DNA of 47,368 nucleotides, taken from positions 1 through 47,368 of the forward strand of contig MEXP01000024.1 in NCBI GenBank assembly GCA_001773725.1, written 5' to 3'. Positions 1-47,368 of this stretch are shown one piece after another. The notes under the pieces were generated by a model. It worked only from the letters and a program-made list of their open reading frames with translations, did not search any database and was not told where the DNA came from. This DNA is from Candidatus Amesbacteria bacterium RIFCSPLOWO2_01_FULL_49_25. Lineage in GTDB: Bacteria > Patescibacteriota > Microgenomatia > CAZETR01 > Amesbacteraceae. A program made the translations under genes and the position numbers. Each line of letters begins with the position of its first letter. The first letter of the stretch is position 1.

Positions 1-86
1 AGCTGGAATTCCAGCAAAAAACTTCGTCGGCTCCCTACGATCTCCAAGCCGCACTAGAGATTTGGCTAACCAAACTGGTAAGATAG
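1..86 (+). CDS. 3' end of an upstream CDS (partial, product unknown)
   Basis: Open frame from window start, ...LEFQQKTSSAPYDLQAALEIWLTKLVR*, stop at 84-86 just before the next ATG. Confidence 0.45.
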   Translation, partial: LEFQQKTSSAPYDLQAALEIWLTKLVR

Positions 87-91
87 TTTCA

Positions 92-2470
92 ATGCCCAAG
101 CTTTTCGGCACTTCAGGTATCCGCGGACCAGCCGATTCTCTTTTCACCAAAGACTTTTGTCAAAAAATTGGCCTCGTTTTCGGGACCTGGCTCAAATCAA
201 AAGGTAAAAACGGCCCCGTAGCCCTCGCCTACGATCCGCGCCAGTCTAGTCCCAGAATCAAGGATGGTCTAATTCAAGGTTTGTCTGCCGCTGGATTTTC
301 CGCTTTAGACCAAGGAGTTATCCCTACTCCAGCTTTAACTTATTTTCTCAAAAATTCCCCCCACGTCTCCGGTGCCGTCATGATCACCGGCAGTCATATT
401 AACGCCGACTTAAACGGCGTTAAACTCATGTTTGACGGCGAGGAAGTAACCAAACTTCATGAACTGGAAATTGAAAAATTGTTTTCTGACTCCAGGCTTA
501 AAACCGACAATTCAATACCCGATGTCAAATACGACTCTTCCGCCAAAGAATTGTATTTAAATTTATTAAAAAGCCTCTCCCACCCCCCGTACCCCAACTG
601 GAAAATAGTTCTCGACACTTCAAACGGAGCTCAAACGGGGATCATTCGCGATCTCTTCCTGGATCTAAAACTGGATTTTACTTGCACCAACTACTGCGAC
701 ATCCAGTCACCATTTTTTTCCGGAAAAGATACTGAAAAAGCCTCCGACTACGCCGACCTCTCTCGCCAAGTACTCCTCGCCCACGCTGACTTCGGCATCG
801 GCTTCGACGTCGACGGCGATCGGGTGATATTTGTGGACGAAAAAGGCCAATTCATTCCTGGCGACTACACCTGCGCCCTCCTCGCCCGTGATTCTTCCAG
901 CCCAGCCATTGTTACCCCCATCAGCACCTCATCCGTCATCGACCATATAGGAAAAAAGGTTTTCCGTACTCCAGTGGGATCCACCCACGTCGCCGCCAAG
1001 ATGAAAGAAGTCGGATCTACTTTCGGCTTCGAAGCCAATGGAGGAGCCATCAGCTCAGAAATCCACTTCGGTCGCGACGGAGCAGTTACTATGGTCAAAT
1101 TACTCAATTATCTAATCAAATCTTCATCGCCGCTTTCCCAAGCAGTCGATTCCTTACCTCACTTCGAAATTTTTCGGGACAAAATCGATTGTCCCTTCGA
1201 TAAATACTCTTCTATCTACTCGGCTGCTCAGGAAAAGTACCACGCCAGCCGAATCGATACTACCGACGGCGTCAAAATTTATCTATCACCCCAACAGTGG
1301 CTTCTCTTTCGCGGTTCCGGCAACGCCCCCGAATTTCGAGTGTTTGCCGAAAGCCCGGATCCTAATAGTGCCCGCAAATTAGGTCACGAAGGTCTAAACT
1401 TAGCCAGATCCATCATTCACCCCGTTCACAGCCAACCCGTCCGCCGCGACGATTCTCCGCCCTTGGACTCCCTGGGAGTCCTGGACTCTATCAAACAGTT
1501 CCCGGATCAATGCCGGCAAGTCCTTCATGAAATTGCCCAAAAGGCGATTCCCCCTCAATGCTTCCTGGTCCAAAATGTTGTCGTCTCAGGCATGGGCGGG
1601 TCAGCCTTGGGCGGCCGGATAATTTCCTGCCTCGACCGCCAAACTCTAAAAGTCCCAATTGTTGTCTCAACCCAATATCACCTTCCCAATTTTGTAAACG
1701 AAAAAACCCTGGTCATCCTCTCCAGCTATTCCGGAAATACCGAAGAAACTCTTTCTTCACTGGCGGAGGCTCGAGCCAGAGGCAGTCAGATGTTTATTAT
1801 TTCTGCGGGCGGGAAACTCGGCGAAATAGCAAAACAATTTGACATTCCAGCTTATATTTTCGACCCCGTTCACAATCCCAGTACCCAACCACGACTCGGA
1901 TTAGGATACAATATTCTCTCTGTTTTGTACCTCCTCTCCCGCTGCCAGCTTATTACTGCCGAGGAACCTCTTGACTCCCTGCCCCAATTTCTCACCAGCC
2001 GCCAAGGTGAGTCTTTCTCACAAATGGAACAAGTCGCCCAGAGACTGCACAACCGGCTGCCAATTTTAGTCAGCGCTGAGCACTTAATCGGAGCCGCCCA
2101 CGCCGCCAAAAACATGCTCAACGAAAATTCCAAAACCATGAGCGCCGCCTTCGATCTTCCCGAGCTGAACCACCATCTCCTTGAGGGCCTCGCCCACCCC
2201 TCATCAAACGCATCGCATTTAGCCTTCTTATTCATTATCTCCAAAAACTACCACCCCGAAGTCATCAAACGCATAGAACCCACGCAGGAAATTATTGGCA
2301 AAAACCACATCCCCGTCCTCAGCTGGTCCCCGTCAGCTCCCACTCGATTGTTCGAAGTCATGGATTTCGTCCAAGCCTCGGCTTATCTTTCTTATAGCTT
2401 ATCCCAAACTTATGGTGTTGACCCCGGTCCCATCCCTTGGGTAGACTGGATGAAAGATAAATTAAAGTAA
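92..2470 (+). CDS. Phosphoglucomutase/phosphomannomutase fused to a C-terminal phosphoglucose/phosphomannose isomerase-like SIS region
   Basis: N-term KLFGTSGIRG, TGSHINADLNGVK, GFDVDGDRV; C-term VVVSGMGGSALGGRII and SSYSGNTEETLS. ATG at 92 preferred over TTG at 62. Confidence 0.85.
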   Translation: MPKLFGTSGIRGPADSLFTKDFCQKIGLVFGTWLKSKGKNGPVALAYDPRQSSPRIKDGLIQGLSAAGFSALDQGVIPTPALTYFLKNSPHVSGAVMITGSHINADLNGVKLMFDGEEVTKLHELEIEKLFSDSRLKTDNSIPDVKYDSSAKELYLNLLKSLSHPPYPNWKIVLDTSNGAQTGIIRDLFLDLKLDFTCTNYCDIQSPFFSGKDTEKASDYADLSRQVLLAHADFGIGFDVDGDRVIFVDEKGQFIPGDYTCALLARDSSSPAIVTPISTSSVIDHIGKKVFRTPVGSTHVAAKMKEVGSTFGFEANGGAISSEIHFGRDGAVTMVKLLNYLIKSSSPLSQAVDSLPHFEIFRDKIDCPFDKYSSIYSAAQEKYHASRIDTTDGVKIYLSPQQWLLFRGSGNAPEFRVFAESPDPNSARKLGHEGLNLARSIIHPVHSQPVRRDDSPPLDSLGVLDSIKQFPDQCRQVLHEIAQKAIPPQCFLVQNVVVSGMGGSALGGRIISCLDRQTLKVPIVVSTQYHLPNFVNEKTLVILSSYSGNTEETLSSLAEARARGSQMFIISAGGKLGEIAKQFDIPAYIFDPVHNPSTQPRLGLGYNILSVLYLLSRCQLITAEEPLDSLPQFLTSRQGESFSQMEQVAQRLHNRLPILVSAEHLIGAAHAAKNMLNENSKTMSAAFDLPELNHHLLEGLAHPSSNASHLAFLFIISKNYHPEVIKRIEPTQEIIGKNHIPVLSWSPSAPTRLFEVMDFVQASAYLSYSLSQTYGVDPGPIPWVDWMKDKLK

Positions 2471-2477
2471 GAAGTCT

Positions 2478-4769
2478 ATGAAAAAAACTGCCAAATATAT
2501 CCGCTGGTTTTCCGAAATATCCAAAAGTGACATCGCTATAGCCGGCGGCAAAGGTGCCAATTTAGGCGAACTCACCCAGGCCAAGATACCCGTCCCACCG
2601 GGTTTTGTCATCCTCTCATCAGCCTATTTCGACTTCCTGGACGCCAACGACTTACGTCCCCAAATAAAAAACATTCTACTAAAATGCGATGTCTCAGATA
2701 CAAGACAACTTGAGTCCGCCTCCGATAAAGTCCAAAAACTCCTTCACTCTGCCGAAATGCCTGAACAAGTCTCCCAAGAGCTGTTTACCAGCTATGACCA
2801 GCTCGGCTCTAGCTTAGCCGTGGCAGTTCGCTCCTCAGCCACCGCCGAAGATCTGCCCGACGCCTCGTTTGCCGGTCAGCAGGAGTCTTATCTCAATGTC
2901 ATAGGCGATACAAATCTTTTAATAAAAGTTCGCCAATGCTGGGAGTCGCTTTTTGGCGCCCGGGCTATATTTTACCGAGACCAAAAAAAATTCGACCATT
3001 TCAAAGTGGGCATCGCCGTACCTGTCCAGAAAATGGTCCAGTCCGAAGTCTCCGGTGTCATGTTTACTACCGACCCCATCTCCCAAAATCGCGACCGCAT
3101 CATAGTCGAGGCGATCTACGGTCTGGGTGATTATATCGTCCAGGGTGTGGTCACCCCGGATCACTACGAAATATCCCGCGCTTCCGGCAAAATCACCGTC
3201 AAAATTCCCTCGACCCAAACTATCATGGAGGTCAGAAAGGCTCAAGGGGTAAAGCAAGTCCCTGTCCCCAAAAAACTCCAGGGTCTTCCCAAGCTTACTG
3301 ACAAGCAAATCTTAGAAATCGCCGATATTGGCAAAAGAATTCATCGTCACTATTTCTTTCCCCAGGACATCGAATGGGCCAGGGAAAATGGCAAGTTCTA
3401 CGTCGTCCAATCCCGTCCCATCACAACCTTAAAATCTGACCTTTCAAAAGAATATTCCCCCTCAAAACCTGCCCAAATTCACGCCAACCCTATTTTGAAA
3501 GGAGCACCCGCCTCACCGGGTCTTGTCTGGGGACCAGTCAAAATCATCGACGTCAAGCACTTAGACCAGGTCAAAGCCGGAGACATCATGGTTACCGATA
3601 TGACCACCCCGGACTTCGTGCCTGCTATGAAACGGGCCGCCGGTATCATTACCAATCGTGGCGGGCTCACCTCCCACGCCGCCATCGTCTCCCGCGAACT
3701 CGGCGTTCCCTGCATAGTCGGGACCTCCACCGCCACTACCGATCTCAAAAATGGCATGATCATCACCCTAAACGGCTCCACCGGCGAGATTTTTCCAGGT
3801 TCTCCCAGTCCCTCCTCACCCATTACCTCGCAAAACACCCAACCCTCTCCTTACAATTTCCAATTACCCAAAAATTTCAAGACTGCCACCAAACTTTACG
3901 TAAATTTGGCTGAACCCGAAGCCGCAGACAGAGTAGCCGAAAGAAACGTCGATGGAGTGGGACTTCTTAGGGCAGAATTCATGATCGCCAATCTTGGAGT
4001 CCACCCCAAAAAAGTCATCGCCGAAGGTAAGCAAAAACAGTACGTTCACGATCTGGCAGAATCAATGACCAAATTTTGTCGGGCCTTCGATCCCCGTCCC
4101 GTAATCTACCGAGCCACAGACTTCAAAACCAACGAATACCGCTCCCTCAAGGGCGGTGAGGCCTATGAACCCCAAGAATCAAATCCCATGCTTGGGTTTC
4201 GCGGAGCTCTCCGCTACATCAAAAACCCCGACGTCTTCAACCTCGAGCTGGAAGCCATTAAACGGGTCAGAAATACCCATGGTTACAAAAATTTACATCT
4301 CATGATCCCCTTTGTCTCATCGGTTCCTGAACTGGTCGATGTCAAAAAACTAGTCGCTGCTACCGGTCTTTATCGCTCTGGGTCATTCAAGCTTTGGATG
4401 ATGGTGGAAATTCCCTCAAATGTCATCCTCCTGGAAGACTTTATCAACGTCGGCCTGGATGGCGTCTCAATAGGCAGTAACGACCTCACCATGCTCATTT
4501 TGGGAACCGATCGGGACAACCAGGATGTAGCCCCCCAATTCGATGAGCGAAACCCCGCCGTCCTCTGGGCCTTGGAAAAGACTGTCAAGACCAGTCTAAA
4601 AATGGGCATTACCTGTGGAATATGCGGCCAAGCTCCATCCGAATATCCCGACCTGGTAGAAAAGCTGGTTAGCTGGGGGATTACCAGCATCTCAGTCAAT
4701 CCCGACGCCATCGAGCGTACTCGCGAAATCATTTATCATAATGAATTAAAAATAGTCAACAAAATTTAA
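2478..4769 (+). CDS. ppsA: Phosphoenolpyruvate synthase (pyruvate, water dikinase)
   Basis: N-term GGKGANLGEL, AVRSSATAEDLPDASFAGQQ; GGLTSHAAIVSRELGVPCIVG; C-term PEP-utilising TIM-barrel motifs. Confidence 0.93.
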   Translation: MKKTAKYIRWFSEISKSDIAIAGGKGANLGELTQAKIPVPPGFVILSSAYFDFLDANDLRPQIKNILLKCDVSDTRQLESASDKVQKLLHSAEMPEQVSQELFTSYDQLGSSLAVAVRSSATAEDLPDASFAGQQESYLNVIGDTNLLIKVRQCWESLFGARAIFYRDQKKFDHFKVGIAVPVQKMVQSEVSGVMFTTDPISQNRDRIIVEAIYGLGDYIVQGVVTPDHYEISRASGKITVKIPSTQTIMEVRKAQGVKQVPVPKKLQGLPKLTDKQILEIADIGKRIHRHYFFPQDIEWARENGKFYVVQSRPITTLKSDLSKEYSPSKPAQIHANPILKGAPASPGLVWGPVKIIDVKHLDQVKAGDIMVTDMTTPDFVPAMKRAAGIITNRGGLTSHAAIVSRELGVPCIVGTSTATTDLKNGMIITLNGSTGEIFPGSPSPSSPITSQNTQPSPYNFQLPKNFKTATKLYVNLAEPEAADRVAERNVDGVGLLRAEFMIANLGVHPKKVIAEGKQKQYVHDLAESMTKFCRAFDPRPVIYRATDFKTNEYRSLKGGEAYEPQESNPMLGFRGALRYIKNPDVFNLELEAIKRVRNTHGYKNLHLMIPFVSSVPELVDVKKLVAATGLYRSGSFKLWMMVEIPSNVILLEDFINVGLDGVSIGSNDLTMLILGTDRDNQDVAPQFDERNPAVLWALEKTVKTSLKMGITCGICGQAPSEYPDLVEKLVSWGITSISVNPDAIERTREIIYHNELKIVNKI

Positions 4770-4772
4770 GAT

Positions 4773-6038
4773 ATGCCCAAAATTCAAAAACTCTATGCCC
4801 GGGAAATTCTCGACTCCCGAGCCGACCCAACATTAGAAGTTGTTTCTATCCTGGACAGTGGTGACTACGGTATAGCCTCTGTCCCCTCAGGGACGTCAAC
4901 CAGCTCTTCGGAAGCTTTTGAACTGCGTGACAACGACCCTCGCCGCTATTTGGGCAGGGGAGTACTGGCCGCAATTTCCCGCGTTAATCAGGAAATAGCA
5001 TCAGCCGTTCTAGACAAGCCATTTACCAGCATCCTGGACCTCGACAAGTGGCTCATAGATTTAGACGGAACCCCCGAAAAGAAAAAACTCGGTGCCAACG
5101 CCATTCTTGGAGTTTCTATGGCGACCACCAAAGCTCTAGCCGCGTCTCTTCGCCAGCCGCTTTACAAATATATCGCCGATGTAATTGGCAACAAAGAACC
5201 TCTCTTCATTCCCAGCCCCGTCTTCAACATGATAAACGGCGGTAAACACGGAGCCGGCAATTTGGATTTCCAGGAGTTTCATATTATCTCCAGCAGGCTG
5301 CACCCCTTTGCCGAATCCCTGGAAACCGGAGTTGTAATTTACCAGACTATAAAACGCTTATTGGCCCGCCGGGGAGCCATCCACAGCGTCGGTTACGAAG
5401 GCGGGTTTGCTCCAAATTTGTTTACCAACCTGGACGCTCTTGAAATCCTCCAGGAAGCCATCATCGAAACCAACCACAAACCCGGCATAGACATCGAGTT
5501 GGGGTTGGACATCGCCGCCAACTCATTTTTCAAAGACAACCGTTACATTATCAAAGACCGAAGTTCGCCCATGGAAGCCAATGAATTCATTGACTACTTA
5601 AGAGATCTCAACAACCAATACCACCTGCGCCTGCTGGAAGATGCAATATCAGAGGCGGACTGGAAAAGCTGGATCAACCTCACCGCCGAATTAGGCAATA
5701 TTACCACCATTGTTGGAGACGACCTGTTAGCCACCAATTCCAAACTGGTGAAAAAAGCCGTAGCCGACAAAGCATGCAACGGAATACTCGTCAAATTGAA
5801 TGAAGTCGGAACTGTCTCGGAAACTCTCGAAGTTATCCACCAGGCCAACGCCGCCGGTTGGAAAGTTGTCGCCTCACACCGATCTGGCGAAACCAACGAC
5901 ACCTTTATTGCCGATTTCGCCGTTGGCATCGGCGCCGACTATGCCAAATTTGGCGCCCCAGCTAGAGGCGAGCGCGTCGCCAAATACAACCGCCTCCTCG
6001 CCATCGAAACCGAACTAACCCATCCCCCTGTCCCGTAG
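4773..6038 (+). CDS. eno: Enolase (divergent copy 1)
   Basis: EILDSRADPTLEV, PSGTSTSSSEA, GANAILGVSMA, INGGKHGAGNLDFQEF, GYEGGFAPN, VGDDLLATN, SHRSGETND, RGERVAKYNRL. Confidence 0.9.
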   Translation: MPKIQKLYAREILDSRADPTLEVVSILDSGDYGIASVPSGTSTSSSEAFELRDNDPRRYLGRGVLAAISRVNQEIASAVLDKPFTSILDLDKWLIDLDGTPEKKKLGANAILGVSMATTKALAASLRQPLYKYIADVIGNKEPLFIPSPVFNMINGGKHGAGNLDFQEFHIISSRLHPFAESLETGVVIYQTIKRLLARRGAIHSVGYEGGFAPNLFTNLDALEILQEAIIETNHKPGIDIELGLDIAANSFFKDNRYIIKDRSSPMEANEFIDYLRDLNNQYHLRLLEDAISEADWKSWINLTAELGNITTIVGDDLLATNSKLVKKAVADKACNGILVKLNEVGTVSETLEVIHQANAAGWKVVASHRSGETNDTFIADFAVGIGADYAKFGAPARGERVAKYNRLLAIETELTHPPVP

Positions 6039-7052
6039 TCTGTTATATTTAGCGATCCTTTCTCCCCTGTCCATGCCGCCGAATTTTACGAAGTCGGCTC
6101 CCACCTCCAACGCAAAATCCGCGATCCAATAGTCATTAGTTTCTTCTGCCCTGTGCGACACCACTATCGCCAAGTTATACTCCCGAGCCAACTTCACCGC
6201 CTCCAAAGTACCAGAAATTGTCCCGTTTTGATTGGGCTTTACAATTATCGCGTTAACAACTTGCGGAGCAAGTGCCCGTTTAATTCTCTCACTGTTTGTC
6301 ACCGTTAAATCATCTCCTACCACCATAATCTTTTGGCCGAATTCATCATAAAACTTTTTCCACTCGTCCCACTGCTCATCCGAATAAGGATCTTCAATCG
6401 AAGCGATGTTGTATTTTGCCTTCAGTTCTTTGTAGTCAATTCCCCCCATTACAAAACTTCCAGCCACATCCAGAGCAATTTTCTTATCAGCGAACACCTT
6501 CGAAATTGTATCCAAAGTCTTCAAATTGTCAAACCCCTCAGGTGAAAACGCACCCTCCGCCCCCACTGTAGTCTCGATTCCCGCGCTCTCCAGATAGTCT
6601 CTTAGCTTCCTAAAATCCTGCATCGCTTCTTCCACCGTGTCTTCCACCACGGCAAACTCTTGAATTGTAATCCCCGGATTGCCGTGTTTCCCCCCCTCAA
6701 ACATTAACGTAAAAAGTTTGGGAAACTTATTGTAAGTTTTAACTTCTCCCAAAGAAGCTCTCCAAAACGCCGCCGATATAGGGAGGGACGCATTACCCGC
6801 CATACCCGCCTCAACTAATATCCTGTCCAGTTCAGCCTGACTCATATCGGTTCCTACAATTTTCGGTTTTATGGCCGCGATCTGTGCCAATGCCCCCTCA
6901 ACCGTATCGTTCTTAACCTCGTATTTCCCCGCCGATATTCCGGCCGGCACCGCCGCCGAAAATTTATCTCTCTCCGTTACTACCGTCACCTCTACCGTCT
7001 CACTACCCATCGAAGAGATTATCTTTCTCGCTTCAACATCTGCCAACTTCAT
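6015..7052 (-). CDS. Enolase superfamily protein (divergent copy 2), likely start MKLADVEARK
   Basis: GGKHGNPGITIQEF, VGAEGAFSPEG, SIEDPYSDEQWDEW, VGDDLTVTN, VKPNQNGT, SHRAEETND, RGERIAKYNRL; the SGAST-type loop is AGISA and the N-terminus is atypical. Confidence 0.8.
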   Translation of the reverse strand: MKLADVEARKIISSMGSETVEVTVVTERDKFSAAVPAGISAGKYEVKNDTVEGALAQIAAIKPKIVGTDMSQAELDRILVEAGMAGNASLPISAAFWRASLGEVKTYNKFPKLFTLMFEGGKHGNPGITIQEFAVVEDTVEEAMQDFRKLRDYLESAGIETTVGAEGAFSPEGFDNLKTLDTISKVFADKKIALDVAGSFVMGGIDYKELKAKYNIASIEDPYSDEQWDEWKKFYDEFGQKIMVVGDDLTVTNSERIKRALAPQVVNAIIVKPNQNGTISGTLEAVKLAREYNLAIVVSHRAEETNDYWIADFALEVGADFVKFGGMDRGERIAKYNRLRDRGMG

Positions 7053-7057
7053 AACAA

Positions 7058-7080
7058 TATCATAGTATACTAGAAAAATG
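7058..7080. promoter_or_regulatory. Shared divergent -10 region for gpmI (+) and enolase-2 (-)
   Basis: Palindrome TAGTATACTA: TATACT-N6-ATG toward gpmI; the same palindrome reads TATACT toward the minus gene. Confidence 0.5.
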
Positions 7081-8730
7081 TCTTCCCGTCCCAAACCTGT
7101 TCTTCTTTGCATTATAGACGGCTGGGGCATCGCCCCCAAAGGACCAAGCAATGCCATTACTCAAGCCAAGATCCCCAATATTACAAATCTTTGGAAATCT
7201 TATCCCCACACCCAGCTCATCGCCCACGGTGAATCCGTGGGCTTACCCAAACGTGAACCCGGAAATACTGAAACCGGTCATCTCAATCTGGGAGCCGGCC
7301 GCATCGTCTACCAAGATCTGCCCAGAATCAACATGTCAATTGCCGACGGCACATTCTTCCAAAACGCCGCCCTCACGGCCGCAGCCACCCATGTCAAACA
7401 AAACCACTCACAGCTCCACTTCATCGGTTTGGTCGGGGGTGGAGGAGTTCACTCTGATATTTCGCACTTATTTGCTCTCTTAAGGTTTTATCACGATCAC
7501 GACCTAAAAAAAGTATTTATACATGTTGTCACCGACGGCCGCGATTCACCCCCCACTGCCTCCATGACATACCTCAAACAGCTTCAAACTGTCATGAACC
7601 GTGAATCCACGGGCCAAATCGCCTCAGTCATGGGCCGCTATTACGCCATGGACCGCGATTTCCGCTGGGACAGAACAGCCAAAGCCTATTTTTGCCTGAC
7701 CAAAGGTATCGGGAAATCCGCCCCAAATATTGAAACAGCTGTCACTCAAGCCTATACCGCCAATCAAACCGACGAATTTATTGACCCAACCAACATCACC
7801 GACAGCACAGGTCATCCCGTAGCTCTCATTCAACCGCACGACGCTGTAATTTTCTACAACTTCCGCATCGACCGGCCGCGCCAACTCTCCAAAGCATTTG
7901 TTCTACCCGACTTTGAAGAAACTGGCAACCTTGTAGGCTTCGACCCCTATGCCATCAAATACCTGCACAAGCACACCTTGGACGCCAAAATCGCCTCTCG
8001 TCAAAAACCCTTCACCCGGGGTCCAATCATCAAAGATTTGTATTTCGTCACCATGACCGAGTACGAGCAAGACATGCCGGTCCACATCGCTTTCCCCCCC
8101 CAGGCCGTCGACAACCCCCTCGGCCGCGTAATATCAGAAAATGGCTTAAGACAGCTGCGCATGTCCGAAAGTGAGAAAGAAAGATTTGTTACCTACTACT
8201 TCAACGGCCTGCGTGAAGACCCATTCCCCGGCGAAGAGCACATCATCATTCCTTCTCCCAAAGTTCCCACTTACGACAAGAAACCCGAAATGTCCGCTCG
8301 AGATCTTACTTCCAAATTAATCTCAGAAATAAAATCCGGTCAATATGACATGATAATTGTCAACTTCGCCAACCCCGATATGGTCGCCCATACCGGCAAC
8401 ATTCCCGCCGCAGTCATCGCCTGTGAAACCGTTGATGAATGTATAGGTCAAGTTAGCTCGGCAGTAATAGACGCCGGTGGGGTTTTTATGCTTACCGCCG
8501 ACCACGGAAATGTCGAAGAAATGATCAACGCCATGACCCAGTCCTCCGATACCGAGCACAACGCCAATCCCATCCCTTTCATCGTCGCCGCCAAAAATCT
8601 TACCAAACCAATTCAATTACCCCAGGGCATCCTTGCCGACGTCGCTCCCACCATCCTATCAGCCATGAACATTCCCATTCCCGTTTCCATGGTCGGCCGA
8701 AATCTCCTTTCGGATATTTCTCTCAGGTAA
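7078..8730 (+). CDS. gpmI: 2,3-bisphosphoglycerate-independent phosphoglycerate mutase
   Basis: LLCIIDGWGIAPKGPSNAI, GNTETGHLNLGAGRIVYQDL, HVVTDGRDSPP, TADHGNVEEM. Confidence 0.95.
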   Translation: MSSRPKPVLLCIIDGWGIAPKGPSNAITQAKIPNITNLWKSYPHTQLIAHGESVGLPKREPGNTETGHLNLGAGRIVYQDLPRINMSIADGTFFQNAALTAAATHVKQNHSQLHFIGLVGGGGVHSDISHLFALLRFYHDHDLKKVFIHVVTDGRDSPPTASMTYLKQLQTVMNRESTGQIASVMGRYYAMDRDFRWDRTAKAYFCLTKGIGKSAPNIETAVTQAYTANQTDEFIDPTNITDSTGHPVALIQPHDAVIFYNFRIDRPRQLSKAFVLPDFEETGNLVGFDPYAIKYLHKHTLDAKIASRQKPFTRGPIIKDLYFVTMTEYEQDMPVHIAFPPQAVDNPLGRVISENGLRQLRMSESEKERFVTYYFNGLREDPFPGEEHIIIPSPKVPTYDKKPEMSARDLTSKLISEIKSGQYDMIIVNFANPDMVAHTGNIPAAVIACETVDECIGQVSSAVIDAGGVFMLTADHGNVEEMINAMTQSSDTEHNANPIPFIVAAKNLTKPIQLPQGILADVAPTILSAMNIPIPVSMVGRNLLSDISLR

Positions 8731-9387
8731 CCACACCAGCACTGTCGCCTCACCCTTTATCTTCCCCAATCTGTCACCTAAAGCATACCCGACAAACTGC
8801 TCGTGTACTTTCGTCAATTCGCGGGCAATTATCACCTCAGCCTCCGGGTACCTCTCCAAAATTATCCTTAAAGTCTTTTCCAGCCTGGTCGGCGATTCGT
8901 ATATCACATGCGTCAGCCCCGAGAGTAGTTCCCACTTTTTAGGCAAAAATCCCAAAAACAAGAATTTGTTAGTCGGCAACCCGCTGGCAGACAACGCCGC
9001 CGTCACCGCAGCTGGCCCCGGGATAGGGGACACTCCAAAACCCGCAGCTCTCGCCGCCCTCACCACTTTATATCCCGGATCGGAAATCAGGGGCGTCCCC
9101 GCGTCACAGACCAGCGCCACATCGCTATGAACCAAGTAACCAAGCAACAAACTAACCATTCTCCCCTCATTCCAATCCCTCACTGAAATAAATTTTTGTT
9201 TAGGAATTAGAAATTCGAAATTAGAAATTACAAGGCGATACCTCTCTTTCACGATTTTAATCAACTGACCAGTATGTCGAGTATCTTCACATGCCACCAC
9301 AGGGACTGTGACTAAAGTATTAATCGCTCTGATTGTAATATCTTCCAGATTGCCAATCGGTGTCGCCACAATGTACAATGTTCCCAC
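8659..9387 (-). CDS. rsmI: 16S rRNA (cytidine-2'-O)-methyltransferase
   Basis: GTLYIVATPIGNLEDITIRAI, ACEDTRHTGQL, LVCDAGTPLISDPGY, PIPGPAAVTAALSASGLPT. GTG start at 9387 preceded by TATAAT-N6. Confidence 0.92.
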   Translation of the reverse strand: MGTLYIVATPIGNLEDITIRAINTLVTVPVVACEDTRHTGQLIKIVKERYRLVISNFEFLIPKQKFISVRDWNEGRMVSLLLGYLVHSDVALVCDAGTPLISDPGYKVVRAARAAGFGVSPIPGPAAVTAALSASGLPTNKFLFLGFLPKKWELLSGLTHVIYESPTRLEKTLRIILERYPEAEVIIARELTKVHEQFVGYALGDRLGKIKGEATVLVWLPERNIRKEISADHGNGNGNVHG

Positions 9388-9407
9388 GCTCAAATTATAC
9401 CCTTATC

Positions 9408-10037
9408 ATGAATTTTGACTTAATCGAAATCATCAAATCCGTAGGTTTACTGGGGGTCTTTGGTATCGTCTTTGCCGAATCCGGTCTGTTTTTCGGCTTT
9501 TTCCTTCCGGGAGATTCTCTCCTCTTCACGGCAGGGTTTCTGGCTTCCCAAAACCTCTTATCTCTGCCCTTACTCCTGCTTGGCAGTTTTATTTCAGCCG
9601 TCCTGGGAGATAATGTTGGCTACACCTTCGGCCTCAAAGTCGGCCCCAAACTTTTCAATAGACCCGATTCAAAATTATTCAAGAAAGAACATTTACAAAA
9701 AGCCCGCCATTTCTACGACAAACACGGACCCAAAACTATAGTTCTCGCCAGGTTTATGCCCTTCATCCGTACCTTCGCTCCCATCGTCGCCGGAGCCGCC
9801 GGGATGCACTATCCTACTTTTGTCACCTACAATCTCGTGGGCGGCCTTCTTTGGGGAATCGGTCTGCCCCTTTTAGGATACTCCTTGGGCCGAATAATTC
9901 CTCTCGAGCTCATGGATAAGTACCTTTTAGCCATCATCGTCACGATAGTCTTCTTATCGATTCTTCCGGGTATACTACACTATTTCAAACAAAAAACCTA
10001 CCTCAAAGACCAGGAAATTATTCAAAAAGGGCTCTAA
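9408..10037 (+). CDS. DedA family membrane protein
   Basis: ESGLFFGFFLPGDSLLFTAGF, ARFMPFIRTFAPIVAGAAGM; several TM segments. Confidence 0.9.
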   Translation: MNFDLIEIIKSVGLLGVFGIVFAESGLFFGFFLPGDSLLFTAGFLASQNLLSLPLLLLGSFISAVLGDNVGYTFGLKVGPKLFNRPDSKLFKKEHLQKARHFYDKHGPKTIVLARFMPFIRTFAPIVAGAAGMHYPTFVTYNLVGGLLWGIGLPLLGYSLGRIIPLELMDKYLLAIIVTIVFLSILPGILHYFKQKTYLKDQEIIQKGL

Positions 10038-10040
10038 ATA

Positions 10041-10667
10041 TCAATTGAATTTTCTCACCACCCCCACTACTCGACCCTGGATCTTCACCCTAGTCACAAA
10101 AATCGGGGACATAGCCGAGTTAGCCGGCTCCAGCTTAATTCTTGTAGCTTCCTTAAAATATCGCTTCAAAGTCGCAAACCCGTTTTCCAAAAGAGCCACC
10201 ACCACTTCTCCGTTATTCGCCGTCTCCGTTTGTTCAATCACCACAAAATCTCGGTCAAAAATTCCCGCTTCAATCATCGAGTCTCCTTTAACTTGCAGGA
10301 CAAAACTCCGCTTCTTAGTCGACGTCATCGATGGCGGCACTCCAAAAGTAGCGTTCGGATCCGTGTATGGTTCGATTGGCTGTCCAGCCGCGATAAACCC
10401 CAAGACCGGCAGTTCTATAGCCGCCGGCGCATCCATTCTCGCCGCGGCCGCCTTATCCAATATTTCTATTCCGCGTACAGTTCCCTCATAGCGCTTAATC
10501 ACGCCCTTTTTTTCCATCGTCTCCAGGTGTTCATGCACCGTCGCCAGAGAAGACACACCCAAAGCCTTAGCTATTTCTTGAAGAGTGGGAGAAAACCCGT
10601 GCGCCTGAACATACTGAGAAATAAAATCCAAAATCTGTCTCTGTCTGTTATACAGCGTTACCGGCAT
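10041..10667 (-). CDS. lexA: LexA repressor
   Basis: Winged-helix N-term (RQRQILDFISQYVQAHGFSPTLQEIAKALGVSSLATVHEHL), Ala-Gly cleavage site (FIAAGQ), Ser (GDSMIEAGI) and Lys (ATLKRYF). Confidence 0.92.
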   Translation of the reverse strand: MPVTLYNRQRQILDFISQYVQAHGFSPTLQEIAKALGVSSLATVHEHLETMEKKGVIKRYEGTVRGIEILDKAAAARMDAPAAIELPVLGFIAAGQPIEPYTDPNATFGVPPSMTSTKKRSFVLQVKGDSMIEAGIFDRDFVVIEQTETANNGEVVVALLENGFATLKRYFKEATRIKLEPANSAMSPIFVTRVKIQGRVVGVVRKFN

Positions 10668-10670
10668 ATT

Positions 10671-10704
10671 CATAATCTATCCGAATATTTCCCAAATGTC
10701 AAGC
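10671..10704 (-). promoter_or_regulatory. lexA promoter
   Basis: Minus strand TTGACA-N17-TAGATT-N6-ATG. Confidence 0.6.
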
Positions 10705-11019
10705 GCCCCCCAGCATTCCAGCCGCCACCAACACATCCACCAACTCCTCATTGGTCGGTTCATTCAATCGTTTTCCTTTCACGCTCACTATGGGAATTCT
10801 AACCTTTCTGCCGTCCTCTTCTCCCAAATAAACCAAAAAACTCACATGTTCGTTTCCCAGTCCGGCATTGCCATCCTTATCCCTGTCCATCGCTACATAA
10901 ACGGACTGCTCCAACAACCCCAAAGCCTCAATTAGATTCAGCACCCTCCTGGTGTCTTTACACCAGTCCCCCCCGAAGACTAGTATATTCGGGTCACTAT
11001 CTTTCAAATGTCCCGCCAT
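10699..11019 (-). CDS. Thioredoxin-like/glutaredoxin-like protein (WCKD)
   Basis: ILVFGGDWCKDTRRVLNLIEALG; start MAGHLKDS chosen because TATAAT-N6-ATG precedes it. Confidence 0.65.
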   Translation of the reverse strand: MAGHLKDSDPNILVFGGDWCKDTRRVLNLIEALGLLEQSVYVAMDRDKDGNAGLGNEHVSFLVYLGEEDGRKVRIPIVSVKGKRLNEPTNEELVDVLVAAGMLGGA

Positions 11020-11064
11020 TAAAGTATTATACCCCAAACAAATCCCAAATCCCAAAAAACCAGC

Positions 11065-13077
11065 ATGTTCAAACTTCATTCCCAGTTTACGCCCACCGGC
11101 GATCAGCCCCAAGCCATCGCCAAGCTAACTCAAGGATTACAAGCCGGTCAAAGCCACCAGGTTCTGGTTGGCGTTACTGGTTCCGGCAAGACGTTCACTA
11201 TGGCCAATGTCATCGCCGCATACCAAAAACCAACGTTGGTAATTTCTCACAACAAAACCCTGGCCGCCCAGCTTTATCAAGAGCTCAAGGAATTTTTCCC
11301 CGAAAACGCCGTATCCTATTTTGTCTCATATTACGACTACTATCAGCCCGAGGCCTACATTCCCCAGACAGATACCTACATAGAGAAAGAAACCGACATT
11401 AATGACGAAATAGACAAATTGCGCCTGGCCGCCACCACCAATCTTTTAACCAGCCCGGACACCATAGTTGTGGCTTCAGTTTCTTGTATCTACAATCTTG
11501 GATCACCCGTCGAATACGCCAAAACCGTACTGGAGCTGACCGAAGGACTCAAAGTCACTCGCAACCAGATTTTCCTGCGTCTCAACGACCTCCAGTATAT
11601 TCGCTCAGACTACGACTTTCATCGCGGCACGTACCGTATCCGCGGAGACATAATAGACATCTATCCGGCCTACGAAGATGTTTGCATTCGAGTTCATCAC
11701 CAAAGCGACAAAGTTACCAAATTAGAAAAAATCAACCCCCTGACCGGAGAACTGGCAAGCTTGGTAACTGAGAAACTCACCGTTTATCCCGCCAAACATT
11801 ACATTGCCACCAAAGACAACTCACATATTCTCAAACAAATATTTACAGACATGCAAAATAGAGTTGGGGAATTGCAAAGTGTCGGAAAAATCCTCGAAGC
11901 CCACCGTCTGAAACAGCGTGTCACCTACGACCTCGAAATGATCAAAGAGCTGGGTTATGTAAACGGGATAGAAAACTACTCCCGCTACTTCGACGGCCGC
12001 TCCCCCGGCGATCCTCCTTACTCCTTACTGGATTATTACCCCGAAGACTATCTCTTAATTATCGACGAGTCCCACATGACCATTCCCCAAATTCGAGGCA
12101 TGTACAACGGCGACCGATCCCGCAAGCAGACACTCATAGATTTCGGCTTCAGGCTTCCTGCCGCCCTGGACAATCGTCCTCTCCGCTTCGACGAATTTCA
12201 GCGCCGCCAGGGCCGCACGATCTACGCCTCCGCCACACCCGACGATTGGGAAATTTCCCAATCTGCAGGTTTCATCACGGAACAGCTCATCCGCCCCACG
12301 GGACTCATCGACCCCCAAGTGGAAATCCGTCCCACCCAAAACCAGATATCGGACCTTATTGCCATGATCAACACACGCTTAAACAAACACCAACGGGTTC
12401 TTGTCACCACACTTACCAAGCGCATGGCCGAAGACCTGACAGCCTATTTAAAAGAGCAGGGGATCAAAGTCCAATACCTCCACTCAGATGTCGAGACCCT
12501 CGAGCGCCTGGACGTCCTCAGTGATTTACGTTCCGGTCACTACGACGTTGTGGTCGGGATCAATCTTCTTCGGGAGGGCTTAGATTTGCCGGAGGTATCA
12601 CTGGTTGCCATACTGGACGCCGACAAAGAGGGATTCTTACGCTCTCGCACGTCGCTTATTCAAACAATGGGCCGAGCCGCCCGCCACGTCGATGGCCAAG
12701 TAATTATGTACGCCGACAAAACAACTAATTCTATGCGCCTTGCCATAAACGAGGTAAACAGGCGCCGAGATTATCAAATCGAATACAATAAAACTCACAA
12801 TATTACTCCCCAATCCATCGTGAAATCGATTCGTGAAAGAATTGCAGAAAAAGTAGATGCAAAACCAGCAATTAAGTTAGATCCCAAGGAGATACTCAAA
12901 GGAAAGTCGCTAGATGCTTCGGATATTGATATGGCCAAAATCAACCAACTAACTCCCGCAGATACAACCAAACTCATCCGGCTCATGACGCGGCAAATGC
13001 AGACCTTTGCCAAGTCTTTGGACTTCGAATCCGCCGCCCGCCTCCGCGACCGCATCCTTCACATTAAATCCATTTGA
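11065..13077 (+). CDS. uvrB: Excinuclease ABC subunit B
   Basis: GVTGSGKTFTMANVI, SYYDYYQPEAYIPQTDTYIEK, YASATPDDWE, LLREGLDLPEVSLVAILDADKEGFLRS, C-terminal UVR motif. Confidence 0.97.
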   Translation: MFKLHSQFTPTGDQPQAIAKLTQGLQAGQSHQVLVGVTGSGKTFTMANVIAAYQKPTLVISHNKTLAAQLYQELKEFFPENAVSYFVSYYDYYQPEAYIPQTDTYIEKETDINDEIDKLRLAATTNLLTSPDTIVVASVSCIYNLGSPVEYAKTVLELTEGLKVTRNQIFLRLNDLQYIRSDYDFHRGTYRIRGDIIDIYPAYEDVCIRVHHQSDKVTKLEKINPLTGELASLVTEKLTVYPAKHYIATKDNSHILKQIFTDMQNRVGELQSVGKILEAHRLKQRVTYDLEMIKELGYVNGIENYSRYFDGRSPGDPPYSLLDYYPEDYLLIIDESHMTIPQIRGMYNGDRSRKQTLIDFGFRLPAALDNRPLRFDEFQRRQGRTIYASATPDDWEISQSAGFITEQLIRPTGLIDPQVEIRPTQNQISDLIAMINTRLNKHQRVLVTTLTKRMAEDLTAYLKEQGIKVQYLHSDVETLERLDVLSDLRSGHYDVVVGINLLREGLDLPEVSLVAILDADKEGFLRSRTSLIQTMGRAARHVDGQVIMYADKTTNSMRLAINEVNRRRDYQIEYNKTHNITPQSIVKSIRERIAEKVDAKPAIKLDPKEILKGKSLDASDIDMAKINQLTPADTTKLIRLMTRQMQTFAKSLDFESAARLRDRILHIKSI

Positions 13078-13283
13078 GACACACCCAAGATCGTCAATCT
13101 AAAACCCCTCTGGAGTAATGCGACACCTACCTCCATCGATTGATCCGCCACGTTATGCAAATGAAGAATGTAGTGAGCCTGACTCATCAATCTTTCCCTT
13201 TGCCCCCAGACCCCAACTGAATATTCACTATCTATAAATTGAATCCCCCTGCACTCATAACAAACCATTGATTTCCTAGCCAT
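13059..13283 (-). CDS. Small Cys-containing hypothetical protein (MARKSMVCYECRG...)
   Basis: CYEC motif; AAGGAG Shine-Dalgarno just upstream of ATG; overlaps the uvrB 3' end. Confidence 0.55.
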   Translation of the reverse strand: MARKSMVCYECRGIQFIDSEYSVGVWGQRERLMSQAHYILHLHNVADQSMEVGVALLQRGFRLTILGVSQMDLM

Positions 13284-13444
13284 CTTTTCTCCTTCACTAT
13301 AGTTCAAATATTACCATCCAAAGTACCTCTTGACAACCGCCAAACAGCCTTATCCGCCCCCCAAACGCCCTGAAAGACCCAAAGACCCATACCTCACTCC
13401 TCCACATATCGCTCGTCCTGCCGAAAAACCCCACAAACCCAAAT

Positions 13445-13732
13445 CTAAGTAGCCTGGTCACCCTCGACCGGAAAATCCTCAGACTCAGCTAGAAATCGGA
13501 GCGCTTCAGGAAACACGCACCCCATTTCAACACAAGCCTCAGCATACCTCCTACTGTTCTCCCTGGTCATCGTCACGCCATTATGTAAGTTATTATTTTT
13601 TGCATCTCCCTTGAGTTGCATCAAACCAATACACCTCCCTGGACCTACGTTGTCCGCTTTTGTACCAAGCCTACAATAAACATCACAATTTTGAATTTTT
13701 ACAAGAAGTCTAGCCTTTTGCTCAAGTGTCAT
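13445..13732 (-). CDS. Hypothetical protein (MTLEQKARLLVKIQNCDVYCRLG...)
   Basis: ORF with TATAGG-N6-ATG upstream; Cys-containing. Confidence 0.5.
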   Translation of the reverse strand: MTLEQKARLLVKIQNCDVYCRLGTKADNVGPGRCIGLMQLKGDAKNNNLHNGVTMTRENSRRYAEACVEMGCVFPEALRFLAESEDFPVEGDQAT

Positions 13733-13822
13733 ACTAACCCTATAGTATAGCATAGGGTACGTGGAGAGTAAAGATAAAGTCTCTTGAACAAAACCCGAAA
13801 TCCCTGATACAATATATGATCC

Positions 13823-16681
13823 ATGACCGACTATATTCGCATTCGCGGGGCCAGAGAACACAACCTCCAAAATATCGATCTTGATATCCCCAAAAACAAA
13901 CTTGTAGTTTTTACCGGTCTTTCCGGCTCAGGTAAGTCCTCCATGGCCTTCGATACCATCTATGCCGAAGGCCAGCGCCGTTACGTCGAATCGCTTTCAT
14001 CTTACGCGCGCCAATTCCTAGGGGTAATGGACAAACCGGAAGTGGAAACCATCGAAGGCCTCTCCCCTGCCATCTCCATCGACCAAAAATCCGCCTCTCA
14101 CAACCCCCGCTCAACCGTAGGCACGGTCACCGAAATCTACGACTATTTAAGACTGCTCTTTGCCCGCATCGGCCACCCCCACTGTCCTATTTGTGGCCGC
14201 GAAATAGCTCAACTCTCCGTCGAACAGATCGTCAACAAAATTTTGGATTTAGGCCAGTCAGAAGTCAAAAAATCCAAAAACGCCAGGTTTTTGCTTCTAT
14301 CTCCGGTCATCAGAGATCGCAAAGGAGAATTTACCGATCTGTTTAGTAGTCTCCGCCAAAAAGGTTACACCCAAGCCCGAGTCGACGGCAAAATCATCGG
14401 CTTAGACGAGGACATTCTCCTCCTCAAAAACAACAAGCACGTCATAGACGTTGTAATCGATCGGTTAGTTATCGACAAAACCCAACTCACCGAATCAGCA
14501 GGTCTCCGATCCCGTCTCTTCGATTCTGTCGAGCAATCACTCAAGCTCTCCGAAGGATTAGTCATTTTAGCCCAAGTCCTGGACAAGTCATTCGATCTGC
14601 CCGCCAAACCTAAACATCTGCAGGATCACTTATTTTCGCAAAAGTTTGCCTGTCCTGTAGACAACATCTCGTTACCCGAAATCGAACCGCGCATCTTTTC
14701 CTTCAATTCCCCCCACGGCGCTTGCCCAACCTGCACTGGCTTAGGCACGCTCCTAAAAATCGACGAGCAATTAATTTTAAATCCCAATCTCACTATTTCC
14801 GAGGGCGGAGTCCTGCCCTATGCCAATATCTTCACTTACGACTCCTGGTACGCCCGCAAAGTTTCCCAATATGTTCCCATCCGTACCCCCATCAAAGACC
14901 TGGAGCCCGACCAAAAACGTGTCTTGCTTTACGGTGAATTGGACTTTGAAGGCATTATTCCCAATCTCCAAAGAAGGTATCGACAAACCGAATCGGATTT
15001 TATAAGGACTGAAATAGAAAAATTTATGCGCAAGGAAATTTGTCCTGATTGCCAGGGTCAACGCCTCAAACCGGAAAGCCTCAAAGTTACGATAGACGAT
15101 AAATCCATAATAGATATATCTCGTTTCTCTGTCTCATCCGCTCTCGATTTTTTAAACGGCCTCACCAACCAAAGTAAAAAGGAATCCGTCATCTCTTCTC
15201 CCATCCTCAAGGAAATCAGAGAACGTCTTGGGTTTTTAATCTCCGTCGGTTTGGAATACCTTACCCTGGATCGAACCGCCAACACTCTGGCAGGCGGAGA
15301 AGCTCAAAGAATCCGCCTGGCCAGTCAAATCGGTTCCGGCCTCTCTGGAGTTTTATATGTCTTAGATGAACCCTCCGTCGGTCTGCACCAAAAAGACAAT
15401 CAGCGCCTGATAGACACCCTCAAGCGCTTGCGCGATCTAGGAAATACCGTAATCGTGGTCGAGCACGACGCAGAGATGATGCGCCAATCGGACTGGCTGG
15501 TGGATTTTGGCCCCGGCGCCGGTTCCCACGGAGGACAGATTGTATCCCAAGGCACTCCTCAACAAGTCATGTCCGACCCTCAATCGCTCACCGGCAAATA
15601 TTTATCGGGAAAGAAAAAAATACAAATCACATCTACTCACCTACCACTCACCACTTACCACTTGCAGCTAGTCGGTGCTTCCCAACACAACCTCAAAAGC
15701 ATCACTGTAAAATTTCCTCTGGGCCAGTTCATTGTCATAGCCGGCGTTTCGGGATCCGGTAAGTCCACCCTTCTCATCGACACTCTCTACCACGCTCTGG
15801 CCCGAAAACTCAACCCGGACCACAAAGAAAAAGCGGGAAAATTCGAGTCTTTATTTATTTCCCAAAGTAAGTCCGCCGAAAACGACATGCCCTTATCCGA
15901 TTTTGTCAACCGGGTCATCATGGTCGACCAATCGCCCATTGGCCGCACCCCCCGTTCAAACCCCGCCACCTACACTGGCCTGTTTACCCCCATCAGGGAC
16001 ATTTTTGCCCTCACTCCCGAAGCCCGCGTCCGCGGTTATTATCCCGGCCGCTTCTCCTTCAATATCAAAGGCGGTCGCTGCGAAGCCTGCCAGGGCGAGG
16101 GTCAGATCAAAATAGAAATGCAGTTTCTGCCAGACGTCTACGTCAACTGCGAAGTTTGCGGCGGCACCCGCTACAATTCCGAAACCCTCGAAGTCCGCTT
16201 CAAAAACAAAACTATCGCCGAGATTCTCAAGCTGAACGTCGAACAAGCCCTCGAATTTTTCTCCGCCATTCCGGCAGTCACCGACAAACTCAACACCCTA
16301 AGTCAGGTCGGTCTAAATTACATCGAGCTCGGCCAACCCGCCCCCACCCTTTCAGGAGGAGAGGCCCAACGCGTCAAATTGGCCACCGAGCTTTCCAAAC
16401 GATCCACGGGCAAATCTTTTTACATTCTGGACGAGCCCACCACCGGTTTGCATTTTGCCGATCTTGAGAAACTTCTCATAGTCTTGCGCTCACTCGTCTC
16501 AGTCGGCAACACTGTTGTTGTTATTGAACACAACCTAGACGTCATCAAAAACGCCGATTGGGTCATCGAGCTCGGGCCCGGAGGAGGGGATTTAGGCGGA
16601 CGCCTTCTTGCCTCCTGCCCGCCCCAAAATCTCATAAATATCAAATCTTCTCCCACCGGCCAATTCCTCTGTTATCCCTAA
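13823..16681 (+). CDS. uvrA: Excinuclease ABC subunit A
   Basis: Two Walker A motifs ([28 protein letters not shown]), zinc-finger CxxC pairs, [12 protein letters not shown] and [12 protein letters not shown] signatures. Confidence 0.97.
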
Positions 16682-16683
16682 CT

Positions 16684-17043
16684 CTATTTTTTCAAAAGTA
16701 GCTCCCCGACTTTCCGACCTTCAAGCATCGCCCCTAAAATCTTTTTTCCAATACTGCACCCCGCAGTTTCCAATTTCATCACCAACTCCTCAGCTCTCAT
16801 TCTTTGATCAACGGTTAGTACAGCCGCAGCCAAATGCGTCACACGATCATAACCATTGACTCCAGAACACCTCAGACTACTAAATAGACCGAATGTAACA
16901 AATGGACAGACAGTCTCACAAACTTCTTCCCCAAAATCAGCAGTAGGAATTTGAGAATCCCTGCTTGTCAAATCAAATAGAACATCGACAAACTCGCCCG
17001 TCTTGATTATCTGCCTAATTCTTGTCTCGCATGCAGCCGACAT
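16684..17043 (-). CDS. Hypothetical Cys-containing protein
   Basis: 119-aa ORF, TACAAT-N6-ATG upstream. Confidence 0.5.
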   Translation of the reverse strand: MSAACETRIRQIIKTGEFVDVLFDLTSRDSQIPTADFGEEVCETVCPFVTFGLFSSLRCSGVNGYDRVTHLAAAVLTVDQRMRAEELVMKLETAGCSIGKKILGAMLEGRKVGELLLKK

Positions 17044-17065
17044 CGGGCCATTGTATCACCAAATC

Positions 17066-17422
17066 CTACGATAGCAACTCACCAACTGGCCGTTGCACCA
17101 TCAGCTCTTTCACCGCGGTCGCCATTCTGCACTTTGCCAGATCCAACGCCTTCGTCGCCATCAACCCCGACACTTTGGGGTCAATAGTCAACTCACCGCT
17201 GGCAGACTCCGAAAACATACCTGACTTCTCACACCCAGTGCACCCAACCATCCCCTTCCGGTTTCTTAACTCACACGCTTTACATACAACGCCGTAAAAC
17301 TCTCGAGCCGTCACTCCTTCTTCCAATACCGTCAGCAAAAACGCCAAAACCACCGTCCCATCCCCCTTGCGTGTTTCAGTAATTTGTACCAAATTACTTA
17401 TTTGCTCCTCGTTATAAACCAT
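17066..17422 (-). CDS. Hypothetical protein with CKAC/CTGC pairs (possible zinc binding)
   Basis: VVCKACELRNRKGMVGCTGCEKSG. Confidence 0.5.
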   Translation of the reverse strand: MVYNEEQISNLVQITETRKGDGTVVLAFLLTVLEEGVTAREFYGVVCKACELRNRKGMVGCTGCEKSGMFSESASGELTIDPKVSGLMATKALDLAKCRMATAVKELMVQRPVGELLS

Positions 17423-17448
17423 ACCAACTTCTGCGCATTATACACCCG

Positions 17449-17694
17449 TCAAGTTTCAATAACACCCTCCCCATCCGTTTTCAGACCGCATTCATAACAC
17501 ACAACACTCCAAAAAAATACTTCGCCCACTACATCACTGACTCGCAAATCCATCTCATCTCCATACTCGCCCTTTATGTCATCGGGAGAAAAAACGCATC
17601 TAATATTAACCATTCCTACACGAATATGTGACAATTCGATTTTCACCTCACACTCATCCCGCCGGCAATACATACCCAAACATACTTTTCCCAT
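17449..17694 (-). CDS. Hypothetical small Cys-rich protein
   Basis: 81-aa ORF with CLGMYC and CYEC motifs. Confidence 0.45.
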   Translation of the reverse strand: MGKVCLGMYCRRDECEVKIELSHIRVGMVNIRCVFSPDDIKGEYGDEMDLRVSDVVGEVFFWSVVCYECGLKTDGEGVIET

Positions 17695-17724
17695 AATTTT
17701 CTGATTTTATAGTAAAATCTTCGG

Positions 17725-18363
17725 ATGGCAACAATTGCCTGTGTCTTTGCCCACCCCGATGACGAGGCCTTTGGCCCTGGAGGAACCATCGCCAAACTTG
17801 TCAAAGATAAAAACGAGATCCACATTATCTGCTGCACAGACGGCGACCATCAAAAAACCGGGCTAAAAGATGTCAGAAACAAAGAACTTCTGGATTCCGC
17901 CCGAATACTGGGTGTCACAAACGTCACCTTTCTTGAATTTGTGGACGGCGAGCTCTCCAACAACAAATACTCTCATCTTGCAAAAAGTATCAAGTCCGAG
18001 CTGGATAAACTCCACCCCAACACCATAATTACCTTCGATCCCAATGGCGTCTCCGGTCATCTGGATCACATTACCGTGACATCAATCGTCAATTACCTTT
18101 TCCCCCAGCTTCCTTATGTCAAAAAAATCATGTACTACTGTCTCAAAGATGTGGAGAGAGCCCAAATTTCAGACTATTTCGTCTACATGCCCGACGGCAG
18201 GAAAAGAACCGAGGTAAACGAAATAGTAGACATCTCCTCCGTCTGGGACGTCAAAGTCTCCGCCATGCACGCTCACGTATCCCAAAAATCAGACTGCGAC
18301 TGGATATTAAACATCCTATCCCAATTCCCCAAAGAGGAGTGGTTTTTAGTAAGATCAAGGTAG
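17725..18363 (+). CDS. PIG-L family (LmbE-like) deacetylase
   Basis: VFAHPDDEAFGPGGTIAKL, TFDPNGVSGHLDHITV; TAAAAT-N6-ATG upstream. Confidence 0.92.
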   Translation: MATIACVFAHPDDEAFGPGGTIAKLVKDKNEIHIICCTDGDHQKTGLKDVRNKELLDSARILGVTNVTFLEFVDGELSNNKYSHLAKSIKSELDKLHPNTIITFDPNGVSGHLDHITVTSIVNYLFPQLPYVKKIMYYCLKDVERAQISDYFVYMPDGRKRTEVNEIVDISSVWDVKVSAMHAHVSQKSDCDWILNILSQFPKEEWFLVRSR

Positions 18364-20150
18364 TGAAGCGTTTTCTTTTTTTCCTCTCCTCATTATTCAT
18401 AATTCATTATTCATCGTTCGCCTCTCCAACCGCGGCTTCAGAAGATTTCATTGTCAACCAGCAGATCGTCTATACCTACCAAGACTCAGGGTCTGGCACA
18501 GTCACAGAAAGTATTTCTCTCACCAATCGCTTCTCCACGTCATATGCCAGACAGTACCATCTCCGTCTCTTGGGAACCAACATCACATCTATTACCGCCG
18601 CCGACGTCCAAGGGCCGCTCCCAGTCGAGTTGACCGAGACAGAATCCGGTTCCCAAGTCACAGTTCAACTCCTCCACCCGTCAGCCGGCAAAGACCGTGT
18701 TACTCGCTTCACTCTCTCATACCCTGCCCCCGCGGCTATCACCAGAGGACAGGTCAAAGAAGTCTCCATTCCTCAAATTTCAGACCCTAGTCAAATTGAA
18801 AACTACACGCTTGTTGTCAAGATTCCTGGCTCCTACGGCAAGCTCGCTTACTCCAGTTCGCCCCCGTCTACCTCCTCAGATTTATTCTATACATTCTCCA
18901 AAGACCAGCTCATATCCCAACCGATCAAACTTACATTCGGCAACATTCAAGCCTTCAACTTCCAACTGGTCTTCCACTTGGAAAATTCATCACTCCAGCC
19001 CCAACTCCAGGCTGTAGCCATCCCGCCGGATACCAGCTATCAAAGAGTTTTTTATGACCTGATAGATCCCCAGCCTATAAACGTCCTCCCCGACGCCGAC
19101 GGCAACTGGCTAGCTTACTTTCGCCTTCCCCCCAAATCCCGCCTGGACATTACCGCCTCCGGACAAGCTCACCTCCAAAACACCCCCCAAAACCCGAGCA
19201 GTCAATCGGACCCCCTCCTCACTTCTTACCTCCAGCCAGACCAGTACTGGCCAGTCGACCACGCCCGAATTCAAGAAATTGCAGCTGGCCTTTCCACACC
19301 CAAGCAGGTCTATCAATACGTTACCTCTACTCTCAAATACGATACTTCCCGACTGGCAAATTCTGCCCGGCGGGGGGTCCTCGTCGCCTTAGACAATCCC
19401 GACACTAGCCTCTGCACCGATTTTACCGATTTGTTTATCACTCTCGCCCGCGCAGCCGGTGTCCCCGCTCGTGAGGTCAACGGCTACGCCTACTCAACCG
19501 ATCCTCAACTGCGCCCCTTAAGCTTAGTTACCGATGTACTGCACGCTTGGCCTCAGTACTGGGATTTAAAAAATAAAACGTGGGTCGACGTCGATCCCAC
19601 TTGGGAATCTACCTCCAAGTCAAATTATTTTGATCAATTCGACTTCAATCATTTCGCCTTTGTCATTCACGGTCAGTCTTCCGAATCCCCCCTCGCCGCC
19701 GGCCAATACAAGCAAGGATCAACCAGAGACGTCGCTGTCTCATTCGCCCCCTACAGATCTTTTGCCGCGTCGCCTCTAAAAATCGAGGTCGTCCCGCCGC
19801 GTCAAATTTTACCCTTCATCCAAAACCAAGCTCTGGTTCGCCTAACAAACACCCAAGCCTCCGCCATTTACAATCCTTCGCCGGTTTCAATCATCCCTCC
19901 TTTCGGCAAGTTTGAATATCTAGTCGACTTTCGCTCCTCCCCTTTCCCATGGCTTACGCCCACCGTCATCAGCGTTTCTACTCACGATGCATACCTAGAC
20001 TATAATATAGCCCAAAACCATTACTTGCTCTGGTATCTCTTACTCACAATTGCCGCATCCGTCACGCTCATCGTTATGGTCCTCTTTGCCCACCACGCCT
20101 GGAGTGTACATCATGAAAGGTCTAGGTGGACAAATCCTCTACGTAGGTAA
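18339..20150 (+). CDS. Transglutaminase-like domain protein, signal peptide and C-terminal TM
   Basis: SLCTDFTDLFITLARAAGVPAREVNGYAYS ... DVLHAWPQYWDLKNKTWVDVDPTWE (Cys-His-Asp arrangement). Confidence 0.85.
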   Translation: MVFSKIKVVKRFLFFLSSLFIIHYSSFASPTAASEDFIVNQQIVYTYQDSGSGTVTESISLTNRFSTSYARQYHLRLLGTNITSITAADVQGPLPVELTETESGSQVTVQLLHPSAGKDRVTRFTLSYPAPAAITRGQVKEVSIPQISDPSQIENYTLVVKIPGSYGKLAYSSSPPSTSSDLFYTFSKDQLISQPIKLTFGNIQAFNFQLVFHLENSSLQPQLQAVAIPPDTSYQRVFYDLIDPQPINVLPDADGNWLAYFRLPPKSRLDITASGQAHLQNTPQNPSSQSDPLLTSYLQPDQYWPVDHARIQEIAAGLSTPKQVYQYVTSTLKYDTSRLANSARRGVLVALDNPDTSLCTDFTDLFITLARAAGVPAREVNGYAYSTDPQLRPLSLVTDVLHAWPQYWDLKNKTWVDVDPTWESTSKSNYFDQFDFNHFAFVIHGQSSESPLAAGQYKQGSTRDVAVSFAPYRSFAASPLKIEVVPPRQILPFIQNQALVRLTNTQASAIYNPSPVSIIPPFGKFEYLVDFRSSPFPWLTPTVISVSTHDAYLDYNIAQNHYLLWYLLLTIAASVTLIVMVLFAHHAWSVHHERSRWTNPLRR

Positions 20151-21312
20151 AGCCAAAAGTTTACGCGACCGCGTCCATTCGTATTTCGCGCCTATAACAA
20201 CCCTGGGGCCCAAAACTGCCGTCCTCGTTTCCCAAATCTCTACTATCGATCATATCGATGTCCAATCGGAAATTGAGGCTTTACTCCTCGAGTCCCGCCT
20301 CATAAAAAAATTCCGTCCCCCTTTCAATATAGCCTCCAAGGACGATAAATCTCCCTACTACATCCACATCACCCGCGAGCCGTTTCCCAAACCCATCATC
20401 AATCACGAGTCTGCCCGCTCTTTGGCCGGTCCGTTCCTCAATCGTCATATCCCTGCCAAAATCTTACGCCAGTTTCGACGTATCGCTCCTTACTGTACCT
20501 CCCCCCGCCCGGTGAGCCGCCCGTGTCTTTATTCCCATCTTGGTCTCTGCTCCCCCTGTCCTGCCGCTGGAGATGCTCACGGTTACCGCAAAAATATCAC
20601 CCGCCTCAAAAGCCTCCTCTCCGGTCAAATTTCCCGAGTTAAAAGCGAGCTCACCAAGCTCATGAATACTTCTTCCCACCAGCAGGATTTCGAAAACGCG
20701 GCCATATACCGAGATCACCTGCAAAACCTCGAATGGCTGCTGGCTGCACATACCTCGCCCGAGGAATACCTCGTCAACCCCAACCTCATCCAGGATAAAA
20801 ACCAATCCGCCCTAGAATCCCTCAAAGTCGCCCTTGGGGCATCGCATCTGGCCCTAGAATCTCTTGGACGGATCGAATTTTTCGACAATGCCCATCTCCA
20901 AGGCACCTCACCCACATCCGCAATGACAGTCGCCATCGACGGCCAGGTCACTCACCGCCACTACCGCCACTTCACACTCAAATCCGGAAGTGATGATGTT
21001 TCTTTGATGGCCGAAGTCTTAACCCGCAGACTCAAACGCACCGACTGGCCTACACCAGACCTCGTCGTTTTAGACGGAGGCCTCCCTCAGCTAACCGCAG
21101 CTCACAACCTCCAACCTACAACCTACAACTTACCCTCCATCATCGCTCTAGCTAAACGCGACGAAATTATCTATTTATCCAATGGTCAACAAATCAAATT
21201 ACCAAAGGCCCATCCTGGACTACTGCTCCTTATGCATCTCCGCGACGAAGCCCACCGCTTTTCCCGCCGTCTCCATCACCTCCACCGATCAAAAAAACTT
21301 ATGCTAAACTGA
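20086..21312 (+). CDS. uvrC: Excinuclease ABC subunit C, short form without C-terminal HhH
   Basis: GIY-YIG ([33 protein letters not shown]), Cys cluster, UVR motif, RNase H-like ([12 protein letters not shown]); stops after [23 protein letters not shown]. Confidence 0.9.
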   Translation: [408 protein letters not shown]

Positions 21313-21330
21313 GAGTTAGGTAACTCGCAT

Positions 21331-21741
21331 ATGTTCCGCCTGTTCTTCCGCTCCATCGCCATCAACCTGGCTAGCGTTTACCTTGCGGCTCAAGTCCTCT
21401 CCGGCGTCATCACCTACGTAGGCGGTTGGCAAACTCTCTTCCTAGCCGCCCTGGCCATTTCCCTCGTCAATCTATTCGTCCGCCCCGTTGTCAATCTCCT
21501 TCTTCTGCCCATCCACCTCATCACCATGGGTATATTCCGCTGGGTGGCCAACATCATCACTCTCTACATAGTTACCTGGATCATCCCCAACATCCAGATT
21601 CACGCCTTTATCTCTCCCGGAATCAATCTCAAATATCTCATCGTTCCCCCAATTCAATTTACGGTCTTTGGCGCCTTCCTCGTCTCCACCTTCGCCCTCA
21701 CCCTCATCTTCCACTTCCTTTATTGGCTATTACAAGACTAG
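21331..21741 (+). CDS. Phage holin family 4 / small four-TM membrane protein
   Basis: Four hydrophobic segments; NLFVRPVVNLLLLPIHLITMGIFRWVANIITLYIV pattern. Confidence 0.75.
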   Translation: MFRLFFRSIAINLASVYLAAQVLSGVITYVGGWQTLFLAALAISLVNLFVRPVVNLLLLPIHLITMGIFRWVANIITLYIVTWIIPNIQIHAFISPGINLKYLIVPPIQFTVFGAFLVSTFALTLIFHFLYWLLQD

Positions 21742-21762
21742 TTCTTGTATAATAACTTCGCC

Positions 21763-21975
21763 ATGAAAGAGGTACTTATTATTGTCCAAATAATCTTAAG
21801 CGTTATTCTCACATCTTTAATATTGCTCCAGGCCAAAGGCACCGGCCTTGGCAGAACGTTCGGCACCATGGCCTACCACTCCAAAAGGGGAGTCGAAAAT
21901 CTTATTTTTCGCTTAACAATCGTACTCTCAGTCACATTCGTCGCTCTCTCGGTCGTCAGCCAGCTCGTCTTGTAA
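21763..21975 (+). CDS. secG: Preprotein translocase subunit SecG
   Basis: Two TMs flanking LLQAKGTGLGRTFG...RGVENLIFRLT. Confidence 0.85.
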   Translation: MKEVLIIVQIILSVILTSLILLQAKGTGLGRTFGTMAYHSKRGVENLIFRLTIVLSVTFVALSVVSQLVL

Positions 21976-23322
21976 ATGCCAATCTCCTTCAAAAAATTTA
22001 GATTCTTCTACCGGTTCTTCACCGCACTTGTCTCTCGCTACTATCCTCAAATTCTCATTGGCATTGCCGTCGGAGCAGCCAGCTTTCTCATCCTGCCCAA
22101 ACTCCCTCGAATTGTCATCTTTCGCCCTACTTCCACATTCGCCGTCATCGGCCGTTACACCACCTCCAATCTCCCCATTTTTATCCAGCGTCTGGCCAGT
22201 CTGGGACTCACCACCATTGACGAATCAGGCCTCCCCTCCACAGGCCTCGCCCAGTCTTGGGAAGCGACCGACAGCGGCAAGACCTACATTTTCACCCTTC
22301 AGCCAAATATTTACTGGCAAGACGGCAAACCGCTTAAATCGGAGGATATTAAATACAATTTCAAAGACGCCAGCGTTTCCTACCCCGACCCGGCCCATCT
22401 CAAAATAATCCTGCCGGACCCTTATTCCCCCTTGCCCGCGGTTATATCTACACCAGTATTCAAACCAAACTTTATCGGCACTGGCTCCTACAAAATAGTC
22501 AGTATCAAAAAAAATGGCCCATACATAGACTCCTTGGTCCTCAACCCCGTCGATCCCCGCTCCCGCTCCCCCAAACTCAAATACTATTTTTTCCCCACCG
22601 AGAGTCTCGTCCGCCTATCCTACAAGCTTGGTCTCACCGGTACTATTTTGGATATATCCGAGCCGCAGGAACTCGCCAAATGGGCCAATACCGACGTTAT
22701 CCGAGTCACCCACAAAGATCGTTACGTAGCCGTATTCTTCAACACCCAGTCTCCAGACTTTTCCAGTACTGCGGGCAAAAATCTTCGCTTAGCCCTGGCC
22801 TACGCCATCGACAAATCCCGCTGGCCCAACGATGACCGTGCCTACGGCCCCATTTCTCCATTATCATGGGCCTACAATTCCGACACCAAAAAATATGAGT
22901 TCGACCTCGACCGAGCCAGATCTCTCTTCTCCAAGCTGGACGAAAAGCCTGATTCTCTCACTATAACCACCGTCCCGGCTTACTTGGAAGCCGCCGAAAA
23001 CATCAAGTCAGACTGGGAGTCCCTGGGAATAGAGGTCAACATCTCAGTTTCGCCAGACATCCCTCAAGACTTTTCTGCCCTCCTCGTCGCCCAAGCCATT
23101 CCCTCGGACCCCGATCAATACTACTTTTGGCATTCAACTCAGCCCGGCAACCTCACCTCCCTCAAAAATCCCCGCATAGACAAACTCCTGGAAGATGGAA
23201 GAAAAACTCAGGATTTGTCTGCTCGCGCCGGCATTTACAAAGACTTCCAAAGATACCTCGCCGAAGAAATTCCCGCCATCTTCCTCTTTCATCCGCATTC
23301 TTACACTATCACCCGCCACTAA
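21976..23322 (+). CDS. Extracellular peptide/solute-binding protein (SBP family 5-like)
   Basis: GLAQSWEATDSGKTYIFTLQPNIYWQDGKPLKSEDIKYNF; LRLALAYAIDKSRW. Confidence 0.85.
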   Translation: MPISFKKFRFFYRFFTALVSRYYPQILIGIAVGAASFLILPKLPRIVIFRPTSTFAVIGRYTTSNLPIFIQRLASLGLTTIDESGLPSTGLAQSWEATDSGKTYIFTLQPNIYWQDGKPLKSEDIKYNFKDASVSYPDPAHLKIILPDPYSPLPAVISTPVFKPNFIGTGSYKIVSIKKNGPYIDSLVLNPVDPRSRSPKLKYYFFPTESLVRLSYKLGLTGTILDISEPQELAKWANTDVIRVTHKDRYVAVFFNTQSPDFSSTAGKNLRLALAYAIDKSRWPNDDRAYGPISPLSWAYNSDTKKYEFDLDRARSLFSKLDEKPDSLTITTVPAYLEAAENIKSDWESLGIEVNISVSPDIPQDFSALLVAQAIPSDPDQYYFWHSTQPGNLTSLKNPRIDKLLEDGRKTQDLSARAGIYKDFQRYLAEEIPAIFLFHPHSYTITRH

Positions 23323-23816
23323 ACTTCACTAGCCACCACTACCCACCGCTCCCAGTCCAACCAACCGCCGCAGGTTACCAACACGATTTGCCTGCTATCC
23401 CCTCGGGGAGTATTAATCTCAGATTTCCCTCTCACCAACTTCTTCTCCACCACCCGGTAATTATTCCCGCTCCCATCGGACCACACAATCTTCACCACGT
23501 CCCCCAACTCAGCCTTTCCCAAATTTCCCAAGACCTCATCCGTATTATGACCATAGACCAAAAAGCTTCGCCCCATCTGCCAATAGTTAGCCTCTCTTTC
23601 GGCCAATATCCAGCCCCCTCCGGTCTTTCCACCCGGCAATATCTTTACCTCCACACTCACAGACGGTATAGCCATCGACACCGGCGTCACAGCACCCTGC
23701 TCCGCAACAATTGCATCGCCTTTCGCCACAGACCTATATTCCGTTTCGGCGGAAGTTATTTCTGCAGCCGCCAGCCCAACCACACACAGTCCAATGACTA
23801 TCGCCTTACGCCACAT
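23319..23816 (-). CDS. Sortase family transpeptidase
   Basis: FLVYGHNTDEVLGNLGKAELGDVVKI ... IVLVTCGGWLDWERWVVVA (His/Cys/Arg); N-terminal TM. Confidence 0.8.
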   Translation of the reverse strand: MWRKAIVIGLCVVGLAAAEITSAETEYRSVAKGDAIVAEQGAVTPVSMAIPSVSVEVKILPGGKTGGGWILAEREANYWQMGRSFLVYGHNTDEVLGNLGKAELGDVVKIVWSDGSGNNYRVVEKKLVRGKSEINTPRGDSRQIVLVTCGGWLDWERWVVVASEV

Positions 23817-24534
23817 ACCCCAGCCTCCGTCTACTGCCAATTCCGGAAATTCCCAAGGCCAACCATCCCACTACCACCATAGCCTGCCCTACAACTACCC
23901 ACAAATTACCAGTCGGCGGCAGCTTTGTTTTGCCCAAAACGGCAGGTTTTAAACTTCGCGTCACACTAGTCGTAGTATTAGTAACGTTATTTGTAGTGTT
24001 ATTGGTTGTATTATTCGTAGTGTTGTATGTGTTATTAGTCGTGTTGTTAGTCACATTAGTTACATTGGTCACAGAAGCAACCACCTGAACCGGTGTGGGA
24101 GTCGGAGTAGCGGTAGGTACGGCAGTAGGAACCGGCGTTGGAGTAGGAGTAACCGCCGCCTCTGGCCTTGCATCCTGCTTGCCCAAGCATCTACCGTTGT
24201 TGTCGTCTTCAAAGTCATCGTCGTTCCCGCAACCGTTGTTGTTGTCTTGATCGGCTTTATCCAATCCACCCTCGTGCCCGATCCTATCCTGTCCGTCACT
24301 GCCCCCATGCCTATTCGTATCCCCGTCAGGATCAGATTCAGACTTACCCTGGGTTCCGCTTTTCCCGTGTTCCTCGCTTCTATCCTTGCCGGAAGGGTGT
24401 CTGTTATCACCCTCATCGGGCCCAGATTGCGCCACAGCTCCGCTCTTCCACATCGGCTGATCCCATCTACTCCAGGCCACCATAAGCCACAGTAAAGTTA
24501 CAATAGATACGGCCAAAACAACCATTCTTCTCAT
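23806..24534 (-). CDS. Cell-surface protein with LPPTG sorting signal and Asn/Thr-repeat stalk
   Basis: N-terminal TM, Asp/Asn-rich region, PTPTP linker, NVTNNTTNNTYNTTNNTTNNTT repeats, LPPTGNLWVVVGQAMVVVGWLALGISGIGSRRR. Confidence 0.85.
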   Translation of the reverse strand: MRRMVVLAVSIVTLLWLMVAWSRWDQPMWKSGAVAQSGPDEGDNRHPSGKDRSEEHGKSGTQGKSESDPDGDTNRHGGSDGQDRIGHEGGLDKADQDNNNGCGNDDDFEDDNNGRCLGKQDARPEAAVTPTPTPVPTAVPTATPTPTPVQVVASVTNVTNVTNNTTNNTYNTTNNTTNNTTNNVTNTTTSVTRSLKPAVLGKTKLPPTGNLWVVVGQAMVVVGWLALGISGIGSRRRLGYVA

Positions 24535-24540
24535 GCCCAG

Positions 24541-24576
24541 ATTATACTATAGGACTTACTATTTTGTCAAGTACTA
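24541..24576 (-). promoter_or_regulatory. Promoter of the LPPTG gene (leaderless)
   Basis: TTGACA-N18-TATAAT-N6-ATG on the minus strand. Confidence 0.75.
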
Positions 24577-24650
24577 CAGGCCATTAACACAATTGGGTCA
24601 CAGTCAAATCCGGCAAGTAATCTTCAACCGGCAGGCATATAATCCATCCC

Positions 24651-25298
24651 ATGGATATTACCCTGCCGGTTATCACATCCGCCGCTCTCCTGGACAGCCT
24701 CAACCCTTGCGCTATCTCCATTCTCATTCTGACCATCGGGTTTTTACTCTCGCTCAAAAAAACACCCAAACATATCATGGCCATCGCCGGGATCTATATT
24801 CTGGGCATTTTCATAACCTACATTCTCATCGGCCTGGGCATTCTCCAGGCGCTGACCTTCTTCGGAATTTCCCGGGCCATCACCAAATTCGGCGCCGCAA
24901 TTCTTGTTCTCATCGGCATATTGGGTTTGGCCAAAGTCCCGCTCGGCATTCCCGGCTTTATTAAGCCCTCCTTAGCCAAGCTCATCCAGAAAGCCACCTA
25001 TCCCGCCATGTTTTTTTTGGGCGTTCTGGTCGGCCTATTTGAATTTCCCTGCACCGGCGGTCCTTACTTAATGATTCTCGCCCTCCTCCACGACAAGGCC
25101 ACGTTCACAAACGGCGCCCTCTATCTTATTTATTACAATCTTATTTTTATCTCCCCATTAATTTTAATTACCCTTACCACCTTCAACTCCCAACTAACTG
25201 CCAGGTTCGAAGCTTGGCGCAAATCCAACTCCGCTCGTTTCGAGACCTTCTCCTCTCTTGCCATGATTATCCTGGGCGGAGTAATATTCCTTCTATGA
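24651..25298 (+). CDS. CcdA-like cytochrome c biogenesis / thiol-disulfide membrane protein
   Basis: LLDSLNPCAISILILTIGFLLSL ... FPCTGGPYLMILALL. Confidence 0.88.
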   Translation: MDITLPVITSAALLDSLNPCAISILILTIGFLLSLKKTPKHIMAIAGIYILGIFITYILIGLGILQALTFFGISRAITKFGAAILVLIGILGLAKVPLGIPGFIKPSLAKLIQKATYPAMFFLGVLVGLFEFPCTGGPYLMILALLHDKATFTNGALYLIYYNLIFISPLILITLTTFNSQLTARFEAWRKSNSARFETFSSLAMIILGGVIFLL

Positions 25299-25762
25299 CA
25301 GACTTAAAATCCCTTCTCAAAAAAGTCGAATCTCTCAAAAAATCTCCGGATTTCGACCTCTCGCTGGAAGAAGACTTGTCCATCGCCGTCATGAACCTCA
25401 TCAGTCTCGAAGAACACTTCTTTTTAACCGCCGAAAAAACCGGCAAGAAAACCGAGTATCTCAAAATGATGGACGAGGTCCGAGAAATGCGAAAAACCCT
25501 CCTGGCCAAGATGATCCCCGCCCACGAAGGCGAAACCTGGTGCATCACCAAGCACCTGTTGGCCGCCACCATGCGCCTCATTGAAGTCGGTACTAAAAGT
25601 AAAGACCAAAACTACTTTGACTTAGCCTACAAACTGTACTCTTTATTCTGGGCCCTGCGCCTCAAACTCATCCAGCTTCCTCAAATAAAGCATACAATCA
25701 AAGAAGAGCCCTGGACCCTTCAAGACATCACCACCAAATTAGTCGATTGCTGCAAGGAGTGA
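25295..25762 (+). CDS. Conserved hypothetical helical protein
   Basis: Starts at ATGA overlap with ccdA-like gene; MTDLKSLLKKVESLKKSPDFDL... Confidence 0.65.
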   Translation: MTDLKSLLKKVESLKKSPDFDLSLEEDLSIAVMNLISLEEHFFLTAEKTGKKTEYLKMMDEVREMRKTLLAKMIPAHEGETWCITKHLLAATMRLIEVGTKSKDQNYFDLAYKLYSLFWALRLKLIQLPQIKHTIKEEPWTLQDITTKLVDCCKE

Positions 25763-25802
25763 TGACTCCGCAGTCCTGAGCGAAGTCGAAGGGCAAGGAA
25801 TA

Positions 25803-26165
25803 ATGAAATTTATAGTATCAATCATCGTTATAACTGTTATTTTTATCGGTGTCGGTATTTGGATCACCTCTCCAAAATCGACCCCGGAAACTTCAACACA
25901 ACTCGATTCATTTGCCAAATGCCTGGCCGAAAAAAATCTCACCATGTACGGCGCCGCCTGGTGCTCCCACTGCCAGGCCCAAAAGAAACTCTTCGGCGAT
26001 TCATTCCAATACGTGCCGTACGTGGAATGTCCAAATCAAGCCAAGCTCTGCCTGGACAAAGGCGTGGAAGGATACCCCACCTGGATCACCCAGGATGGAA
26101 CCAAGCTCGTCGGCGAGCAGTCCCTCCAAAGTCTCTCTTCAGCAACCTCCTGCCCCCTCCCCTAG
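25803..26165 (+). CDS. Membrane-anchored thioredoxin-like protein (WCSHC)
   Basis: N-terminal TM; LTMYGAAWCSHCQAQKKLFG ... GVEGYPTWI. Confidence 0.8.
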   Translation: MKFIVSIIVITVIFIGVGIWITSPKSTPETSTQLDSFAKCLAEKNLTMYGAAWCSHCQAQKKLFGDSFQYVPYVECPNQAKLCLDKGVEGYPTWITQDGTKLVGEQSLQSLSSATSCPLP

Positions 26166-26197
26166 TACTATAGGCTTCGGTATAGTATAATCGAAAA

Positions 26198-26593
26198 ATG
26201 AATTACGAATTAATTGCCCGACTCCAAGAAATCGACTATTCCATGCACATCCGGGACATCGCCTCAGGCTCTCTTGAGCCCTACATCATTTCAGGTCTCC
26301 TAGCCGCACTTTTTTGTCTGACCGGGACAGGCAGAAGCCAAGCCGGCTCAGAGTATCTCAACCATAACGGAATCCCCTCCATCTGCGTCGAAGGTGGCCT
26401 TCGTTACCTACGCGAAGAAATGGACCGCTACTCCCAAATGCAAGCCATCTCCACCTTAAACCGCTTGCCGTTTCTAATTGCCCACATAGATAAGCAAGAG
26501 AAAAAAGACTATCTTACATTGCTATCCCTAATGCGAGTCGAATACCACCAATGGCCCCAGGAAGCACTTGCCTCCATCCAATCCCGACTCTAG
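26198..26593 (+). CDS. Hypothetical protein
   Basis: 131-aa ORF with TATAAT-N6-ATG. Confidence 0.6.
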   Translation: MNYELIARLQEIDYSMHIRDIASGSLEPYIISGLLAALFCLTGTGRSQAGSEYLNHNGIPSICVEGGLRYLREEMDRYSQMQAISTLNRLPFLIAHIDKQEKKDYLTLLSLMRVEYHQWPQEALASIQSRL

Positions 26594-26645
26594 CTGCGGG
26601 GCAGCGAGTCGAACCCCAATACCAGCATCCAAAGTGCCGTGTCCT
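26592..26645 (-). pseudogene. Degenerate tRNA-Gln-like 3' portion
   Basis: Anticodon arm CGGCA-CTTTGGA-TGCTG and TTCGACTC T-loop kept; no matching 5' acceptor strand. Confidence 0.5.
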
Positions 26646-26687
26646 TAGCCCTGAGTCTGCCGAAGGGCGGTTAAGTCAACTATCCCG

Positions 26688-26758
26688 CTGCGGGACTTGG
26701 ATTCGAACCAAGATAGCGGGATCCAAAGTCCCGAGTCCTACCATTAGACGATCCCGCA
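26688..26758 (-). tRNA. tRNA-Gln(TTG)
   Basis: TGCGGGA acceptor, D arm, CTTTGGA anticodon loop, CTTGG-TTCGAAT-CCAAG T arm. Confidence 0.9.
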
Positions 26759-26794
26759 GCGCGGTAGTTGACGTCCCGTTAGACGATCCGGTGC

Positions 26795-26869
26795 TGGTGG
26801 GCCCGGAGAGATTCGAACTCTCGGTCGTCTCCTTAAGAGGGAGCTGCTTTACCACTAAGCTACGGACCC
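26795..26869 (-). tRNA. tRNA-Lys(CTT), CCA encoded
   Basis: GGGTCCG/CGGGCCC acceptor, CTCTTAA anticodon loop, T arm GAGAG-TTCGAAT-CTCTC. Confidence 0.88.
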
Positions 26870-26918
26870 ACACCAATTTTACCCCAAATCAGCCATCCAG
26901 TGCTAGAATCCATAAGTC

Positions 26919-27260
26919 ATGGAATGTCATATCGACAAACACGATTGCCAGCTTAAAGGCTGCACGCACCAGGAGATGCCGTACTGCACTCGCTCTATCA
27001 ATCGCTTAACAAACTCACTAACTCAACTCCATTCAGGTAAATCTCAGCCTTTCGAAGCATGGTTCAACGATCGCTTAGCCAACTTGGATCTCAACGACGG
27101 GACCCCATTCACGCTCTGGTGGCTAATGATCCAAAACTTATCAGAAATCATAGACGTTCCCATGCCCCATATACTCAAATATATTTCCTCCCGACGCACC
27201 ACCCAACCCTGGCCCGCACTTGTGCCCCCGGCTAGAATCGAACTAGCATCTTATCCTTAG
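26919..27260 (+). CDS. Hypothetical Cys/His-containing protein (C-terminus runs into opposite-strand tRNA-Arg)
   Basis: MECHIDKHDCQLKGCTHQEMPYC... Confidence 0.4.
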   Translation: MECHIDKHDCQLKGCTHQEMPYCTRSINRLTNSLTQLHSGKSQPFEAWFNDRLANLDLNDGTPFTLWWLMIQNLSEIIDVPMPHILKYISSRRTTQPWPALVPPARIELASYP

Positions 27261-27294
27261 AAGGGATTTGCTCTATCCATTGAGCTACGGGGGC
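27223..27294 (-). tRNA. tRNA-Arg(TCT)
   Basis: GCCCCCG/CGGGGGC acceptor; loop CTTCTAA; T arm GCTAG-TTCGATT-CTAGC. Confidence 0.9.
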
Positions 27295-27326
27295 TCATCC
27301 CATTTTACCCCATCCCAATCTTCTCC

Positions 27327-27386
27327 GAGGGAAGCCCAAGCTGACAGCTAGCACACTGCCAGCTCATCTTAGAGTGGGCTTCCCTC
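27327..27386 (-). ncRNA. Long two-tier hairpin between the hammerhead and tRNA-Arg
   Basis: Perfect 12-bp inverted repeat GAGGGAAGCCCA/TGGGCTTCCCTC; inner 8-bp stem AGCTGACA/TGCCAGCT with one G-U. Confidence 0.7.
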
Positions 27387-27399
27387 GCAAAAGACTTTC

Positions 27400-27452
27400 A
27401 GCAGTTTCGTCCTTTCGGACTCATCAGTCCCGGCACACACCGGAAAACTACT
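27400..27452 (-). ncRNA. Type III hammerhead ribozyme
   Basis: Minus strand AGTAGT-T-TTCCGG-TGTGTG-CCGGGA-CTGATGA-GTCC-GAAA-GGAC-GAA-ACTGCT: stems I, II, III and both conserved core strands present; predicted cleavage after GUU. Confidence 0.93.
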
Positions 27453-27597
27453 AGATCGGAAGTGCAGGGAAAATTGCTTTGGGGTTTATATTAAAAAATA
27501 TATATAAAACAATGATTGCTTAACGCAACACCCAAATCAACTTGACCTACACTCCGCGATCTCTTTAACCAAAAAATTATCCAGCTTCAAGCTAGAT

Positions 27598-27782
27598 CTA
27601 GCGCAAATTTTGCTAGGAAGCTTTTGGCTTTCTTTTTTGGTCTTCGAGATCTCTCGAGGATATTGGATAATGATAATACTGATTCCTGGTTTCCGCTCAA
27701 CCGTCGGGTTGATTTAAGTAATGGTTTTGTCACCATTTACGGAAAACCAGGTAATCAGTCCTCTCGAGGTTAGCTTGCGCTA
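27598..27782 (-). ncRNA. Candidate structured RNA (branched inverted-repeat element) at the end of the surface-protein gene
   Basis: Outer TAGCGCAA/TTGCGCTA; long imperfect stem ACTGATTCCTGGTTTCCG/CGGAAAACCAGGTAATCAGT; inner TCAACC-GTCG-GGTTGA and GTAATGG/CCATTTAC hairpins. Confidence 0.55.
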
Positions 27783-28630
27783 ATCCCTGTTTCCCCCTTC
27801 TTCCGGCGCCTGGCCAGCAAAACCGCCAGCACTAACAGCGGAATCAAAATCGCTCCGCAAAGACCGGCAACCAATTGGCCCCAGTCTTTAAATATCGCCG
27901 GAAGAAATACGTTCAACCCCAGCCCCCCATCGAGGTACCACTTGTCCCCTTGAACCTGCGGTTTGTGCCCGGGCACCACGGTGGGTGTCTGGGTCGGGGT
28001 CGACGTGCTAGTCGGCGTCGGTGAAGAAAAAACTTGAACCGTCGACGTGATTGCCGGCACCGGGGTGGTGACAACTTGCGTCACCGTAAAAACAGTCCCC
28101 GGGCCAACCGTAGGCGTCGGAGTCGGCGTTGCCGTCTCCTCAATTTCTTCACAATCTTCCTCACAATCCCCACCGGGCACATCTGTTTCTGCAGAAGTCG
28201 GATCGGGCGTCCGCGTGCTCGGGGGTTCCGTCGGGATTTCCGTCGGATCGGGCGTCCGCGTCGCTTTGTGCTCTTCGGTCGGAACTGGCGTCCGCGTGCT
28301 CGGGGGTTCCGTCGGGTTTTCCGTCGGATCGGGCGTTTCAGTGATCGACTCTGGAGTCTCCGTCACTTCGGGGATTGGGCATAGCCCCTCTTCCCATTCC
28401 GGGTTAGGCTTTTGCCCTTCCTCAAAGTACCGCTCCTGGCAGTCCCCGTTCCCCAGAAAGTGATGGTACCACCCGGGGGTGGTTGAGGGCTGCGGAGGAT
28501 CCGCGTTCACAACTGCTACGTTTAAAATCACCCCTACTGCGGCCGCAATCACAATGAAGGACCGAAATCCTTCGACGATGCGGTTATTCTTTTTAATCCC
28601 CTTGATTATGTCCAGTAAACTAGCGTTCAT
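27770..28630 (-). CDS. Membrane-anchored Pro/Thr-rich surface protein
   Basis: N-terminal hydrophobic segment; repeats TETPDPTENPTEPPSTRTPVPT / TRTPDPTEIPTEPPSTRTPDPT; C-terminal TM then RRRKK; GGAG RBS. Confidence 0.8.
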   Translation of the reverse strand: MNASLLDIIKGIKKNNRIVEGFRSFIVIAAAVGVILNVAVVNADPPQPSTTPGWYHHFLGNGDCQERYFEEGQKPNPEWEEGLCPIPEVTETPESITETPDPTENPTEPPSTRTPVPTEEHKATRTPDPTEIPTEPPSTRTPDPTSAETDVPGGDCEEDCEEIEETATPTPTPTVGPGTVFTVTQVVTTPVPAITSTVQVFSSPTPTSTSTPTQTPTVVPGHKPQVQGDKWYLDGGLGLNVFLPAIFKDWGQLVAGLCGAILIPLLVLAVLLARRRKKGETGISAS

Positions 28631-28642
28631 TTCGAATTCTCC

Positions 28643-28714
28643 TTAGCTCCTATCCGTGGTCGTAATGACCTTTCCTTTTTTCGTCCGCTTCTTACCTGAG
28701 GATGTCGTTTCCAC
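28643..28714 (-). CDS. 23-aa basic peptide ORF upstream of the surface protein
   Basis: GTG start after AAAGGAGGTGAGAAAA; METTSSGKKRTKKGKVITTTDRS*. Confidence 0.45.
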   Translation of the reverse strand: METTSSGKKRTKKGKVITTTDRS

Positions 28715-28967
28715 TTTTCTCACCTCCTTTCGGTGTGAGAAAAAAACGGATTCCGAAATCTGAAAGGGATTGTCCCTAACGCCATGTTTTTGAATAGCTT
28801 CTCTGCTATCCCTATTGGCTTTCTACTTTTCTCTCATCTTCTTTTGGATTTTCTCTCCCAACACCTCGCAAAGCGGGGTCCTATAGGAAGTTAGCTGACC
28901 ATGAGGGTCAACCATCCGCAAAAGATTCGACAAAAAAGCTTCGAGTCAACAAGACTAAAAAGTGGGG

Positions 28968-29087
28968 TGTGATTTTTTAGTTCCAACAGTCACATTTTTT
29001 TGGGACTGTGGGCCATCGCCAAAGGCAAGAGGTGCCTTATAGTTGGCGATGACTGGTCCGCATAAGCGGGCCGCAGCTAAAATCACA
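28968..29087. ncRNA. Candidate multi-helix structured RNA, strand unresolved
   Basis: Closing stem TGTGATTTTTTAG/CTAAAATCACA encloses ACAGTC/GACTGT, CATCGCCAA/TTGGCGATG (with AGGCA/TGCCT inside) and GGTCCGC-ATAA-GCGGGCC. Confidence 0.6.
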
Positions 29088-29122
29088 TACTCTCCAATTG
29101 AGAGCACATAAGATTGAAATAG

Positions 29123-29263
29123 TTGACCAAAGAAGACTTACTAAAAATTGGCAAAGTTGTAAACGAAGCTATCGATTCCCGTGTATCAGGAATTATCGAC
29201 AAACGTGTTCCTGGAATTGTAGAAAAGCAACTCACACCCATCAAAAAACAACTTCAATCCTAA
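29123..29263 (+). CDS. Small coiled-coil-like protein (46 aa, TTG start)
   Basis: MTKEDLLKIGKVVNEAIDSRVSGIIDKRVPGIVEKQLTPIKKQLQS*. Confidence 0.5.
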   Translation: MTKEDLLKIGKVVNEAIDSRVSGIIDKRVPGIVEKQLTPIKKQLQS

Positions 29264-29387
29264 GTGCTCCCAACTGGAGTTCATCCAATATCCAAAAGAT
29301 CTCTATTTTTAATGTGCTAGAATTAAAAAAGGTCTATATTCTAGGATAGCATACAAGCTATTTGTAGAATCACTAGAATACTCCTAT

Positions 29388-29416
29388 AGGATACCATAAA
29401 CTACAGGCTTTGTCAA
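29388..29416 (-). promoter_or_regulatory. Minus-strand sigma70-like promoter reading into the RNA-rich locus
   Basis: TTGACA-N17-TATCCT. Confidence 0.5.
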
Positions 29417-29441
29417 GAGGTCTAAGTGCTACAATAACTTT

Positions 29442-31580
29442 ATGGATTTAACTGTTCTCTCGCTTCGTGTCCCCCGCGAATCCGAAAACACTCCCGAGCA
29501 GACAGCCCAGCTTTTAGCCTCCCTGGCCAAAGCCGCCCAGAAGGGCACCCACATCAGCCTGGAAGTGACTCTGGAAACCGGCCAAATCACCTTCGCCGCG
29601 GTCTACCCCAAATCACTGCACACCTTCATCCAATCCCAGCTTCTGGCCACCTACCCCGATGTGATCATGACTGAAATAAAAGATTACTTGCATAATTGGC
29701 TCATTGAAAAAAACATTGATTTGAGCATAATTCGCCAAGCTTACGCCACCTACTTTCCTCTGCGGGACTACGCCGATTTCAAAGAAGTCGACCCCATGCT
29801 TCCCCTTTTGGGAGTTCTCTCCAAAGCCAGGACGCAGGACAAGATCCTAGTCCAGTTCGTGCTCACACCTGCTCCTTCCTCCGTGCAAAGACAAGCCTAC
29901 ATCTACACCCACCCCAACTCGCCAGCTGGCGAATACAAAGACAAACCCATAATCGAAGGCAAAAAGCTCATCGAAGACAAACTCTCCCAGCCCTTAGTCG
30001 GCGTCTCCATCCATTTTGCCGCTTCCCGGCCCGAATTGCTCCACGATCTCACCGGAGCCATCTCTGTTCTCAACAGACCCGACGGCAACTCCCTTATTAG
30101 GGGCAGATTATGGTCTTGGCAGCGCCGCAATCTCTGGCACAGCATCTACGAACGCATCCCGTTCAGAAGCTTCTTTTCCCCCCTGCCCGTTTTAAACGTC
30201 ATGGAACTCTCCTCGCTCTGGCATCTCCCTGGTGTCTACACCAAGCTCCCCAACGTCGCCTGGGCTCCCAGTTCATCGTTTGTCGAAGCTCCCGAAAACC
30301 TGCCGGTTTACTCCCCCAGCGATGAACAAAGTAACCAAGTAACTAATAACCAGGTCAATTTCTTCGCCAAAACGGTATTTCGAAATCAAGAAACCATCTT
30401 TGGCCTCAAGCTTACCGATCGCTTGCGCCACGTTTATATCCTGGGCAAGTCAGGCACCGGCAAATCCACTTTACTGGAAAACATGGCCGTAGACGACTTC
30501 AAAAAGGGCAGGGGAGTCGCCTTCATCGATCCCCACGGTGACGCCTGCGACAATCTCCTCGATTACATTCCCTCTTCACGCATCAATGACGTCATTTTCT
30601 TCAACCCCTCGGATCGCGAACACCCTATTCATTTAAATATTTTGGAGTCATCCTCACCTGAAAACGCCGAGCTGGTTGCCTCCGGCATTGTCTCCATTTT
30701 CCACAAGCTTTACGGCCACTCCTGGGGCCCCCGCCTCGAATATATTTTACGAAATACCCTTCTCACCCTCACGGCCATCTCCGGCTCCACTCTCCCAGAC
30801 GTCGTCCGCATGCTCACCGATACGGCGTTCAGGAAAAAAATCTACCCCCAGCTCACAAATCTTCAGCTCCTGGACTTTTGGAAAAACGAGTTCGACCGCC
30901 TGGAAGAAAAAACCAGGACCGAGCAAATTTCCTCGATATTAAACAAGGTTGGTCAATTCGTTTCCTCTCCCCTTATCCAAAACGTCATCTCTCACCCCCG
31001 TTCAACTCTCAATCTAGAAGATGTCTTAAACTCCGGCAAAATCTTGATCGCCAACCTTTCCCAAGGCAAGCTCGGCGAAGACAACTCCGCCCTCCTGGGA
31101 GCCATGCTCATAACCAAGCTCCAGCTGGCAGCCATGTCCCGAGTCGATACTCCAATCGAAAAACGCTCGCCCTTTTTTCTCTATGTCGACGAGTTTCAAA
31201 ACTTTGCCACCGAGTCATTCATAAAAATCCTCTCCGAATCCCGCAAGTACGGCCTGGGGCTTACCCTGGCCAATCAGTACATTGCCCAGATCCCGGAGCC
31301 AATTCAAAAAGCCATTTTCGGCAACGTCGGCACCGTCATCTCTTTCGTATTAGGCTCAGAAGACGCCCGGATTATGGAAGCCGAGTTTGGCACCAAATTT
31401 ACTCGCGACTCTCTCGTTTCCCTTCAAAAGCACAACATTGCCCTCAAAATGACCGTCGACGGCGCCGTCACTCAACCATTTCTAGCTGCCACCCTGCCTC
31501 CACTCAAATCCAAAAATCTCAACCGCACCAAAGTTATTGCCCAGTCCCGCTCGCGCTGGTCGCGTAAAACCTCCAAATAG
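29442..31580 (+). CDS. TraD/VirD4-like conjugation-type ATPase
   Basis: Walker A ILGKSGTGKSTLLENM, GVAFIDPHGDACDNLL, Walker B-like FFLYVDEFQNFATESF; TACAAT-N6-ATG. Confidence 0.88.
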   Translation: MDLTVLSLRVPRESENTPEQTAQLLASLAKAAQKGTHISLEVTLETGQITFAAVYPKSLHTFIQSQLLATYPDVIMTEIKDYLHNWLIEKNIDLSIIRQAYATYFPLRDYADFKEVDPMLPLLGVLSKARTQDKILVQFVLTPAPSSVQRQAYIYTHPNSPAGEYKDKPIIEGKKLIEDKLSQPLVGVSIHFAASRPELLHDLTGAISVLNRPDGNSLIRGRLWSWQRRNLWHSIYERIPFRSFFSPLPVLNVMELSSLWHLPGVYTKLPNVAWAPSSSFVEAPENLPVYSPSDEQSNQVTNNQVNFFAKTVFRNQETIFGLKLTDRLRHVYILGKSGTGKSTLLENMAVDDFKKGRGVAFIDPHGDACDNLLDYIPSSRINDVIFFNPSDREHPIHLNILESSSPENAELVASGIVSIFHKLYGHSWGPRLEYILRNTLLTLTAISGSTLPDVVRMLTDTAFRKKIYPQLTNLQLLDFWKNEFDRLEEKTRTEQISSILNKVGQFVSSPLIQNVISHPRSTLNLEDVLNSGKILIANLSQGKLGEDNSALLGAMLITKLQLAAMSRVDTPIEKRSPFFLYVDEFQNFATESFIKILSESRKYGLGLTLANQYIAQIPEPIQKAIFGNVGTVISFVLGSEDARIMEAEFGTKFTRDSLVSLQKHNIALKMTVDGAVTQPFLAATLPPLKSKNLNRTKVIAQSRSRWSRKTSK

Positions 31581-32226
31581 TCGCTTTATCCCGCAAAGAC
31601 GTAATCAAGCTTTGAATCGCTGTTTGAAATTTTTCCTCTCGCAGGGCCGCTTTGGCTTCTTCGATCTTTTTCTCTTGGCTGTATTCTTTGGGGAAAAAGC
31701 TGTCATTATCCTTTACGTACTTTTGTGCTTCCTCACTCGCCACCTCTGTCTCCGATGCCAGCGCCTTCTCTAGACTCAGCTGCAATTTCACTTGACCCTT
31801 AAACCCGTCCAAAGTCATTCCCCTATCCGCCAACAGCTTCTCCAGGTCCTGCCCATCCAGACTCTTCTTCACTTCTTCAATTTTGGCCTCCAGATCACTA
31901 TCCGCAACCGTCACCCCACGCTTTTCAATCTCTGCCGCCAATAAATCCTGGGTAATCAGACCATCAATTGCTCCGGGCCCCTGGGATTTAAAAACCAACC
32001 TATCTACCTCAAACCGATAAATGGGCCGGTAATTCACCATCGCCGCCACCGGCCAGCTATCCGTCTTGTACCAGTACATACCCATCACCGCTAGCATCGC
32101 TGCGGCTCCGGCCGCAAACCACCCCCACTTTTTCTTCTTATCGTCTCCCACACTCTCCACGAGTGCCGGCTCAGCCGCTCCCGTCATCTCCTCATTCGTG
32201 ACTTCTATTCTCTTTCTTGCCGCCAT
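31534..32226 (-). CDS. Membrane-anchored SurA N-terminal domain-like protein
   Basis: TM followed by VDRLVFKSQGPGAIDGLITQDLLAAEIEKRGVTVADSDLEAKIEEVKKSL. Confidence 0.7.
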   Translation of the reverse strand: MAARKRIEVTNEEMTGAAEPALVESVGDDKKKKWGWFAAGAAAMLAVMGMYWYKTDSWPVAAMVNYRPIYRFEVDRLVFKSQGPGAIDGLITQDLLAAEIEKRGVTVADSDLEAKIEEVKKSLDGQDLEKLLADRGMTLDGFKGQVKLQLSLEKALASETEVASEEAQKYVKDNDSFFPKEYSQEKKIEEAKAALREEKFQTAIQSLITSLRDKATIWRFYATSASGTGQ

Positions 32227-32254
32227 CCTGCTATGCTAACATAAAGACTGCAAA

Positions 32255-32647
32255 ATGTCTCACCCCAACTGGCTGGACCGTCTGCGCGCCCGGTACAACC
32301 CATCCTATCTTTACCCTGGGCAAGTCGGCATCAACTTCGGCCCCATCACCGCCGGCATCATCCATCTTTCACCCTCCAACAAAGAAATTATCTGGAACGT
32401 AGTCGACTACCGCCAGCTCAAAAAAGGCAGTTTGCTCAAATTTTTAGGCTATGCCCATCAACTCCGTGTTGGCCCCAGCTTAGAAAAATATACCTCAATT
32501 TTCGAAACCATCCAAGCCATTTCCGACTTCCCCGTAAATGCGGGCGATGTTTTAGCCGTCTCGCCTTCGGATCGCAAAGCTATCGCTCCTGCTCCAACCG
32601 AGCCAACCCCCCCCACAGTCCAGCTCTATGGCCCAAACGAGCCTTGA
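32255..32647 (+). CDS. Hypothetical protein
   Basis: 130-aa ORF, convergent overlap with ROK gene. Confidence 0.6.
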   Translation: MSHPNWLDRLRARYNPSYLYPGQVGINFGPITAGIIHLSPSNKEIIWNVVDYRQLKKGSLLKFLGYAHQLRVGPSLEKYTSIFETIQAISDFPVNAGDVLAVSPSDRKAIAPAPTEPTPPTVQLYGPNEP

Positions 32648-33383
32648 CAATTTTCGGTACCCAGGGCGTCATTTTCAATCTTTTGCTTACCTCCACCCTC
32701 AGGCTTCCCCAGTCCACCCTGTCTGCCATCGCCCCGCCCAGCACCACCAAACCCGGCGACCACATCAAGGTAATATTTATTATTCCCGCCGCCAAATTCC
32801 CCAGCCACTCCTGCCAAACAGCCTTATCATCCATCTCTTCCGGCCTCTTGCCAAACCTTACCTCGATACTCCTCCCCCCAATCAAATCCTCAAGTGTCTT
32901 CCCAGGGATCTGAACAATCTGTTGACCAGGCTCATACCCAAAAACGTTAGCGTCAATCCTCTTATCCACCACTCTGGCTCCGCCCACCCCTGTTCCAATC
33001 GCCAGATACGCGACAATTCTCTCCTCTACCCCCGCTCCGTATACCGCCTCACCCACAGCCCCCAAAGCCGCGTCATTCTCCAAAGTCAACCTTGTCCGCC
33101 AGGCTTTTTCTAAATCCTTCTTTATCGGCTTATGCTCCCAGCCGCTCAAATTGGGCGATCTCAAAAGTTCCGACTTATCACTGTTCCACATCCCCGCCAC
33201 CCCTCCAGCTGCCCGCTCAATTAGTTCTCCATTGGCCAACTTCAATCCCAAATCAACCAAAGTTTTTACCCCGCTCTTGTAATCGCCTTCAGTTTTAGCC
33301 TCAGCTATCTCGTCTATCTTTCCCGGTTCCCGACTCACACCTACCCGGGTCTTGCTCCCCCCCACATCAAATACCACATCCAT
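32580..33383 (-). CDS. ROK family sugar kinase / regulator
   Basis: MDVVFDVGGSKTRVGVS, LENDAALGAVGEAVYGAG, YLAIGTGVGGARVV. Confidence 0.85.
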   Translation of the reverse strand: MDVVFDVGGSKTRVGVSREPGKIDEIAEAKTEGDYKSGVKTLVDLGLKLANGELIERAAGGVAGMWNSDKSELLRSPNLSGWEHKPIKKDLEKAWRTRLTLENDAALGAVGEAVYGAGVEERIVAYLAIGTGVGGARVVDKRIDANVFGYEPGQQIVQIPGKTLEDLIGGRSIEVRFGKRPEEMDDKAVWQEWLGNLAAGIINITLMWSPGLVVLGGAMADRVDWGSLRVEVSKRLKMTPWVPKIVKARLGHRAGLWGGLARLEQER

Positions 33384-33479
33384 CACTTCATAATAGCACA
33401 TCCCCAAGTGCCGTCCACCCGGCACTTACACCCACCTCCTCCTTGATTTACCCTCCAATTACCATCAATATAAATTTGA

Positions 33480-34652
33480 ATGCCCACTCGGGTACTTATG
33501 ATTGGTTGGGAACTCCCGCCTCACAATAGCGGCGGCCTGGGCGTAGCCAGCCTGGGGTTGGCCAAAGCCTTATCGTCCAGATTATCTCTCACCTTTCTCC
33601 TGCCTCATCATCTAGATGTCGTTTCCACGCCTTTCCCGGTTCTGTTTTCCAACCTATCCGAAATCAATCTCCTCATCACACCTTACTCCACCCGCACCTT
33701 CACCCAGACTGACAACACTTTTTTCTCAGATCTCCTCTCCCAAGTCTACAAGTACGCCGCCGCCGCCAAAAAAATTGCCTCAAAGCTTCAATTTGACCTC
33801 ATTCATGTCCACGACTGGCTGACAATTCCCGCCGGGCTGGCTGTCAAAAACGTCTGCAACAAACCCCTCGTCATCCACGTACACGCCACCGAATTCGACA
33901 GAAGTGGGGGATTGGGTGCCAACCCGGTAGTCTACGCTATAGAAAAAGCCGGATTCGACGCAGCCGACGCCGTAATAGCCATCAGCAACTACGTCAAAGG
34001 CATGCTGGTTACCCGCTACAGCGTAGACCCCAAAAAAATCTTCGTCGTCCACAACGGCATCGACGCCGCCGATTATTCCTCGACTTCCGGCCCGATTGCC
34101 TTCCTCCAAACCGCCAAATCTGCGGGTCACAAAATAGTCCTCTACGTAGGGCGCATTACTATACAAAAAGGTATCGATCATCTCCTGAATGCCGCCCAAA
34201 AAGTCATCACCCATTTCCCCAAAGTCTTCTTTGTCATCGCCGGATCGGGCGACATGGAAGGCCAAGTCATTTCTCAAGCCGCCTCTATGGGCATCTCCCA
34301 GCATTTTCTCTTCCCAGGTTTTGTCCGTGGACCGCAGCTGAATGATCTCTTTAGAAGCGCCGATTTATTTGTCCTCCCTTCAGTTTCAGAGCCCTTCGGA
34401 TTGGTCCCCCTGGAAGCCATCGTCAACGGCACCCCGGCTCTGATTTCCAAGCAATCCGGCGTATCCGAAGTATTATCACACGCCCTCAAAGTCGACTTTT
34501 GGGATACCGAAGAGATGGCCAATCAAATATTGGCCGTCCTCAATTACTCCTCACTTCCTCAAACTCTCATCGCCGAAAGTTCCCGCGAAGTCGACCGTCT
34601 TACCTGGGTCGCGGCCGCCGACAAAGTTATCAACCTTTACAATCAACTATGA
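33480..34652 (+). CDS. Glycosyltransferase family 4 / glycogen synthase-like
   Basis: GWELPPHNSGGLGVASLGLAKAL, DLIHVHDWLT, VLYVGRITIQKGIDHLL, SVSEPFGLVPLEAI. Confidence 0.9.
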   Translation: MPTRVLMIGWELPPHNSGGLGVASLGLAKALSSRLSLTFLLPHHLDVVSTPFPVLFSNLSEINLLITPYSTRTFTQTDNTFFSDLLSQVYKYAAAAKKIASKLQFDLIHVHDWLTIPAGLAVKNVCNKPLVIHVHATEFDRSGGLGANPVVYAIEKAGFDAADAVIAISNYVKGMLVTRYSVDPKKIFVVHNGIDAADYSSTSGPIAFLQTAKSAGHKIVLYVGRITIQKGIDHLLNAAQKVITHFPKVFFVIAGSGDMEGQVISQAASMGISQHFLFPGFVRGPQLNDLFRSADLFVLPSVSEPFGLVPLEAIVNGTPALISKQSGVSEVLSHALKVDFWDTEEMANQILAVLNYSSLPQTLIAESSREVDRLTWVAAADKVINLYNQL

Positions 34653-35842
34653 CTTCCGTCTGTTTATACTTCCAAGTCCACCAGCCTTGGCGTCTGAAAA
34701 AATATCGCTTTTTTGATATCGGCGCCGACCATCTCTATTTCAACGACACTTCAGACACCAGCCGCAATAATCTCCAAGTTTTGCAAAAAGTCGCCTCCAA
34801 GTGCTATCTGCCCACCAACAAAATACTCCTGGATCTCCTCCAAAGATATCCCCAGTTCAAGGTCAGTTTCTCCTACTCCGGCATACTCCTCGAACAGCTT
34901 GAATCTCACCTTCCCGAAGTACTCAAATCTTTTCAGGATCTATCCAAAACCGGTCAGGTAGAAATTTTGGCCGAAACATATTACCACTCTCTCTCGTTTC
35001 TCTATTCCAAAGAAGAATTCCGCTCTCAAGTTCAACTTCAAACCGACAAAATCCGTCAATTATTCAAAACCAAGCCGTCCGTATTCAGAAATACTGAACT
35101 CATTTACAACAACGATTTGGCGGCAGAGGCACAAAGTCTAGGCTTCAAAGCCATTTTGGCCGAGGGTGTAGACAATATTTTGGGCTGGCGCAGTCCCAAT
35201 TTTATTTACCAGCCGCCCGCGGGAGACATCAAACTTCTCCTCAAAAACTACCGTCTCGCCGACGATATAGCTTTCCGCTTTTCCGAAAAAAGCTGGTCCG
35301 AGTACCCGCTCACTGCCCCAAAATTTGCCTCCTGGATCAATGATATCAACGGCTCAGGGGACATCATCAATCTCTTTATGGACTATGAGACTTTTGGTGA
35401 ACATCAATGGGCAGACACCGGTATCTTCGAGTTTTTAAAAAGCCTGCCCGGAGAAATTCTCAAACACCCGGACAACTCCTTCGTCACCCCCAGCGAGGCG
35501 GCCAAACGCTTTCCCGCCCGGGGTACCTTGGACATTCCCCACTATATTTCCTGGGCCGACGTCGAGCGGGATCTATCCGCCTGGACTGGCAACTCCATGC
35601 AGCAGGAAGCCCTCAAAAACCTATATTCTCTAGAAAAAAACATCCTGACCACCCAAAACCGGCAGCTGATAACCGACTGGCGCCGTCTCCAGACTTCCGA
35701 CCATTTCTATTACATGTGCACCAAATGGTTCGCCGACGGCGACGTTCACAAGTACTTCAACCCGCACTTATCCCCATACGAAGCCTTTATCTCTTTTATG
35801 AACGCTTTACAGGATCTCAAATTGAGAATACAGCATGGCTAG
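34649..35842 (+). CDS. GH57 family glycoside hydrolase (alpha-amylase-like)
   Basis: VCLYFQVHQPWRLKKYRFFDIG; FRNTELIYNNDLAAEAQSLGFKAILAEGVD; MDYETFGEHQW; ATGA overlap with the preceding gene. Confidence 0.9.
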   Translation: MTSVCLYFQVHQPWRLKKYRFFDIGADHLYFNDTSDTSRNNLQVLQKVASKCYLPTNKILLDLLQRYPQFKVSFSYSGILLEQLESHLPEVLKSFQDLSKTGQVEILAETYYHSLSFLYSKEEFRSQVQLQTDKIRQLFKTKPSVFRNTELIYNNDLAAEAQSLGFKAILAEGVDNILGWRSPNFIYQPPAGDIKLLLKNYRLADDIAFRFSEKSWSEYPLTAPKFASWINDINGSGDIINLFMDYETFGEHQWADTGIFEFLKSLPGEILKHPDNSFVTPSEAAKRFPARGTLDIPHYISWADVERDLSAWTGNSMQQEALKNLYSLEKNILTTQNRQLITDWRRLQTSDHFYYMCTKWFADGDVHKYFNPHLSPYEAFISFMNALQDLKLRIQHG

Positions 35843-37802
35843 ACATATCAACTTGGGCAACGGCAACTTACTCATCGGTCTGGACGCCCACGGTCTGGTC
35901 CGCGACCTCTACTTCCCGTACGTCGGCCTAGAAAACCACGTCGACGGCCACTACGTTCACAAAGTCGGCGTCTGGGTAGACAACCGCTTCTCCTGGCTGG
36001 ACGACGGCTCATGGCAAATAACCATCGCCTATGTCAAAGATACGATGGCCACCGACATTACCGCCATCCATCCCCACCTCCAGCTCCAGCTCAATTTCAC
36101 CGACGTCGTCTACAATGAAAAAGATATCTTTTTGAGAAAAGTCATCGTCAAAAACACCTCCGAATCTCCTCGCCGGGTTAAAATTTACTTCCATCAGGAA
36201 TTTGAGATCTATCAATCCAGAAGAGGGGATACCGCCTATTACGATCCCGTTTCGCAAACGATCATTCACTACAAAGGCAGGAGATGCTTTGTCATAAATG
36301 CCTACCACGGTCAAACCAGTTTCGACGACTACTCCGTCGGTTTATTTAATATCGAAGGCAAAGAGGGGACATTCAAAGACGCCGAAGACGGCTCGCTCTC
36401 CCAAAATCCCATCGAACACGGCCTGGTAGACTCCGTAGTTGGCCTCACCTGCGACCTTGCTCCCCACCAATCGGCCAACGTCTACTATTGGCTTACAGCC
36501 GCCAAACTCATCAAAGACGCCCTCGAACTCAACCAATACGTCCTGGACAAAACCCCGTCATATCTTGTCAAATCCACTGCCGATTTTTGGAAAGCCTGGC
36601 TCAACCGCCGTCGTTTTTCCTTTTTCAAACTGCCAAGTGATACCGTAGACCTCTTCAAAAAATCCCTTCTTATCCTTCGCGCCCACACTGACAATAGAGG
36701 AGGAGTTATTGCCTCTGGCGACTCCGATTTGCTCAAATACGGCCGCGACACTTACTCCTACGTCTGGCCCCGGGACGCCGCCTTCTGCATTATGGCTTTA
36801 AATGCGGCCGGTGATACCAACGTCGCCCGCCGCTTTTTCGAATTTGCCAACTCCATCCTCACTTCCGAAGGCTTCTTCATGCACAAGTACCGCGCCGACC
36901 AGTCTTTGGGCAGCTCCTGGCACCCCTGGGTCCACGATGGCCATACCCAATACCCGATCCAGGAAGACGAAACCGCCATTGTCCTCTATGCTCTCTGGCA
37001 ATACTATGCCGCCTCACTGGATATCGAATTCATCGAAAGTGTTTACAACTCTCTCATCAAAAAAACCGCCGATTTTTTAGTCTCATACCGCGATCCCCAA
37101 ACCGGCCTGCCCCTTCCCAGCTATGACCTCTGGGAAGAATACCGCGGCGTATTCACATACACATCCGCATCAGTCTTCGGCGCACTCACTTGCGCCGCCA
37201 AATTTGCCGATCTTCTGGGCAAATCTGACAGCAGCCGCTTGTACATCAACGCCGCCTCCGAAGTCAAAGAAGCTATCATTAAATACCTCTTAGATCAAAA
37301 ATCCGGCCTCTTCGCCAAAAAAATCGGCGACCCAACCGTCGACTCGTCTTCAATTTACGGCGTTTTCAAGTTTGGAGTACTAGACCCGGCCGATCCCCGC
37401 CTCAAAGAAGCCGTCAAAAATACCATCTCTCGCCTGACCGTCAAAACCTCGGTCGGAGGAATTGCCCGCTACGAAGGAGATCACTACTTCCGCTCCGCCG
37501 ACGATATTCCCGGCAACCCCTGGGTTATCACTTCCCTTTGGCTAGCTCAATACCACATTTCCTTGGCCAAGTCAGAGAGCGACTTGGCTCCTGTGAAAGA
37601 TTGGCTATCCAGCGCGGTCAAATCGGCCCTGCCAACCGGAATACTCCCCGAACAGCTTCACGTCCACACCGGCGCTCCTCTGTCCGCCACCCCCCTGGCC
37701 TGGTCCCACGCCGAATTTGTCACCACCGTTATCCAGTACCTGCAAAAATTAGAGGAGCTTGGCATTTGCCCCGCCTGCGCCCCCGTAAAATTATTGACAT
37801 GA
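35835..37802 (+). CDS. GH15-like glucoamylase
   Basis: NGNLLIGLDAHGLVRDLYFPYVG; YSYVWPRDAAFCIMAL; PSYDLWEEYRGVFTYTSASVFGAL. Confidence 0.88.
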   Translation: MARHINLGNGNLLIGLDAHGLVRDLYFPYVGLENHVDGHYVHKVGVWVDNRFSWLDDGSWQITIAYVKDTMATDITAIHPHLQLQLNFTDVVYNEKDIFLRKVIVKNTSESPRRVKIYFHQEFEIYQSRRGDTAYYDPVSQTIIHYKGRRCFVINAYHGQTSFDDYSVGLFNIEGKEGTFKDAEDGSLSQNPIEHGLVDSVVGLTCDLAPHQSANVYYWLTAAKLIKDALELNQYVLDKTPSYLVKSTADFWKAWLNRRRFSFFKLPSDTVDLFKKSLLILRAHTDNRGGVIASGDSDLLKYGRDTYSYVWPRDAAFCIMALNAAGDTNVARRFFEFANSILTSEGFFMHKYRADQSLGSSWHPWVHDGHTQYPIQEDETAIVLYALWQYYAASLDIEFIESVYNSLIKKTADFLVSYRDPQTGLPLPSYDLWEEYRGVFTYTSASVFGALTCAAKFADLLGKSDSSRLYINAASEVKEAIIKYLLDQKSGLFAKKIGDPTVDSSSIYGVFKFGVLDPADPRLKEAVKNTISRLTVKTSVGGIARYEGDHYFRSADDIPGNPWVITSLWLAQYHISLAKSESDLAPVKDWLSSAVKSALPTGILPEQLHVHTGAPLSATPLAWSHAEFVTTVIQYLQKLEELGICPACAPVKLLT

Positions 37803-39457
37803 TTCATAATTCATCATTCAATCCCGTCGTGGCTTACTTCTCCATGGAAATGATGCTGGAGACGGATGTCCCCACCTATGCGGGAGGCTTGGGTGTTTTG
37901 GCCGGCGACATTCTGCGATCAGCCGCCGATCTGAAAATCCCGGCAGTTGGTATGTCCATCGTCTACTCCGGAGACACCTTTTCCCAAATTCTGCACCCGG
38001 ATGGCACTCAATCCTTCGCCAAGCAGGACTGGCAAAAGTTAGACCAGCTCACCAAACTTCCCCACATTATCCATGTCGAAGTGGGAGATACCCGAGTTTC
38101 GGTCGGCTGTTGGCGCTACGACATCACCGGCCTCTCCGGCTTCACCGTCCCCGTTTACCTTCTAGACACCAATCTGGTCGTCAACCCCCAATGGGCCCGG
38201 GATATTACCAAAAGTCTCTACGCCGGAGGCGATACCCGCATTTGTCAGGAAATAATCTTAGGCATTGGCGGAGTCCGTATGCTTCGAGCCCTGGGCCTCA
38301 AAAATATCGGCACTTACCATCTCAACGAGGGCCACTGTGCATTTGTCCCCCTGGCCCTCATGCCCGAACACGACTACAAAGACGAAGAAGTTAAAAAACT
38401 TTGTGTCTTCACCTCTCATACTCCCATCCCCGAAGGTCACGACAGGTTTTCTTATGACCTGGCCTACCGCTTTGCCTCTCCCCATCTCCCCTGGCACATC
38501 AAAAAGCTGGCCGGCGAAAACGAACTCTCCATGACCCACCTGGCCCTCAACTTATCCAGGAAAGCCTTCGCCGTCTCCCGCAAGCACCAGGAAGTCTCCA
38601 ACCGCCTCTTTCCAGGATACAACTTCGACTATGTCACCAACGGCGTCCATCACCGCACCTGGACCCACAACTATCTCCAAGACGTGTACAACCAATATTT
38701 ACCCGGCTGGCTGGATGACCCTTCTCTCCTCAAGTCAAGTTCCGATATTCCCTCATTCGATCTTTGGACAGCCCACCTCGAGTGCAAACGCAAGCTGGTA
38801 ACTTATGTCAATCGCCACCTCATCACCGACGAGCAATTCGACGAGGCTACCCTCACCATCTCTCTGGCTCGACGCCCCGTATCTTACAAGCGCCCGCTTC
38901 TTTTATATCACGACATTCCCCGCCTTCTGCGCGCCGCCTCCGGCCGTCTCCAAATTGTCCAGTGCGGCAAATCTCATCCCGACGACGACGTCTCCCAGGG
39001 CATCGTCAAAGAAATCGTCCACATCTCCCAATCTCTCAAACACAAAATCAAAATAGTTTTCTTGGAAAACTACTCCCCCAAGGTATCCCGCCTTTTAGTC
39101 TCCGGCTCCGATCTCTGGCTCAACACTCCCATGCGTCCGCTCGAAGCCTCCGGAACTTCCGGAATGAAAGCCATCCTAAACGGCCTGCCCCATTTTTCAG
39201 TTTTGGACGGCTGGTGGATCGAAGGTTTTGCCCAAAACCCCGACTCCGGCTGGACCGTCGGCCCCCAAAATTCAGACACCAACGACGACACCGCCGACGC
39301 GGCAGACCTCTATACCAAATTGGAATCAGAGGTACTCCCGCTCTACTACAACCGCCGCCAGGAATGGATAACCAAAATGAAGCATAGCATCTCCTTGGGT
39401 TCCCACTTCAACTCCCACCGCGTCGCCAAAGAATATCTCTCCAAAGCCTGGAACTAG
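37799..39457 (+). CDS. Alpha-glucan (glycogen/maltodextrin) phosphorylase, GT35 short form
   Basis: VAYFSMEMMLETDVPTYAGGLGVLAGDILRSAADL; YHLNEGHCAF; NTPMRPLEASGTSGMKAILNG. Confidence 0.92.
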   Translation: MIHNSSFNPVVAYFSMEMMLETDVPTYAGGLGVLAGDILRSAADLKIPAVGMSIVYSGDTFSQILHPDGTQSFAKQDWQKLDQLTKLPHIIHVEVGDTRVSVGCWRYDITGLSGFTVPVYLLDTNLVVNPQWARDITKSLYAGGDTRICQEIILGIGGVRMLRALGLKNIGTYHLNEGHCAFVPLALMPEHDYKDEEVKKLCVFTSHTPIPEGHDRFSYDLAYRFASPHLPWHIKKLAGENELSMTHLALNLSRKAFAVSRKHQEVSNRLFPGYNFDYVTNGVHHRTWTHNYLQDVYNQYLPGWLDDPSLLKSSSDIPSFDLWTAHLECKRKLVTYVNRHLITDEQFDEATLTISLARRPVSYKRPLLLYHDIPRLLRAASGRLQIVQCGKSHPDDDVSQGIVKEIVHISQSLKHKIKIVFLENYSPKVSRLLVSGSDLWLNTPMRPLEASGTSGMKAILNGLPHFSVLDGWWIEGFAQNPDSGWTVGPQNSDTNDDTADAADLYTKLESEVLPLYYNRRQEWITKMKHSISLGSHFNSHRVAKEYLSKAWN

Positions 39458-39499
39458 CCTCATATTTCCAATCTAATCTTGATGAAGTACAATCCCCCC

Positions 39500-40060
39500 A
39501 TGGCAAGAGAGCGGATTCTCGACATCGGTATCGGCCGAGGCGGCACTTACATCAATTGGGATAGTCCTTACACACAGCGCATCGGTCTGGATATCGATTT
39601 TGCTTTCCTCAAAATGCTCAAAAACGTGTACCCCGACGTACTGCCGGTGCGCGCCAACACCCAGCGGTTACCCTTTCCCGCAGGCTCAATAAACACTATA
39701 GAAATCATTCTTCCTTGCTCGTACCTCCTCACACCCGGCCTCCAGACATACCATCCAAACATTTCAGTCGACAACCATCAGGCCCAAACCTGGTACCCGG
39801 AATTCTTCCGGGCGCTCGTCCCACATGGAAATTTAAGGATCTTCGGTGACATGTGGCTGCATCTTCCCTCAATTTTGACCGGCTCGGCTCCCTACTTCCG
39901 ACATACCCGGATAAACCACCTATCTCTAGATGAATTCAGACAAATAGGCACCCGCACCAGCCGAGACTTGCTCGATAAATACTCCACCCAGTTTCCCCAA
40001 GACTTAAAAACCAGGTTTGAAGAAGGTCTAGTCGAAATCTGGCTTCTAAAACGCACCTAA
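39500..40060 (+). CDS. SAM-dependent methyltransferase-like protein
   Basis: ERILDIGIGRGGTYINW; TACAAT-CCCCCC-ATG upstream. Confidence 0.65.
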   Translation: MARERILDIGIGRGGTYINWDSPYTQRIGLDIDFAFLKMLKNVYPDVLPVRANTQRLPFPAGSINTIEIILPCSYLLTPGLQTYHPNISVDNHQAQTWYPEFFRALVPHGNLRIFGDMWLHLPSILTGSAPYFRHTRINHLSLDEFRQIGTRTSRDLLDKYSTQFPQDLKTRFEEGLVEIWLLKRT

Positions 40061-40063
40061 AAT

Positions 40064-40201
40064 TCAATTATTGCTCCTGATCCTCGCCAAAATCCCATGC
40101 ACAAACTTAACCGCATCGCCTATCCCCAACACATTAAGGTTAACGACGTTTTCCCAAAACACATCAAATTCACACCTAATCACCCCCAGCGCTTCCCTCA
40201 C
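40064..40201 (-). CDS. Small hypothetical ORF (45 aa), overlapping a 16-aa leader ORF at 40199-40249
   Basis: MREALGVIRCEFDVFWENVVNLNVLGIGDAVKFVHGILARIRSNN*; GTGA overlap with MIEIHFKGSGCVIVEE*. Confidence 0.35.
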   Translation of the reverse strand: MREALGVIRCEFDVFWENVVNLNVLGIGDAVKFVHGILARIRSNN

Positions 40202-40261
40202 TCTTCAACAATAACACATCCACTCCCTTTGAAGTGAATCTCAATCATCAAAGGTACTTTG

Positions 40262-40335
40262 GGTGGTGTACCGGAGTCGAACCGGCAACCCCTAGGTCCA
40301 CAACCTAGTGCTCTAACCATTGAGCTAACACCACC
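40262..40335 (-). tRNA. tRNA-His(GTG) with encoded G-1
   Basis: G-GTGGTGT acceptor, GTG anticodon, T arm GCCGG-TTCGACT-CCGGT, C73. Confidence 0.92.
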
Positions 40336-40382
40336 ACACTTCCTCTGTAATTTTACACCACATGGGGTTATACTCCCAACCG

Positions 40383-40894
40383 TGGCCAATCATGAAGTCA
40401 TCGCCCAACTTTTCGAGAGGCATTATCACGAAATTTATCGCTACATCAAATACCGAGTAGGAGATCCTCTCCTTGCAGACGATTTAACCGCCACCACTTA
40501 TCTCTGCGCCCTGACCGCCAAATTCACATATACCTCCGACAGAAAAGCCAGGGCCTTTCTCCGAAAAATTGCCAACGCCAGGTTCATAGACCACCTCAGA
40601 AGCGCAGCATACAAACGCGCTTCTCTCTCGTCCGTGGACGCCTTGGCCAACCTGCTCCGCACCCCGTCGTTTGAACAGGAATCGGACGGCCGTCTCCAAA
40701 TAGCCAAACTAGAGAAAGCCATATCCCAGCTAACTCTTATGCAACAACAAGTTGTCAACCTCAGGTATTTTCAGCAGGAACCTATCCCCATTAAGGAAAT
40801 CGCCCTGAAACTTAATACGTCCCCCCCGATTATAAAATCTCGTCTCCACCGGGCAAAGAGATCCCTCAGGAGACTTTTGAAAGACGAGGAATGA
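40383..40894 (+). CDS. RNA polymerase sigma factor, sigma-70 / ECF-like
   Basis: Region 2 EVIAQLFERHYHEIYRYIKYRVGDPLLADDLTATTYL; region 4 QQVVNLRYFQQEPIPIKEIALKLNTSPPIIKSRLHRAKRSL; GTG start after TATACT-N7. Confidence 0.88.
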
Positions 40895-40910
40895 TAAAAT
40901 TTACCTGCCA

Positions 40911-40982
40911 GCCCTTGTAGCTTAATGGATAAAGCTGCGGTCTTCGGAACCGCCGATGGAGGTTCGATTCCTCCCAGGGGCA
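40911..40982 (+). tRNA. tRNA-Arg(TCG)
   Basis: GCCCTTG/CAGGGGC acceptor; anticodon arm GCGGT-CTTCGGA-ACCGC. Confidence 0.9.
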
Positions 40983-41080
40983 CACCCGAAATTCAATCGT
41001 AACGAACCACAAATTAGCTAGGGTTCGATCACGAGCGAAGCGAGGGATAGAGAAGCTTTTGGGGTAGGGGCCCCAAGTTG

Positions 41081-41105
41081 CTTCGATATTCCTCCCGAGG
41101 GCACA
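41081..41105 (+). repeat. Degenerate duplicate of the tRNA-Arg(TCG) 3' end
   Basis: CTTCGATATTCCTCCCGAGGGCACA vs GTTCGATTCCTCCCAGGGGCACA. Confidence 0.6.
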
Positions 41106-41106
41106 G

Positions 41107-42225
41107 GTGAAAAAAATTATCCTGTCCGCCATCATAATTATCCCCCTGCTTTGGATTGCCAATTTCTACTGGCAAAATCTTCGCGGCCTTAAGCCCGCGA
41201 TCTCACCTCCGGCTATCCCCCCTAAAACTCAGAACCTAGAACCTGTCACCCAAAATTCCACCGGTCTTACCCTGAGCCTGCCCAAGGGTTTCAATATTTC
41301 CATCTATGCCTCAGAGTTAGGCAACCCCCGCGATCTTGAATGGGATCTGACCGGAAACCTACTAGTTAGCCTACCCGGTAGGGGACAAGTAGTTTCACTT
41401 CCAGACAAGAAAATTATTGCCTCCGGCTTGAGGCGCCCTCATGGGTTAGCTTTCTCCGGCCAGTCGCTCTACATAGCCGAAGAGAACAAAGTCACCGTCA
41501 ATGGTAAAAAGATCCTGGATCTGCCTGCTGGCGGCAACCACACCACTCGCTCCCTTCTAGTCAAAAACGATCAACTCTATATCTCCATTGGTTCATCTTG
41601 CAACGTCTGCCATGAATCCGACCCCCGCCGGGCGGCGATTTACGTCTCGAATCTAGATGGAACGGACTTCAAACTATACTCCAGCGGTTTGCGTAATTCT
41701 GTCTTTATGATCCTTGATTCACAAAAAAATATCTGGGCCACGGACATGGGCCGTGATCTCATCGGCAACGACATTCCGCCGGACGAAATAAATATCATCA
41801 CCGAAAATGGCAATTACGGCTGGCCCGTCTGTTACGGCCAAAACATCCACGACACCAGCTTCGACAAAAACACCTACATCAGAAATCCCTGTCAGGAACC
41901 TCTAGAAAAATCCAGCTATATCGACCTGCCCGCCCACTCCGCCCCCTTGGGTCTGGCTTTTACCCCAGACAGCTGGCCAGTCGAATACCGGGGAAAATTA
42001 CTTGTGGCTTACCACGGTTCCTGGAACAGAAACCCCCCCACGGGTTATAAAATAGTTTTAGTCGACCCCCAAACCAAACAAATTTCCGATTTTATTTCTG
42101 GCTGGCTTCTGCCAAACTATTCCGTGTCCGGCCGACCAGTGGACTTGATATTCGATTCCCAATCCAACCTTTACATCTCCGACGACAAAAAGGGGGTAGT
42201 TTACAAAGTCAGTTATAATGAGTAG
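41107..42225 (+). CDS. PQQ-dependent sugar (glucose/sorbosone) dehydrogenase-like protein
   Basis: LPKGFNISIYASELGNPRDLEWDLTGNLLVSLPGRGQVV; GLRRPHGLAF; GNYGWPVCYGQNI; GLAFTPDSWP; HGSWNR. Confidence 0.85.
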   Translation: MKKIILSAIIIIPLLWIANFYWQNLRGLKPAISPPAIPPKTQNLEPVTQNSTGLTLSLPKGFNISIYASELGNPRDLEWDLTGNLLVSLPGRGQVVSLPDKKIIASGLRRPHGLAFSGQSLYIAEENKVTVNGKKILDLPAGGNHTTRSLLVKNDQLYISIGSSCNVCHESDPRRAAIYVSNLDGTDFKLYSSGLRNSVFMILDSQKNIWATDMGRDLIGNDIPPDEINIITENGNYGWPVCYGQNIHDTSFDKNTYIRNPCQEPLEKSSYIDLPAHSAPLGLAFTPDSWPVEYRGKLLVAYHGSWNRNPPTGYKIVLVDPQTKQISDFISGWLLPNYSVSGRPVDLIFDSQSNLYISDDKKGVVYKVSYNE

Positions 42226-42233
42226 CACAAGTT

Positions 42234-42326
42234 ATGGCAGAAGAATCTCCAGGCGAAGGCTGCATAAAAGACTTCGTCAAGCTCTTCGAGTTCTGCCTAC
42301 TCGTTACTCTGACCATACTCGGTTAG
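42234..42326 (+). CDS. 30-aa small hydrophobic peptide
   Basis: MAEESPGEGCIKDFVKLFEFCLLVTLTILG*. Confidence 0.3.
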   Translation: MAEESPGEGCIKDFVKLFEFCLLVTLTILG

Positions 42327-43367
42327 CATTTTAATCTCCCCCAAAGCCCTCCCGCTCATCCCCTGCATTTCCCCATACATGCCATGCGTGTTGTCCACGA
42401 TCTTTCTAATCTCCTTTTCCTGCCTGGCCCATTTCAGAGCAAACCACCTTTTCTCTTTCTCCAAATCTTCCATTAGGTTATTAAAAGCCTCTACTATTCC
42501 CTCCACTCGGTGTTTAAACTCCACCCCTGTTACATATTCGTACATAATATCCGCTTTTTCCTTCCGGCCCTCTCCCGCCAATTTCAACATAAAAGCCTCC
42601 CACAGTCCTTTGCGCAAGGCCCACGCCAATCCCAAGACAGTCTCCCTCCCGCTCACCCACACCCCATTTCTAAACCCGAAATTTCTCACATTGTCAGGCA
42701 AATTAACCGACACCAAAACCGCCTCATCCGCTCCCGTCTGCCGCTTGTCTTCCCTTAGTTTGTCTATCCACCCCTCGCTCCATTTAGCATTTTTACCTTC
42801 CCACAAAATAGTCGCGAATTTGCGCCCATATTTATCAATCAGTTCCTCAGTCACATCCGCCCCCCGCATCCCCTTGGCCACGCCCATTATGCGGTCATTG
42901 GGAAATTCTTTTTTAAGCAGTCCTTCCAATTCCAACTCCAATACCTCCCCCTGAGTCTGCTGTGATCCCTGCTGAAGTTTGTGCTTCAACTCATCGTTCA
43001 CCTTCAGCGCATCCCCAAGCTGTTTTTGCAGCTCCAATACCTTCAAATTTTGTTCCTCCTCCGCCTTCTTTTTAGCTTCCAGCCTTATCTTTTCCTCCGC
43101 CTCTGCCAACTTTTTCTCCATCTCCAAACTCCGCTCCTCATCCCTTCGTTTAAGCGTCCTCAATATTCTTTCTTTCTCCGTCAACTCATCTATATATTTT
43201 TTGTTTCTATTTCTTTCTTCATCTTCTATTTCTTTCACTCTTTTCCTCATCTCATCCTCGTATCTTTGCCGTTCTACTGTCTTTACCTTCTCCATCATCT
43301 CATGCTCCATCGCTTGAGAAATCTCCACTTCTTCCCCGCACTTGGGGCATTTCACCACCTGTATCAT
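42297..43367 (-). CDS. DUF2130 family coiled-coil protein
   Basis: CPKCGEEVEISQAMEHEM, coiled coil, GEVLELELEGLLKKEFPNDRI, ILWEGKNAKWSEGWIDKLREDKR. Confidence 0.85.
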   Translation of the reverse strand: MIQVVKCPKCGEEVEISQAMEHEMMEKVKTVERQRYEDEMRKRVKEIEDEERNRNKKYIDELTEKERILRTLKRRDEERSLEMEKKLAEAEEKIRLEAKKKAEEEQNLKVLELQKQLGDALKVNDELKHKLQQGSQQTQGEVLELELEGLLKKEFPNDRIMGVAKGMRGADVTEELIDKYGRKFATILWEGKNAKWSEGWIDKLREDKRQTGADEAVLVSVNLPDNVRNFGFRNGVWVSGRETVLGLAWALRKGLWEAFMLKLAGEGRKEKADIMYEYVTGVEFKHRVEGIVEAFNNLMEDLEKEKRWFALKWARQEKEIRKIVDNTHGMYGEMQGMSGRALGEIKMLTEYGQSNE

Positions 43368-43412
43368 TGCCCCACGCTAACACATCCCTTGCCAAATCTC
43401 AACGAATTTGCC

Positions 43413-43613
43413 ATGATATATACGTCACAACTTTTAAAACAAAGGAGGTGTATTTATACGCCAGCTCCCAAATTACACAATTTGAGTCCCACAGAATTTG
43501 CCGACTTGGTCCTAATCGCCAGCGCTATCATCATGGCTACTACCCTCATCTTTCACTTCTCCAGTTCTCGTCCAGCGCCCGTCGAAGCCTACCAGACCCA
43601 AACATACTACTAG
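43413..43613 (+). CDS. Small single-TM protein
   Basis: ...LSPTEFADLVLIASAIIMATTLIFHFSSSRPAPVEAYQTQTYY*; AAAGGAGGTG inside the frame. Confidence 0.4.
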   Translation: MIYTSQLLKQRRCIYTPAPKLHNLSPTEFADLVLIASAIIMATTLIFHFSSSRPAPVEAYQTQTYY

Positions 43614-43937
43614 TCACTTTTCTCTTTGAATTACCTTCCAATGGTACATGTAGAGCGGCAGTCCCACCGTCACCATAGCTACTGCTCCAGAAACTTCCCT
43701 TTGCCTCTGCCTTGTGGTCTCCAACTTACTCTGTAATTTAGCTTCCTCAGTCAAAACCAGCTCCTCATTCGGCCCCCCCAATGGCTTCGCCATCGGGTAG
43801 TATGCCACTTCATCCGCCCCTTTAAATACATATACTTTCAGTCCCAACTCCACCAGCCTAATCGAGCCAATCGCTACTATCAACAAGCCCACAAACGAGA
43901 ACAAATACAGATACAAAATCCGAATGTTTATGTTCAT
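43614..43937 (-). CDS. Membrane protein of unknown function
   Basis: Two TM segments, 107 aa. Confidence 0.55.
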   Translation of the reverse strand: MNINIRILYLYLFSFVGLLIVAIGSIRLVELGLKVYVFKGADEVAYYPMAKPLGGPNEELVLTEEAKLQSKLETTRQRQREVSGAVAMVTVGLPLYMYHWKVIQREK

Positions 43938-43938
43938 A

Positions 43939-44054
43939 GAGCGGGTGAATTTCCTCTGGTCGAACTAATTAACTTTTTTAAAGATACCATAAGTGAGACT
44001 AAATTGCTCTTCTCTCAACTTAACGCACTTTACTCTCTATCGCCAACAACATAA
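43939..44054 (+). repeat. Dispersed tRNA-Gly-tail repeat, copy A
   Basis: GAGCGGGT start; frame AGEFPLVELINFFKDTISETKLLFSQLNALYSLSPTT*. Confidence 0.65.
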
Positions 44055-44164
44055 ACGGACTCACACTAGATTTATCTCTTGTTTTAGCCCTAATCAAATA
44101 GCTCTGTGCCATCAATTTCCAGCTTGTAGATGGTTTGTAGAACGGTCGTAATTGTGAAAGAGGA

Positions 44165-44404
44165 CTAATCCTCGGGTAAAGCATCAAATTCTTTTTTCAC
44201 TTTCTCAAACCACTCTTTTACTGCTTCAGGTTTGTTCATATGGTTGTTCTTCATTTCTTCCATTTTTTCGATGTGTGCTTTATCACCCATCTCAGCCATT
44301 TCCATCGCATGTTTTCTGCTCATTTCTCCCATTTCCCTAAAAGTTTCGGCATGAAACTCCTTATCACAAGCACCAGCAAGTTGTTTACATGTCATTGTTT
44401 TCAT
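44165..44404 (-). CDS. DUF1059-like small protein
   Basis: MKTMTCKQLAGACDKEFHAETFREMGEMSRKHAMEM...; GAGAGGTGA SD. Confidence 0.75.
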   Translation of the reverse strand: MKTMTCKQLAGACDKEFHAETFREMGEMSRKHAMEMAEMGDKAHIEKMEEMKNNHMNKPEAVKEWFEKVKKEFDALPED

Positions 44405-44466
44405 TTATTATCACCTCTCTCCGAAGTAATAGTATGCAATACGACCGACATTACTAGACACGACTT

Positions 44467-44502
44467 CCTGGTCGAACCAGGATATTGCCTATATAAACCC
44501 GC
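44467..44502 (-). repeat. Truncated tRNA-like remnant
   Basis: GCGGGT 5' strand followed within 30 nt by T-arm-like CCTGG-TTCGA-CCAGG. Confidence 0.4.
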
Positions 44503-44535
44503 AAGATAGCTTTACTCTTCAAAAAGGAAACTCTG

Positions 44536-44663
44536 GAGCGGGTAACCGTACTGGAATCGAACTAAATAGCTACTTCAATGATATCACGGAGTCGGAGATC
44601 AAACTGCTTTACTGGCAATTGACCCAACTTAACGATTATCTCAATGCTTTGAGTCTTATTTAG
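44536..44663 (+). repeat. Dispersed tRNA-Gly-tail repeat, copy B
   Basis: GAGCGGGTA...GGAATCGAACTA; frame AGNRTGIELNSYFNDITESEIKLLYWQLTQLNDYLNALSLI*. Confidence 0.6.
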
Positions 44664-44895
44664 GACGAAAACCCAGCCATGAGAGTGCATGACAAACTAC
44701 AAAAGAAAACCACAACCTACTCTCTTCTCCATCGTCATGATGCAAAATGAAATTTTTATTTGGGTCATTTTTAGCTGGCCAATAAACTAATCGACCCGCA
44801 ACCTTCCCTGCATACTTCTGCTCGTCATCGGGAAAAAACAGTGTCGGTATATCAACACCCATTCCAGCATTATACTCAAAATACTTAATTTTCAA
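44656..44895 (-). CDS. Hypothetical small protein
   Basis: MKIKYFEYNAGMGVDIPTLFFPDDEQKYAGKV...; TATAGT at the 5' end. Confidence 0.55.
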   Translation of the reverse strand: MKIKYFEYNAGMGVDIPTLFFPDDEQKYAGKVAGRLVYWPAKNDPNKNFILHHDDGEESRLWFSFVVCHALSWLGFRPK

Positions 44896-44927
44896 ACTAT
44901 ATCATCTTATATTATCTTTACCACTTT

Positions 44928-45034
44928 GAGCGGGTGAATTTCTTCTGGTCGAACTAATACAAGAACTTAAAAGTGATATGAAAGAGACTAAGCTGTTGTT
45001 TCAACAGCTATCCTCTTTTCCAATTCTTCCATAG
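44928..45034 (+). repeat. Dispersed tRNA-Gly-tail repeat, copy C
   Basis: GAGCGGGTGAATTTC-TTCTGGTCGAACTAAT; frame AGEFLLVELIQELKSDMKETKLLFQQLSSFPILP*. Confidence 0.65.
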
Positions 45035-45314
45035 ATTTCATAAAGGCTTCCTCCAAGTTGACACCGTACTTTTGGGCTAAGACTATCACGCACCAAAAAC
45101 AGTCAGATAACTCATGGGCAAGTTTTTCGTCTACGTTATCAATATTTCTTATGCCCGACTTACTCATCACTAATTTCATCAAGTCGCCCACATCTCCCAC
45201 AAACCCTTCCATAACCTGTTCTTTTGTCCACTCCTTACCATACTTTTTCTTCTCCAATTCCGAATACTTATTCCTGATTCCAACTGCTTTGGTAACTATC
45301 GTCTGAAAATCCAT
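44988..45314 (-). CDS. MazG-like nucleotide pyrophosphohydrolase
   Basis: FVGDVGDLMKLVM, EKLAHELSDCFWCVIVLAQKYGVNLEEAFMKSMEELEKRI; TATAGT-N6-ATG. Confidence 0.75.
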   Translation of the reverse strand: MDFQTIVTKAVGIRNKYSELEKKKYGKEWTKEQVMEGFVGDVGDLMKLVMSKSGIRNIDNVDEKLAHELSDCFWCVIVLAQKYGVNLEEAFMKSMEELEKRIAVETTA

Positions 45315-45353
45315 ACACACACTATATCAACTTATATATTATTTATCATCTAG

Positions 45354-45424
45354 AGCGGGTAAGGGGAATCGGACCCCTGTATTCAGTTTGGAAAACTGAC
45401 GTACTACCATTGTACTATACCCGC
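45354..45424 (-). tRNA. tRNA-Gly(TCC)
   Basis: GCGGGTA/TACCCGC acceptor; TCAGT-TTTCCAA-ACTGA; T arm AGGGG-TCCGATT-CCCCT. Confidence 0.9.
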
Positions 45425-45457
45425 GAACGATAGCGACCTGGTATCAGCCGCATTCGG

Positions 45458-45529
45458 TCGGAGACCAGGGAATTGAACCCTGCACCTCTCGGTCCCAAAC
45501 CGAGCGTTCTACCGATGAACTAGTCTCCG
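45458..45529 (-). tRNA. tRNA-Pro(TGG)
   Basis: CGGAGAC/GTCTCCG acceptor; CTCGG-TTTGGGA-CCGAG anticodon arm. Confidence 0.9.
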
Positions 45530-45556
45530 TATTTGTTCATCGGTTAGCAGCGCGCT

Positions 45557-45575
45557 CCGATGAACTAGTCTCCGT
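45557..45575 (-). repeat. Exact 19-bp duplicate of the tRNA-Pro 5' end
   Basis: CCGATGAACTAGTCTCCGT at 45512-45530 and 45557-45575. Confidence 0.85.
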
Positions 45576-45612
45576 TGCCCCCTAATTTTATCACCAATTC
45601 TCCTCACACCAC

Positions 45613-46095
45613 TCACAGCCCATCTTCATCTAATCCAATTTGGACCTCGCCTACACTCATCCCGTTAACCACCACTTTCATCGCCCCCGAAACCGCCTTA
45701 AGTCCCGACAGCTCAAAAGTGTGTCCAGTCCTGGGCTGTACCTTGCCTACTGGCAATACAGATTCTGTTCTATTAGCTTCATCCTGATACTGCAAGATTG
45801 CAAATGCCGGCTGAGACAATGTCACATATACTACTACGTCCCCCTGCTCAGTTCTGTACGCCCTAGTATCTACGACTTTTATCTGATCACTCGCCTGAGA
45901 TGAAAAGACAGTCCTTTCCTGGATCAGCTTTATTCCAATCGGAATCGCCAGCAATGCCACCACCAAAAACGTCATCGCGTCCCTCACCCTGGCTCTCAAT
46001 ATCCACAGTATCACCCCCAAGACTGCCACCCCCACCGCCGCCATCACCAACCATCCCACGCTCACTAGCTTCAACCCCAACACCACCGAATCCAT
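45613..46095 (-). CDS. Membrane protein of unknown function
   Basis: Two N-terminal TMs, soluble C-term; TATAAA-N6-ATG. Confidence 0.65.
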   Translation of the reverse strand: MDSVVLGLKLVSVGWLVMAAVGVAVLGVILWILRARVRDAMTFLVVALLAIPIGIKLIQERTVFSSQASDQIKVVDTRAYRTEQGDVVVYVTLSQPAFAILQYQDEANRTESVLPVGKVQPRTGHTFELSGLKAVSGAMKVVVNGMSVGEVQIGLDEDGL

Positions 46096-46132
46096 AACTC
46101 ATTTATACCACACTCTCCCGGGAAACCGGAGG

Positions 46133-46522
46133 CTAGACCCCAGGCCTGCTCAATTCAAACCTCACTTGACCGTTGTATCGCTCTCTTTTTACAAAACCCC
46201 CTCGCTCCAGCACCCCCATCGAACCTGGATTCAGCTCATTCACCTCCGCCCACAGTATCTCATAACCCAGCCGAGCAAATGCCAGCCCAGTAAGCAACTC
46301 CAACGCCTCAGTCGCATATCCTCGCCTTCTAAAATCCTCTCCCACGAAATACCCCACTTGAGCTTTCTTCGGGGCATACTTCTCCGGCGTTAAACTTATC
46401 ATTCCCGCCATCTGCTTCCCGTTCCATATTTCAAACGTCACCGTTTCTCCCAACACCGCCGGTCTTAACTGTCGCAATTGCACTTTCTCCCCAACAGCAA
46501 TAATTTTTTCTACCTCAGCCAT
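46133..46522 (-). CDS. GNAT family acetyltransferase (RimJ/RimL-like)
   Basis: KAQVGYFVGEDFRRRGYATEALELLTGLAFARLGYEILWAEVNELNPGSMGVLERGGFVKR. Confidence 0.88.
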   Translation of the reverse strand: MAEVEKIIAVGEKVQLRQLRPAVLGETVTFEIWNGKQMAGMISLTPEKYAPKKAQVGYFVGEDFRRRGYATEALELLTGLAFARLGYEILWAEVNELNPGSMGVLERGGFVKRERYNGQVRFELSRPGV

Positions 46523-46608
46523 CTGGTGCCGGGGGCGGGACTCGAACCCGCATAAACTTGCGTTCGGAGGCTCTTAAGGCCTCTGCGTATACCATTTCGC
46601 CACCCCGG
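46523..46608 (-). tRNA. tRNA-Leu(TAA), CCA encoded
   Basis: GCCGGGG/CCCCGGC acceptor, GAGGC-CTTAAGA-GCCTC, long variable arm. Confidence 0.92.
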
Positions 46609-46648
46609 CCCGAAAGTAATGTCATTATAAACTAGCCGGCCTACTCAC

Positions 46649-47197
46649 TCACACAGGCTCCAATATCCCTCCTCCCTCCCCACCACCGCCCAACAGTAAA
46701 TTCACTTCGCCTTCAAACACTGACAGCAGTTTTTGCCACGTATCACCAAAACCTTCCGGCAGATCTTCAGTTGAACTCACGACATGCTCTTCCAGTCCCC
46801 AAGTCACCAGCAAATGCGCCATCCTGGCAGCCACAATAGCCCTTGCCCGCTCAATCCTATCCCCACTCAAGTCCCCACCTAACTCCCTGTTCCGCATTCG
46901 ATTCCCTACCACTTGGGCTCCCCCTGCCAAAGCGGTCATAGCCAGCCGCACTTTTAGCCAGACATACTCCCCATTCTCCTCTTTTTTTACCTCGATTCGA
47001 TCACATACATCAACACAAAAGATTAACAAATTCCCCATGTTGATCCAGCCACCTTGAGTCATATCCAGACCAGCCCACACGTTTCTCCTCGCTTCCAATC
47101 CCAGATGGCTTATCCCCTGCCATACCGTCGGCACTCTATCCACCATTATCAGCTTTTTCAATAACCCTTCGTACTGTCTTCCTCTCAAATCAACCAT
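46649..47197 (-). CDS. Hypothetical protein
   Basis: 182-aa ORF between two tRNAs. Confidence 0.5.
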   Translation of the reverse strand: MVDLRGRQYEGLLKKLIMVDRVPTVWQGISHLGLEARRNVWAGLDMTQGGWINMGNLLIFCVDVCDRIEVKKEENGEYVWLKVRLAMTALAGGAQVVGNRMRNRELGGDLSGDRIERARAIVAARMAHLLVTWGLEEHVVSSTEDLPEGFGDTWQKLLSVFEGEVNLLLGGGGEGGGILEPV

Positions 47198-47200
47198 ATG

Positions 47201-47274
47201 TGGTCGCTGAGGGACTCGAACCCCCGACCCCCGCTGTGTAAAAGCGATGCTCTAACCAGCTGAGCTAAGCGACC
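47201..47274 (-). tRNA. tRNA-Val(TAC)
   Basis: GGTCGCT/AGCGACC acceptor; loop TTTACAC. Confidence 0.92.
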
Positions 47275-47301
47275 GGCTTACACTAAGACTTGTCGATTAT
47301 G

Positions 47302-47368
47302 TGCGGCGAGAGGGAGTTGAACCCACACGTCCTTGCGGACACTGGCTCCTGAAGCCAGCGCGTCTGCC
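47302..47368 (-). tRNA. tRNA-Leu(CAG), truncated by window end
   Basis: CTGGC-TTCAGGA-GCCAG anticodon arm, long variable arm TGTCCGCAAGGACGT. Confidence 0.85.

What the first reader, a model, noticed from the sequence alone, without database searches (positions are those of the whole stretch)
27400..27452. Complete type III hammerhead ribozyme in a probable CPR chromosome
Seen directly on the minus strand: 5'-AGTAGT(U)TTCCGG-TGTGTG-CCGGGA-CTGATGA-GTCC-GAAA-GGAC-GAA-ACTGCT-3'. Stem III is 6 bp with one G-U, stem I 6 bp with one G-U, stem II GTCC/GGAC with a GAAA loop. Both invariant core strands (CUGAUGA and GAA) are exact and the cleavage triplet is GUU, which fits the NUH rule for hammerheads. 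The topology matches the satellite-RNA-type (open stem III) motif. It lies between a surface-protein gene and tRNA-Arg(TCT), not next to an obvious phage gene. Function is unknown.
Basis: partly seen in the sequence, partly recalled or inferred. Interest (0 to 1): 0.93.

Follow-up and report, generated by a model that had tools for sequence, protein, structure and literature searches.

The report
Hammerhead ribozyme ending a bacterial mRNA
A tiny bacterium of the Candidate Phyla Radiation carries a complete self-cutting RNA (a type III hammerhead ribozyme) just after a stable hairpin behind a protein gene, an arrangement that recurs across this group and suggests that such ribozymes cut mRNAs to give them defined 3' ends.

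Summary
The hammerhead is real: minus strand 27453-27399, exact core, three helices in the right register, GUU cleavage triplet, loops UGUGUG/GAAA. Rfam Hammerhead_3 gives 39.1 bits, E=3e-7 (below the curated 48.5, but no CPR hammerhead found passes that cut-off). It forms with >0.9 pairing probability in most pairs even in a 1.5 kb transcript. The genome is a member of class Microgenomatia (inferred).

It is one of many. Type III hammerheads occur in 26/333 sampled CPR genomes and 0/200 Pseudomonadota. In 137 non-redundant CPR cases the upstream gene is co-directional (106/130) and ends a median 72 nt before the ribozyme; a non-terminator hairpin abuts its 5' side (56% versus 5% in shuffles). 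The upstream genes are small orphans; about a fifth have a boxA-like antitermination box just downstream. The window fits the gene-hairpin-ribozyme plan but lacks a clear boxA.

Best explanation: co-transcriptional cleavage gives the orphan surface-protein mRNA a hairpin-protected 3' end and separates it from tRNA-Arg, which appears to have its own promoter. Cleavage and function are inferred, not shown. Hammerheads flanking small bacterial/phage genes are already known; the CPR-wide hairpin-ribozyme(-boxA) module appears undescribed in the library searched.

The parts
27399..27453 (-). Type III hammerhead ribozyme
   Evidence: RF00008 39.1 bits, E=3.2e-7, model 1-54; fold z -4.1; pairing probabilities in context
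27445..27446 (-). Predicted cleavage site, 3' of U27446 (triplet G-U-U)
   Evidence: position H17 of the hammerhead register read from the sequence; cleavage itself not tested
27457..27556 (-). Long hairpin ending 1-3 nt before stem III of the ribozyme; would end the 5' cleavage product
27558..27651 (-). Second hairpin of the 3' untranslated region
   Evidence: inverted repeat I3
27653..27768 (-). First hairpin of the 3' untranslated region, just after the stop codon
   Evidence: region 27455-27769 fold z -9.8; a longer fold pairs the outer parts differently
27770..28630 (-). Orphan 286-aa predicted secreted or surface protein (hydrophobic N-terminal segment, Pro/Thr-rich middle, C-terminal hydrophobic segment plus RRRKKGE), the gene whose mRNA the ribozyme would end
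   Evidence: translation; no Pfam hit; no convincing homologue in 58 relatives (one weak match, E=3e-4)
27317..27396 (-). Hairpin downstream of the ribozyme, loop GUGUGCUAGC, no U-tract
   Evidence: inverted repeat I2; a hairpin with the same loop occurs in relatives G002 and G006
27299..27312 (-). TGGGGTAAAATGGG: -10-like box just upstream of tRNA-Arg; the same box lies upstream of tRNA-Lys (26886-26873)
   Evidence: repeat D7; a similar box stands at this place in G006
27222..27294 (-). tRNA-Arg(TCT), the next gene downstream
   Evidence: ARAGORN; syntenic in G003 and G006

Best explanation
The element is an active type III hammerhead that acts as a 3'-end-forming device for the orphan surface-protein mRNA upstream. 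Step 1 (inferred): RNA polymerase reads from the gene through its structured 3' region into the ribozyme; the hairpin has no U-tract, so it is not a classical terminator. Step 2 (inferred from the exact core, helices and loops): the ribozyme folds co-transcriptionally and cuts after U27446. Step 3 (follows from hammerhead chemistry): the mRNA ends in the hairpin 27556-27457 plus about 9-11 nt with a 2',3'-cyclic phosphate, a compact end that should resist 3' exonucleases, while the ribozyme body stays on the downstream piece and the mRNA is separated from tRNA-Arg, which seems to be transcribed from its own promoter. The same gene-hairpin-type III ribozyme arrangement recurs across CPR chromosomes, often in one-gene-per-ribozyme arrays; about a fifth also have a boxA-like antitermination box right after the ribozyme, which would let polymerase reload Nus factors after the cut. 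That last step is not evident in the window.
For: Ribozyme. CPR set of 137: upstream gene co-directional 106/130 (p=2e-13), stop-to-ribozyme median 72 nt, downstream co-directional 83/128. A hairpin abuts the 5' side in 56%, versus 5% in shuffles and 11% on the 3' side, usually with a 0-2 nt gap. Those hairpins lack U-tracts (mean 2.6 T in 8 nt; 8/75 with 5 or more), and cleavage would leave a 7-nt median tail. Topology: CPR 56 type III, 0 type I/II; non-CPR 6 versus 18; type III leaves the smallest tail on the mRNA. 26/333 CPR versus 0/200 Pseudomonadota genomes. boxA-like TCTTTRA: 28/136 downstream, shuffle mean 3.0 (maximum 8), 1 upstream; similar boxes stand in rRNA leaders of G002, G455 and G289.
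Against: No cleavage or transcript data. Rfam score below the gathering cut-off. The window lacks a clear boxA (AAAGTCTTTTGCG). Close relatives at the same slot lack the ribozyme: G006 has only the GUGUGCUAGC hairpin, G003 has stop-34 nt-tRNA, so it is dispensable at this locus. The downstream gene is also often co-directional, so a role for the downstream RNA is not excluded. The CPR statistics used a home-made gene finder, a parser that requires pairing, and mononucleotide shuffles for the hairpin test; CPR assignment of 'uncultured bacterium' loci was not checked.
Confidence: 0.55

Rival explanations
1. Operon or polycistron processing: the ribozyme mainly separates co-transcribed units (here mRNA from the downstream tRNA; elsewhere gene from gene), without a special role in mRNA 3' protection, as Perreault et al. 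2011 proposed for phage arrays.
For: Arrays of same-strand ribozymes one gene apart (about 380-3,500 nt); downstream genes co-directional 83/128; published proposal in PMC3088659.
Against: The hairpin sits specifically on the 5' side and directly abuts the ribozyme; in the window the tRNA carries its own -10-like box; in about a third of cases the next gene is on the other strand.
Confidence: 0.25
2. Relic or passenger of a mobile, possibly phage-derived, one-gene cassette: the ribozyme served the transfer or expression of the cassette elsewhere and has little function here.
For: Orphan upstream gene, variable slot next to tRNA-Arg, ribozyme absent in relatives; degenerate copies in G002; same hairpin-ribozyme plan in IMG/VR contigs; near-identical ribozymes behind unrelated genes within a genome.
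Against: The window copy is fully intact; neighbouring genes show no prophage; in 10 ribozyme-bearing genomes the tyrosine recombinases do not lie near the ribozymes, except about 3 kb from one array in G447.
Confidence: 0.15
3. Chance or cryptic hammerhead-like sequence without activity.
For: Score below the Rfam gathering cut-off.
Against: E=2e-7 in its own genome; loops UGUGUG/GAAA of the common CPR type; 57/64 CPR core sites have both flanking stems versus 0.7% in shuffles.
Confidence: 0.03

Closest known systems
Bacterial and phage hammerhead clusters (Perreault et al. 2011, PMC3088659; reviewed in PMC6155905)
   Same: Hammerheads flank single small genes of unknown function; transcript processing into gene-length mRNAs was proposed
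   Different: Those were linked mainly to prophages and include types I and II; here they are type III only, in CPR chromosomes, with a hairpin abutting the 5' side and often a boxA-like box
sTRSV-type satellite RNA hammerhead (type III, RF00008)
   Same: Open stem III, GUCC/GGAC stem II, UGUG-containing loop I facing a 4-nt loop II (loop comparison from memory)
   Different: There it cuts multimers of a circular RNA replicon; here a single copy follows a protein gene
Intrinsic terminators
   Same: Would leave an mRNA ending in a hairpin plus a short tail of about 7-8 nt
   Different: No U-tract; the end would be made by RNA cleavage, not by polymerase release
boxA/Nus antitermination elements (PMC5725501: GYTCTTTAANA)
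   Same: TCTTTRA box 3-8 nt after many CPR ribozymes
   Different: Not evident in the window; no boxB examined; Nus binding not tested

Membership tests
Hammerhead ribozyme (type III) | Invariant core strands CUGANGA and GAA | tested here: met
   27427-27421 and 27408-27406 exact
Hammerhead ribozyme (type III) | Three helices in register, open at stem III | tested here: met
   stems III/I/II of 7/6/4 pairs
Hammerhead ribozyme (type III) | A15.1-U16.1 pair and NUH cleavage triplet | tested here: met
   A27405-U27447; G-U-U
Hammerhead ribozyme (type III) | Loop I-loop II tertiary contact | tested here: inconclusive
   Loops UGUGUG/GAAA are of the common CPR type; no 3D or probing data
Hammerhead ribozyme (type III) | Rfam gathering score 48.5 bits | tested here: not met
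   39.1 bits, E=3.2e-7; no CPR genome passes either. A curation cut-off, not a feature of the molecule
Hammerhead ribozyme (type III) | Self-cleavage | not testable with these tools
   needs in vitro transcription
CPR gene-hairpin-ribozyme module (described here) | Co-directional orphan gene upstream | tested here: met
   286-aa orphan, stop 316 nt upstream, longer than the typical 32-199 nt
CPR gene-hairpin-ribozyme module (described here) | Hairpin abutting the 5' side of stem III | tested here: met
   27556-27457, gap 1-3 nt; larger than usual
CPR gene-hairpin-ribozyme module (described here) | boxA-like box 3-8 nt downstream (optional, about 20%) | tested here: not met
   AAAGTCTTTTGCG; own rRNA leader has AGCTCGTTGACAAAG
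Integron cassette | Integrase gene adjacent to the array | tested here: not met
   PF00589: one to three hits per genome, near an array only in G447
Retrozyme or circular RNA replicon | Tandem ribozymes bounding a repeated noncoding unit | tested here: not met
   Single copy in the genome; the genes before ribozymes of one genome are unrelated, 2 of 36 protein pairs similar

The most novel reading that the evidence does not exclude
CPR bacteria use type III hammerheads as a general alternative to intrinsic terminators: hairpin-ribozyme(-boxA) modules end the mRNAs of orphan accessory genes, and the boxA after each cut reloads Nus factors because cleavage severs the upstream antitermination loop from RNA polymerase.
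Probability: 0.3. Interest if true: 0.85.

Novelty: new member of a known kind. Interest (0 to 1): 0.6.

Why it matters
What hammerheads do in bacteria is an open question (PMC6155905). A lineage-wide, stereotyped placement with a hairpin on one side and often a boxA-like box on the other gives a specific, testable role: making mRNA 3' ends without termination. It would be a rare case of a small self-cleaving ribozyme serving ordinary gene expression in cellular chromosomes of a very large bacterial group.

Tried and rejected
Rfam default scan: no hammerhead, because the score is below the cut-off. Integron reading: no integrase near the arrays in 9 of 10 genomes. Retrozyme/circRNA reading: single copy, different genes between copies. 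Prophage reading: few PHROG matches among 89 upstream genes and ordinary chromosomal families downstream. Hairpin as intrinsic terminator: no U-tract in most cases. GTGTGCTAG as a genome-wide repeat: only two exact copies in the genome, the other in no stable hairpin. Ribozyme as tRNA 5' processor: tRNA-Arg and tRNA-Lys each have a -10-like box directly upstream. The hairpin finder misses hairpins as large as the window's. The library held no paper joining hammerheads with CPR/Patescibacteria and none that, by title and abstract, reports boxA beside natural hammerheads.

Full report
What is there. On the minus strand, 27453-27399, the window holds a complete type III hammerhead: stem III 7 pairs (two U-G), U at the cleavage position, stem I 6 pairs with loop UGUGUG, CUGAUGA, stem II GUCC-GAAA-GGAC, GAA. 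Rfam's default scan lists only tRNAs; the permissive scan gives RF00008 at 39.1 bits, E=3.2e-7, whole model, gathering score 48.5. It is the only convincing hit in the 958-kb genome (E=2.3e-7; next 12.1 bits). The 58-nt stretch folds at z=-4.1 and the three stems keep their pairing probabilities inside a 1,501-nt transcript that includes the upstream gene; the two core-proximal stem I pairs are weak in that model.

Where it lies. Upstream on the same strand is a 286-aa predicted secreted or surface protein (27770-28630) without Pfam hits and without a convincing homologue in 58 relatives. Its 316-nt 3' region folds at z=-9.8 into three long hairpins (27768-27653, 27651-27558, 27556-27457), the last ending 1-3 nt before the ribozyme; in a 475-nt fold the outer helices rearrange but the ribozyme stays. 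Downstream comes a fourth hairpin (27396-27317, loop GUGUGCUAGC, no U-tract) and then tRNA-Arg(TCT). TGGGGTAAAAT boxes sit directly before tRNA-Arg and tRNA-Lys, and a like box precedes tRNA-Arg in relative G006, so the tRNA probably has its own promoter (inference). The slot between a TraG/TrwB-like ATPase and the tRNA-Arg/Lys/Gln cluster is syntenic in G003 and G006 but filled with other genes; G006 has the GUGUGCUAGC hairpin without a ribozyme, G003 neither. The other neighbouring genes scanned look chromosomal. The class is inferred to be Microgenomatia from relatives matching records titled Shapirobacteria.

Relatives. The nearest, G002 (same family), has three tandem units about 1.1-1.4 kb apart: one intact ribozyme, one with a mispair next to the core, one broken. 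An exact pattern for core plus stem II hit 112 stretches of GTDB genomes, mostly titled as CPR. In CPR-titled loci 57 of 64 sites also carry stems I and III in the type III register, against 0.7% with shuffled flanks. By topology: CPR 56 type III and 0 type I/II, uncultured 26 and 0, non-CPR 6 and 18, viral contigs 26 and 86. RF00008 at E<=1e-3 rings in 26 of 333 CPR genomes drawn across the phylum and in 0 of 200 Pseudomonadota genomes, which are several times larger (Fisher p=4e-6).

The shared plan. In 137 non-redundant CPR ribozymes the upstream gene is co-directional in 106/130 (p=2e-13), with its stop a median 72 nt before the ribozyme. A hairpin directly abuts the 5' side in 56%, against 5% in mononucleotide shuffles and 11% on the 3' side; gaps are mostly 0-2 nt. 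These hairpins are mostly not followed by U-tracts. Cleavage would leave the hairpin plus a 7-nt median tail on the mRNA. Type III topology leaves the ribozyme body on the downstream piece. In IMG/VR contigs type III hammerheads show the same hairpin-ribozyme plan.

The genes. The 89 upstream proteins are small (median 146 aa) and hit few Pfam or PHROG families; the 51 downstream ones hit many ordinary chromosomal families. Arrays inside normal chromosomes put about one orphan gene per ribozyme on one strand. Within a genome, ribozymes are more often alike (21% of pairs at 85% identity or more, against 2.9% between genomes) although their upstream proteins are unrelated (34 of 36 pairs). This looks cassette-like, but no integrase lies by the arrays save in G447.

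boxA. Downstream of CPR ribozymes the top enriched 6-mers spell GTTCTTTRA. TCTTTRA occurs within 60 nt in 28/136 (shuffle mean 3.0, maximum 8; upstream 1; viral 1/39), mostly 3-8 nt after stem III. It resembles the boxA consensus GYTCTTTAANA (PMC5725501), and rRNA leaders of G002, G455 and G289 carry GGCTCTTTGACA, TTTCTTTGACA and TTTCTTTGAAA. The window has AAAGTCTTTTGCG, not a clear boxA.

Interpretation. Shown by computation: a canonical type III hammerhead, its recurrence and its stereotyped place. Inferred: cleavage, 3'-end formation, protection of the mRNA, and antitermination reload. Published work already notes that bacterial hammerheads flank small non-conserved genes and may process phage transcripts (PMC3088659, PMC6155905), so the ribozyme is a new member of a known kind. 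The CPR-wide hairpin-ribozyme(-boxA) module is the part that seems new; I found no paper on it in the library searched.

Noticed in passing
window 27317-27396; L011 (minus strand) about 320-360 and 1550-1590; L323 9190-9300: Long hairpins sharing the apical loop GUGUGCUAGC, found after hammerheads in the window and G002 and without one in G006; possibly a family-specific RNA or DNA element.
   Followed up: partly
window 27222-29442; L323 4123-9334; L324 4299-8466: Slot between a TraG/TrwB-like ATPase gene and tRNA-Arg(TCT) is syntenic but holds different genes in each relative: a variable hotspot.
   Followed up: partly
window 26593-26645 and 26675-26789: Degenerate copies of parts of tRNA-Gln and an inverted repeat around tRNA-Gln: possible tRNA pseudogene or integration scar.
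   Followed up: no
L331 (G000:C1:7694-9507): The genome's 16S rRNA gene spans 1,814 nt, about 280 nt longer than the model: a likely insertion in the 16S gene.
   Followed up: no
L046 (upstream of ribozymes with cores at 4236 and 6184) and L269 (upstream of the ribozyme): Identical GAGCCTAGAGGAAGCAGAGCCTC element upstream of the hairpin-ribozyme in different CPR genomes.
   Followed up: no
L271, L272, L280 (5' of the ribozyme): Conserved CACACGCTAGAGTC directly before the ribozyme in genomes of one CPR family (f55), after different genes.
   Followed up: no
L159 3341, 4208, 6018: Viral contig with three hairpin-hammerhead III modules between consecutive genes, each hairpin with a GTGTCTTYAAAGACAC core.
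   Followed up: no
window 28197-28336: 59-nt direct repeats (95% identical) inside the orphan surface-protein gene, in its Pro/Thr-rich coding part.
   Followed up: no
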